Shown here: in pieces, positions 1 through 64,000 of the stretch
Layout: the number at the start of each line of letters is the position of its first letter
Position numbering within the stretch: the stretch's first letter is position 1
Source of the DNA: Thunnus maccoyii
Lineage: Eukaryota; Chordata; Actinopteri; Scombriformes; Scombridae
Direction of reading: 5' to 3'
Assembly: GCF_910596095.1 (NCBI RefSeq)
Contig: NC_056539.1
Location: 27,488,501-27,552,500 of the forward strand
DNA length: 64,000 bases
Notes under the pieces: model-generated
What the model was told of the DNA's origin: nothing
Database searches by the model: none
Seen by the model: the letters and a program-made list of their open reading frames with translations, nothing else
Position numbers and translations under genes: made by a program

Positions 1-555
1 GGAAGTGGAGTTGAGGGCAGTTAGTGGAGCAGCTATCCGACTGTAATCTTTAATGAACCTCCTGTAGAAGTTGGCAAAACTCGGGAAGCATTGCAACTGT
101 TTCAGGTTAGTGGGTTTTGGCCATTCTGTAACAGCTGTCACCTTAGCTGGATCCATCAGAGCACCTGCCCCTGTGCAATGATATAGCCAAGAAATGACAC
201 AGAAGGTACATGGAACTCACACTTTTCTGCTTTTACATACAGCTTGTTCTCCAGGAAGTGCTGTAGGACTTGGCGCACATGCTGCTTGTGTTCCGACTGG
301 ATCTGGGAAAAGATCAAGATATCATCAAGGTATACAAAGACAAACTGGTTGATCATGTCACGGAGGACGTCATTTACTAAAGCCTGGAAAACTGCAGGGG
401 CATTAGTCAGACCAAATGGCATAACCAGATTCTGAAAATGGCAAATGGGTGTGTTAAATGCGCTAGATGGGGACACTAAAAGGGAAGTTTTGCTGCTCCA
501 AGCCATTAATAAGGATTTAGGCAGTAAGATATTAGATTTTCTTGCCAATTAATAT
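1..555 (-). mobile_element. Ty3/gypsy LTR retrotransposon fragment (reverse transcriptase)
   Basis: The - strand encodes a reverse transcriptase core with the PFGLTNAP and YLDDILIFS motifs typical of Ty3/gypsy pol. The similarity continues to base 1 into the region after the catalytic core (FANFYRRFI-like), so the element runs off the window. It is a broken fossil with no LTR or gag seen here. The family call is strong; the age is unknown. Confidence 0.85.
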
Positions 556-1128
556 CAGCCACCTCAGTCCATTGCTTGTATAAGAAGTCAGTTTTTTAGT
601 TGTAAACAAGAAGCAGGGAAGGGGTGGAGCCATTAATACTCAGGTTTGAGGAGTCTCATAATCAATGGGTGTCTGTGGACATGGCTAAGTCAGATCTGGT
701 GTAACACTAAGAGACCAGTTCACCTTAGCCCTACAACCAGGCCCAGACCAGCAACAGATGTGACAGACACCGGGGACAATGTTTGTGCAGGTCTATGCAT
801 AGGCCCTTGAAAAGGAGTTACTGAGGCATGGGGAGGTAGGGGTCATTTGGATTAATGAAGAGGCTATTGAAGTCCCAACAGCCCACCCATCCAGCAACAT
901 CTACACCAACAGTGGGCCCCAGCCACAGCTCCAACAGCTCAGATACAACTTATGGACTGAATTACAACACAACATTGCAACGCAGATGTCAGCAACGGAG
1001 AAGGCTCTAGTATAGGAGATAAAGATGCAGCTGGCTTGAATGGCGTCAAGCACCCCTCAATCAATTGCAGCCTTGGCTACAACTATTTAGGCATTTCAGT
1101 GCCCCCGGAGAACGCCATCCATCTCCTC
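556..1128. other. Unassigned sequence between two Ty3/gypsy fragments
   Basis: I see no convincing coding region. It is probably decayed mobile-element sequence, because reverse transcriptase fragments in opposite orientations flank it, but I recognise no domain in it. Confidence 0.4.
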
Positions 1129-1650
1129 CTATGAACCCTGTGGGTTTCGGTGGGATGCCCAAGGAAGGCCATCAGCACCTCCTTTGACGCCCTTTGACCT
1201 GTGTAACACCCCTGCGACCTTCCAGCACCTGATGCAAAGGTGTGTGGGTGACAAGGTAAATGAATACTTATTAATATATTTGGATGAAGTGATGATCTGT
1301 TCCCCTTCTTTTGACATTCACCTACAGCATTTGGAGCATGCTTTCCAGCAACTTAAACAGCACGGCCTCAAGCCACAGCCCCAAAACTGTTGTCTCTTCA
1401 GAAAGGAGATGAGGTTTCTGTGCCACGTTGTCAGCAGTCATGGGTTGGCTACAGGTCCAGAAAAGACAGCAGCTGTGAGAGACTGAGCAGCACCAGTAAC
1501 AATTCATTTCCGCCCATGCAAAAACACAGCTCCCTTGCATAGCCTCCTTCGAGGGAAGGGGCCACAGAAAAACAGTCCAGTGGAGTCAAGAGTGTCAGCA
1601 GAGTTTTGACCAGCTAAACTAAGCGCTCCTATAGGCACCTATACTAGCTT
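1129..1650 (+). mobile_element. Ty3/gypsy fragment (reverse transcriptase into RNase H), upstream of TAAR gene 1
   Basis: The + strand encodes a reverse transcriptase piece with a degenerate YLDD-type motif near 1280. It is followed by the connection region and the start of an RNase H-like segment near 1560-1620. It is broken. A closely related fragment lies at 13060-13810, upstream of TAAR gene 3, including a matching stretch at 1578-1617 and 13403-13443. The fossil therefore seems to have been carried along by duplication of the receptor unit. Confidence 0.8.
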
Positions 1651-1731
1651 ATGCTTATACTAGCTTGGTTGGAAAAAGGGAGTGAGCAATGAAATGGGGA
1701 AGAGAGTGAAAGTTGGTGAGAAGGAGGAGTT

Positions 1732-1748
1732 GGGGGGGGGGGGGGGGG
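1732..1748 (+). repeat. Poly-G tract (17 G)
   Basis: An uninterrupted run of 17 G lies about 33 bases before the TAAR gene 1 start codon. In genes 4-7 the same place holds only a short G run followed by about 110 bases of conserved upstream sequence that is missing here. Confidence 0.95.
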
Positions 1749-1781
1749 ATCTGTTCAGATCTGTAGTCACTTCCTCTGACG

Positions 1782-3282
1782 ATGGTAGAGACACTGGAAC
1801 AAGCAGAGCTCTGCACCCTTCCCCTCAACACCTCCTGCACATCAACACCTGTTTCTCCCAAAGCCATGCTCATCAAAACACTACTGTACTGCATTGCTCT
1901 GCTTACCATGACGCTCAACCTGTTGGTTGTAATCTCCATCTGTCACTTCAGGCACAGCTCTTTTTCTTGAATTATATTAACTGGTCATGTGTAATAGCAT
2001 GTAAAGGTGTTGGGGCAGATTAACTTTTAGTGGAAAGAGCTCAAAATCAGTTTTCATAAAATTATGCTTTTTTTAAATTCTATGCTATAAGACCAACTTT
2101 GGCTATTTGTCCACCTTGCATACAAGCTTTTTGAATGTGTTTTTAAGAAAACTAAAACAAGCTTAAGGTCTTAGTGCTTTAACTGGTAAATGAAAATGTC
2201 ATTCTTAATGAGCTTATCTGTATAAAGGTGTCACAATAGCAGTAGTCATGATAATCTCCATATCTGCCCAGCAGAAAGCGTTAAGATTAACTTTGCATGT
2301 TAAGATTAACTTTGCATGTTAAGATTTTTTTTTTTTTTTATTGTTGTAAAATATTCTGCAGTCTCACAATATTCGCTGTGATCTAACCTCATTTTCATTG
2401 TGTCATGGGCTGAATGTGAGGCATGTGGGGATACTATCACTAATCGGCATAATCATAATCTCTCACTCCAGGCAGCTCCACACCTCCACCAATGTCCTCC
2501 TCCTCTCCCTGGCTGTGTCTGACTTGCTTGTGGGCCTTGCAGTGATGCCAGCTGCAATCGCTACCCTGCAGTCCTGCTGGTTTCTGGAGGAAATTACATG
2601 TGCTCTCTGGTTCTTGTTGAGCTTTATCCTCACCTCCTCCTCTGTTGGAAGCATGGTGCTCATATCAGTGGATCGTTACGTGGCCATTTGTGCCCCTCTG
2701 CACTATTCTTCCATGATAACGCCAAGAAGAGCTAAAATCTGTGTGTCTTTGTGTTGGATCTGTTCTGTTATCTACAACTTCATAATACTAAAAGATCACT
2801 TGTTACAAACAGATATGTTAAATCCCTGCCCCCAAGAATGTACACTTATCATAAGCTACATTTCAGGGGCAGTAGACTTTATTCTGACCTTTTTCAGCCC
2901 TGTTACTGTTATCATAGTTCTCTATATGAGAGTGTTTGTGGTGGCTGTGTCACAGGCACGTGTCATGCGGTCTCAAATTGTAGCAGACAAATCAAGAACT
3001 CTGACTGTAGTTGCAAAGAAATCTGAGATGAGGGCTGCTAGAACTCTTGGCATTGTCTTACTTGTGTTCATACTTTGTTTATGTCCGTACTACTGTCCTT
3101 TTCTAGCAGGACAGGACACCACAGATGATGGTTCATCCGCTCAACTTTGGCTATTTTATTGTAACTCCAGTTTAAATCCTCTGATCTATGCCTTTTTCTA
3201 CCCCTGGTTTAGAAAAGCTATTAAACTCATTTTCAGCCTTCAAATACTGCAGCCAGGTTCCTGTGAGGCCAAGATAATGTAG
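1782..3282 (+). CDS. TAAR gene 1: trace amine-associated receptor, two exons, 326 aa
   Basis: Class A GPCR of the TAAR family, expected in the plasma membrane of olfactory sensory neurons where teleost TAARs detect amines. Exon 1 (1782-1951) encodes the N-terminus with an NTS sequon (residues 16-18) and TM1. Exon 2 (2472-3282) encodes the rest. The intron (1952-2471) splits an Arg codon in phase 2 and starts with GC. Visible landmarks are D74 (2.50), C100 (3.25), D124-R125-Y126, D192 (5.42), P200 (5.50), W283 (7.40), Y286 (7.43) and the NSSLNPLIY...WFRK signature. The classical amine-binding Asp3.32 is replaced by S107, and the TM6 CWxP motif reads CLCP. The start is the only ATG opening the frame and is shared by all seven copies. 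A possible poly(A) signal lies at 3956-3961. The conserved upstream block of the other copies is mostly missing. Family assignment is strong; ligand and expression are inferred. Confidence 0.93.
1952..2471 (+). other. GC-AG intron of TAAR gene 1
   Basis: The donor reads TTCAG|GCACAG and the acceptor CTCCAG|GCAGCT. Joining at these points restores the FRQLHTSTN sequence expected at the TM1 to TM2 loop. No GT donor keeps this frame nearby. The last 74 bases stay open in the exon 2 frame and resemble the end of TM1. A poly-T tract lies near 2325-2339. Confidence 0.8.
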
Positions 3283-5362
3283 AAAATAGCCAAATACTGT
3301 ATATAAACTGACTTATTTTATCAAGGTTAATTCAGTTTGATTGGAGATGAAGTAAATTTGTTTTGTTCTGTCAACTGTACACATCAGTTCAGAATACTTT
3401 TTAAAGAACACAGTGAAACGATGGTGTTGTGACCTACAGTAAATATGTTAACTTGGGAAAGACAGTAAAAAGACACATATTGAGAACATAAGCTATATTT
3501 TTTTATAAACAATTTGCTAGTGTAGATTATGGAGATTTAACACTCTTTGTTAAGAAACTATTCAATAGATATTCTTACAGCTTAATCTTACTGTACTGAA
3601 CAATACTGAACAATATCTGCTGTATATATAATGAATGAGGTTCTGTAGTCGCCTACATATCGCAAAGAAAAAAGAAAAATGTATGATTTAGCTAAAGTCT
3701 ACTGAATGGCCAAATATAATGAATGTCATGACCTGTGTAATTGAGGCCTATGTTACCAACATACTGGAAGCTGCACATGTGTTATACAGGCACCTGTAAT
3801 TCTTAAAAGTATGGTACACCAAAAATGACTTAAACAATATGACATTGCTGTTTTCAATATTCAATTAAATGTCTTTTCCAGTTTGCTAAATGTGATGATG
3901 TGTTGTGTCCAGACTGTCGAGGATCCCTGACAAACGGCATGATTATGTAGAAAAGAATAAAACTGGTAAGAATCCCAATCTGTGTGACATCTTTTTCCAG
4001 TCTTGTACACACAAACTAAACTTCATATATATTGCTAAAATACATTGTGATATTGGTGTTGTGATATAAAAGGCCAAATTGATATTTTTATCAGGACATT
4101 GAACAGTAGTATAAATATTCAAATACTAAATAATGACAGTAAAAACTGACTAATTACAAAAATAAACAAACAAAAAAAAATATGTTTGTGATGTATTCAT
4201 AATTCCTAGTGTTTAGGAATTTTGTTGTTTTTACATTTAAGTAATATATTTGAATTTTGAATAATACAAGACACTATGGTGCATGATACAACCACAACTA
4301 GTGAAGTGAAATTGTCCAGACTATTGAAAGCTCCTTATAGACCTTTTTTCACAGAAAACATTTGGACATGTCACAGTAAGAAGATGTAAATAATAAAATG
4401 AATGATGGCTGAATCCCATTTAGTTGCTTTGGTTTCAGGGTTGTCTGAACCTTTAAATACAATAGACTCTGTGTAATCATTATTATATAATCTGGTCTTT
4501 TATTACTCAAGAAAACGCAGAAATACGCAGAAATAATTTTTTTAGACACAGGAAGAGTCAGAATATTTTACAGTGTTTCACAGAAGCTTTGTTGTCACCA
4601 AACACCGGCTGCTGTAGGTCGTAGTGCAGGTTTCCTATTAGAAAAGGGAAATCAGTAATAGACTTTCAGTCTCCATGGTCCTGTCTGTTTAATGGTCTGA
4701 CTAAAAATCAAACTGCATGGAATCAAGTTGACATGTCCATAAAAATTAAACAATTTTTTGTGCGGCATATTTGGTTTTGATGGACTGCTGATATTATTGA
4801 CACCCACAATGTGTTACACCTTGTAGAATGGACATTCTCAAAATAAGAAAATTAAAGTTAACGTACCATGATTCCTTCAGTTACCAGTTCAGCACAACAC
4901 AAACATATAAACACACACCTAAGTTTTTAAGAAAAAGAAAATTGTCAACACTGATGTTTATACAGAGGGGCGTTTTAATGTTTCACAGATTTTCTCTATT
5001 TTGGAATTTCTGAGACCTGTCAAAAGATCTGTCAAAGTGTTCACAAAATGAGAAGGCATACAATACATCAAAAAGAGAATATACTGCATAGTTCTAAAAA
5101 CTATTGCTTGATAAAGTATCATTTTATTTGTTAACACTACTTTCAGTTTAATAATTAACCAGATAATCTAATAACCTTTCTCAAAAATAGAACTATTTTT
5201 GATAAATATAATTTCATCAATACTTAGTTAGACAGATATAATGCCACATGCTCCTATGATACCAGCCACAATTATGATAATGTATATAACCTATTGCTAT
5301 CAAAGATTTATAGGAATTTCAATCTAAAGTTCTCCTCATGTTTGATCATAATTTATTTGTGA
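3283..5362. repeat. 3' flank of TAAR gene 1, homologous to the flank of gene 7
   Basis: This AT-rich stretch has no gene. It matches the 3' flanks of the other TAAR copies in blocks. It carries a segment around 3490-3890 that genes 4-7 have lost. It also extends past the motif AAAAAAGATC to 5362, a part otherwise seen only after gene 7 (to 30793) and in part after gene 2. The last bases correspond to the region of the FNDC7-like poly(A) signal at 30781-30786. Confidence 0.8.
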
Positions 5363-5703
5363 CCGTCAGGAGGGCAAGGAAGGGCCTCTGCAAAAGATGC
5401 ACAGGAATAACTGACGTTTATGCCTTGGCAGTGTACCTCCTACACCAACAGAAGAAGACAGTCCCTGTCCAGGAGACCAGGAGGGTTGGAGTGGGTTGAC
5501 AGGTCAGGGTAGCAGGCAGTACCAGGGTTTTGCTAGCCCAGTTGATTCCTGTGCCCATGTTCGAGCTTACCAATCCTGATTCAGTTGTATAGTCAGATCA
5601 CCATGCTCAGGCGGTTGTGATGAGGTTAGACTAGTTTGGTATTAATGTTTCTGAATTGTGCCAAACTGACATTGATTCTGAACTACCCAAGGAACAGACC
5701 AGC
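5363..5703. other. Unassigned intergenic sequence
   Basis: No coding region or recognised repeat. It begins exactly where homology to the gene 7 flank ends and stops where the inverted repeat around the DIRS element begins, so it may be insert-derived. Confidence 0.4.
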
Positions 5704-6530
5704 CTGGTTGCCAGAACAAAATTTGGCATTGTACTTTTCTGCAAGTGACAGTTCTATCTCACACAGGCTCGGCCCTCTACTGGACTCTAAGGGTAATACT
5801 CCTCTCCAATCACAAGCATGTAATCGCTCACTGAAATTTATATGTACATAGCTGGCCAATCAGGATGCGCCTACTGATTATGTGTGTCCGCACCCTATAT
5901 AAGTAGCGTCTTGCTGCCGCTTACCATCCTCTTTTCTGCTGGTAACTTCTCGTTCCTGCCTGCCATGCCCCTGTCTCATGGCCACTGCTGCCGTGCATCA
6001 CTTCTGCTTCAACTGCCTCGGACGTTTCACTTCGTTGTGATGAGAGTGAGCAGGAGCTTGAGATAGATCACTGTGGTGAAGATGAAATCATTGCTCCATC
6101 TGGCCCTCCACTGCCGCTACCGCCACCACCGCCTGAGACACTCCGGGCAGCTTCTCATCTGTCTTGGCAACTTTGCTGACTTTCGGACATCCTCCGCTGA
6201 CATCTGTTCACCAGGATTTCCCGAAAGTCATGGCCATGGTGGCATACCGGTTGGGCTTCCTTTGCCCATGCCCAAGCCGGTTAGCAGGCTCCATGAAGGA
6301 TTTTATGGCCTGGCTCATCCTGCTCAACCTGCCTTCGTTTTTCCTCCTCTACCAGACATTTGGCAGTGCATCGAAGCGTCTTGGAAGGAGCTGCTGAAAA
6401 CGAAGTCACCAGTGGTGAGACTGGTATCCTTCCTGAGAATGCAGGGCCACACGGAGACAGGCTGTCCCGCTGTGCCCCCTTGGAAGAGGTCCTTGAAGCC
6501 ATCCTGATTCCCCGCTTGACTGGGTGGACA

Positions 6531-6564
6531 CCAGCTGGAATATTTTTCGAAATATTCCAGCTGG
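6531..6564. repeat. Perfect 15-bp hairpin with TTCG loop
   Basis: Arms 6531-6545 and 6550-6564 are exact reverse complements around TTCG (6546-6549). It lies in the gag-like part of the DIRS fossil. Confidence 0.95.
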
Positions 6565-8519
6565 CTGCGCAGCTGGCCATGGCAGCGAACAGTCTTGGTG
6601 TGTTGGGCATCACAGCAGCAAATACACCGCTGTTACACCGCATGAATTGAATTTCTGGGTCACACCATCGGTCGGATTAACAACCTCGTTTTTATGTGTG
6701 GTGACTGTTGCAGGACGAGCTCACGTCACGTGTGGTTGGGACTCACTACCCTACAGAGGAAGGACAGAGAGGACCTCCTAGGAGCTCCCATGTCGCTGGA
6801 CGATCCCATCGGATCCTCACCCAACCAGTGCAGCGCACCTCCCTGGGAAATGGTGACGTGGTTATATCCATACACAGAAATAATGCCACGCACCCACACA
6901 CTGACAGGAGTGAGGAAATTTCATGTCTGCTTAGTGTCGGCTCTGTCTCCCGCTGTTCACACCGCCCTGCTTGGGACCGGCGTATACAGCACTCCACTTG
7001 GGGTTACGTTAGCGTGGCTGATGGTGTTACTTCATCAAGGAGATAAATCTATCCTCCCAAGAGGAAATAGATTTTCTCTCCAAAGAGATCCAGGACCTGT
7101 TATCGAAACAGGCTGTCTTAGTCTTTCCCGCTCACGACAGACAGAAAGGGTTTTACTCCACGTACTTCCTGGTTCCCAAGAAGATAGGATGTTTCAGACC
7201 CATTTTGGATCTCTGGATTCTGAACCAATGTATCGCCAGATAGACATTCCGCATGCTGACCATCAGGATATTGCTGGCACTGATTTACCCAGGCAACTGG
7301 TTCACCACCATCAGCCTGAAAGATGCGTATTTCACGTTGAGGTGGTGCCAAAACAGAGGAAGTTCCTGTGTTTCGCCTTCCTGGGGACAGCCTACAAGTA
7401 CAACAAGCTACAGTTCAGCTACTCCCTGGATCCCTGCATGTTCAGCAAGTGTGTGGACATGGCTCTGCAACCGCTGAGCAACCGTGGCATGAGGGTCTTC
7501 TTCTACTTAGACAACCTCATTGTCATGGCCAGGTCCAGATATTGGACCATTTTCCACACTGCCAGACTGGTGCTGCACCTAACTCAGGTAGGCTTTGCCA
7601 TCAACTGGAGAGTCCCCAGCCTACAGGCAGAATATCTGGGGGTTGTGCTTGATTCGGCCAGGCTACACGCTGTTCTGTCAGAAGCCAGAAGGCAGTCCTC
7701 AGACTGCGGTGGGGAGTGGTAGTGAAAACTTTGACTGTCATGCAGGCATTGGGGCTCATGGAAGTGAGCCATCCAGCTATTCCACTGGGGCTCCTGCACA
7801 TGCACTGCCTGCAACAGTGGTTTGCCAGCTCCACAGAGGCACAAGCATCGCTTGGTGAAGTGAGGGAGTGGCTGGTAAAGCCCTATCCAAGAAGCGCCTA
7901 GCTAGTTGGTTTTGTGAGTGCATCTCCCGAGCCTACAGGCAGGCAAGTAAGGATCCCCCACTGTGTTCCAAGCGCATTCCACACATGGTGTGGCAGTGCT
8001 TACGGCCTTGTTCGGTGGGGTAAGTGTCAAAGACATATGCACGGCGGCATCCTGGTCTACGCCTTGTCCATTCATAAGGTTCTATCTCTTGGACATGATG
8101 GGCTCCTTTTCAAGGTCCATGTTCGCAGGTGCAACTCAGGACTTGTGAAAAGGGTGGTGTGTGTGTCAGCTGTGTTTACCTGACCCCCCCGGGCAAATAT
8201 ATGCCGGCATTCTCCCGTGATCCAAGAGGACTCTAGGAATGGGGTGTACAAGGTCCTCAGTATATGACCTATGACCCCTGTGAGGTTAGGTCATTTTTTT
8301 CACCCAGCTCCGGTCCATGTTAACTGGACTGGGTTGGGCCCCCTACTGCTCCGCTAAGTGGCTGGGATTATAAAGGGGCCACAGCAACTAAACCTGTGGT
8401 TGGCTGGGCTCAGTGAGGCAGTCTGATGATGTGGCGTGGCAGGGTGTACATTCTTCAGGCTCCGCCTACTGCACCCATAGAGTCCAGTAGAGGGCAGAGC
8501 CCGTGTGAGATAGAACGAA

Positions 8520-8537
8520 GGTTACAATATTGTAACC
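8520..8537. repeat. Palindrome at the DIRS internal complementary region
   Basis: GGTTACAATATTGTAACC is a perfect 18-bp palindrome. A near copy (GTTACAATATCGTAACC) forms the right end of the element near 8770-8787. This fits the DIRS layout, in which the internal region is complementary to both outer ends. Confidence 0.85.
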
Positions 8538-8880
8538 CTAGTTCTATATCCACAGGCGAAGCCCTCTACTGATGGACCTGGCCGCTCCCACGCTGTTCAG
8601 TGAAGTGGTTTTGGATGGTGAGTGGCAGCGAAGCGCCGCTTATATAGGGTGTGGGATGCATGTAATCAGTAGATGCATTCTGATTGGCCGGCTACATACA
8701 TGCAAATTTGTGTGATTGGAGAGGAGTATTACCCATAGAATCCAGTGGAGGACTCTGCCTGTGCTTATAGAACTAGAGTTACAATATCGTAACCTTTGAT
8801 ATGTTGAATCTCCATGTTTCAATATGTTTAATATGTAGCAAATCAACATTTCAACCATATGTAACATATCAACATTTCTA

Positions 8881-8899
8881 GGGTTAGGGTTAGGGTTAG
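8881..8899 (+). repeat. Short telomere-like TTAGGG tract
   Basis: About three TTAGGG units, with an opposite-strand pair of CCCTAA units at 9115-9126. They are too short to be a telomere and probably belong to the surrounding inverted-repeat element. Confidence 0.8.
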
Positions 8900-9184
8900 T
8901 GACGTAGTTCAGATGACATGTATATGGGCTGACTTTCCTATTATTGGCTAGAAAGTTCGATTGAAGAAAGTTGGAAAAGCATCAAAGCAACAGAGAGCAC
9001 TGTTCAAGACCATCTCACAATTAATGTCCGCTTCCAGTGTCAGTGAGATGTTGGGACATTTGCAGCTGTTTTTATTTTTTAATATTTTTTATTTTAACTC
9101 AAACCATAATCTTTCCCTAACCCTAACGTATCCGTGGTTTGCAGAAACGTACAATGCCAATGCTTTATTCTGGCGACTGGGTTG

Positions 9185-9663
9185 AAAAGACACAGGGGAC
9201 TCCACCTGGATCCTCACAAGGAGGGTTGGTAGCAGTTTCGTCATTCATGTCGACCTAAACTGGAGGTTCTCTCTCCGAGGTATAGGGACTAACATGGTGG
9301 CTGGGACAACCATCATTTTAGTATGGGGTGGGTTATGTCATCTATGGACAGTATTTACTGCTATTTGTATTGAATGGACTCTGGTCTGGACTAAATTTTA
9401 ATTGGAGCCTTCTCAAAGTTGTGTGGTTTGACATTCATAGGGGCTTTTTCTTTGGTAGACAGTAGTAATTCTGTGACATTTAGTGTTTTCTTTAACACGG
9501 TATTATTATGTCCATCCTGGCAATGTCTGGTCAATAACTAGACAAATAATGACAGGGAGCAAAACTAGTGAGTAGGGGGGGGGGGGGGGGGGCAGATGGA
9601 AGTGTGTGAAGGGGAAAAGTGGGAGGGTAAAAGGAAGGACGATGGAAATGAAAAACATGAGAG
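9185..9663. repeat. Upstream part of the TAAR gene 2 unit
   Basis: From about 9262 the sequence matches the start of the 3.3-kb tandem units (GGTTCTCTCTC...TATAGGGACTAACATGG), so the receptor unit resumes here after the inserted elements. An 18-G tract sits at 9575-9592. No gene was found. Confidence 0.75.
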
Positions 9664-9752
9664 TTAAATAACTGATGTCATGAAGAAGTGAGTCAGAGGG
9701 CTGCTAGACCTCATCAGCTCTCTGTTCAGATCTGTAGTCACTTCCTCTGACG
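9664..9752 (+). promoter_or_regulatory. Conserved proximal upstream block of TAAR gene 2
   Basis: A block immediately before the start codon is conserved in genes 2-7. It includes a CRE-like TGATGTCAT (9673-9681) and an AP-1-like TGAGTCA (9689-9695). In gene 3 the second site is altered. A regulatory role is inferred from conservation only; the core promoter and transcription start are not identifiable. Confidence 0.4.
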
Positions 9753-11245
9753 ATGGTAGAGACACTGAAACAAGCAGAGCTCTGCACCCTTCCCCTCAAC
9801 ACCTCCTGTATGTCAACGCCTGTTTCTACCAAAGCCACGCTCATCAAAACGCTGCTGTACTGCATCGCTCTGTTCACTGTGATACTCAACCTGTTGGTTG
9901 TAATCTCCATCTCTCATTTCAGGCACAGATGCTTTTTTTTTAAATCGTTACAGCTGGTAGAGTGTAAGAACAGGTAGAGGTGTTTAACTGGTGGTTTAAC
10001 TGTTTGTTAAAAGAATTGAGCATCAATTTTCATAAAATGAAATTTATGCTTTTTTAAATTCTATGCTATAAGACCAACTTTGGCTACTTGTCCACCCTGC
10101 ATACAAGCTTTTTGAATGTGTTTCTAAAAAGCTAAAACAGGCTAAAGATCGTAATACATTAACTTGTAAATGAAAATGTCATTCTTAATGGGCTTCTCTG
10201 TATAAAGGTGTCAGAATGGCAGTAGTCATGATAATCTCCATTTCTGCTAAACAGAAAGTGTGAAGATTTATTTTGCATGTTGAGTTTGGTTTTCATATTG
10301 TGTCTATGAAAGTAAAATATTCTGTTTTCTCACAATATTTGCTTCGATCTAACCTCATTTTCATTGTGTCATGGATTGAATATGATGAACATGAGGATAC
10401 TATCACTAATCAGCATAATCATAATCTCTCACTCCAGGCAGCTTCACACCTCCACCAATGTCTTCCTCCTCTCCCTGGCTGTGTCTGACTTGCTTGTGGG
10501 CCTTGCAGTGATGCCAGCTGCAATTGCCCTGCACTCCTGCTGGTTTCTGGATGAAATCACATGTGCTCTCTCATTCTTGTTGAGCTTTATCCTCACATCC
10601 TCCTCTGTTGGAAGCATGGTGCTCATATCAGCTGACCGTTACGTGGCCATTTGTGCCCCTCTGCACTATTCTTCCATGATAACGCCAAGAAGAGCTAAAA
10701 TCTGTGTGTCTTTGTGTTGGATCTGTTCTGTTATCTACAACTTCATAATACTAAAAGATCACTTGTTACAAATAGATATGTTAAATCCCTGCCCCCAAGA
10801 ATGTACACTTATCATAAGCTACATATCAGGGGCAGTAGACTTTATTCTGACCTTTTTCAGCCCTGTTACTGTTATCATAGTTCTCTATATGAGAGTGTTT
10901 GTGGTGTCTGTGTCACAGGCACGTGTCATGCGGTCTCAAATTGTAGCTGTCAAATCAAGAACTCTGACTGTAGTTGCAAAGAAATCTGAGATGAGGGCTG
11001 CTAGAACTCTTGGCATTGTCCTACTTGTGTTTATACTTTGTTTATGTCCATACTACTGTCCTTCTCTAGCAGGACAGGACACCACATTTGATGGTTCATT
11101 CGCTCAACTTTGGCTATTTTATTGTAACTCCAGTTTAAATCCTCTGATCTATGCCTTTTTCTACCCCTGGTTTAGAAAAGCCATTAAACTCATTTTCACC
11201 TTTCAAATACTGCAGCCAGGTTCCTGTGAGGCCAAGATAATGTAG
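9753..11245 (+). CDS. TAAR gene 2: trace amine-associated receptor, two exons, 325 aa
   Basis: Exon 1 is 9753-9922 and exon 2 is 10438-11245, around a 515-base GC-AG intron. Splicing gives an intact receptor with the TAAR TM7 signature. It is one residue shorter than gene 1 because ATLQS at the TM2 end reads ALHS here. Position 3.32 is S106, D191 stands at 5.42 and Y285 at 7.43. The residue before DRY is Ala where the other copies have Val, and the TM5 end reads VVSVSQ. The gene is preceded by the full proximal upstream block, unlike gene 1, and lies directly behind the nested mobile elements. Function is inferred as an olfactory amine-type receptor; no ligand can be assigned. Confidence 0.93.
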
Positions 11246-12260
11246 AAAATAGCCATATAGCCTACTGTATATAAACTGATTTATTGTATTAGGATGAATT
11301 CAGTATAATTCAAGGTGGAGTACATGTGTTTTGTTTTGTCAATTGTACACATCATTACTGTACTTTAAAAATAGAACAATATCTGCTGTATGTATAGCCT
11401 AAATATTCAAAGAAAAAAATATATTATTTGGCTAAAGTCTTCTAAATGGCCAAATATAATGAATGTCATGATTTGCGTAACTGACACCTGTTATCAATTC
11501 ACTATAAGTTGCGCATGTGTTATACAGGTGCCTGTAATTCTTTGAAGTATGGCAAACAAAAATGACTAAAAGAATGTGACACTGCTGTCTTAAATTTGCA
11601 ATTAAATTATGTTTTTTCCAATTTGCTAAATGTGATGATGTGTTGTGTCCAGACTGTTGAGGATCCCTGACAAATAGCATGATTATGTAGAAAAGAATAA
11701 AAGTGATAAGTATCTAATCTGGGTGACATCTTTTTCACAGACTCGTACAAACAAACTAAACTTCACATAACGCTAAAATACATTGTTGTGAAATTGGTTT
11801 TGTGATATAAAAGGTCAAATTGATATTTTTGTGTCAGGAAAACTAGATAAAGAAGACAAAACAAAACAAAAGAATATTGTATTTTTGTGACATGCTCATA
11901 AAATACAAAATTCTCAGAATTAGAAAGAGAAAGTTGACATACCATGAATCCTTCAGTTACCAGTTCAACACAACACAAACATATACACACACACTGAATC
12001 TTTAAAAAAGGGAAAATTGTGAACAATGATGTTTATACACGGGATTTTAATGTTTTCACAGATTTTCTTTATTCTGCAATTCTGGGGACTGTTAAAAAAG
12101 ATCTGTCAAAATGTTAACAAAATGAGAAGTCATATAGTACATCACAAAGAAAATATACGTCATAGTTTCAAAAAATATTGCTTGATAAATTAATAGCTGA
12201 ACTCTATTTAGTGCTGACACAGTAAGCCAATTAATTAAACAGTGTGACATTGACAACATT
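11246..12260. repeat. 3' flank of TAAR gene 2
   Basis: AT-rich, homologous in blocks to the other TAAR 3' flanks, for example GGCCAAATATAATGAATGTC near 11449. It retains the GTTAAAAAAGATCTG junction region near 12090 and part of the extension found after genes 1 and 7. No gene. Confidence 0.7.
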
Positions 12261-12470
12261 TCCTGTTTCCAGCTTCTCAAGTGTGAGAATGTGCTGCTTC
12301 TCTGTTCAATTTGAAGATGTCACCTTGGGCCCCGGGAAACTGTCATGGACATTTCTCAATATTTTTTGATATTTTATTAACTTGACAATTAATCAGTTCA
12401 TGATTTGATCGAAAAGATTATTAAGAAATTAATAAATTATGAAAATAGTAATTAACTGTACGCCTAAATT
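12261..12470. repeat. Dispersed fish MITE-like repeat, family A (partial)
   Basis: Contains the CAATTTGAAGATGTCACCTT core and AT-rich CGATTAAT-like ends seen in related copies at 34190-34505, 45370-45655 and 60768-61110. I recognise it from memory as a common teleost non-autonomous repeat but cannot name the superfamily. Confidence 0.6.
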
Positions 12471-13059
12471 ATTTAGTTATTTATTGTCATATTATTTTCT
12501 GTTTTAGGAGAGAAAGTATAATTTCAGCTGTAATTTGACTGTACTGTAGACAATGTGGTAATACTCTATTTCCAACATGGAGAATTACATATATTGTAGT
12601 TTTTTTTGTCAGGACAAAATATATGACAACTGGTAACCACCTCACTCTGTCACTAATATCTTTTTTTTCTTTGTTTGTTTCTTATGAAATTACAAATTTG
12701 ATACACAAGATGTTGCTGTAATAAAATAGGGAAGCTGCTGCTCTGTCACTTAGCATTTGGCTAGATTAGCATTTCCTGTCACCCTCTGGTTTAAAGGGGG
12801 TTGAATTTAGTTTAGACAACTGAAACTGCTAATCCACAGAACATATGGTTGAAGATCTGGTATTATGGCTGTTTTGAATAATTTTCATAAATACAGTCTA
12901 TTTTAAACATATCTGTAACATTTTATTCACCAAAAGTTGTTTAGATTTCTCTAAATTCATCTTTCCTTATAGCCAAGATTCCCCTCTGTCCTCCGGCAGG
13001 CTGTTTGGGAAGCCATACTCTGACTGGCTGGAGGTGTGACCTGACCTTGCACCTGATGC
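12471..13059. other. AT-rich intergenic sequence
   Basis: No gene, RNA or clear repeat recognised between the MITE-like copy and the Ty3/gypsy fossil. Confidence 0.4.
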
Positions 13060-13810
13060 AAAGGTGAATATTTATTAATATATTTGGATGATTCTCCTTC
13101 TTCTGACAGTCACCTACAGCATTTGGAGCATGCTTTTCAGTGACTTAAACAGCACTGTCTCGTGCCACAGCCCCAAAAGTGTCGTCTCTTCAGAAAGGAG
13201 GTGAGGATTCTGGGCCATGTTGTTAGCAATCAGAGGGTGGCTACAGATCCAGAAAAGACAACAGCAGTGAGAGACTGGACAGTACAAGCAACAGTGAAAC
13301 AGATACGCTACTTCTAAGGTTTTGCTGTTTACTACTGATGATTCATTCCTGCCCATGCAAAAACACAACTTCCTCCTTCGAGGAAAGGGGTCACAGAAAT
13401 CCAGTCCAGTGGAGTCAAGAGTGTCAGCAGAGTTTTGACCAGCTAAAGCAAGTCCTCCTACAGGTACCTATACTGGCTTATGGTAATTACGACTTTGAGT
13501 GGGCCTAGGGGCAGTACTTTACCAGGTCCAGGATGGTAAAGAGAGGATAATTGCCTACACAAGCTGCAGTCTACTACCTACTGAGAGGAATGACTAAAGC
13601 TATGGCTCATTCAAGCTAGAGCTTTTAGTGCTTAACTGGGCAGTCACTGAAAAGTTCAAGGGCTATCTGTGGGGGGCCATTTTTACTGTGTCCACTGACC
13701 ATAACCTCTTAGTTCACCTCTACACAGCCAATCTAGGGCCAGTGGAGCGGAAGTGGGCTGCGGGAGGTTGAGGGAGGTTGAGGGAGGCCCAGACTTGGCA
13801 CCAGAGCAAA
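13060..13810 (+). mobile_element. Ty3/gypsy fragment (reverse transcriptase and RNase H), upstream of TAAR gene 3
   Basis: Related to the fragment at 1129-1650 and in the same orientation and position relative to a TAAR gene. It extends further, into an RNase H region with a TVSTDHN-like motif near 13690. It is a broken fossil; no LTRs were seen. Confidence 0.8.
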
Positions 13811-14001
13811 AGTTGGTGAGTAAGAGGAGTTGGGGGGGGCAGCAGATGGGAGTATATGAAGAGGAAAATAGGGAGGGTAAAAGGAAGGGCAATGGAAATG
13901 AAGAAGATGAGAGTTAAATAAATGATGTCATGAAGAAGTGAATGGGGGGCTGCTAGACCTCATCAGCACTCTGTTCAGATCTGTAGTCACTTCCTCTGAC
14001 G

Positions 14002-15460
14002 ATGGTAGAGACACTGGAACGAACAGAGCTCTGCACCCTTCCCCTTAACACCTCCTGCACGTCGACGCCTGTTTCTCCCAAAGTCATGCTCATCAAAACA
14101 CTGCTGTACTGCATCGCTCTGCTCACTGTGACGCTCAACCTGTTGGTTGTAATCTCCATCTGTTACTTCAGGTACAGATGCTTTTATTTAATTATTAAGG
14201 CTGGTAATGTGTAATGGTGTTGGGGCAGTTTAACTTTTAGTGGAAAGAACTCAACATCAGTTTTCATAAATTATGCTCTCTCAAATTCTGTTATTAGACC
14301 AACTTTGGCTATTGGTCCACCCTGTATAAAGTATAAGCTCTTTGAATGTGTTTTTAAAAAATTAAAACAAGCTAAAGATCTTACTACTTTAACTTGTAAA
14401 TGAAAATGTCATTCTTAATGAGATTAAAGATGTCACAATAGCAGTAGTCATGATAATCTCTTTTTCTGCCAAACAGAAAGTGTAGAGATTTATTTTGCAT
14501 TTAAAGTATGTTTTTATATTGTTGTAAAATATTCTCTATTCTCAGAGTATTTGCTGTGATCTAACTTCATGGTCATTGTGTCATGGACTGAATATGAGGA
14601 ACATGATGATACTACCACTAATCAGCATAATCATAATCTCCCATTGCAGGCAGCTTCACACCTCCACCAATGTCTTCCTCCTCTCCCTGGCTGTGTCTGA
14701 CTTGTTTGTGGGCCTTGTACTGATGCCAACTTCAGTTGCCACGCTGCAGTCCTGCTGGTTTCTTGATAAAATTACATGTGCTCTCTGGATCTTGTTGAGC
14801 TCTATTCTCACCTCCTCCTCTGTTGGAAACATGGTGCTCATATCAGTTGACCGTTACGTGGCCATTTGTGCCCCTCTGCACTATTCTTCCATGATAACGC
14901 AAAGAAGAGCTAAAATCTGTGTGTCTTTGTGTTGGATCTGTTCTGTTATCTACAACTTCATAATACTAAAAGATTTCTTGTTACAAACAGATATGTTAAA
15001 GTTCTGCTCCCAAGAATGTACATTTATCATAAGTTACATATCAGGGGCAGTAGACTTTATTCTGACCTTTTTTTGTCCTGTTACTGTTATCATAGTTCTC
15101 TATATGAGAGTGTTTGTGGTGGCTGTGTCACAGGCACGTGTCATGCGGTCTCAAATTGTAGCTGACAAATCAAGAACTCTGACTGTAGTTGCAAAGAAAT
15201 CTGAGATGAGGGCTGCTAGAACTCTTGGCATTATCCTACTTGTGTTTATACTTTGTCTCTGTCCATACTACTGTCCTTTTCTAGCAGGACAGGACATCAC
15301 AGATGATGGTTCATCACCTGAAGTTTGGCTTTTTTGTTGTAACTCCACTTTAAATCCTCTGATTTATGCCTTTTTCTACCCCTGGTTTAGAAAAGCCATT
15401 AAACTCATTGTCAGCCTTCAAATACTGCAGCCAGGTTCCTGTGAGGCCAAGATAATGTAG
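14002..15460 (+). CDS. TAAR gene 3: trace amine-associated receptor, two exons, 326 aa
   Basis: Exon 1 is 14002-14171 and exon 2 is 14650-15460. The 478-base intron is the only one of the seven with a canonical GT donor (TTCAG|GTACAG). This is the most diverged copy: TM2 reads LVLMPTSVATL, TM3 has SSILTSSSVGNM, and position 7.43 is Cys (C286) where others have Tyr, His or Phe. S107 is at 3.32 and D192 at 5.42. The gene looks intact. A Ty3/gypsy fossil lies upstream, and the AP-1-like upstream site present in other copies is altered here. Receptor role inferred from family. Confidence 0.93.
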
Positions 15461-15795
15461 AAAATAGCCATATACTGTATATAAACTGACTTATTTCATT
15501 AAGATGAATTCAGTGTAATTGAAGGTGAAGTAAATTTGTTTTGTTTTGTCAACTGTACACATCAGCTCAGAATACTTTTTAAAGAACACAGTGAAACCAC
15601 AGTGTTGTGACATCCAGTAAATATATTAACTTGGGAAAGACAGCAAAAAGGCACATATTGAGAACATGAACTATTTAAAAAAAAACATTTTGCCAGTGTA
15701 GATGATGGAGTTTTAACAGCTTGTGTTTATAGACTATTCAATAGTTATTCTTACAGTTTAATCTTACTATACTTTAAAAACAGAACAATATCTGC

Positions 15796-15827
<32 letters not shown>

Positions 15828-17240
15828 TAGAATATATATATGTACATATATAAGGAATGAGGTTCTGTAGTTGCCTAAATATTGCAAAGAAAAAAGAAAA
15901 ATGCATGATTTGGCTAAAGTCTACTGAATGGCCAAATATAATGAATGTCATGACCTGTGTAATTGAGGCCTATGTTACCAACATACTAGAAGCTGCACAT
16001 GTGTTATACAGGCACCTGTAATTCTTAAAAGTATGGTACACCAAAAATGACTTAAACAATATGACATTGCTGTTTTCAATATACAATTAAATGTCTTTTC
16101 CAGTTTGCTAAATGTGATGATGTGTTGTGTCCAGACTGTCGAGGATCCCTGACAAATGGCATAATTATGAAGAAAAGAATAAAACAGACAAGTATCCACA
16201 TGTGCGTGAACTTTTTTCCAGACTTTTATGCACAAATTAAACTTCACATATAGCGCTAAAATATATTGTTGTGAAATCAGTGTTGTGATATAAAAGGCCA
16301 AATTGATATTTTTGTTAGGAGACTAAACATTAATATAAATATTCAGATACTAAATAATTAAGACAGTAAAAACAGACTAATTGCAAAACAAAACAAAAAA
16401 TATAGCTTTTTGTGATGTATTCATAATTCCTAGTGTTTAGGAATTTTATTGTTTTTACAGTCAAGTAATATATTTGAATTTTGAATAATACAAGACACTA
16501 CGGTGCATGATAAAACCACAACTAGTGAAGTGAAATTGTCCAGACTGTTGAAAGCTCCTTATAGACCTTTTTTCACAGAAAACATTTGGACATGTTACAG
16601 TAATAAGATGTAAATAATAAAAGGAATGATGGCTGAATCCCATTTAGTTACTTTGATTTCAGGGTTGTCTGAACCTTTAAATACAATAGACTCTGTGTAA
16701 TCATTATTATATAATCTGGCCTTTTATTACTCAAGAAAATGCAGAAATACGCAGAAATTTTTCTAGACACAGGAAGAGTCAGAATATTTTACAGTGTCTC
16801 ACATAAGCTTTATTGTCACCAAACACCGGCTGCTGTAGGTTGTAGTGCAGGTTTCCTATTAGAAAAGGGAAATCAGTAATAGACGTTCAGTCTTCATGGT
16901 CCTGTCTGTTTAATGGTCTGACTAAAAATCAAACTGCATGGAATAAAGTTGACATGTCCATAAAAATTAAACAAATTTTTGTGTGGCATATTTAGGTTCG
17001 ATTGACTGCTGATATTATTGAAACTCACAATGTTCTACACCTTGTAGAATGGACATTCTCAAAATAAGAAAAATAAAGTTCACATGCCATGATTCCTTCA
17101 GTTACCAGTTCAACACTACTAAACATATAAACACACACTGAAGTTTTTAAGTAAAAGAAAATTGTCAACACTGATGTTTATACAGAGGTGGCGTTGTAAT
17201 GTTTCACAGATTTCATTCAATTTTTAGTACTGTTAAAAAA
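15461..17240. repeat. 3' flank of TAAR gene 3, ending at the tandem junction
   Basis: Matches the gene 1 flank closely, including the block lost from genes 4-7. It contains a TA/CATATA microsatellite at about 15798-15850. It ends at the fusion motif TTAAAAAAGATCCTGGGGG, which also starts the next three units. No gene. Confidence 0.8.
15798..15850. repeat. (TA)n microsatellite
   Basis: An alternating TA run interrupted by CATATATAGA and TGTACATA, unique to this copy of the TAAR flank. Confidence 0.9.
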
Positions 17241-17671
17241 GATCCTGGGGGTTCTCTCTCTCTCAAGGTATAGGGACTAACATGGTGGCTGGGACAACCA
17301 TCATTTTATTATGGGGTGGTTTATGTCATCTATGGACAGTATTTACTGCTATTTGTATTGAATGGATTCTGGTCTGGACTAAATTTTAATTGGAACCTGC
17401 TCAGAGTTGTGTGGTTTGACATTCATAGGGGCTTTTTCTTTGGTAGACAGTAGTAGTTCTGTGACATTTAGTGTTTTCTTTAACACGGTTTTATTATGTC
17501 CATCTTGGCAATGTCTGGACAATAACTAGACAAATAAGGATAAGGAGGAAAACCAGGGTGTGAGTGGTGAGGATAAATACTGTTTGAAAGAGGGAATGAA
17601 TGATGAAATGGGGAAAGGAGCAAAAATTGGTGAGAAGGAGGAGTTGGGGGGAAACAGATGGGAGTGTGTTA

Positions 17672-17766
17672 AATAAGTTAGATAACTGATGTCATGAAGA
17701 AGTGAGTCAGAGGGCTGCTAGACCTCATCAGCTCTCTGTTCAGATCTGTAGTCACTTCCTCTGACG
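17672..17766 (+). promoter_or_regulatory. Conserved proximal upstream block of TAAR gene 4
   Basis: TGATGTCAT (17687-17695) and TGAGTCA (17703-17709) stand at the same spacing as in gene 2. The equivalent block precedes genes 5, 6 and 7 with almost no change. Regulatory role inferred. Confidence 0.4.
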
Positions 17767-19248
17767 ATGGTAGAGACACTGAAACAAGCAGAAATCTGCA
17801 CCCTTCCCCTCAACACCTCCTGCACGTCAACGCCTGTTTCTACCAAAGCCACGCTCATCAAAACACTGCTGTACTGCATCGCTCTGCTCACTGTGATACT
17901 CAACCTGTTGGTTGTAATCTCCATCTCTCATTTCAGGCACAGATGCTTTCCTTGAATTATTACAGCTGGTAGTGTGTAATAACAGGTAGCAGTGTTGGGG
18001 TGGTTTAACTGTTAGGTAAAAGAATTGAACATCAGTTTTCATAAAATTATGCTTTTTTAAATTCTATGATATAAGACCAACTTTGGCCCTTAGTCCACCC
18101 TGCATACAAGCTTTTTGAATGTGTTTCTAAAAAGCTAAAACAGGCTAAAGATCTTAATACATTAACTTGTAAATGAAAATGTCATTCTTAATGGGCTTCT
18201 CTGTATAAAGGTGTCAGCATGACAGTAGTCATGATAATCTCCATTTCTGCTAAACAGAAAGTGTGAAGATTTATTTTGCATGTTGAGTTTGGTTTTCATA
18301 TTGTGTCTATGACAGTAAAATATTCTGTTTTCTCAGAGTATTTGCTTTGATCTAACTTCATTTTCATTGTGTCATGGACTGAATATGATGAATATGAGGA
18401 TACTATCACTAATCAGCATAAACATAATCTCTCACTCCAGGCAGCTTCACACCTCCACCAATGTCTTCCTCCTCTCCCTGGCTGTGTCTGACTTGCTTGT
18501 GGGCCTTGCAGTGATGCCAGCTGCAATTGCCCTGCACTCCTGCTGGTTTCTGGATGAAATCACATGTGCTCTCTCATTCTTGTTGACCTTTATCCTCACA
18601 TCCTCCTCTGTCGGAAGCATGGTGCTCATATCAGTGGATCGTTATGTGGCCATTTGTGCCCCTCTGCACTATTCTTTCATGATAATGCCAAGAAGAGCTA
18701 AAATCTGTGTGTCTTTGTGTTGGATCTGTTCTGTTCTCTACAACTTCATAATACTAAAAGATCACTTGTTACAAATAGATATGTTAAATCCCTGCCCCCA
18801 AGAATGTACACTTATCATAAGCTACATATCAGGGGCAGTAGACTTTATTCTGACCTTTTTCTGCCCTGTTACTGTTATCATAGTTCTCTATATGAGAGTG
18901 TTTGTGGTGGCTGTGTCACAGGCACGTGTCATGCGATCTCAAATTGTAGCTGTCAAATCAAGAACTCTGACTGTAGTTGTAAAGAAATCTGAGATGAGGG
19001 CTGCTAGAACTCTTGGCATTGTCCTACTTGTGTTTATACTTTGTTTATGTCCATACTACTGTCCTTCTCTAGCAGGACAGGACAAGACAGTTGATGGTTC
19101 ATCACCTGCAGTTTGGCTTTTTTATTGTAACTCCAGTTTAAATCCTCTGATCTATGCCTTTTTCTACCCCTGGTTCAGAAAATCAATTAAACTCATTGTC
19201 AGCCTTCAAATACTGCAGCCAGGTTCCTGTGAGGCCAAGATAATGTAG
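17767..19248 (+). CDS. TAAR gene 4: trace amine-associated receptor, two exons, 325 aa
   Basis: Exon 1 is 17767-17936 and exon 2 is 18441-19248, with a 504-base GC-AG intron. Position 3.32 is T106 (LLTFILTSSS), with D191 at 5.42 and Y285 at 7.43. The second intracellular loop reads FMIMPRR and the TM6-TM7 loop GQDKTVDGSSP; both are shared with gene 6 but not with the intervening gene 5. An AATAAA at 19500-19505 may be its poly(A) signal. Intact; ligand unknown. Confidence 0.93.
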
Positions 19249-20542
19249 AAAATAGCCATATACTGTATATAAACTGACTTATTTTATCAAGGTGAATTCA
19301 GTTTGATTGAAGATGAAGTAAATTTGTTTTGTTTTGTCAACTGTACACATCAGTTCAGAATACTTTTTAAAGAACACAGTGAAACAATGGTGTTGTGACA
19401 TCCAGTAAATATATTAACTTGGGAAAGACAGCAAAAAGATCATGTGTTGTATCCAGAGTGTCGAGAATCCCTGATAAATGCAACGATTATGTAGAAAAGA
19501 ATAAAACTGATAAGTATCCACATCTGTGTGAAAGCTTTTTCCATCCTTGTATGCACAAACTAAAATACATTGTTGTGAAATTGGTGTTGTGATATAAAAG
19601 GCCAAATTGATATTTTTATCAGGACACTGAACAGTAGAATAAATATTCAAATACTAAATAATGAAGACAGTAAAAACTGACTAATTGCAAAACAAAACAA
19701 AAAATATAGCTTTTTTGTGATGTATTCATAATTCCTAGTGTTTAGGAATTTTATTGTTTTTACAATTAAGTAATATATTTGAACTTTGAATAATACAAGA
19801 CACTATGGTGCATGATACAACCACAACTAGTGAAGTGAAATTGTCCAGACTGTTGAAAGCTCCTTATAGACCTTTTTTCACAGAAAACATTTGGACATGT
19901 TACAGTAAGAAGATGTAAATAATAAAAGGAATGATGGCTGAATCCCATTTAGTTGCTTTGATTTCAGGGTTGTCTGAACCTTTACATATAATAGACTCTG
20001 AGTAATCATTATTATATAATCTGGCCTTTTATTACTCAACCAAAAATTATAAAGATAATTTTAAAGCAATAGAAAGACTAAGAATAATTAAAATATGTTT
20101 CACATAAACTTCATTGTCACCAAACACCGGCTGCTGTAGGTTGTAGTGCAGGTTTCCTATTAGAAAAGGTAAATCAGTAATAGACGTTCAGTCTTCATGG
20201 TCCTGTCTGTTTAATGGTCTGACTAAAAATCAAACTGCATGGAATAAAGTTGACATGTCCATAAAAATTAAACAAATTTTTGTGTGGCATATTTAGGTTC
20301 GATCGACTGCTGATATTATTGAAACTCACAATGTTCTACACCTTGTAGAATGGACATTCTCAAAATAAGAAAATTAAAAGTTCACATGCCATGATTCCTT
20401 CAGTTACCAGTTCAACACTACTAAACATATAGACATACACTGAAGTTTTTAAGTAAAAGAAAATTGTCAACACTGATGTTTATACAGAGGTGGCGTTGTA
20501 ATGTTTCACAGATTTCATTCAATTTTTAGTACTGTTAAAAAA

Positions 20543-23500
20543 GATCCTGGGGGTTCTCTCTCTCTCAAGGTGTAGGGACTAACATGGTGGCTGGGACAAC
20601 CATCATTTTATTATGGGGTGGTTTATGTCATCTATGGACAGTATTTACTGCTATTTGTATTGAATGGATTCTGGTCTGGACTAAATTTTAATTGGAACCT
20701 GCTCAGAGTTGTGTGGTTTGACATTCATAGGGGCTTTTTCTTTGGTAGACAGTAGTAGTTCTGTGACATTTAGTGTTTTCTTTAACACAGTTTTATTATG
20801 TCCATCTTGGCAATGTCTGGACAATAACTAGACAAATAAGGATAAGGAGGAAAACCAGGGTGTGAGTGGTGAGGATAAATACTGTTTGAAAGAGGGAATG
20901 AATGATGAAATGGGGAAAGGAGCAAAAATTGGTGAGAAGGAGGAGTTGGGGGGAAACAGATGGGAGTGTGTTAAATAAGTTAGATAACTGATGTCATGAA
21001 GAAGTGAGTCAGAGGGCTGCTAGACCTCATCAGCTCTCTGTTCAGATCTGTAGTCACTTCCTCTGACAATGGTAGAGACACTGAAACAAGCAGAAATCTG
21101 CACCCTTCCCCTCAACACCTCCTGCACGTCAACGCCTGTTTCTACCAAAGCCATGCTCATCAAAACACTGCTGTACTGCATCGCTCTGCTCACTGTGATA
21201 CTCAACCTGTTGGTTGTAATCTCCATCTCTCATTTCAGGCACAGATGCTTTCCTTGAATTATTACAGCTGGTAGTGTGTAATAACAGGTAGCAGTGTTGG
21301 GGTGGTTTAACTGTTAGGTAAAAGAATTGAACATCAGTTTTCATAAAATTATGCTTTTTTAAATTCTATGATATAAGACCAACTTTGGCCCTTAGTCCAC
21401 CCTGCATACAAGCTTTTTGAATGTGTTTCTAAAAAGCTAAAACAGGCTAAAGATCTTAATACATTAACTTGTAAATGAAAATGTCATTCTTAATGGGATT
21501 CTCTGTATAAAGGTGTCAGCATGACAGTAGTCATGATAATCTCCATTTCTGCTAAACAGAAAGTGTGAAGATTTATTTTGCATGTAGAGTTTGGTTTTCA
21601 TATTGTGTCTATAAAAGTAAAATATTCTGTATTCTGACAATATTTGCTTTGATCTTACTTCATGTTCATTGTGTCATGGACTGAATATGAGGCACGTGAA
21701 AATACTATCACTAATCAGCATAATCATAATCTCTCACTCCAGGCAGCTTCACACCTCCACCAATGTCCTCCTCCTCTCCCTGGCTGTGTCTGACTTGTTT
21801 GTGGGCCTTGCAATGATGCCAGCTGCAATTGCCCTGCACTCCTGCTGGTTTCTGGATGAAATCACATGTGCTCTCTCATTCATGTTGACCTTTATCCTCA
21901 CATCCTCCTCTGTCGGAAGCATGGTGCTCATATCAGTGGATCGTTATGTGGCCATTTGTGCCCCTCTGCACTATTCTTCCATGATAACACCAAGAAGAGC
22001 TAAAATCTGTGTGTCTTTGTGTTGGATCTGTTCTGTTCTCTACAACTTCATAATACTAAAAGATTTCTTGTTACAAACAGATATGTTAAATCCCTGCCCC
22101 CAAGAATGTACACTTATCATAAGCTACATATCAGGGGCAGTAGACTTTATTCTGACCTTTTTCAGCCCTGTTACTGTTATCATAGTTCTCTATATGAGAG
22201 TGTTTGTGGTGGCTGTGTCACAGGCACGTGTCATGCGGTCTCAAATTGTAGCTGACAAATCAAGAACTCTGACTGTAGTTGTAAAGAAATCTGAGATGAG
22301 GGCTGCTAGAACTCTTGGCATTGTCCTACTTGTGTTTATACTTTGTCTCTGTCCATACTACTGTCCTTCTCTAGCAGGACAGGACAACACAGTTGATGGT
22401 TCATTCGCTCAACTTTGGCTATTTCATTGTAACTCCAGTTTAAATCCTCTGATCTATGCCTTTTTCTACCCCTGGTTTAGAAAATCAATTAAACTCATTG
22501 TCAGCCTTCAAATACTGCAGCCAGGTTCCTGTGAGGCCAAGATAATGTAGAAAATAGCCATATACTGTATATAAACTGGCTTATTTTATCAAGGTGAATT
22601 CAGTTTGATTGAAGATGAAGTAAATTTGTTTTGTTTTCTCAACTGTACACATCAGTTCAGAATACTTTTTAAAGAACACAGTAAAATGATGGTGTTGTGA
22701 CATCCAGTAAATATATTAACTTGGGAAAGACAGCAAAAAGATCATGTGTTGTGTCCAGAGGGTCGAGAATCCCTGATAAATGCAATGATTATGTAGAAAA
22801 GAATAAAACTGATAAGTATCCACATCTGTGTGAAAGCTTTTTCCATTCTTGTACGCACAAACTAACATACATTGTTGTGAAATTGGTGTTGTGATATAAA
22901 AGGCCAAATTGATATTTTTATCAGGACACTGAACAGTAGAATAAATATTCAAATACTAAATAATGAAGACAGTAAAAACTGACTAATTGCAAAACAAAAC
23001 AAAAAATATAGCTTTTTTGTGATGTATTCATAATTCCTAGTGTTTAGGAATTTTATTGTTTTTACAGTTAAGTAATATATTTGAATTTTGAATAATACAA
23101 GACACTACGGTGCATGATAAAACCACAACTAGTGAAGTGAAATTGTCCAGACTGTTGAAAGCTCCTTATAGACCTTTTTTCACAAAAAACATTTGGACAT
23201 GTTACAGTAAGAAGATGTAAATAATAAAATGAATGATAGCTGAATCCCATTTAGTTAATATGATTTCAGGGTTGTCTGAACCTTTACATACAATAGTCTC
23301 TGTGTAATCATTATTATATAATCTGGCCTTTTATTACTCAACCAAAAATTATAAAGATATTTTTAAAGCAACAGGAAGACTAAGAATAATTAAAATATGT
23401 TTCACATAAGCTTCATTGTCACCAAACACCGGCTGCTGTAGGTTGTAGTGCAGGTTTCCTATTAGAAAAGGGAAATCAGTAATAGACGTTCAGTCTTCAT

Positions 23501-23844
23501 GGTCCTGTCTGTTTAATGGTCTGACTAAAAATCAAACTGCATGGAATAAAGTTGACATGTCCATAAAAATTAAACAACTTTTTTTGTGGCATATTTAGGT
23601 TTGATCGACTGCTGATATTATTGAAACTCACAATGTTCTACACCTTGTAGAATGGACATTCTGAAAATAAGAAAATTAAAAGTTCACATGCCATGATTCC
23701 TTCAGTTACCAGTTCAACACTACTAAACATATAAACACACACTGAAGTTTTTAAGTAAAAGAAAATTGTCAACACTGATGTTTATACAGAGGTGGCGTTG
23801 TAATGTTTCACACATTTCCTTCAAGTTTTAGTACTGTTAAAAAA
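20543..23844 (+). repeat. 3.3-kb tandem unit carrying TAAR gene 5
   Basis: Same length (about 3302 bases) and layout as the preceding unit, starting at the same junction motif. The similarity includes noncoding flanks and intron, so the copies are recent or homogenised. Confidence 0.9.
21069..22550 (+). CDS. TAAR gene 5: trace amine-associated receptor, two exons, 325 aa
   Basis: Exon 1 is 21069-21238 and exon 2 is 21743-22550, with a 504-base GC-AG intron. Position 7.43 is His (H285), unique in the cluster and in a position that normally faces the binding pocket. T106 is at 3.32 and D191 at 5.42. TM3 has Met (FMLTF) where gene 4 has Leu. The TM6-TM7 loop ends SFAQLWLF, like genes 2 and 7 rather than its neighbours. 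The frame is open throughout. Confidence 0.93.
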
Positions 23845-26800
23845 GATCCTGGGGGTTCTCTCTCTCTCAATGTATAGGGACTAACATGGTGGCTGGGACA
23901 ACCATCATTTTATTATGGGGTGGTTTATGTCATCTATGGACAGTATTTACTGCTATTTGTATTGAATGGACTCTGGTCTGGACTAAATTTTAATTGGAAC
24001 CTGCTCAAAGTTGTGTGGTTTGACATTCATAGGGGCTTTTTCTTTGGTAGACAGTAGTAGTTCTGTGACATTTAGTGTTTTATTTAACATAGTATTATTA
24101 TGTCCATCTTAGCAATGTCTGGACAATAACTAGACAAATAAGGATAAGGAGGAAAACCAGGGTGTGAGTGGTTAGGATAAATATTGTTTGAAAGAGGGAA
24201 TGAATGATGAAATGGGGAAAGGAGCAAAAATTGGTGAGTAGGAGGAGTTGGGGGGGAAAAACAGATGGGAGTGTGTTAAATAAGTTAAATAACTGATGTC
24301 ATGAAGAAGTGAGTCAGAGGGCTGCTAGACCTCATCAGCTCTCTGTTCAGATCTGTAGTCACTTCCTCTGACGATGGTAGAGACACTGAAACAAGCAGAG
24401 CTCTGCACCCTTCCCCTCAACACCTCCTGCACGTCAACGCCTGTTTCTACCAAAGCCACGCTCATCAAAACACTGCTGTACTGCATCGCTCTGCTCACTG
24501 TGATACTCAACCTGTTGGTTGTAATCTCCATCTCTCATTTCAGGCACAGATACATTCCTTGAATTATTACAGCCAGTAGTGTGTAATAACAGGTAGCAGT
24601 GTTGGGGTGGTTTAACTGTTAGGTAAAAGAATTGAACATCAGTTTTCATAAAATTATGCTTTTTTAAATTCTATGATATCAGACGAACTTTGGCCCTTAG
24701 TCCACCCTGCATACAAGCTTTTTGAATGTGTTTCTAAAAAGCTAAAACAGGCTAAAGATCTTAATACATTAACTTGTAAATGAAAATGTCATTCTTAATG
24801 GGCTTCTCTGTATAAAGGTGTCAGCATGACAGTAGTCATGATAATCTCCATTTCTGCTAAACGGAAAGTGTGAAGATTTATTTTGCATGTAGAGTTTGGT
24901 TTTCATATTGTGTCTATAAAAGTAAAATATTCTGTTTTCTGACAATATTTGCTTTGATCTTACTTCATGTTCATTGTGTCATGGACTGATTATGAGGCAC
25001 GTGAAAATACTATCACTAATCAGCATAATCATAATCTCTCACTCCAGGCAGCTTCACACCTCCACCAATGTCCTCCTCCTCTCCCTGGCTGTGTCTGACT
25101 TGTTTGTGGGCCTTGCAATGATGCCAGCTGCAATTGCCCTGCACTCCTGCTGGTTTCTGGATGAAATCACATGTGCTCTCTCATTCTTGTTGACCTTTAT
25201 CCTCACATCCTCCTCTGTCGGAAGCATGGTGCTCATATCAGTGGATCGTTATGTGGCCATTTGTGCCCCTCTGCACTATTCTTTCATGATAATGCCAAGA
25301 AGAGCTAAAATCTGTGTGTCTTTATGTTGGATCTGTTCTGTTATCTACAACTTCATAATACTAAAAGATCACTTGTTACAAATAGATATGTTAAATCCCT
25401 GCCCCCAAGAATGTACACTTATCATAAGCTACATATCAGGGGCAGTAGACTTTATTCTGACCTTTTTCAGCCCTGTTACTGTTATCATAGTTCTCTATAT
25501 GAGAGTGTTTGTGGTGGCTGTGTCACAGGCACGTGTCATGCGGTCTCAAATTGTAGCTGACAAATCAAGAACTCTGACTGTAGTTGCAAAGAAATCTGAG
25601 ATGAGGGCTGCTAGAACTCTTGGCATTGTCCTACTTGTGTTTATACTTTGTTTATGTCCATACTACTGTCCTTCTCTAGCAGGACAGGACAAGACAGTTG
25701 ATGGTTCATCACCTGAAGTTTGGCTTTTTTATTGTAACTCCAGTTTAAATCCTCTGATCTATGCCTTTTTCTACCCCTGGTTCAGAAAATCAATTAAACT
25801 CATTGTCAGCCTTCAAATACTGCAGCCAGGTTCCTGTGAGGCCAAGATAATGTAGAAAATAGCCAAATACTGTATATAAACTGACTTATTTTATCAAGGT
25901 GAATTCAGTTTGATTGAAGATGAAGTAAATTTGTTTTGTTTTGTCAACTGAACACATCAGTTCAGAATACTTTTTAAAGAACACAGTAAAACGATGGTGT
26001 TGTGACATCCAGTAAATATATTAACTTGGGAAAGACAGCAAAAAGATCATGTGTTGTATCCAGAGTGTCGAGAATCCCTGATAAATGCAACGATTATGTA
26101 GAAAAGAATAAAATTGATAAGTATCCACATCTGTGTGAAAGCTTTTTCCATCCTTGTATGCACAAACTAAAATACATTGTTGTGAAATTGGTGTTGTGAT
26201 ATAAAAGGCCAAATTGATATTTTTATCAGGACACTGAACAGTAGAATAAATATTCAAATACTAAATAATGAAGACAGTAAAAACTGACTAATTGCAAAAC
26301 AAAACAAAAAATATAGCTTTTTTGTGATGTATTCATAATTCCTAGTGTTTAGGAATTTTATTGTTTTTACAATTAAGTAATATATTTGAACTTTGAATAA
26401 TACAAGACACTACGGTGCATGATACAACCACAACTAGTGAAGTGAAATTGTCCAGACTGTTGAAAGCTCCTTATAGACCTTTTTTCACAGAAAACATTTG
26501 GACATGTTACAGTAATAAGATGTAAATAATAAAAGGAATGATGGCTGAATCCCATTTAGTTGCTTTGATTTCAGGGTTGTCTGAACCTTTACATATAATA
26601 GACTCTGAGTAATCATTATTATATAATCTGGCCTTTTATTACTCAACCAAAAATTATAAAGATAATTTTAAAGCAATAGGAAGACTAAGAATAATTAAAA
26701 TATGTTTCACATAAGCTTTATTGTCACCAAACACCGGCTGCTGTAGGTTGTAGTGCAGGTTTCCTATTAGAAAAGGGAAATCAGTAATAGACGTTCAGTC

Positions 26801-27149
26801 TTCATGGTACTGTCTGTTTAATGGTCTGGCTAAAAATCAAACTGCATGGAATAAAGTTGACATATCCATAAAAATTAAAAAAAAAAATTGTGCAGCATAT
26901 TCAGTTTTGATGGACTGCTGATATTATTGACACTCACAATGTTCTACACCTTGTAGAATGGACATTCTCAAAATAAGAAAAATAAAGTTCACATGCCATG
27001 ATTCCTTCAGTTACCAGTTCAACACTACTAAACATATAAACACACACTGAAGTTTTTAAGTAAAAGAAAATTGTCAACACTGATGTTTATACAGAGGTGG
27101 CGTTGTAATGTTTCACAGATTTCCTTCAATTTTTAGTACTGTTAAAAAA
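23845..27149 (+). repeat. 3.3-kb tandem unit carrying TAAR gene 6
   Basis: About 3305 bases, same junctions at both ends. The only length differences from the other units are small indels. Confidence 0.9.
24374..25855 (+). CDS. TAAR gene 6: trace amine-associated receptor, two exons, 325 aa
   Basis: Exon 1 is 24374-24543 and exon 2 is 25048-25855, with a 504-base GC-AG intron. The protein is a mosaic. TM2 (SDLFVGLAMMPA) matches gene 5, while from the second intracellular loop onward (FMIMPRR, HLLQIDML, DKTVDGSSP) it matches gene 4. T106, D191 and Y285 occupy 3.32, 5.42 and 7.43. Intact reading frame. Confidence 0.93.
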
Positions 27150-30100
27150 GATCCTGGGGGTTCTCTCTCTCTCAAGGTATAGGGACTAACATGGTGGCTG
27201 GGACAACCATCATTTTAGTATGGGGTGGTTTATGTCATCTATGGACAGTATTTACTGCTATTTGTATTGAATGGATTCTGGTCTGGACTAAATTTTAATT
27301 GGAACCTGCTCAGAGTTGTGTGGTTTGACATTCATAGGGGCTTTTTCTTTGGTAGACAGTGGTAGTTCTGTGACATTTAGTGTTTTCTTTAACACAGTTT
27401 TATTATGTCCATCTTGGCAATGTCTGAACAATAACTAGACAAATAAGGATAAGGAGGAAAACCAGGGTGTGAGTGATGAGGATAAATACTGTTTGAAAGA
27501 GGGAATGAATGATGAAATGGGGAAAGGAGCAAAAATTGGTGAGTAGGAGGAGTTGGGGGGGAAACAGATGGGAGTGTGTTAAATAAGTTAAATAACTGAT
27601 GTCATGAAGAAGTGAGTCAGAGGGCTGCTAGACCTCATCAACTCTCTGTTCAGATCTGTAGTCACTTCCTCTGACGATGGTAGAGACACCGAAACAAGCA
27701 GAAATCTGCACCCTTCCCCTCAACACCTCCTGCACGTCAACGCCTGTTTCTACCAAAGCCACGCTCATCAAAACGCTGCTGTACTGCATCGCTCTGCTCA
27801 CTGTGATACTCAACCTGTTGGTTGTAATCTCCATCTCTCATTTCAGGCACAGATACATTCCTTGAATTATTACAGCTAGTAGTGTGTAATAACAGGTAGC
27901 AGTGTTAGGGTGGTTTAACTTTTAGGTAAAAGAATTTAACATCAGTTTTCATAAATTTAAGCTTTTTTAAATTCTATGCTATAAGACCAACTTTGGCCCT
28001 TAGTCCATCCTTGCATACAAGCTTTTTGAATGTGTTTCTAAAAAGCTAAAACAGGCTAAAGATCTTAATACATTAACTTGTAAATGAAAATGTCATTCTT
28101 AATGGGCTTCTCTGTATAAAGGTGTCACAATAGCAGTAGTCATGATAAGCTCCATTCTGCTAAACAGAAAGTGTGAAGATTTATTTTGCATGTAGAGTTT
28201 GGTTTTCATATTGTGTCTATAAAAGTAAAATATTCTGTTTTCTGACAATATTTGCTTTGATCTTACTTCATGTTCATTGTGTCATGGACTGATTATGAGG
28301 CACGTGAAAATACTATCACTAATCAGCATAATCATAATCTCTCACTCCAGGCAGCTTCACACCTCCACCAATGTCCTCCTCCTCTCCCTGGCTGTGTCTG
28401 ACTTGCTTGTGGGCCTTGCAGTGATGCCAGCTGCAATCGCCACGCTGCAGTCCTGCTGGTTTCTGGGTGAAATCACATGTGCTCTCTGGTTCTTGTTTAG
28501 CTGTATCCTCACCTCCTCCTCTATTGGAAGCATGGTGCTCATATCAGTGGATCGTTACGTGGCCATTTGTGCCCCTCTGCACTATTCTTCCATGATAACG
28601 CCAAGAAGAGCTAAAATCTGTGTGTCTTTGTGTTGGATCTGTTCTGTTATCTACAACTTCATAATACTAAAAGATTTCTTGTTACAAATAGATATGTTAA
28701 ATCCCTGCCCCCAAGAATGTACACTTATCATAAGCTACATAGCAGGGGCAGTAGACTTTATTCTGACCTTTTTCAGCCCTGTTACTGTTATTATAGTTCT
28801 CTATATGAGAGTGTTTGTGGTGGCTGTGTCACAGGCACGTGTCATGCGGTCTCAAATTGTAGCTGTCAAATCAAGAACTCTGACTGTAGTTGTAAAGAAA
28901 TCTGAGATGAGGGCTGCTAGAACTCTTGGCATTGTCCTACTTGTGTTTATACTTTGTTTATGTCCGTACTACTGTCCTTCTCTAGCAGGACAGGACACCA
29001 CAGTCGATGGTTCATTCGCTCAACTTTGGCTATTTTTTTGTAACTCCAGTTTAAATCCTCTGATCTATGCCTTTTTCTACCCCTGGTTCAGAAAATCAAT
29101 TAAACTTATTGCCAGCCTTCAAATACTGCAGCCAGGTTCCTGTGAGGCCAAGATAATGTAGAAAATAGCCATATACTGTATATAAACTGACGTATTTTAT
29201 CAAGGTGAATTCAGTTTGATTGAAGATGAAGTAAATTTGTTTTGTTTTGTCAACTGTACACATCAGTTCAGAATACTTTTTAAAGAACACAGTGAAACAA
29301 TGGTGTTGTGACATCCAGTAAATATATTAACTTGGGAAAGACAGCAAAAAGATCATGTGTTGTGTCCAGAGTGTCGAGAATCCCTGATAAATGCAATGAT
29401 TATGTAGAAAAGAATAAAACTGATAAGTATCCACATCTGCGTGAAAGCTTTTTCCATCCTTGTATGCACAAACTAACATAAATTGTTGTGAAATTGGTGT
29501 TGTGATATAAAAGGCCAAATTGATATTTTTATCAGGACACTGAACAGTAGAGTAAATATTCAAATACTAAACAATGAATACAGTGAAAACTGACTAATTG
29601 CAAAACAAAACAAAAAATATAGCTTTTTTGTGATGTATTCATAATTCCTAGTGTTTATGAATTTTGTTGTTTTTATAGTCAAGTAATATATTTGAATTTT
29701 GAATAATACAAGACACTACGGTGCATGATACAACCACAACTAGTGAAGTGAAATTGTCCAGACTGTTGAAAGCTCCTTATAGACCTTTTTTCACAGAAAA
29801 CATTTGGACATGTTACAGTAATAAGATGTAAATAATAAAAGGAATGATGGCTGAATCCCATTTAGTTGCTTTGATTTCAGGGTTGTCTGAACCTTTAAAT
29901 ACAATAGACTCTGTGTAATCATTATTATATAATCTGGCCTTTTATTACTCAAGAAAACGCAGAAATACGCAGAAATTTTTCTAGACACAAGAAGAGTCAG
30001 AATTTTTTTACAGTGTTTCACAGAAGCTTTGTTGTGACTGAACACTGGCTGCTGTAGGTCGTAGTGCAGGTTTCCTATTAGAAAAGGGAAATCAGTAATA

Positions 30101-30458
30101 GACATTCAGTCTCCATGGTCCTGTCTGTTTAATGGTCTGACTAAAAATCAAACTGCATGGAATAAAGTTGACATCTCCATAAAAATTAAACAATTTTTTG
30201 TGCGGCATATTTAGTTTTGATGGACTGCTGATATTATTGACACTCACAATGTTCTACACCTTGTAGAATGGACATTCTCAAAATAAGAAAAATAAAGTTA
30301 ACATGCCATGATTCCTTCAGTTACCAGTTCAGCACTACACAAACATATAAACACACACTGAAGTTTTTAAGAAAAAGAAAATTGTCAACAATGATGTTTA
30401 TACAGAGGGGTGTTTAATGTTTCACAGATTTTCTTCAGCTTCTGAGACTGTTAAAAAA
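27150..30458 (+). repeat. 3.3-kb tandem unit carrying TAAR gene 7 (last unit)
   Basis: About 3309 bases. It begins at the shared junction, but its right end reads AAAAAAGATCTGGCAAA and continues into unique flank, so this is the distal end of the array. Confidence 0.85.
27677..29161 (+). CDS. TAAR gene 7: trace amine-associated receptor, two exons, 326 aa
   Basis: Exon 1 is 27677-27846 and exon 2 is 28351-29161, with a 504-base GC-AG intron. The flanks and intron resemble genes 4-6, but the first part of exon 2 keeps the longer ATLQS form of genes 1 and 3. Position 3.32 is S107 (LFSCILTSSSIG), D192 stands at 5.42 and F286 at 7.43. It is the last receptor of the array and lies tail to tail with the FNDC7-like gene, about 1.6 kb from that gene's poly(A) signal. 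Intact. Confidence 0.93.
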
Positions 30459-30780
30459 GATCTGGCAAATGGTTCACAAAATGAGAAGTCATATAGTACA
30501 TCAAAAAGAAAATATACTGCATGGTTTTAAAAAATATTGCTTGATAAATTATCACTTTATTTGTTTACACTACTTTCAGTTTAATAATCAACCAGATAAT
30601 CTAATAACCTTCCTCAAAAATAGAACCATTTTTGATAAATATAATTTCATCAATACTTAGACAGATAAAATGCCACATGCTGCTATGATACCAGCCACAA
30701 TTATGATAATGTATATAACCTATTGCTATCAAAGATTTATAAGTATTCCAATCTAAAGTTCTCCTCATGTTTGATCTTAA
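30459..30780. other. Intergenic sequence between TAAR gene 7 and the FNDC7-like gene
   Basis: AT-rich, no gene. It is homologous to the end of the TAAR gene 1 flank (about 5030-5350) and marks the shared ancestral right edge of a TAAR unit. Confidence 0.7.
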
Positions 30781-30786
30781 TTTATT
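30781..30786 (-). terminator. Candidate poly(A) signal of the FNDC7-like gene
   Basis: AATAAA on the - strand, about 195 bases after the stop codon at 30980-30982. It is the first perfect hexamer found downstream on that strand. Confidence 0.5.
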
Positions 30787-30979
30787 TGTGACATGTAAGA
30801 CGTACCCCAAACAGAAGACCTTTCTTAAAACTTTGTAGTTGTATTTACTTTCTTTTTACAATTTTCCCCCTAAAGGTTTAAAGATTGAACCGATAACAAT
30901 TCTGTTAAGGATGCTACTGAGTGGAGACAATAAACATATAAGCCATATAATGGTATTTCTGCTTAGTCCAGTCCTTTCA

Positions 30980-31263
30980 TTAGGAGGCACCAGTGGTTCT
31001 GCACTTTGGCCTGGAGTAGTTGCTTTGGCTGATGGCGTTTTTGGCTGCAAGCCTGACGCAGTAGGTGGTCCGGGGCCTGAGGTCAGTCTCTATGTAAAAA
31101 TCACCTTCCACGGTTCTCACTCTAGGCGGCTGATTGGCCCGCTGCTCTCTCTGTTCCTCCTCAATGACGAGCATATACTGAGACGCGTCCTTCACTGTCG
31201 TCCACTTCACATACAAGGAAACTCCACCTACTGTTACGGTCAACACCTCTGGAGTTTCAAGAT
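30980..31263 (-). CDS. fndc7: fndc7-like last exon: FN3 domain 40 and stop
   Basis: Begins at an acceptor TCTCAG|AT and ends at TAA. The domain departs from the six-Cys pattern, with LYVKW and TYCVRLAAKNA more like classical FN3. It keeps a RTTG end followed by only two residues, Ala-Ser. A GT after RTTG could act as a donor, but the context is poor and the stop follows at once. Confidence 0.8.
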
Positions 31264-34200
31264 CTGAGAGACAGACAGAGAGATGAGCGAGGCATTAGAA
31301 GTTGTTTTGTAATACAAGACCTTTGATGAATTTATATTCATGTTTGGTCACTATTTCTAAAGCCCAAAGTGCAACTTCAAATATTTTGTTTTGTCCCAAC
31401 CAACACAAAGATATTTAGGTTATGATCACAGAATACTAAAGACACCAGAAAATATTCACATTTTAAGAAACTGGAGCAAGAGAATTTTTGCATTTTTTCT
31501 TAAAATATGTCTCATAACAATTAATCAATTGTTATCTCAGATCAATATTTCTGATGATTGACTAATCGTTGCAGCCTTAAACGTTACACTTACCTCTGTC
31601 TAAATTGGCATAGACCTGAGTAGCCCGTAAATCTCTTCTTCTCCGAGTTCCTACTGGACCTGAGGAAGATGAAAATAACTCATTATATAGATTTCAGATT
31701 TCCAAAATGTCAATAAAGACAAATAAGTAATTAAATGACAAGTTGCATTTTTCAACAGGTGCAATATTGTTGTGTCAGTGTTCTTGCACTGTGCAAGCTG
31801 CAGTGTTGCTCTGGCTTGCAAGTGATGGTCTGTCATTGTTTACTTTTAGTTCTTGTTCAGTTCATCTTCACATATCGGTATCAGCATATATGTCAGCTGA
31901 CACACAACAAAAAAATGAAGTTCAGAGATGCCAAAGATATGTTTTGACACAGTGTCACCATTTCATAGTTTGTCCGATAGAGAGTAGTGAAAAAGTTATT
32001 TTTCAACATCCTGCCAACCCCACATTTCTTAGTCACAAGTTACAAAAAAACTAATCTAAGGGGACCTAATCAAAAATGTCTCAGTCTCGGTCTGGTTGTT
32101 TAGTCTACAGCAGAGTTTGATTGACAGCTTTCACACAAACTCAAATGAACTGATCCAAACACAGATCGTTTGAACTGAACCAAACGGATCAGGTTTGAAA
32201 GCATCCTTATGAACTCGTACAATATTAGACGTTGAGGAATTTTGCTAAGCAGAACTATACAAAGTTAGATTTAAGAAATAATTAGATGTGGAATACAATC
32301 TTGCTGCTACAGCTCCAGTTGAATGACGTGGAGAGATTATTTTTGTGAGTCCTGTGTAGTGCTGGTGATTTTCTCACCCTGCATCTGACCTGTAATATTG
32401 CTGGTAGGGTTGCTCTGTCCTACGGCGTTGCTGGCCGTCACTTCGATGGTGTGAGGATCAAAGTTGGTCAGCGAGCAGGAGAGCCCTGTGGTGTTGCAAA
32501 CCTTGACACGGCCTGCGCTCGACACATTGTAGACAATGTACCGTGTGGCAAACACCGACGCCTCCCAGGAAAGCACAGGAGACTGTCTGTTACCAGAGTA
32601 TTTCACATTCTGTGGAGCACAGGGCGCTGGGAAGGAAACGGTGAAAATGCTGTTAACAGACAGACTCGAGTGTCTTATTATATCTAAACCCATGCTATGT
32701 GAGGTGAAGATAACAAGACATATTCTGCTTAAACAAATTAAAAAGCAAAATATTAATATTTAAAATATGCTATAAAACAGATACAAGACTATCTCCTCAA
32801 TATATCAACCTAAATGCAAAAAGGAACAGCTTTTGCTTCAAACAAAAGACATGATGTATGGGCTACATAATCCAATGTGAATTTACCTGTGACTCCAGTA
32901 AGGGCGTTGGAAGGATTGCTGATCCCGGCTGAGTTTCTGGAGCGTACAGTGATGTTATAAACTGTGCTGCAAGGCAATGGGAACTCAAAATATTTCCTGG
33001 GCGACCAATAAGAAGAGATCTCCATCAGGGCCTGTGGGTTGTTTTGGATTCGACCGGTTATCTCCACCAAGTACTCGACTTCGGAACAGTTGACGCTGTC
33101 CCATGACGTCATGGCCCAGTAAGTTTGGCTACTCTCCTGCATCCGGACATTCAGACCAGTCGGAGCACACGGAGCTGAGGAAGAAGGAGATAGCAATTCA
33201 CCAGTGAAATGAGCCAAGTTAAAAAAGTTCTGCTCTTGTTTTTGTGACATTTTCAAAGGGTAAAAGATCATCCTCACTAGCCTTTTTGGTGGGATAATTA
33301 GATTTTTCTTGACTTGCTATACTACATTGTGGGTATTAAACCAGTACAACCAACTGATTGAGTACTTCTTTAATTGATTTTTGTAACGTACACGAGAAAA
33401 CAAAACATTTATCACATCTACTGAAGCCCTAAAAGTTTTCCAGTAAAAGTAGTATCTAAAAACATTTATTTATATCTGCAAATTCTATTCTATTCTTAAA
33501 TTTTTGCTAAAGTACCTAAAGTAATTGCAGCATTGTAATAATTGCACTATGCTATAATTCACTTTTGAGCTCTGATATTTACCTGCTCCAGCCTGCAGAG
33601 GTGCACTGAACGAGCTGTTGCAAACGCCATTCGAGGCTTCAACGGAGAAATTGTACATGCCGCCACATTCCAGGCCTTCGATGGTGCAGGAGGTGTCGGT
33701 GCTATCACAGTAAAACGCGTCTCCACCCATATGTTGGGCACAGCCAAAATACTTCACAGCACCCTCACTGGCACTCCAAGAAAGGGTGGCAGAGTTGGTC
33801 TTGCATTCGATATCCACTGCTAGACCGGAGGGCTCACAGGGCACTGAGAGGGAAGAGAGAAAAGAACGGTACAGCGGGCCTGCAGTTTCCAAAATGTTAG
33901 AATAACATTAACTTATCCTTATTGATAAGAAAAAAATGAATAAATAAATAAAAAGGTATTTATATAGTATTTATTAAGTCCAATCAATAGAAGTGACTAC
34001 TAAGAAAAAATCCAACTTCAACTTGATGGTATTAGAACATTAACAGAACAACATGAACAGGAAGAAAAGCTACTCATTAAAAATCACAGAGAACTAATTT
34101 TGATTGTTAACAAAAAAAGTAATTTTAAAAAGTAATTTTTGCAGTATTTTGCATGATGATAGAAGACGTGACATCCTGAAAATGTGGCTTTACTGGTGCC

Positions 34201-37200
34201 GCAACTAAAAAGTATTTTCATGATCAATTTATCTGCTTAATACTTTGTCGATTAATCAGTTTTTTTTTGTCTATAAAATGTCAGATGACAGTGGAAAACG
34301 CCTGTCTTCAAATTACTTGTTTTATGGGAACGACAGTCCAAAACACAATCGTTTTCTATCATATAAGCAGAAATCTTGATGTCTGAGAGGCTGCAATTTT
34401 TCCTAATCTATCAAGTCCTTTCCTTGACTTGATAGATTAGCCAATTAACAGAATTTTTACCAATGAATTTTCTGTCAATTATTTGACTAACCATTTCAGC
34501 TCTAGACTTTATCATCTATATCATTTACTACCATCCAATCGAAAGTGTTGCTTTAGTTAAACGATACATTTCAAACCTCAGAAAAGAAAAGAAAAGTCCG
34601 ATCATCTCTCTACCTGTTCTGAAGGATGTGGTCCTGGGCGGGCTGGTGCAGTTGTCTCCACTGGCAGTGATGCTCAAGTTGTACGGCTGTCCGCAGTGCA
34701 GATTAGCAAGGGTGCAGTTGTTCACTAAGGAGTTGCATTTCGTGACGTGTCCGTCCCTTCCTGTTGCTGTCAGCAGGTAGGATGTGGCCACAGGGGAGTC
34801 GGCCCACGTCACCGTGGCTCCATTCTCCTCACATGATGGTGCCACTGTCACGTTGTCTGGGACACAGGGCGCTAGAGAAGACAAAATAACCTTATATATT
34901 TCCTCAGGTGTTTGCGCTATGGATCTGCTGTACTTTACACTTTCAAAACTTTAAGTGAGATTTGATAACAGAAGTGAGTTTTTTCATAGGTCAGTTTCTG
35001 TATGTGAATCAGGCTACATGGTGAGCAGAAAAAAATACCTGTTTTAATCTTCTTTGGTGGACTTCTGAGGCTGCTGCACTTATCAGAAGAAGCTGATACA
35101 ATGATGCTGTAGTGCATGCCACAGCGAATATCCTGGAGCACACATGAATTGGAGGTGCTGTTACAGGAAATGAGGGTCTGGTCGTGGCCCTCGGCGGTCA
35201 CCAGGTAGATAGGTGTGTCCTGATTCAGCTCCCATTCAACCAGGATTGTGTCACTGTTGCATCCTGTCACTGCACTGATGGACGTTAGAGCACAAGGACC
35301 TAGAAGACAGGACAGATACGATTAATAATGCTCCAGAAAACCGTTAACAGTTTGAAATCAGCAGCAGAGATTCATGTTAAATACCTGTCTCGAGCTCAAA
35401 GGTGGTGCTGTTATCACTGCGGCAGTGTTCGTTGACAGCAGTGACATGGAAGGTGTAAAGCGTCCCACATTTCAGATCTGGCACATTACAGGGAGAGGAG
35501 GCGGTAGTACAGGTAGAGTTGTGACCTCCGACCCCCTGGGCCAGCACGGTATAGCTGAGGGCTCCTTCTGAGTCGTCCCAAGTCACCCAGGCAGAATTAG
35601 ATACGCAGTCCAGGCGGCCTTTGGTGTTGCTGGGCACACATGGAGCTATAGAGGGTGAAATGCAAAAGAATGACATTCAGACTATGTAGGAATTGTTTCA
35701 ACAATTTTTGGGAGATTTATTGCTGCAAATGATTATACAATTTGAATTTTGTGGGAGTGAAAGGGGGTTGTGTATTTGAAGATGCTCCCCTAATGAACCC
35801 AAGTGTCATGCGACCCTTCTTAGAGTCTAAACACCCTTGCAATATTAAGGAAATACATAATTTCATAAGGGGAAATGCATACAGTGATTGATAAATAGCT
35901 TGTGTAGCTTTCTGTATACAAAAGGAAGAAGAAGGGGACATTAGGATGGTTTTCAGCAACCTAGCTCACCAGCACCAGTGCTAAGACTCGTTTAAATGTT
36001 TCTGACATCAGTGCTCTCGGTACACTTATTCACTTTCTTTGCAGTTTGCACTGAGTTAGATGAGAAGATAAATTTGCTGAGAATGTATCACATATCACTC
36101 TATAACCACAGTTTGTGTATGAGTTAAACAAATAAGATACAGTATATTAATTAGAGAGGTTTAGAGGTGCTGGTAGACATATTTTTAAACGTTGGACAGA
36201 GTCCCCCTGCTTCCAGTTACCATGCTGAGCTAGGCTAAATGCCTCCCGACTCAGCAAGGTATTGATAGTCTCATCTTACTCTCAGAAAGAAAGTGAATAA
36301 TTGTATTTCCCAAAATGTTGAACTATAATTTTAAATCTAAAACTCAAAACCTAGGAAACACATGCAAATGCAAAGTCAAACTGCATCCCTAAAGAGGAAA
36401 ACTGCACTGTAACACCGCCTGCATGTGGTACTTTCCTTTCCTATAGGTGGTGCAGGTTGGCATGTTTAGACCTGATATGATGTGGAGAATCTGGAGTCCG
36501 CTAAACGTGCCTTTCAGTGAATGAATTTCTGAATTACAAAGCCAGTTCCAGTGCATCATGCCACTGACACACTGAGATGTGGCTCACTGTTTGAAGTTTA
36601 CCTGAAGAAGTCACAACGGTAGGGCTCGGCTTGCTCTCGCAGTCATCTCTTACAGACAACACAGTAACGTTGTAGCTCTGTCCACATGGTAGATTTTCTA
36701 TGGTGCAGACTGTGCCACTCGAGTTACAGTAGAGTCTCGCCCCTTTGTTGCTCACTGCTGCCACGTGGAAGTACTGTGCATCAGGGTTGGGTGACCAGGA
36801 CACGGTCATAGCGCCTTCATCACACTGGGCATCAATTGTCACGTTCTGTGGTGCACAGGGGGCTGCGGGGGGAAAAAAGGCAGGTTAATAAAGTATCGTT
36901 TAACAAAGAAGGGAATTTCTATCTTGCTGTTTTAGGGAACAAAACTTTACCACTTTACTAAATAAGACTGTCATCACAATTTAGTCACAACAAGCCTTTT
37001 ACAATGAGTAGATAATTGGTCCTCCATCTTTACAGAGTACCTGTTCGCACGTAAGCCTTGTCGCTCTCCACGCTGGAGCAGGACTCATCCCGGCTGAACA
37101 CGCTCACGTTGTAGGTCTGTCCACACTGCAGGCCGCTCAGGTCACAGTGGGTCATGGTGTTGTTGCACTCAATCCGGTGGCCTCCGTCCTCTGTGACACC

Positions 37201-40200
37201 CACAGCAAGATAGGAGACAGCTCCACTGGCTGGCTCCCATGTCACCGCAGCTGAATTTGAGCGGCACAGTAGAGACGCCTTGACATTGGTGGGCCTGCAA
37301 GGCACTGGTAGAGAGAGGAGGAAAGACGGACAGTGAGATGATGGAGTTCTTCTGTCTTAATGATGTATGTGAGAGCTGGGGGAATTAATGGGTTATATGG
37401 GTTAGTTTAATGCCAGTTTATAGAGAGAAAAGTTCATTCTTAGCATAATAAATGAATACTGAACAGACTCAGATCAAGCAAACATGGAGAAATTCATCTC
37501 AAAGTTCTTAAAATTCATTATTGATTAGTCGTTGTTGTTCCAAGCTGCATACTATCTCAAGATCCAAGTGTGATACTGTTTGAATCATGCTGTCAGTGAC
37601 CACCAGGCACAGCACAAATATGAGCGACAGTTTCTTCACCAATTTGGGAGATAAGTAGGGTTGAGTCTGAAGAATGTCCTACTTGTAACAGCAATGATAT
37701 CCAGGTAACTTATTAATCCATCAACTGTTCATGAATAGCGAAAAAGATGAAAAAATAAACCTGCTATAAACTGGCCCCTCACTGTTGACACAATGTCTAC
37801 ACAGCTTGCATCATGAAAGCAGCACGTTAGCAGAGCAGCTGTAGCAGCTTCAGTCCTGCGTCAGTTACTCAGGATGCACTGAGGCACAGTATTGAATATA
37901 GGTTTGCACATATAAAACGGACATTGAGTCACTCATCAGGCCGTATGTCACCTCTCATCTGCTCCGGTCTGCAAATGAACAAATGACTGGTACAATAATA
38001 CCATCACTTCCTGGTATGAAATCACAATAAAGACTCTTCTCATTTGCAGTTTCATGATGGTGGGATGAGCTACCCAGGTCTATACTGTCTGCTGTCTCCT
38101 TTGGTACATTCAAGAAACGCCTGAAAACTCAGCTCTTCCATGAACACCTCAACATCTGATTCCCTTTAACCTTTTAGCATTTTTTGAAGTGTTGCGGTGC
38201 TTCTTGTTGTTTATGGTATTCCTTATGCACTTGTCTCCTTACAGTTGTTTCTTACTTTAATAATTATTACAAAGACTACATGTTGTCACTGTCCTTTAAC
38301 ACTTTATTGTTTTGCCTCACTTATAAGTCACTTTGGATAAAAGCTTCTGCCAAATGACAAAATGTAAATGTAAAATATGAGCCATTATGTGGCCTATATA
38401 GACTTCTATATTGATTAAAATAGAAGCGTATCTGTTCCGTCAGATGCACATGAGATGAACATGTGAAAAACACCTCCTGTGTTGACGGGCCTGTCCACAC
38501 CAATACCATAGCATTTAACTTGTGGCAAAGATTTTATTGTTCCTATTTACCTGACTGCAAGTTGAGGTAAGCGTGACTGTTGTCACACTGTCCATCCTGA
38601 GCTGTCAGTGTCAAGTTGTAGAGTTGGCCACATTGCATGTTGGGTAGTTCGCAAATGGTTTCAGCAGTGTTACACTGGATCCTGTGACCATTGGGTCCCG
38701 AAGCTCGCACCATGTAGGAGGACACACCCTCTCCTTCTTCCCATGACACCACACCTGTGTCATTGCCGCACACCATCTCTGCTGTTACCTTCTGTGGTAC
38801 GCACGGCCCTACAGACAGACAGGTATAAGATCAGTATCAGTAAAATATTATATATAACATGCAATATGCCTTATAGCTACACTGAATGCTGCGGTTTGGG
38901 ATAAATGTCTGATGAAGGTGCCACATGATTAATTTAATCTTGATTCTACCTTTGCTGATCACAACAGCAGAACTTTCAGCACTGTCACACGTCTCATCTA
39001 AGGCCTTAACAATGATGGAGTAGTTGAGGCCACACAGCAAGTCGTTGAACAGGCATGTTGTGTCGTTGCTGTTGCATGTTGACTCGTAGCCACCGTTGCC
39101 CTGGGCGACTGTGGTGTAGGATAATGCCCCTCTGCTTGGCTCCCATGAGACCGCCACGGCACCAGACTCACAAGCCACCCGAGCCTCCACCTGCTGCGGT
39201 GCACAAGGCACTGCACAGACACAAAGAGAGAAATATTAATCTTCCATTATGTAAAGATGGACGCCTTAGAATTATCAGGTTCTATCTGCTGTCTGAGTGG
39301 TTTTGAGTTGTTAAAGTTCAAATGATTTACGATATATGCACAGACAATACTTTAGCTGCATGTTTTAAATTTAGACATACTACACATTTGGTTTTCATTG
39401 ACTGATTTTAACTAATAATACAGTTCATAAAGTTTTTCCAACAACAAAACAAAGACAATTAGAGAGAACCTTTGAAAATGTTTCTCCGTTCATTAGCTGA
39501 CCTTTCCTCTCCTCTCCTTGTTCTGCTTTGTTTTACTGTTTTTTTCTGCTCTCTGTCTATTGCTCTATTGCTTCTTTTTTTTTCTTTCTTTTTTTGACAG
39601 ACTGGGGTCTCTGTCAGTGTCTGAGCTCTGAGTGTTTCACTGTCTGCTGCAGGACTCAAGTTATAACATTAAATACACACAAACCCAGTTAGCAGCAGGT
39701 AGAGTTAACATCAGCAGCGAGCAGCCTGAATGTATCTCATGTTCTTACATATTAACATTTTGCCTTTCATTGCTGTAACTTATTAAGTAGTCAGAGTAAC
39801 TAATAATAATATTAATTATTGCTAACAATTCTGCTTCCTATGTAATTAAATTCGGCAAGCTAGCTGACTGGCATGGTGGATAAAAGTCAAAAATCTGCTT
39901 CGTCACTGAGTTTAAACAAGATAAAAAACTAACTCAGTTGGTGTTTATTTCTGTGTCATACATAATTATGTTGATAAAATAATTAATTTGGAGGCTTCAA
40001 AATTTAAGATTTAGCAACATTTCATGATTCTTTCTGCTCTTTTGACCACAGTCACAAAGCAGTGAGGTCACTTGGTAAAGAGGTGGAACCTGATTGGTCC
40101 TTCTGTCTACGTTCTGAGCACTGATTGGTGCTTTGCAGATGGAACCTCAGAGCACCAGAATGAGATCGAGATTGAGTTTTGAGATGAAACTTTTTCTTTT

Positions 40201-43200
40201 CTCAAATTTTAGGGCCAATAATGCAGAAATTAAAAAAACAAACCTACAAAAAATGTTAATAACTTGTCAAAGAATATTTTCATGTGAATAACTCATTTTT
40301 GACAAAAATGTCAGATAAAACCTTATAATTCTAGGGTCTTATTTAGTTTAAATCTGTTTCATGTAAATACTTTAAAGTATGTGACGTAAAATCAAAAATT
40401 TACTAACCTCCAACCAAAAAAGCCATATTTTTTTCACTTTTTAAATTTCTTTTTCATGATAAGTATATATACACTTAATTTATGAATAATCTTCCCCCAC
40501 CCTGACACAACAACAGAAATACCCAGATATTTACAAACTACCACTAAAAAGAACAATCTGTAACATAGCTGTTATCATGCTACCAGGCCCCAACATGTTC
40601 CTTATCTTTACCTGCTTGTAGCTGTTTCATGTCACTCTGCGACACATTGCACACGTTGTTGACGGCGATCACAGTGATGTTGTAGGTGAAGCCACACAAG
40701 AGATCAGAGAGGACGCAGGAACCTGAGTCTGTCTCGCAGCCAGATTCATGTTCCTCCACGCCGAAGGCTTGGACGATGTAGGAATCAGCTCCCTTGCTGG
40801 CCTGCCACTCCACGAGGGCCGTGTTAGTAGAGCAGTTCAGTGCAACCACAACATCCTCAGGAGGACAAGGCACTGGTGGAGGGAAGGGAAAAGGAGAAAG
40901 TTTACTTTTTGGAGTAAACACAAAATCCCCATTACACACTTGTATTGTTTGGCAATTTTAAAACATTTGAGGGGTCCAAAAAAGGTCAATAGAGGTCATA
41001 GATTACTTTAAGTCCCTTGTAAACCTTCTGTTAAGACTTTAAATAGAAACTAATCACCAAACTGAAAAGCATTATTTAAACTCTGACCACATCCAGCAAG
41101 TGTAAATCTGGGAATGTTTTGTATTTATTGATATTTATTAAATAAATACCAAGATTTTTTAAATAGGCGTGTTTAAACTGACTTTTACCTTGATTTTGTG
41201 TCCCCACACATCCACAAATTATTTTGTTTCAAAATATATATTATACACTGTTGTTTACAGTAAAAGATGTCTTCCTGATAGTGTAAAATTTTTGAGAAAA
41301 AATGGTGAAATGATAAGAAATGAGCCGCTGATCATATGCTATTGTTCATAAATTGATAAAATAATTTTTCTCTCAGAATTTAAGAAGAAAAGATATTTGT
41401 TTTATTGTTGTTGTTTTTTTAAATCAAATTTTCCTGAATTTAGAAAGTGGAATATATTAACACCTGTAATCACACCTAACACCTGATTGTGTGATTACAG
41501 GTGCATCACTGCAGCCACTTCAGAACTTCAGCCACTAGAGGTCAGTGAAAACAGGATTCTCAGTTAGTGTTAAAGGATGAGTCTGGTGATGCTCTACTGT
41601 ATTTTTTCTTAATCTCAGCAAATCCCATGAAGACTAAAACCAACGATGAGTTACTCCTACCATCAAACACTATTTACTCCTATTTGAGTAACATTTGCTT
41701 AAAACAATAGTGCCTGGCTGCTTTAGGAAATTATTTAGCCTTTCTTATTAAACTTTGTATTCATGGGTTACCTGTTTTTTTTTAAATTTACGTCCTCAAA
41801 TGGGAGGAATGAGAGCCACAGACAGGGTAGGGAAGTCAGAAAGTATTGAGAGATGGACTAACACGTCGTTTTGGAACTTTGACCATGTTTAGCACAGATA
41901 TCGGACATCACAACAGTATAAAAATAACAGAAAATCACCTCTAAGTTACTCTAAAATTGCCAAAATAAGCAGTATATAAAATCCTTGCCCCACATCTTTG
42001 ACTTGGTTTTACTGCTTACCTGATTCCACCTGCAAACTGGAGCTGGGTGGGCTGTCACACTTCTCATTTGAGGCCACAGTGATCACATCATAGGTCTGGC
42101 CGCACTGCAGGTTCTCCAGCTCACAGTTGGTGAAGTTGGATTTGCAAGTGGAAACATGGCCGCTGGAGGACCGGGCTGTTGCGGTGTAGTGCAAGGCCCC
42201 CAAAGCGAAGTCCCAGTCCAACAGGGCCGAGTTGGTGAAGCAGTCCACAACCACTGAGCCAATTTTGGGTATGCAGGGAACTGAGAGAGGGTGAGGAGAC
42301 AAAAAGTCAGACACCAAGCCTATCAAGTAAACATTCTGACATCCAAATTTCCATCTATATGTCCTACCTGATTTGAACTCGGCAGCTGGGCTGGGCAAAC
42401 TGGAGCAGATGTCGTCCTGCGCCACCACCTGGACAGTATAAGATTGTCCGCAGGTCAAGTTGGTCAAGATGCACATCGGGTCTTTACTCTCACAGGAGGA
42501 CACGGCTCCCTGTGTGCTCTGAGCTGTCACTTTGTAAGACAACGCCCCCTTGCTGGCACTCCAGGACACGAGAGCCTGATTTTTAGAACAGTTCATCTTC
42601 ACATTCACATCAGTAGGAACACAAGGAACTGGAAAGAAGCACAGGAAAAAGATTTAATAAAAATGTAGTTACAGGAAGTTTTAGAACATTTTTAAAAAAG
42701 TCACAGAAATATCAAGCCATCATTTGAAGGGTGTCAGATTCAATATATTCAATGCATGGCAAACAATCAGTGTGCAGACAGTTAAATACATTTTCTTCCC
42801 CTAAAGATTCAAATTTTTATATACATTTCTTTTCACCCATTTGTCATGTTCCTGTTAGACATGTTGCCTGTCACCAATACCAACAGAGTTTTACAGTATA
42901 TGCACAAAAAACAACAAAAATATACAGTAACATGGAATATAGTGAGCAGAAGGAAAATAAACCCCAAAAGTGCTTGTTTGTCACTTCTGCTTAAAGAATA
43001 TAAAATAAAATTACTTATATCAAAGAAATCTGTTTTTAATCTGTTTTAACCTGTTCTATAAGTTATGACTCTTTTATTTTATTGAAAATTGACCTCTACT
43101 TGTAAGATTAGATATTTGTTTGCAGGATTTTAAAAAATATGACAGAAGTATAAGGAAATTAATTAGGGAAGTTGTGAGAATAAAATAATAATCAACTCTC

Positions 43201-46200
43201 ACCTGACTGCAGTGTGTCGGCCTTACTGGGGTAAGAGTTGCACTTCTCGTTGGAGGCGACAACTGTCACCGTGTAGTTCTGTCCGCAGTGGACATTTGGC
43301 ATGCCGCAGTGCTCACTGTCAGACCAGCAGCTTTGTGATTGGCCGTCTTCCTGCGTCACTGTGGCGGTGTAAAACTGCGCGCCAGCCGAGCCGGTCCACG
43401 ATATAACAGCAATGTTGGAGAGGCAGTTCATGAAGCTGGAGACGCCGGTGGGAGGGCAAGGCTCTGAGGGAAGGATGGAGAAAAGACTTGATCACGAAAG
43501 ATGTTGAACTGATCCTGAAGTTTCATTAATACAAATAGAGGAATAGTTCAGCATTCTGGGAAATATGCTTATCTGCTTTCTTGTTAAGACTTAGACACGA
43601 AGATCAATACCACTCTCATATCTATGCACTATTATGAAGCCACAGCTAGCAGCTGGTTAGCTTAGCTTAGCATAAAGACTGGAAACAGTGGAAGAGTTGG
43701 TCTGACTGTCTGATGATAACAAAATCCACTTATCAGCACCTACAGTCTCTGCTGTTTTGAGTCTTTATACTAAGCTAAGCTAAGCTAACCATATTTACCC
43801 ACAAATGTGAGAATAAAATTATTGTTATAATTTATTATTATCAATGAAATAGTAAATAGTAACTGAATACAAACATAAAAACTGTCCTTGATTTGACAAT
43901 TAATTTACATTTCCTTGATGAAGTGTATTTCAGATATAAGTTAACGTTTTCTTACTAGGTTAAAGCATTCAGAAAAAAAGGGTCACTTCAAAAACAGCTT
44001 CAAAACAGTGTTTTAGGGTTTATGGAATAGGAATCTACCTGACTCCAGCTTTGACGGCACACTGGGACGGCTTGTGCAAACAGAGTCTACGGCCTGAACA
44101 GACAAGAAGTACTCCTGGCCGCACTGGAACTCAGAAATGTACGTCCAGGTGTCGTTGGTGCTGAGCTGCATTTTGTGGCCGTTGTTTGTCTCTGCCGTCA
44201 CAATGTAGAACGATGCGGTTTCACTTGCACTCCAGCTCAGCGAACCCACCTTAGAATAATAACAACAATATCATAATAATTTCAATTTCGATAAAAATAA
44301 TTAGCCTAGAACCTTTCAAAACAACAGTTACAAAGTGCGTCACAGAGCGTAATTACAATAGATTGTTTAATATTTCTTGAGGAAGATCCTTTAGAGAAAG
44401 AGCTTTCACAAAATGGTAAAATACAAACCTTCATAGTGCAGTTAAGAGATGATTCTAGATTTTGTGGTATGCAGGGTGCTACAAAAAGAAGACAAATGAT
44501 CAGTGGTGATGCTGGTGTTTTTCATGTGGTATCATTTAAGAGAATCACTGAGATTTCTTTGTTTAATTCTTGGCAGATGTCTCTCTAACATCATATGACA
44601 TTTTCTATGGCATTCTGCAGTTTGTTCACATGAAACTGGCCTTTAATATTCTAGGGTAGTTTGATTTCTACAGTAGAAAATCTTCAGCTGTGTACCCATC
44701 CGTATTGAAGTCCTGTTGCTCGGCATGCTGCTGCACAGGTAGTCGTTGGCGATGACATGAACTGTGTACTGCTCGCCACAGTGCAGGTCATCCCAGGTGC
44801 AACTGGTGGTGTTTGTGCTGCACATGTGGGTGTGGCCGTCCTGTCCCACTGCGATGGCCAGGTAGGAGTCTGCCCCGTCGCTCTCAGCCCAGCTGACTGA
44901 TCCCAGACTGTCCTCGCAGTGTGTAAAGCTCTGTACATGCCGGGGTACACAGGGGCCTGGAGAGACGGTGAATTGTTGCATTATCAGGATAATGACCTTC
45001 TTATACATTACGTTAGACAAAACTATAAGAAACTCATACCTGTCTTAAACTCTTTAGGCTGGCTCTCAGCACTGTCACATTGATCATCCTGAGCCTTCAC
45101 AGTGAAAGTAAACAGCTGTCCACAAGGCAGCTCAGCCTCTATCGTTGTGTCATTGGTTTGGAAAGACGTGACGTATCCCAGGTCTCCCGTAGCTGTCACC
45201 TCATAGACTAATGCACCTTTAGCTGCCGACCAATCCAGTACCACCGTCTCATTGTAACACGACCCGTCAATTGTTAGGTCAGCTGGCTGGCAGGGTTCTG
45301 GAGGAGAAAGACACAAATGTCACACTCACAATAAGTGAAATTTTATTCAAGTTCAGATGATGCTGTTGAATTACCACAATCGATTGATCTGAAGATTGAT
45401 TAATCAATTAATAGTTTGTACAATAAAATGTCAGAAAATCAGCATGTCATCACAACATCCTAAAGCCCATGTTAACATTTTTGGACTGCCTATTTTGTCC
45501 AATAAACAGTCTAAAACCCAAATTGACAGTCTAATTTTTAAGCGTTTTTGATTTAAAAAATGACAAATGATTAATTAATTATTAAAATGTTTACAGATTA
45601 ATTTTCTGTCAATCAACTAATCGATTAATTGACTCATTGTTTCAGCTCTACTGAAGTGATTATTCACTCCAACTCCAAATACTAATGCAGGACAAATGCA
45701 TTATGCGGTAATTGCAGAGAGCAACTTCATAGACAAAATGACAAATATTTTTAAAATACAAACAAATAATTATATATGATATATACTATAATGCATATAA
45801 CATATAATAATAAAAATATAATGTCAATAACTAAAATATAGAAGTATGAAATTCTTTAATCTGTTTTTTCATAACTACTATAAGATTTGAAGATGAGAGA
45901 AACTTAATACAATACAGGTTACTGAATACAAAGTTTGAGAAATAAAACTTGCAAATTAGACAAACCATTTAAAAAAAATCAATACAATTAAATTAAGAAA
46001 TAGTAATGCCAAAAGATGAAAAATTTTAAGACTATCACATGTCCAAATTGTGAATAATGAGGGTGAATTCTATTTATATCTTTATATACAGTTAGCTAAT
46101 GTAAAGTACAACTGTAGGTAAGAAAAGAAACCACTCGTTTAATAAATTTATAATGTTCAGATTTGATCTGTGAGTAATTTTTTTATCTGTCTATCTTGGC

Positions 46201-49200
46201 CAAGACACTCTTGAAAGAGAGTACAACAAAAAAACACACGAATAATCAGCCAACCAGTAAAGAAATTAAATCAGTTAAATCAGTTTAACAGTTAATCAGT
46301 TGATAATAAAGCCCCCTACCTGTCTGAACCTCCGCAGTGCCGCTGATTTCGCTGTAGCACATGTTACTGAACGCAGTTACGGAGAATTCATAGGTTTCCC
46401 CGCAGTCCAAGTTGGAGAACTGGCAGGTGGAGTTGGTGGAGTTGCATTTCAGAGTCATCCCTGTGCTGGAGGTGGCAGTAGCCATGTAAAGCTCCACTCC
46501 CTCTGTTTCCTCCCAGTACATGTTGGCTGTGCTCATCCCACACTGCAGGTCCGCTCCAACACGCAAAGGTTTACATGGCCCTGGACAAGAAGTTTAGTTT
46601 AGTTTCAAAAAGAAAAAAATAGTTCCAGTTTTGAAGTGTTTTCTTTTTATGATAAACAAGATACACTACAGAATAAATTCAGGATCAGCAGTTCTTCCGC
46701 CACTCCAGCTGATCTGGGAGGACGTTGTTGGACTCACCTGTGTTAAAAGTGACATGACTGTTTGTATCAGTCTGGCAGTGGTCGCTGATGGCCGCAAGGC
46801 TGACGTTATACATCTGACCACACTGTAGCTCTGTCAGATCACACTGGCCCTCGGCAGTCTCACATGAAGCCCAGGAGCCATCAGCTGATACAGCGGTCAC
46901 CAAGTAAGAGCTGGCTCCACTGGCCGAGCTCCAGGAGACCTCGGCTGTGTTGTTGTAGCAGTCCATGTTAACTGTCACGTTTCCTGCTGCACAGGGAGCT
47001 GGAGACAGAAGGGAAGACGGGCAGGGTGAGACATACAGGACATGGATACAACATCATTAGTGGTACTTTTACACTATTTTAGCGAATTAAAGTAGCTAAA
47101 ACCTGCTAGAGAGGCCACTAAATACCACCAGATCACATGCATTAATGTGCATATGCATAGTATCACTACAGAATGATTTCCATATAAAATTTGTGTTGGA
47201 GGTAATAAATCAGGTTGCAAGCTTAAAATCATAGTAAACAGGGACACTGGTAAACATGAGTAATTCACACAATCAATCCAGCAAGAATGAGAACTGGTGA
47301 TTCACCTCAAAGGAGAGTGGCTAATCTCTACCCAAAAAGTTGCTAGATTCATCAATAGACTCTATAGATCCATATATATCTTAAAAAATTGACAAATCTA
47401 GGTCTACACTGACAACACTGATCTCTTCTCTGCGAATTGCTTAATAATAAATACAATCAAAATGGATTGAAAAGGCAAATGACAACCTTTGTGGTTTAGA
47501 CAGACTTAGTTTGCAGCTGTTAAATAGATCGTGTTTTACTCTTAAGGATTTATTCTTAATTTTTGGGGGCGTAGACATATATCCATACCCATGAGTATCA
47601 GAATGAATAAATGAATGGATTAAGCTTTCATATTTATTTTATGCATACGACTATGCTGAGCCTGAATGGGCTTACAAAACACTGTAAATTCATATAAGCC
47701 AGAACCAGAGAGCTGTGAATACATTTTAGAATTTAATTTGAGGAAAACAGGATTCAGTTGGTGAGGAATTTGGTACTTTAAAAGCTTCAGTTTACCCAAA
47801 TGACAAAAAACAATAGCTTCTCAATTATAGTGTTAAAGTCATGCAGATAATTTTGCCAACATTTTGATCTGTACATCTTTGACATTTCTCCTTCAGCCCA
47901 ATTCAATGGGAGTGAATGGAACCTCATTTGTTGTGCTCACAGCAATGAAAAATTACTTTCTAACAGCAGAATGTCTTTACACAAATATTTTTATGGTTAA
48001 TCCAACAAGCGTTCTCTTCTCTCAGGTACTATTTCTTTAATAGAAAGTAGTTCCAGTGAAAATCATGAGATCTGAAATCTGTTTATTTTTAAATGGCATT
48101 TTCAATGCTACAGTACAGCAGCACCACAAATAAAATTATCTTCACCTAAATTGTGTTGGGGTTTGGGCAGAAATCTCACAGACACATTTCAAAACTTGGA
48201 CCACTTGGACAAGTAAAACCAAGACTATCTGTATGGCGGAATACCTAAAAGGATATTTTTCTTTTTTGTTGTTGTAATTTTTAGATTTAAGCTAACAAAG
48301 CAGTTGTATTTTAACAGTTGTGAAAAAAGACAGAACTTTTCTCGAGGAACTCAACACAGAAGAGATGTAGGAATTGAGTCAAGCATTCTTTTTACCATCT
48401 TGATGTATTTTCGTATCATCTAATACTTTCACTTTAAATACATCTTAAGTAGATTCACAGTGAAATTCTGAGGGAAAAACTTCAGGTGAAAAGTGTAAAT
48501 AAGGTAATCCAGCGTAATATCTGAGTAAACTGAAGTTAGCGTTTGAGAGCATTGTACCTGAGACCAGCAGGACGGTGGTAGAGATGCTGCTGTTGAGCGT
48601 CTCTCCGATGGCGATGACGTTGGTGTAGTAGACCACTCCACAGTGGAGGCCTTCTACGTTACAGAAAGTGTCCTCGGTGCGGCAGGACAGGGAGTGGCCG
48701 TCACGCCCTGCGAGACGAGCCTCGTAGCCCACGGCACCAAAACTGGCCTCCCATGTCATGACCCCTGTGTTGTTCTCACACCGCACGTCGGTCTGAACGT
48801 TGTTGGGCGGGCAAGGCTCTGAGGTTAAAATAAGAGGCGAGACGGGTTGAATGATGCACAGTGGATACATGTAGTATCTTTCATCTATGCCGCACAATAA
48901 TAAACACACACATACACAAACAAATTAAAGAAAAGATGAAAAGTTACAACACAGTGTTTTCTCACCGGTCTTAATCATAAGTGAATCTGTTGAGATGGAC
49001 ACATCTTGGCACACATAATTGTTTGCCGTGACACTGATGTTGTACATCTGACCGCACTTCATGTTGTACAAGGCGCAGTAGGTGTCGTTGGTGGTACAGG
49101 AGACCATGAGGCCCTGCTCTGTCACCCCTTCCACTGTGTAGTGATCAGCACCAGCGGTCCTGTCCCACAATACTTGGCCGATCGTCAGGCTGTACTGGGT

Positions 49201-52200
49201 GCTGATGAGTTTAGGGATGCACGGCTCTGAGAGAGAGGAGAGAGGTAGTGTTGGAGATTAAATAAGACAGAATACATGATGTGTGAGTTAATGGGACAGG
49301 AGCTAAAATGGCCTAACCAGTATGAGATAAATAAAGTTTTTTGAACTGTGAATCATGCAAAGATATTCCAGTAGAGCCCCAGAATATAAATACAGACCTG
49401 GAAATGAATCAAGTGTCAAGTTAAGTTTTCTAAAATATACATTAAAGTTTGCAGCTTGGTTCATCCTGTGTCACGTTGCTCACCAGTGACCAGCTTTCCT
49501 GTCATGTGAGCGATGCTGCCGCAGGTCGTTCCTACAGCTTCGACAGAGATGGAGTAGCTCTGTCCACAGGGCAGCTCTTCCAGATCACAGTGGGTGGTGT
49601 TCGTCTCACAGGTGACATTGAGGCCTGACGCGGTGGTGGCCAAGACCACGTACGACGAAGCTCCATCACTTGGGTACCAGGTCACCATAGCCTTCTGTGT
49701 GTAGCAGTCCATGACTGCCTCGATGTGTCTCGGTTTACAGGGGACTGAGAGAAGAATGAAGTGAATGAAGACAATGTAGTTTATATTTTGTTGTCCATGG
49801 GATTAACATGGAAATATGGAAATAGTGCTTTAATATGTTTCACAGGTGACATAAGAAAAAATAATTAATGCACCAAGTAGGTATTTATCACCTTTTTTTA
49901 ACAGTTAACAGTAAAACAAACACTATAAAAGATACTTTAAGTAAGATCATGTTCACAATACATTTTCACATAATGCAGTAGCTTTTTGAAAGAGTTTAAT
50001 AATCATCATCAAGCATCAAAGAATCTCCTTGACCCCTAAAGAAACTACGGGATCCTTTATTTTAAGTATAAAATGAGAAAACAAAGATAAAACTAAGTTT
50101 CCTCATGTCAGCAGAGCATTTACAGTATATATGGATTAGTGCATCAGTGTCTTCATCTTTCTAGAAATGTGTTGTAGTCTGATTTTAGCCTTTGTCCTTA
50201 AGATACATGTCTGTCACTTGACTCTCGTTCTTACCTGAAGGTGTGTCAATCGCATTGGTGGGCGGGCTGTCACAGTATCCATCAGAGGAGACTACAGACA
50301 CGTGGTAGATCTGACCGCAGCCGAGTCCCGTCACGTTGCAGGAGCCCTCGGTCATGCCCTGGCAGGTTGTGGTCTGACCGTTGCTGTCCTGCACTGTGGC
50401 GAGGTACGAATCGGCTCCCGAGCTCTCGGACCAGGACACAGTCAGAGCACTGGTCTTACAGTCCACCACGGAGGAGACATTTGCAGGAGTGCACGGCACT
50501 GGTGAGAAGAGGTTGAGAGAAGGTGTGGTGTAGGGTTTAATGTTTTTTTTTGTCACCTTAAAGAGTTTTTGATTACTGATTACTGGATTTATTATGAAAA
50601 TGAAGTGATTTTCTGGAGATTATAGCTGTTGTTGAGAACTTTTTTGCTAAGAGTTGAATGAGAAGATTGATGCTACTTGTATATTTTTAGGGTTAGGGGT
50701 TAGGTGGTTAGTTGTGGTCTTACAGGCATTAATGTCCTGGACTATTTCTCAACTGGGCACAGTGATTTCCTGGAGTCTCTGCTGGTTGCCTGCTAACCTC
50801 AGGGGGACAAAAGGACTCCAGGAAGTCACTGCATCTGGCCAAGAAATAGTCCTGTACATAAACCTCCATGAAACTACAACTTGTGGTTGTCACGCTATAA
50901 TTTTTGGGACAGATTAAATGAACAAGATATATGATGTTGAGTGAGATTTAGAGGTGCTGGTAAGTGGATTTTGATACCTTTGGAGAGAGACAGGGTAATT
51001 ATTTCCTTCTGTTCCCAGTCTTTATGCTAAGCTATGATAAGAGGCTGTTAGCTGTAGCTTTATATTCAACCTACAGAGTGGTATCCATCTACTCATCTAA
51101 CAACTCTCTGCAAGAAAGTGAACAACCGTGTTACCAAAAATGTCGAACTATTCCTTTAAAGCAAAAACTCATTTGATGTCACAAAATTTGTGCTAACTTT
51201 CACTGTATATTTGCTGTTTTTTTTAGTCATTTCCTGAAAAAATTCTGCTTGTGCACAGAAAAAAATAGCAACAACAGCAGTTTTGTTTAGACCTAGATAG
51301 TTAGCATGAGCTGTAACAGCAGCTGTAGATGAAGAGAAACAGAAATGAGAGCCACCGGTGGAAACCCAAGCTTCATGAACAATAAAAGACTTTCAAAGAA
51401 AAACAAAAATCAGACTATAAATCTCTAGTTTTTGATTTCTAGGGAAACTTAAGACCATTAACATAGAAGTTTGGGAATAATTTGCAGCCCTGGATAACTT
51501 ATGTTTATGGTGAAAACTCTTATTTTATAATTCTTGAACACACACATAAATCAACAGTGAAAATCTGTGCATACCAGTCTTGATTTGCACACTGTCGCTC
51601 GGTTTGCTCCTGCAGTCTCTGTCCTCTGCAATCACACTAGCTGTGTAGTACTGGCCGCAGCGCAGGCCTGTCAGATCACAGTGGTTCTCATGAGAGGTGC
51701 ACTCATCCACGTGGCCATCGGTACTCACGGCCCTCACATGGTAAAGCTGTCCTCCTTTGCTGTAGTTCCATGACATGGAGGCCACGTTGTCGCTGCAGCT
51801 CAGTTTGGCTTCAAGGTTATCAGGAACACACGGCACTGACGGAGAGAGATCAATAAAGACACAAATATTATTATCTCATCTCCATTCTCATCTCACAAAG
51901 CCTGCATGAGAATTCCTTACATGTGGCTTTAAGACTGTACCTGAAAATATTAGAAATGTTATACTTGTGTATGTGTAATATTCTCCACCTGTCTTGACTA
52001 TGTCCCCTGAACTCTGGGAGCTGTTGCAGGTTCGTCCCTCAGCCGTGACGAGCAGGACGTAGAATTCTCCACACGGCAGGTCGGTGATGTCACAGCCGGT
52101 GTCCGACGTGGTGCAGCAGGTGCTGCCTCCGTTTGTGTTCTCCAGCGTGGCTGTGTATGTCACAGCACCAGGAATGGATTCCCAGGAGATGCTGACTGTG

Positions 52201-55200
52201 CGGTTGTCGCAACCCACCGACTTCTTCACGTCCTCGGGAGGACAGGGACCTGAGGAAGAGGAGGAGAAGCACTGTGAGATATGATTTAAAAAACAGCTTT
52301 CTGACCATCATCTGCCAGAAATAGGTACAAAAGTGAAAGAGGTTATCAGAGGATAGCTCTAAAAAGAGTGTAAAAAAAGAGACCACATTTAACTCGAAAA
52401 CCCTCATGAGGGTTCAATGAAAATGGTTTCAGTGATTTTTTTCAGAACAGAATAGCTGATATGTTCTTCATTTCTACCACTAATGCCACTATGTATATCT
52501 AGCATCTCTCAATTTATTCTAATGGCATTAGATTTTTATAATAGAAAAAATTGACAAAAAATTGTGAAATTCTACACACAGTGACTAACTTATATTTTAC
52601 ACAATAAATTATTTCATTGTAATCATTTCAAGAGGTAAAAATGAGGTGCAAAACTTTCTCTGGAGAAAATTATTCCTCTATTTATTCATTCAAATGTGGC
52701 ATTCGGTTCAGATCTGAAACATAATTTTTTAGTGAATAAACAGAGCCAATAAGTAAGTAAAACTATATTGAAAAGTGAAAAACTTTAATTAAAGTCAATT
52801 AACACCAGCAATTTAGTTTGACATTGACAATATCAACACCTACATCACAATATGTCTATGTCTGAGGTATAATTGATTAAAGTGACTTCCTGTTTTCTTG
52901 TTACTATTTATTTACGTTCACAGACCTGTCTCAGTCATGACAGCATTGCTGGGTGCACTGAGGCACTGCTGGTTTTGGGCTTTGAGGGTGAAGGTGAGGT
53001 TCTGGCTGCAAGTCAGAGGCGGCAGAGCACACGTCCCGTCTGAGGTGGAGTTACACTCGAATGTCTGGATGTCACCGTCGCTGTTTGTTGTTAAGACGAC
53101 ATAGTCTTTAACGCCGTCAGCCTCCTCCCACATCACCCAAGCTGAGTTTGTCAGGCAGTCAATCTCCACATCAGACAGGTGAGGTGTGCAGGGAACTGAA
53201 AGTAACCAGGGAGAAATCAGTACTCAAAAAGATCACTCAAAAATCTGACAGTTTATCAAGTTTATTTATCTTGACTATTTTTAAATGGTCACTGCATCAA
53301 ATAATAACTTGTATAAGTGCATTACTGCTCCAGAAATTCTTTGAACTTCAAATTTCTTTTTATTTTCAGACATTAAATTACTCAAGAAATAATTTAGCAT
53401 ATGTGTGTTTGGCTAATTTGCTGCGTATTACAGTAATGAATATATACTATATACAAAAGGCGGTCCAGTAAAATGCAAGAACAGTTACTTCTACAGTCAC
53501 TACTACACTTAGTGTAATTTAAAAACATTTACTGTATCAAGTTTTAATCTCAGTCTAAAATAAAAAAAAATATTGATGCTTGCCTGTCATGATCGTTTTT
53601 GTGGGGCTGTCTCTGCCCACACATCCGTTCCTGGATGGTGTGATGGTAACGTTGTACTGCATCCCACACTCCAGAGTGCTGAGATCACAGTAGTTGGTTT
53701 CACTGCTACAGTTGTGTCGCCGACCTGTGGCGTCAATCGCCGACACCGTGTACACGACCCCCGCGACGCTGTCGGTCCACGTTACAGATACAACGCCGGT
53801 GTCACAGTCCAGAGTGGGAATGTAGGACGTGACAGGACAGGGAGCTGAGAGGGAGATTGTGGAAGAAGAAGAGGATGGCTTTAAGTTAGAAGAAAAGAAA
53901 GTATAATGTCTTCCTGCACCGAGAGCTTTTTAATATAAGACATGGACAGAATAAAACATTCAAAAAAGTTTAAGAAAAGACAGACACATCCTGCATACCT
54001 GTAATGACCTGCTTTGTGGGGCTGTGGGAGCTATTGCAGGCCTTATCTTGGGCGACAACTGTAACGTCATAGGTCAGTCCGCACTCCATGTTGTGCACTA
54101 CGCAGTGATGTTTATCCGTCTCACAGATGCTGACGTGACCGTTGCTGCTCACCACAGAGGCACGGAACTGAGGAGCGTAACCTGTAGACTGCCAGGTAAC
54201 GTTGAGGACACCAGACAGACAGTCGAGGTTGTTCTGTATGTTCTGCGGCACGCATGGAGCTGGAAAGAGCAAAGAGAACGGTAAGAGAAATTGTCCTGTT
54301 TGGTCCCTCAGCCGGCACATGAGTCCTAGAGAGAGATACAGAACTGCCATTTGCTCACTTTTTGTAAGCTGCTTGGAAAAGAAAATAGCCTAACATGGAT
54401 TTAAATACCCACCTGTATGAATCATTTCAACGTTGCTCTTGGCTCCAATACAATTTTCATCAAGACCAGCGACGTAGACCTGATACTGCTGCCCACATGG
54501 GAGACTAGATATCTGGCAGGTGGTGGTGCTGGTGTTACAGGACCACTGGCGGCCATGCGCATTCTCTGCTACGGCCATGTAGGTTACTGAGCCCTGCGAG
54601 GCCTGCCACGACACCGAGATGTTGTTTGATTCACAGGATGAGTCGACCCTCAACAGGGTGGGAGGGCAGGGAGCTGCAGGAGAGACACAGGAGAGGGTCA
54701 GGCAGATTTATACAGGTATCAAATTTTACTTGTCAGTGCCCTCCGGTGGACAAACTATGTAATTGCAACACTGTTTCTATATTACTTCCAATATTTTTTC
54801 AACATATTTGCACAGCAATTTCTTGTTTCTTATGGGCTGATATATCTCATCTTTTATTTCTATTGTCATCATTTCTTATCAGCATCAACTTAAACTAAAA
54901 AAAAATACTCTTTATATAGCTACTTTCAGTTACCTGTGTTGATTCGGTGCCAGTCTTGGGCAGGACTGGGGCAGTTCTGTCCTTGTCCACTGACGCTAAT
55001 CTTGTAGCTCTCCCCGCAGCGCAGAGAACTGATGTTACAGGCGGAGCCGTTGGTGGAGCAAGTCATCTGGTGTGTGATGGCAAAGGCATCGGCCGAGGCG
55101 TTGTAGTACAGAATACCACTGCCGGGCGTCCAAGACACCACAGCTGTGTTGGTGTTACAGTCCAGTGTAGTCTTCAGACCACTGTGGGGGCAAGGTCCTG

Positions 55201-58200
55201 GACAGGGAGGGATGTAGAGAGAGAGAAAGTTAAATATATAGACAGAGGGGACATGCAGGTATGCATAGTAAAATTTGATATCTGTAAAATACAAAATAGA
55301 TGTATTTTTTTTAGTTTGCTAGAACATGTTATTATTATTATAATATTATTATTTAAAGTATTGTCACTTGAGTTTAGTTGCTTCTGGTGGTACCTGACAC
55401 TGTTTAAAGTGTCTACCAGTAAAAAAAAAAGGCTCTTTAGTAACACCAAGTTGCAGCAATAGGAAACAACAAGCACAAATTTCACCACAACTTCAACACG
55501 AATTTCAGTTTTACTGTTGCCTACCATAGATTAGAACTTAAGAGATGGGACAGAGGCAGCATATATTTTTGTATTTTATTCCTGATAAATGGCTAGTAAG
55601 ACATTATACCATACCAATTTACTGAGGTGAGCTGACATTTGCTATGTTGCATTACATATTACTTATATGGCTAATGTTAGCTACATCACTGACTGCTTCC
55701 CTGTCCAAGAAATACTGTTTAATACCAACCCCGAAGTTTTTTAAGTCTGAGTCTCCTTCCACAGTTTTATAGAAACTACACCAACTGCTTAGCTTATGGT
55801 GAGTAGTTCAGGGTGGCTGGGAGTTTCCACCATTTCCACCATTTCCATCACTGTTAATCAGCTGATCTAGTTGTGTTTTATTACCTGTGGTGGCGTTGAT
55901 GGGCTCGCTGACCAAACTGACGCAGGAGTCATGGCGAGCCACCACGGTAATCGAGTAATCCTGCCCACACGCCAGGTTGGGGAAATGACAGTTGGTGTCA
56001 GTGCTGTTACATTCGGCGTTGTAGCCGAGACTGCCCCGAGCATAGACGGTGTAAGATCTGGCGCCACGTGCTGCGTCCCACGTCACCACAGTGATGCCAG
56101 TATGACAGTCCACTCGTGCTGTGAGGTGAGTAGGAACACACGGAGCTGGTGGGGAGAGAGAGAGAGAGAGAAGCAAATACGTGTTCATTCATCTATAACT
56201 GAACACAATTATTTCCTGCATCATTCAGGCTTATTGGGTACCAGTGGTGGAAAATAAACACTATAGTTGTGCACAATTTTGAGCAACTTCTACTTTACTT
56301 GAGTATGTACATTTATGCTACTTCATAGGCTACTTGTTCTCCACTACATTTCAGAGGCAAATACAGTCATTTATTGCTATAGTTACTAGTGCAGCTTAAT
56401 ATTCAAATCATGTAATTACAATATACAAAATGAAAAAGTATATGAACCACCTACAACATTACAAGGATGCTCATACATATCATATTATATATAATAGAAT
56501 AACACTATGGAGTCATTTGTATGACCATTTTTGATACTTAAATACATTGTGCTGATTACACTTAAATATTTTTACTACTACTACTTGCACTTAAGTAAAG
56601 ATTCTGAATAATTACTCCACTGGAAAGAAAAACCTCCAATAAAACACAGGTTAAAAATGTGTTTCTACAGTTGCAAACTGAAATTATTCTTTGATTTTCG
56701 AAAATCAAAATAAGATCAAAAATCTTTGGTGAGTAGCTGTGTAATTCTACTTTGTGATGCTGAACATCTAGCTGTACATTGTCTTGTTTTAATTATTAGT
56801 ACCAGTGTTGAGCCTTTCTGCGAGAGCCGGTTCACTGCTGCATGTATCTGTGTGTCCGACCACACTGATAGCATAGCTCTCTCCGCAGTTCAGCTGGTCG
56901 AAGGTGCAGTTGGAGCTGCTGGAGTTACAGGTGGTGATCAGTCCTCTGCTGTCCACCGCTGACACCATCTGGGTCTGATTTGGACCCGAGTTTCCCCAGG
57001 TCACTGACGCCACATTAGTGCTGCACTGCAGATTCACCAACACACTGTTTGGTTTACAGGGGGCTGATTATGAAGACGTGGATAAAGAAGAAAGGTGGAG
57101 TGTAAGATTAATTATTTTGGTCTATATCTGAGTCCTAGAAGTCCCTTAAACATGATGAAAAAAACCAACAACAACAAAAATCTGCAAATGCAGTAAGAAT
57201 TTCAACCTGTTTTCAATTCATATCCACTTTACAGAATCTTAAAACCTATTTACACATCACAGCAGACACACTGCAACAGTAGCATTCATTTGAAGTCGTG
57301 TTTCAGGTGACCTGACGGATTTATGTCAAATCTTCACTCTTTTTTTTAGCTCTGTTGTATGTATATCCAGCTCATTAGCTGCTAAATGCTCCACTATGTT
57401 CACCAGGTAGTCATTAAATTTGTCTGTCAGCTGTTTGGTGCTGGGGAACTATTGCATATTAGGTTTATCAAAGCTTCTTTATTGAAAACAGGGGCCAGCT
57501 TTGCCTGGAAACAATGCTGATGAGAGTGAACCAAAACATTAAAGTTGCGGACTGTAAAAACCAGAAAGGTCTGTAGTGCTGAGGGACTGCAGAGGATAAT
57601 TTTCTGCAGCTTCACTACGAGCATCACATTTCACAATACACATAGTAATTTAACCCATTGTTAATATAAACATATTGATTAATGCAGCTTTAAATCAATG
57701 GCTGCACTGTATAAATGCAATTGGCAGCACTACACATTTGTATTATACCACAGGGCTTGTACAACAATCCCACTAGTGGCCATATGCATGTGAAGCAGTA
57801 ATTTCATGTCCCCTCAGTAACTTTTAAATGTAATATACCATAATTCAAGTAAAAAAGGCTCCATCTTGTCTTGAACTTTCAATACCTGACTGCATCATGT
57901 AGTCGGAGCCCGTGATGGTGCCACAATCGACTGACGATGTAGTAACGACGAGACTGTAGGTGAGGCCACATTTTAGGTTCTTGATGGTGCAGTTTGTGTC
58001 AGTGGTGTTACAGGTTGCACGGGTGTTGTCACTGCCGATTGCCATGGCAGTGTAAGAGCCGACATCGCCAATGCTCCCCCTCCACTGCACCACGAAGGAG
58101 TTCACCTGGCAGTCGAGCTCCGCTACCACCCTGTCAGGTAAGCAGGGAGCTGTGGCAGGGATGATAGATAGATTTATTTAGTCATGAATTTGAGGTTTAA

Positions 58201-61200
58201 AACCAAATGAAACAGTCGGTTCAGTTACTTAAAACAATAAATCATATTCATACCTGAGGCAAAAGTTAAGGTGGCACCCTTGCTGCTGTTGCATGTCGCA
58301 CTGGAAGCCACCACAAATGCTGAGTACTGATGTCCACAGTCCAGCTTTACTGAGCAGGTTGTTGAGTTGGAGGAACAGGAAACTACGTGTCCGTGGGTAC
58401 CAGTCACTTTAGCTGTGTAGTAGATAGCGTGAGTACTCGGCGCCCAGGTCAGCGTTCCCAAGTTGGTGCCACATTCGGCCGTGGCAGTCAGGTTGGTCGG
58501 AGGGCATGGAGCTGACAGGGAAGAGATTTAGGAGGAAATCATTCTGTGTTCCTTGGAGAAATACACTAAAGTATCTTTATACACAGCTGGGAACTTGAAA
58601 ACCTTTTTCTTGCTATTTGACTGGAAAAAGTATTCTAATGCATAATGCCATATGCATGCAATAATTCTGTTTACACAGTTTACTTAATGCATTACTCATA
58701 CTGTGAGGGGAGAAAACATTGGAGAAACAGTGTTCAAATAGATCTACTACAAAAATATATCAGTAGATCAGTAGATTTAACCACTTTCTTTACACTATCC
58801 AATGATGAAGTTGGTGTTGAGTACAGCTACGTAGTACTGCGATCATTAGAGAAAATAATTCCAACATTTTTATCATTATAACTATCTATCAAAATAAAGC
58901 ATCTTTTTAAAATAAGAAAAAAATATGTCAATAAAATGCAAAAAAACCATGAAAAACATAGAATTGGATGACCACTCATTTCTCACACTGTAAAAATAAC
59001 TTTTCTCTCTGTGGAAGCTTCGCTTTATTGTAATTGAGCAACTGATTATATAGATATTAACCTGTTTCAGTATATATAGGCTTGCTGGGAACGCTGGTGC
59101 ACTGATTGTCCTTGGCTGCCACTGTCAGCGTATACAAATCACCACATTGCAGCCCGGTGATCACATGTGACGTCTGGTCTGTAGAGTAGTTGACACTGGC
59201 CCCACCGTCTTTCTGAGAGTGGACTAAGTAGGTAGCACCACTCTCTGGACTCTGGTCCCAGCTTACTGTGATGTCATTGTTCTCGCAATTTGTCACACCA
59301 GTCACAACAGGTGGTGGACAGATGACTGAAAACAAGAGAGGGACGAAGAGAGACGTTTGAAAATGCTGTAAATAAGCAACTTAAAAGTAAGAAAGTTAAT
59401 ATGATTATAACACTTTTTTATTACATTTGCAAAAAAATGATGGTTCAATATTAATCATTATTCTGATCCTCAATATTTATAACAAATGAATTACATTAAC
59501 AAATTGATAGGTTCTATATTCATTTTTTATTGATTGAAATCAGTGTATTTCTATTACCTGGTGAATATTTGGTTTTACAGTAATTTACAAGATAGACTGA
59601 ACTCTTTCACAACAGTTTTACACTGTTGTATATGTGGACAAGTGTTTAGTAAAACACAAATTAACATTATTTTGGCCATTTATCATTTGAAAAACATCAT
59701 ATAACACTTCTTCTTAATGACGGTTGGATGAAAACATTGATGTCACTCATGTCTCATGTCTCTCATATCTTGCGTTAAGTATGGAGTTGGAGCCAGGGGG
59801 CGATTAGCCTAGCTTAGCATAAAGACTAGAGACAGATACCCTTTCTAAAGGTCAAAATACACCTACCAGCCCCTCTAAAGCTCACTAATTTGCACTTTTT
59901 TATGTTGTTTGTTTAATCTGTTCACAAACCAAAACTTTAAAAATAAAAAGGACAATTTGTGGTGATGGGGAGATATGCTGTAACTACTTCTTGTTGAGTA
60001 ACTGCCAGATTCTGGGTGGACAGATTCATCTAGAAAACTACAAATCTAAAACTACAAATTGTATTTTTTTAATTCCTCTTTGTATCCACATCAAACAAAC
60101 GAGATACAATGTGTTAATAGGTGAGCTTCGGAGATGATGGTAGGCTGTTTTCCTGTGTTTCAAGTCTTGACGCTAAACTAAGACTACCTGCCTCCTGGCT
60201 GCAGCTCCATACTTAAGGCACAGACATGACTTGACTCTTGGCAAGAAAGCAAATCAGAGTATTTCCCAGTTCTACAGTTCTTTTCTCTGACCTGAATGGA
60301 AAGTGAAAGGCAGGCTGGGTTTGCTCCGGCAGCCCCTCTCTACGGTGACCACCGTGACAACAGCTGTCTCGCCACAGTGGAGGTCCGTGAGAGAGCAGCT
60401 TGTTCCATTGGAGGTGCAGTTGTGGGCATGGTCATCCAAATCAGAGGGTATCGCTGTGGCCACATAGAGATCTGCTTGCAGGGCAGCGTCCCACGTCACA
60501 AGGCCCATGTTACCGGCACACTGCAGGGACACGTGAACATTGGTGGGCGGGCAGGGACCTGCGAGGAAGAGGAGGAAGGGAGAGCGATCAGAGGGAGCGT
60601 GATATAATTACTTCATACTTAAAGTCAGAATCACAACCAAGAGACAAGTTAGAAAAAATGAAATCTCTGAGATCCAATAATCTAGAGTTTTCTTGAAGCA
60701 TCTAGTGGCCGCTGGAGGAACTGCATCAACATTTGATGATTGTCCCAGCAACAGAAATGGCACACTTAAAGAGCTGCAACGATTAGTTGATAATCATAAG
60801 CCAATTGAAGCAAAATCAATTAATTTTGATAATTGATTAATCTTTTTCATTTCAAGCTAAAATGCCAAACATTCCCAAGTTTCAGCTACTCATTTGTGAG
60901 GATTTGCTGCTTTTATCCATTTTCTGTGATGGTAAACTGAATATATTTCGATTTTGGACTGTAAGTCAGACAAAACTAGCAATGTGAAGATGTTGCTTTA
61001 GGCTGCAGGAAATTGTTTTCCTATTTTCTGACATTTTATAGACCAAACAAATAATCCATTAATCATTCAATTTGAATTAAATAATCAACAGAATAATCAA
61101 TAATGAAAATGAACGTTAGTTGTCACCTTACCTTTTATTCTAGTATTAGGGTGCTTTGATACACAATGTGTTTCGTGCAGCTTTTAAGTGTCTGGAAAGT

Positions 61201-64000
61201 CTTTTTTTACTCTAATAGAATGACAATATTAAAAAATACACACACGGTCTTCCTTACCTGCGATGTAGGTGAGTGGATCGCTGTCAGAGCCCTTGCAGTG
61301 ATCGGAGAAAGGGGTGACAGTGATCACGTAAGTCTGGGCGCAGTGCATGTTGGGTAGCTGACAGTGTGTGCTGTTTGAGGTGCACTGTTTGATATCGCCA
61401 TCTTGGCCTCGTGCTGTCACTGTGTACGACACCGCACCGGGACTGTGTAGCCAGCTCACCGCCGCCGTGTTGTTGTCACAAACCAGAGAGGCACTGACAT
61501 TCATGGGAGCACAGGGGGCTGATGGGAAAACAAAGAGAGAAACAAATTGAGCCTTGATTTGAAAGATTTCGTTCTCAAAGAAATTCCACATTTTCAGATT
61601 TTGCCTCACAACATTTTGTCCCAAGAGTATGTAGACATGTAAGAGACTCATTTCTATGGTCAGTTTATGTAATTTATCAAAACCCAGTCTAATCAACCTG
61701 CTGATGTTTCTTAATATATGAAATCCTGTGCATGTATACTGTCGCAAAACTGCTGGTCCCATGATTATATTACATACCCTTCCTTGTCTAGCTTCAATCA
61801 CACTATGTGTCTGTGACTTATTAATCATGTTTAGTGTCAGTTTTGCTGCTGTTGTTATTTGTCAATAAGAGTGACAGAAGTAGTCCTTCTTTTTTATAAA
61901 ACTCCGAAACCAGAAAATTTGATAAAGTCTAGTTTTAGCCAATAGCTAATAAAGCAATGTTTTGCCACAGTACATATGAGGAAAAGTGTTTGTCAGCATT
62001 GGTTAACAGGAAACTTTATGGTACATTTAGCTGCAGCAACAGACTAAAAAATGGCTTTTTACCCTGTTAACAATTACAAGTATAAACTGTTTAATGGATT
62101 TTTTTTGGACGATTAATCTGTATGCATATACAATCACCATACTAGCCCATTACATTACACAGCATTACAGCTTTATGCAAACAATGCTGCAGTCGATTAG
62201 AAATTGAATCATTTACTGTTACAGACATCCATTGGCTCTTCATTTCCATACAATATGAAAATCTATTGGCAGACTCTAGAAATTTGCCTAAATTGTGTAA
62301 TCTATCACAGTGAACATCAAGTCTGAAGTCATTTTGCAAAGTAAAATTGTCATTATTAGGTAACTTAGTTCAGACTACGGACAAAATAATCTGCTATTTA
62401 GCTGCATTACCATGCAATTCTATTGTAACATTGACAACTGTGTGAAAAAATGCATTAAAAAATCAAAAATATTGCTTGCATTCAAATAATGTCAGCAAAA
62501 CTGTAAAGCAAACATGATTTGCAGTTAAGAAGCTAAAACTTGCAAACATAATGGTTAACCTGTGGATGTCTCAGTACCCCATCCTCTCTCTCTCACCTGT
62601 CTGTATCTGCGTCACACCCGGCACGCTGCTGTTGCAGTGGTCAGCCACAGTGATCACTTTCACATCGTACATGCGGCCGCAGAGCAGGGGGGGGAGGGAG
62701 CAGTCAGTCTGGGTGGTGCTGCAGGAGGCCATGTGGTCTTCAGAATGGACATGGGCATAGAAACTCTTCCTGCCCAAAGTCTCGTTCCAGCTCAGGGAGG
62801 CCATGCCCGTCTCGCAGGAGTATGTGTAGTCCACGTTTTCAGGGGTACAGGGGGCTGAGGGAGAGAGAAAGAGTACAGTCAGGTGCTGAATACCTAACCT
62901 ATAATCCATTTATCCTGATCTCTATAGTAGCTGTTAAAGGAGGTGAGGAAAATGATCTCACTTTCTAAGATTATCCTCATTTCCTATAATTTTGAGGACA
63001 TTTGGCCCTCATTAGAAAGACAATCAAAGCAAAAATATTCACCCTTTAGTAATGTAGCCCACATTTTTCACAACTTTAGCAATTAAGAGGCTGTAAAATT
63101 GTCAATTTTAGTCCAGCTTCAGAGAGCAGAGAGAGTGTTGTCTTTACACTATTTGTTTATGGAGAAAAAACATTCACAATCACACTATATTAGGATCCTG
63201 TGTTACTTAAAACAGACCATCATAACAGAGAGAACAGCCATCATAATTTAAATTAATGTTTTTGAATGTGAAGAATGGTAACTTTTTTATTCATTTATTT
63301 TTTTTATTTTTTTCATTTTTTGAATAAATTCAGGTCAAATTTAAGCTGGAACACCCTCAATGTACAAAAATGTGTCTCACCTGCACATCAATGAAAAATA
63401 TATAACAATGGAATTGAAATATTTCCATTTTTGTATATTCTGGGTCACTTTAGGAAAAGTCATAAAAGCTAAAAGAAAGATGTTTTGAGAGTTTTTACTG
63501 CTCTCAAATGTAAAAATGGGTCAAATTTGACTCAGCACATCACTCCTAAACAACTCCTACAATCCCAGCAACAGTGTGTGTACCTGACCCAAGACTGAGA
63601 AATGATAGTGTATCATAAGTTAAGAAAAGATTGTACCTTTATTGATCCCAGGAGGGAAATTTAGCATTACGGTAGTAAAAGAAGAAACCTGAGAGGTTAT
63701 CATAACATGAGTACCCACCACATCCTCACCATCTTATATACAAACACAAAAGAAAACACTAACAACATAAAATTCATAGTATGTCCCAGATATAACAAAA
63801 TCATTATGCTTCAGTAAAAAGAAGGCATAATAACATTCTGTCTTTTACAAGCAACAGCCTTAAAACAAAGTATTGATCATGTTTATGTACCTGTGACAAT
63901 CTGAAAAGTAGAGCTGGGTTTGCTCAGACACTGAACTCCTCGTGCAACAGCTTGGACGGTGTAAGTGTCTCCACACCGCAAGTCATCCAGGACACAGCTG
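30980..64000 (-). CDS. fndc7: Giant FNDC7-like gene: 40 fibronectin type III domains, N-terminus outside the window
   Basis: In this window 42 exons give about 3,470 codons, ending at a TAA at 30980-30982. The domains share a pattern of PCxP start, a second Cys, W, GAxxY, a C...C pair, L-x-CGxxY, a last Cys and a TG end at the exon border, which I recognise from the FNDC7 family. From memory, mammalian FNDC7 has fewer than ten such domains, so this one is several times longer. Nearly every exon equals one domain with phase-1 introns on both sides. There is no transmembrane segment near the C-terminus and there are many N-glycosylation sequons, so a secreted or extracellular protein is likely. 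The signal peptide and promoter lie beyond base 64000. Molecular partners are unknown. The exact symbol (fndc7 or a related-sequence paralogue) is uncertain. Confidence 0.88.
31485..31590. repeat. MITE-like repeat, family A (end fragment)
   Basis: Terminal GACTAATCGTTGCAGCCTTA-type sequence of family A, in the last intron. Confidence 0.5.
31594..31659 (-). CDS. fndc7: fndc7-like short linker exon (22 codons) with Arg cluster
   Basis: A 66-base exon between CCTCAG and GTAAGT. It keeps phase 1 and encodes PVGTRRRRDLRATQ and YANLD. It is not an FN3 domain. The RRRR run resembles a furin-type processing site, which would release the last domain; that is inference. The splice sites are good on both sides. 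Confidence 0.75.
31660..32377. other. Intron between linker and domain 39
   Basis: 718 bases. No gene or confident repeat seen. Confidence 0.5.
32378..32626 (-). CDS. fndc7: fndc7-like exon: FN3 domain 39
   Basis: Acceptor CTTCCCAG. The preferred donor is CAGG|GTGAGA at 32378; a weaker phase-equivalent donor at 32390 would drop four codons. It keeps the C...C pair (VCNTTGLSC) but lacks the second, CG and last Cys, and has the NAVGQSNP ending of a generic FN3 domain. Confidence 0.8.
32887..33174 (-). CDS. fndc7: fndc7-like exon: FN3 domain 38
   Basis: The longest domain exon (96 codons). The middle C...C pair is absent, while an extra NCSE and the LPCSTVY Cys remain. It ends ALTGVTG. Confidence 0.8.
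33583..33843 (-). CDS. fndc7: fndc7-like exon: FN3 domain 37
   Basis: 87 codons with the full six-Cys pattern plus one extra Cys (YFGCAQ) where most domains have a hydrophobic residue. Confidence 0.87.
33844..34613. other. Intron with a MITE-like copy and a perfect hairpin
   Basis: 770 bases. It contains family A repeat sequence at about 34190-34505, and within it the 15-bp hairpin at 34403-34440. Confidence 0.7.
34403..34440. repeat. Perfect 15-bp inverted repeat, 8-base loop
   Basis: Arms 34403-34417 (CTAATCTATCAAGTC) and 34426-34440 are exact reverse complements. Confidence 0.95.
34614..34871 (-). CDS. fndc7: fndc7-like exon: FN3 domain 36
   Basis: 86 codons. Typical six-Cys domain with NVT, NCT, NLS and NCT sequons, ending SFRTG before GTAGAG. 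Confidence 0.9.
35039..35299 (-). CDS. fndc7: fndc7-like exon: FN3 domain 35
   Basis: The start PCALTS lacks the second Pro. An 85-base intron separates it from domain 34, one of several very short introns that group domains in pairs. Confidence 0.88.
35385..35645 (-). CDS. fndc7: fndc7-like exon: FN3 domain 34
   Basis: 87 codons with AWVTWDDSEGALSYTV and CGTLYTF; full Cys set; ends LETG before GTATTT. Confidence 0.9.
35646..36601. other. Intron with traces of repeat family B
   Basis: 956 bases. The region from about 36000 to 36320 resembles the dispersed repeat seen near 43540, 50930 and 59740 (TTAGATGAGAAGAT and GCTGAGCTAGGCTAAAT-type blocks). No gene. Confidence 0.5.
36602..36862 (-). 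CDS. fndc7: fndc7-like exon: FN3 domain 33
   Basis: 87 codons with MTVSWSPNPDAQYFHV and CGQSYNVTV; full Cys set; ends SSG before GTAAAC. Confidence 0.9.
37041..37304 (-). CDS. fndc7: fndc7-like exon: FN3 domain 32
   Basis: 88 codons with one extra residue before the C...C pair (TEDGGHRIEC). Six Cys; ends YVRTG before GTACTC. Confidence 0.9.
37305..38550. other. Intron with a LINE-like 3' tail
   Basis: 1246 bases. The right part carries the non-LTR retrotransposon remnant described separately; the rest shows nothing recognisable. Confidence 0.6.
38040..38385 (+). mobile_element. Non-LTR retrotransposon 3' end fragment (L2/CR1-like)
   Basis: Contains an AAACGCCTGAAAACTCAGCT-type pol end and a 3' tail with AGTCACTTTGGATAAAAGC followed by short AATGTAAATGTAAA repeats, as seen at the ends of fish LINE families. 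Only the tail remains. The exact family is from memory. Confidence 0.6.
38551..38808 (-). CDS. fndc7: fndc7-like exon: FN3 domain 31
   Basis: 86 codons; a slightly short C-terminal strand (SHAYLNLQSG); six Cys. A 141-base intron separates it from domain 30. Confidence 0.9.
38950..39210 (-). CDS. fndc7: fndc7-like exon: FN3 domain 30
   Basis: 87 codons with the PSRGALSYTTVAQG core and CGLNYSIIV. It ends SKG rather than TG before GTAGAA. Confidence 0.9.
39211..40611. other. Long intron between domains 29 and 30
   Basis: 1401 AT-rich bases. No coding region or clear repeat found. Confidence 0.5.
40612..40872 (-). CDS. fndc7: fndc7-like exon: FN3 domain 29
   Basis: 87 codons; acceptor CTCCACCAG, donor GTAAAG; full Cys set; CGFTYNITV. 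Confidence 0.9.
40873..42019. other. Intron with a perfect inverted repeat
   Basis: 1147 AT-rich bases. The hairpin at 41461-41503 is the only structure seen. Confidence 0.5.
41461..41503. repeat. Perfect 15-bp inverted repeat, 13-base loop
   Basis: Arms 41461-41475 (CACCTGTAATCACAC) and 41489-41503 are exact reverse complements. Confidence 0.95.
42020..42280 (-). CDS. fndc7: fndc7-like exon: FN3 domain 28
   Basis: 87 codons; six Cys; ends QVESG before GTAAGC. The 87-base intron to domain 27 happens to read open, but it has clear CTCTCAG and GTAGGA borders. Confidence 0.9.
42368..42628 (-). CDS. fndc7: fndc7-like exon: FN3 domain 27
   Basis: 87 codons with SWSASKGALSYKVTAQ, close to the family consensus; ends FKSG. 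Confidence 0.9.
42629..43202. other. Intron between domains 26 and 27
   Basis: 574 bases, AT-rich; nothing recognised. Confidence 0.5.
43203..43463 (-). CDS. fndc7: fndc7-like exon: FN3 domain 26
   Basis: 87 codons; an unusual Trp after the third Cys (SCWSDSEHC); donor GTGAGA. Confidence 0.9.
43464..44038. repeat. Intron with repeat family B and fold-back arms
   Basis: The stretch 43535-43800 contains GGAAATATGCTTATCTGCTT and TTAGCTTAGCTTAGCATAAA blocks of a repeat common in percomorph fish. The arms 43655-43680 and 43760-43790 are inverted copies with a small length difference. Confidence 0.65.
44039..44249 (-). CDS. fndc7: fndc7-like exon: FN3 domain 25, second part
   Basis: Begins in phase 0 after TTCTAAG (VGSLSWSAS) and ends in phase 1. 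With the exon at 44429-44478 it makes one domain. The middle C...C pair is replaced by MQLSTNDTWTY, so both cysteines are lost together. Confidence 0.85.
44429..44478 (-). CDS. fndc7: fndc7-like exon: FN3 domain 25, first part (50 bases)
   Basis: Encodes PCIPQNLESSLNCTMK, then a donor AAG|GTTTGT in phase 0. This is the only domain in the window interrupted by an extra intron (179 bases), which implies intron gain inside a duplicated module. Confidence 0.8.
44696..44956 (-). CDS. fndc7: fndc7-like exon: FN3 domain 24
   Basis: 87 codons; six Cys; ends IRMG before GTACAC. An 83-base intron separates it from domain 23. Confidence 0.9.
45040..45297 (-). CDS. fndc7: fndc7-like exon: FN3 domain 23
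   Basis: 86 codons. The middle C...C pair is missing (VTSFQTNDTTIEAE), the second such case after domain 25. The other four Cys are kept. Confidence 0.88.
45298..46319. repeat. Intron with a MITE-like family A copy
   Basis: The stretch 45370-45655 has CGATTGAT/ATCAATTAAT ends and an ATCGATTAATTGACTCATTG-type terminus of family A. The remainder is AT-rich without features. Confidence 0.6.
46320..46580 (-). CDS. fndc7: fndc7-like exon: FN3 domain 22
   Basis: 87 codons; NMYWEETEGVELYMATA core; six Cys; CGETYEFSV; ends VQTG. Confidence 0.9.
46738..46998 (-). CDS. fndc7: fndc7-like exon: FN3 domain 21
   Basis: 87 codons; starts PCAAGNVTV (second Pro lost); SSASGASSYLVTA core; donor GTGAGT. Confidence 0.9.
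46999..48557. other. Longest intron seen in the gene (1559 bases)
   Basis: AT-rich; no coding region, RNA gene or named repeat recognised. Confidence 0.5.
48558..48818 (-). CDS. fndc7: fndc7-like exon: FN3 domain 20
   Basis: 87 codons. The last Cys is replaced (GETLNSS), leaving an odd number of family cysteines. The preceding domain 19 lacks a different one. Confidence 0.88.
48966..49226 (-). CDS. fndc7: fndc7-like exon: FN3 domain 19
   Basis: 87 codons. The second Cys is missing (STQYSLTIGQVLWD) while the last Cys remains (NYVCQD). A 147-base intron separates it from domain 20. Confidence 0.88.
49484..49744 (-). CDS. fndc7: fndc7-like exon: FN3 domain 18
   Basis: 87 codons; MVTWYPSDGASSYVVLA core; six Cys; donor GTGAGC. 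Confidence 0.9.
49745..50234. other. Intron between domains 17 and 18
   Basis: 490 bases; nothing recognised. Confidence 0.5.
50235..50498 (-). CDS. fndc7: fndc7-like exon: FN3 domain 17
   Basis: 88 codons with one extra residue in the C...C loop (CQGMTEGSC); CGQIYHVSV; ends TPSG before GTAAGA. Confidence 0.9.
50499..51574. repeat. Intron with a hairpin MITE and a repeat family B copy
   Basis: The hairpin element is at 50739-50852. Family B sequence follows at about 50925-51160, ending AATGTCGAACTATTCCTTTA. Confidence 0.65.
50739..50852. repeat. Fold-back element with 39-base arms
   Basis: Arms 50739-50777 and 50814-50852 pair at 30 of 39 positions around a 36-base loop. Both ends are perfect (GGACTATTTCT / AGAAATAGTCC). 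Confidence 0.85.
51575..51835 (-). CDS. fndc7: fndc7-like exon: FN3 domain 16
   Basis: 87 codons; SMSWNYSKGGQLYHV core; CGQYYTASV; six Cys; ends IKTG. Confidence 0.9.
51989..52249 (-). CDS. fndc7: fndc7-like exon: FN3 domain 15
   Basis: 87 codons with a Cys doublet (STCCTTSDTGC), giving seven cysteines. Donor GTGGAG is weaker than the others. Confidence 0.88.
52250..52925. other. Intron between domains 14 and 15
   Basis: 676 bases, AT-rich; nothing recognised. Confidence 0.5.
52926..53195 (-). CDS. fndc7: fndc7-like exon: FN3 domain 14
   Basis: 90 codons. The CGxxY motif is CSQNL here, and the C...C region is three residues longer (FECNSTSDGTC). Confidence 0.88.
53584..53844 (-). CDS. fndc7: fndc7-like exon: FN3 domain 13, GC donor
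   Basis: 87 codons ending IMTG. The donor reads ACAG|GCAAGC, a non-canonical GC splice site with otherwise strong context, where every other donor found in this gene has GT. Six Cys are kept. Confidence 0.87.
53999..54259 (-). CDS. fndc7: fndc7-like exon: FN3 domain 12
   Basis: 87 codons; the GAxxY position reads GYAPQF, so the Tyr is lost; six Cys; 153-154 base introns on both sides. Confidence 0.9.
54413..54673 (-). CDS. fndc7: fndc7-like exon: FN3 domain 11
   Basis: 87 codons; SVSWQASQGSVTYMAVA core; CGQQYQVYV; ends MIHTG before GTGGGT. Confidence 0.9.
54934..55197 (-). CDS. fndc7: fndc7-like exon: FN3 domain 10
   Basis: 88 codons; starts GPCPHSGL with the second Pro replaced by His; six Cys; CGESYKISV; ends INTG. 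Confidence 0.9.
55198..55884. other. Intron between domains 9 and 10
   Basis: 687 AT-rich bases; nothing recognised. Confidence 0.5.
55885..56145 (-). CDS. fndc7: fndc7-like exon: FN3 domain 9
   Basis: 87 codons; VVTWDAARGARSYTVYA core; CGQDYSITV; six Cys; ends ATTG before GTAATA. Confidence 0.9.
56235..56630. repeat. Fish MITE-like repeat, family C
   Basis: Starts ACCAGTGGTGGAAAATAA and contains CTACTTTACTTGAGTATGTA and CTCCACTACATTTCAGAGGC blocks. It ends AATTACTCCACTGG, inverted to its start. From memory this is a widespread teleost non-autonomous DNA transposon. Confidence 0.65.
56803..57063 (-). CDS. fndc7: fndc7-like exon: FN3 domain 8
   Basis: 87 codons; the GAxxY segment is divergent (SGPNQTQMV); six Cys; ends LNTG before GTACTA. 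Confidence 0.9.
57064..57885. other. Intron between domains 7 and 8
   Basis: 822 bases; no supported gene or repeat. Confidence 0.5.
57886..58149 (-). CDS. fndc7: fndc7-like exon: FN3 domain 7
   Basis: 88 codons; VVQWRGSIGDVGSYTAMA core; six Cys. A 104-base intron separates it from domain 6. Confidence 0.9.
58254..58511 (-). CDS. fndc7: fndc7-like exon: FN3 domain 6
   Basis: 86 codons; the fourth and fifth Cys are one residue closer (TCSVKLDCGHQY); ends FASG. Confidence 0.9.
58512..59061. other. Intron between domains 5 and 6
   Basis: 550 AT-rich bases; nothing recognised. Confidence 0.5.
59062..59325 (-). CDS. fndc7: fndc7-like exon: FN3 domain 5
   Basis: 88 codons; starts VICPPPVV; the middle C...C pair is absent (VNYSTDQTSHVI), the third domain of the full-length type to lose both together. 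Confidence 0.88.
59326..60291. repeat. Intron with an inverted pair of repeat family B
   Basis: Arms about 59775-59905 and 60100-60217 are inverted copies. Each carries a TTAAGTATGGAG end and a TTAGCATAAAGACT-type block. Together they form a roughly 440-base fold-back in the intron. Confidence 0.65.
60292..60558 (-). CDS. fndc7: fndc7-like exon: FN3 domain 4
   Basis: 89 codons; a longer loop (IPSDLDDHAHNC), and CGETAVV lacks the Tyr of CGxxY; six Cys. Confidence 0.88.
60559..61257. repeat. Intron with a long MITE-like family A copy
   Basis: The stretch 60768-61110 is the most complete family A copy. Its ends GAGCTGCAACGATTAGTTGA and AATGAACGTTAGTTG are partly inverted, and the core reads ATTTTGGACTGTAAGTCAGA. 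Confidence 0.65.
61258..61518 (-). CDS. fndc7: fndc7-like exon: FN3 domain 3
   Basis: 87 codons; CG becomes CA (HCAQTYVITV); six Cys; ends YIAG before GTAAGG. Confidence 0.9.
61519..62596. other. Intron between domains 2 and 3
   Basis: 1078 AT-rich bases; nothing recognised. Confidence 0.5.
62597..62854 (-). CDS. fndc7: fndc7-like exon: FN3 domain 2
   Basis: 86 codons; the GAxxY segment is GRKSFYAHV; six Cys; CGRMYDVKV; ends IQTG before GTGAGA. Confidence 0.9.
62855..63890. other. Intron between domains 1 and 2
   Basis: 1036 AT-rich bases. Near 63630-63662 lies TACCTTTATTGATCCCAGGA, a motif I recall from fish retroposon tails, too short to classify. Confidence 0.5.
63891..64000 (-). CDS. 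fndc7: fndc7-like exon: FN3 domain 1, C-terminal part, cut by the window edge
   Basis: Encodes CVLDDLRCGDTYTVQAVA onward and ends QIVTG before GTACAT. The upstream half of the domain lies beyond base 64000. Confidence 0.85.

Follow-up and report, generated by a model that had tools for sequence, protein, structure and literature searches.

A GC-AG intron of fish TAAR genes whose donor may descend from the Arg-Gln codons of an intronless ancestor

To our knowledge, intron gain is very rare in vertebrates, and the source of a gained intron can seldom be traced. Two-exon TAARs of fish were reportedly already described by Hussain in 2009. TAAR genes are called intronless save TAAR2 in one passage of the literature (PMC4786312), and the sections on gene structure in Azzouzi 2015 (PMC4415300) describe cichlid TAARs with two exons, interrupted within the first inner loop where Phe and Arg meet, count genes of this kind in stickleback, medaka, fugu and tetraodon with none in zebrafish, and propose a gain. 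The genes analyzed here resemble those of cichlids and other fish in having two coding exons, the same ICL1 site and a probable intron gain. Those sections call the intron phase 0, whereas the GC/GT...AG ends found here read as phase 2; the CAGG repeat allows the boundary to be placed in more than one way, of which phase 2 seems correct in this case. The same sections contain no mention of GC donors or of the origin of the intron, and among the matches listed in a literature search conducted mostly outside subscription journals, no title or beginning of an abstract was recognized as dealing with a GC donor in the TAAR intron or with how this intron was born.

A comparable birth is summarized for ATP2A1 (Hellsten 2011, via passages in PMC4974935 and PMC3443670), where a duplicated junction gave both the donor and the acceptor, the protein stayed unchanged, and acceptor-like sequence was present in the exon beforehand, as appears to be the case for the TAAR intron. 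The two differ in that the junction motif is AGGT there and AGGC here, and in that no long duplicated body is recognizable here. The break-repair introns of Daphnia, as outlined in PMC3443670 (compare PMC11782384), likewise carry a short direct repeat at both ends, whereas here the repeat consists of coding codons acting as a GC donor. GC-AG introns as treated in parts of PMC7242645 share with the TAAR intron a weak GC donor in the first intron, but that source cites conversion of GT to GC, whereas the opposite direction is indicated for the TAARs.

The window, that is, the whole stretch of 64,000 nucleotides of Thunnus maccoyii DNA analyzed here, carries seven tandem two-exon TAAR genes of class III type in its first 30 kb (W1-W7, hereafter genes 1-7; Table 1). 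The spliced product of gene 1 comprises 326 aa and matches Pfam 7tm_1 (E 1.6e-45), and its best PDB matches are named TAAR13d, 13e, 13a and 13c, with TAAR1 next. The TM7 fingerprint of TAARs, NSxxNPxxYxxxYxWF, is present in gene 1 (CNSSLNPLIYAFFYPWF), and a Ser stands at the place of Asp 3.32, as determined by hand count back from DRY; class III TAARs are said, after Hussain 2009, to be without this aminergic Asp. The fingerprint and the Ser thus fit class III, and gene 1 is predicted to be a class III-type TAAR, a member of the rhodopsin family nearest to TAARs, with the ICL1 intron present at HF-R. In HFRQLH, the intron falls in phase 2 within the codon for Arg, the frame pointing to an exon that ends in CACTTCAG, an intron running from GC to CAG and a second exon opening with G CAG CTC.

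Table 1. TAAR gene features in the window (positions counted from its first letter; a slash marks a splice junction)
Feature	Positions	Strand	Remarks
Gene 1, exon 1, N-terminus and TM1	1782..1951	+	Ends CACTTCAG; start is the first of three in-frame ATGs
Gene 1, intron, phase 2	1952..2471	+	GC donor; 520 nt; splicing read from the frame
Gene 1, left repeat copy, donor CAG/GCA	1949..1954	+	GCAC here; GCAG in 13/28 introns
Gene 1, right repeat copy, acceptor side CAG/GCAG	2469..2475	+	
Gene 1, last 24 nt of intron	2448..2471	+	14/21 free positions equal exon 1 end
Gene 1, exon 2, TM2 to stop	2472..3282	+	
Gene 1, internal TM1-like stretch (VTIAVVMIISIS)	2230..2265	+	Equals acceptor end in TM1 match
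Gene 2, intron	9923..10437	+	GC donor
Gene 3, intron	14172..14649	+	GT donor
Gene 4, intron	17937..18440	+	GC donor
Gene 5, intron	21239..21742	+	GC donor
Gene 6, intron	24544..25047	+	GC donor
Gene 7, intron	27847..28350	+	GC donor

A whole-genome search identified 29 modelled TAARs on two chromosomes that are interrupted at one identical place, comprising the seven genes of the window, two copies upstream on the same chromosome (L009 and L010) and twenty genes modelled on another chromosome. An earlier note on this DNA had proposed alignment with intronless TAARs as a check; within this genome, twelve intronless relatives, located on three chromosomes, read straight through the intron site. 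L066, in which the end of exon 1 is deleted, was excluded from the donor counts, which therefore cover 28 introns; L027 and L066, both with broken frames, were excluded from the trees, the fragments L065, L067, L068 and L069 lie outside the models, and the subfamily tests were run on chosen members rather than on all 29 genes. Intron presence requires one change by parsimony on both the protein tree (39 rows) and the DNA tree (37 rows, with L074 and L031b left out); in the DNA tree, one intronless group lies in an unresolved fork beside the intron genes. By parsimony within this genome, the intron would have been gained once, in an intronless ancestor. It is neither young nor local, but old and already known. 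The features expected of an intron born by tandem duplication, namely, intronless relatives, an apparently single gain and the same AGGY-containing sequence at both junctions, are found together here.

GC donors are rare, at about 1%, and G is not the preferred donor base at +4. Among the 28 TAAR introns, 22 have a GC donor and six a GT donor, the latter in gene 3 of the window (14172) and in L009, L010, L024, L032 and L064. The first four intron bases are GCAG in 13 introns, GCAC in six, GTAC in three, GCAT and GTAG in two each, and GCAA and GTAA in one each. On both trees, an ancestral GC donor costs three steps compared with five for GT, so that, by parsimony, GC may be taken as the ancestor, with about three separate changes to GT. 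The reconstructed ancestral intron starts with GCAGAGATAAAC and opens with the same four letters as exon 2 (GCAGCTCC); past GCAG, the reconstructed intron start and exon 2 share only scattered letters. This GCAG corresponds to the final base of the former Arg codon plus the old Gln codon, and it recurs at the acceptor junction. Given the rarity of GC donors and the unusual G at +4, the agreement with the Gln codon is informative and supports the suggestion of the earlier note that the odd GC donor is simply the old codon. This origin is better supported by the other copies than by the window itself, where the donors have since drifted away to GCAC or GTAC. CAGGCAG borders the intron on both sides, as duplication at birth predicts; CAG/G at both junctions is largely forced by the splice consensus, which leaves only a short stretch of the repeat as informative. 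In the intronless L028, the Arg codon is AGA, not AGG. As a separate observation, L032 and L064 form a subgroup with short introns (83 and 132 bases) and CAA/GT donors.

On the acceptor side, the 25 bases ending in CAGGCA had been claimed to match the donor side at 20 of 25 positions in genes 4-7. This figure was recovered for genes 5, 6 and 7, and also for genes 1 and 2, with gene 4 at 19/25 and gene 3, which has the GT donor, at 16/25. With the forced NAG removed, the match over the 21 free positions is 14 in genes 1, 2, 5, 6 and 7, 13 in gene 4 and 11 in gene 3. None of 37 real acceptors used as controls, from 29 fibronectin type III (FN3) exons of the window and eight collagen exons (one of 30 FN3 hits, without AG, and one of nine collagen hits, nested in another, were dropped), equals the window genes, except gene 3, which is equalled by 2/37. 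Simulated acceptors gave p values of 0.0004-0.0006 for genes 1, 2, 5, 6 and 7, 0.003 for gene 4 and 0.03 for gene 3, and over a shorter stretch of 14 positions, the match is reached by 1/37 controls with p about 0.01 (9/37 for gene 3), in a test that is post hoc and with controls poorer in A than the TAAR introns. The excess is clear only in the window lineage. In other subfamilies, it is weak or absent, with p of 0.03-0.25 over 21 positions in L011, L016, L021 and L023, 0.70-0.86 in the L012 group, and 0.19 and 0.95 in the short-intron genes L032 and L064, respectively.

The end of exon 1 itself is pyrimidine-rich (15-19/22 in the 14 genes scored). When exonic AGs are ranked as acceptors, it comes first or second among 43-50 in L028, L029, L030 and L033 (the scored AG lying one base further on in the last three) and sixth of 46 in the intronless L031a; in nine intron genes with the exons joined, it ranks second to sixth in eight and 15th in L064. 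An exon 1 end that is already acceptor-like makes a chance resemblance of acceptors to it likelier, and the controls take account of this. The window acceptors score low on the controls' model (4.2 vs a mean of 12.9).

In the protein-tree reconstruction, the match is 14/21 at the root of the window lineage but drops to 10/21 in the common ancestor of all introns, where the ungapped ancestral acceptor side is reached by 6/37 controls (p 0.09). A match inherited from birth should grow going back in time, so its shrinkage counts against a surviving copy. When one codon gap is allowed, an option added post hoc, the ancestral intron end reaches 14/21 (0/37 controls, p 0.008), L016, L021 and L023 reach 15, 14 and 13 (0/37 controls each), L011 and L032 reach 12 (4/37 controls), and L064 and L012 reach 9 and 6. 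Five of the six changes that the tree places on the window lineage land on the exon's base, as would be natural if this lineage kept the old state. The window lineage is nested in the protein tree, where grouping all other intron genes together is not rejected (AU p 0.242), and the DNA tree weakly prefers it as basal to the other intron genes (60/39); it could be the deepest branch, which would favor a tandem copy as the source of the acceptor.

At the protein level, the intron end read in the exon 2 frame had been proposed to encode a second TM1 end, matching the end of exon 1 at 8 of 14 residues. This count holds for genes 2, 5, 6 and 7 and falls to 7/14 in gene 4, 6/14 in gene 1, the copy to which the claim had been attached, and 5/14 in gene 3. 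The frame is open, as stated, for 41 codons upstream of the acceptor in all seven window genes, but contains a stop before the acceptor in the upstream copies L009 and L010. Among 46 receptor windows, TM1 is the top match of the intron ends in five of seven subfamilies; in the window subfamily, TM1 is third and the best window overlaps it, and in L012 it is 24th. Of 111 control readings, 16% place TM1 third or better, as do 19% of 160 windows from inside the introns. The best peptide registers range over 0-20 codons; L016, L017 and L026 all have +3. The consensus of the nine C7 introns matches TM1 best at an internal site, 192 bases upstream of the acceptor, with a score of 34 (p 0.03), and scores 35 to TM6; in single C7 copies, the acceptor end is the best TM1 match in 5/9 and the internal stretch in 4/9. 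Because the internal stretch matches TM1 equally well, the peptide match is not specific. Real acceptors in the window also often read open and hydrophobic. Such hydrophobic readings are cheap in these introns, and the peptide test lost its force on the registers and the internal stretch. The intron ends of nine copies show no codon-position bias, and thus no sign of coding use.

A screen of 16 introns against five targets with 100 shuffles each (80 tests) gave low p values for W3 and L011 to exon 2 (0.00) and for L016, L021 and L026 to exon 1 (0.01-0.02), along with wrong-strand values equally low for L019 and L032 (0.01-0.02). The L021/L026 alignments to exon 1 run almost collinearly (-78 to -27 in the intron, -67 to -15 in the exon), which is a hint. 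Among 26 windows, the end of exon 1 ranks second for the window lineage, first for L021, and 4th, 7th, 13th, 13th and 18th for the others. In end-anchored, ungapped comparison, the window lineage exceeds exon 2 stretches to 57 positions (26.3 vs 14.6, sd 3.3) and still at 87 positions (p 0.02). Local alignments of the 16 introns revealed no consistent longer match between the intron body and either exon, the hints being confined to the 3' end; of the tandem duplication spanning CAGGCAG that had been proposed, the repeat on both sides is supported, and no consistent longer exon copy was found. No mobile family was seen when two intron bodies were compared with the genome, in a search that skips very common words: they match TAAR copies only, one at nine places and the other at itself alone. 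There are no inverted repeats at the ends of the four introns examined.

On balance, we consider it probable that the intron was born with a duplication of CAGGCAG, through either tandem exon duplication or insertion with a short target duplication. The ICL1 intron of class III-type fish TAARs would have been gained once in an intronless ancestor, and the coding heptamer would have ended up on both sides, leaving the protein unchanged, with the left copy becoming the donor AG/GCAG out of the old Arg-Gln codons and the right copy the acceptor junction CAG/GCAG. Most copies would be spliced as GC-AG introns, to judge from the frame, and the weak GC donor would later have become GT about three times. 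The likeliest route may be that a stretch of exon ending near CAGGCAG was duplicated in tandem, because the TM1 end preceding it is already acceptor-like in intronless relatives and such a duplication would supply acceptor, tract and GC donor together; insertion or break repair with a short target duplication would be almost equally likely. Tandem duplication agrees with the TM1-like intron end seen in the window, which is nonetheless insufficient evidence for that route. We advance only tentatively, and as rather improbable in all its parts, a vertebrate intron born by tandem exon duplication at AGGC instead of AGGT, GC-AG from the start, with the old Arg-Gln codons as donor and the duplicated TM1 end as acceptor, the donor being kept through many duplications and upgraded to GT independently in separate lineages. 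Doubtful, too, is the special case in which the last 25-60 intron bases in the window are the surviving second TM1 end. The 14/21 matches in five window genes, the 0/37 controls for all but gene 3, the persistence to 57 and 87 positions, the first rank of TM1 in 5/7 subfamilies, the recurrent +3 register, the direction of the window-lineage changes and the possible basal place of that lineage argue for it, but the ancestral 10/21, the rank of TM1 in L012, the spread of registers, the internal stretch with its TM1 and TM6 scores and the lack of codon-position bias argue against it, as do positions -25 to -45, which match the own exon at 9/21 and the ancestral exon at 7/21, where growth going back is expected. 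The second-copy claim for the acceptor, covering both the 25-base and the TM1-like match, is unproven and not refuted, the place of the window lineage in the tree being uncertain.

Insertion of unrelated DNA, either a transposon or the filler of a staggered break, with a target duplication of 7-10 bases (CTYCAGGCAG) and a body that was never exon, is a serious contender, though not the outcome we expect. It explains the repeat equally well, accords with a short repeat without consistent homology beyond it, and follows a model published for Daphnia introns (outlined in PMC3443670); the matches of two intron bodies to TAAR copies only and the lack of inverted repeats in four introns weigh against it, weakly, as the event is old. 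Both insertion and the surviving TM1 copy overlap with the CAGGCAG duplication that we favor. An ordinary intron gain or slide, with later change of GT to GC and a polypyrimidine resemblance by chance, would account for CAG/G as consensus, for acceptors resembling a pyrimidine-rich exon 1 end and for the open, hydrophobic readings of real window acceptors, and conversion of GT to GC is cited in PMC7242645; this account is unlikely in our view, since GC is the cheaper ancestor and the ancestral G at +4 equals the codon though it is not the preferred donor base. That the intron end serves as an alternative coding exon supplying another TM1 is most improbable: with 41 open codons, the seven window genes would allow it, but gene 1 has no in-frame ATG there, and the stops in L009 and L010 together with the lack of third-position bias in nine copies led us to reject it.

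The TAAR family holds one gained intron in many parallel copies, with a donor that still spells the codons from which it may have come. Since the exon of intronless relatives already bears a good acceptor, the proposed birth could be rebuilt and tested in a minigene.

Several further features of the introns and of the window were observed. The 224-base intron of L017 has no stop in the exon 2 frame, and its exon 1 frame soon hits a stop. The close relatives L013 and L011 have introns of 1047 and 250 bases, pointing to an insertion or deletion inside the intron. Genes 4-7 (about 17600-30500) follow one another at intervals of 3302-3306 bases, and their coding blocks are 94-99% alike, suggesting a recent expansion of the array. 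Between genes 1 and 2, an ORF at 6646-7722 has a weak RVT_1 match (19.9 bits, under the curated cut-off) and is perhaps a retroelement fragment. On the minus strand, about 33800-62900, lies a long array of FN3-like exons, one stretch of which was checked in Pfam, with an AG acceptor in the same phase for 29/30 pattern hits; this array may be FNDC7-like.
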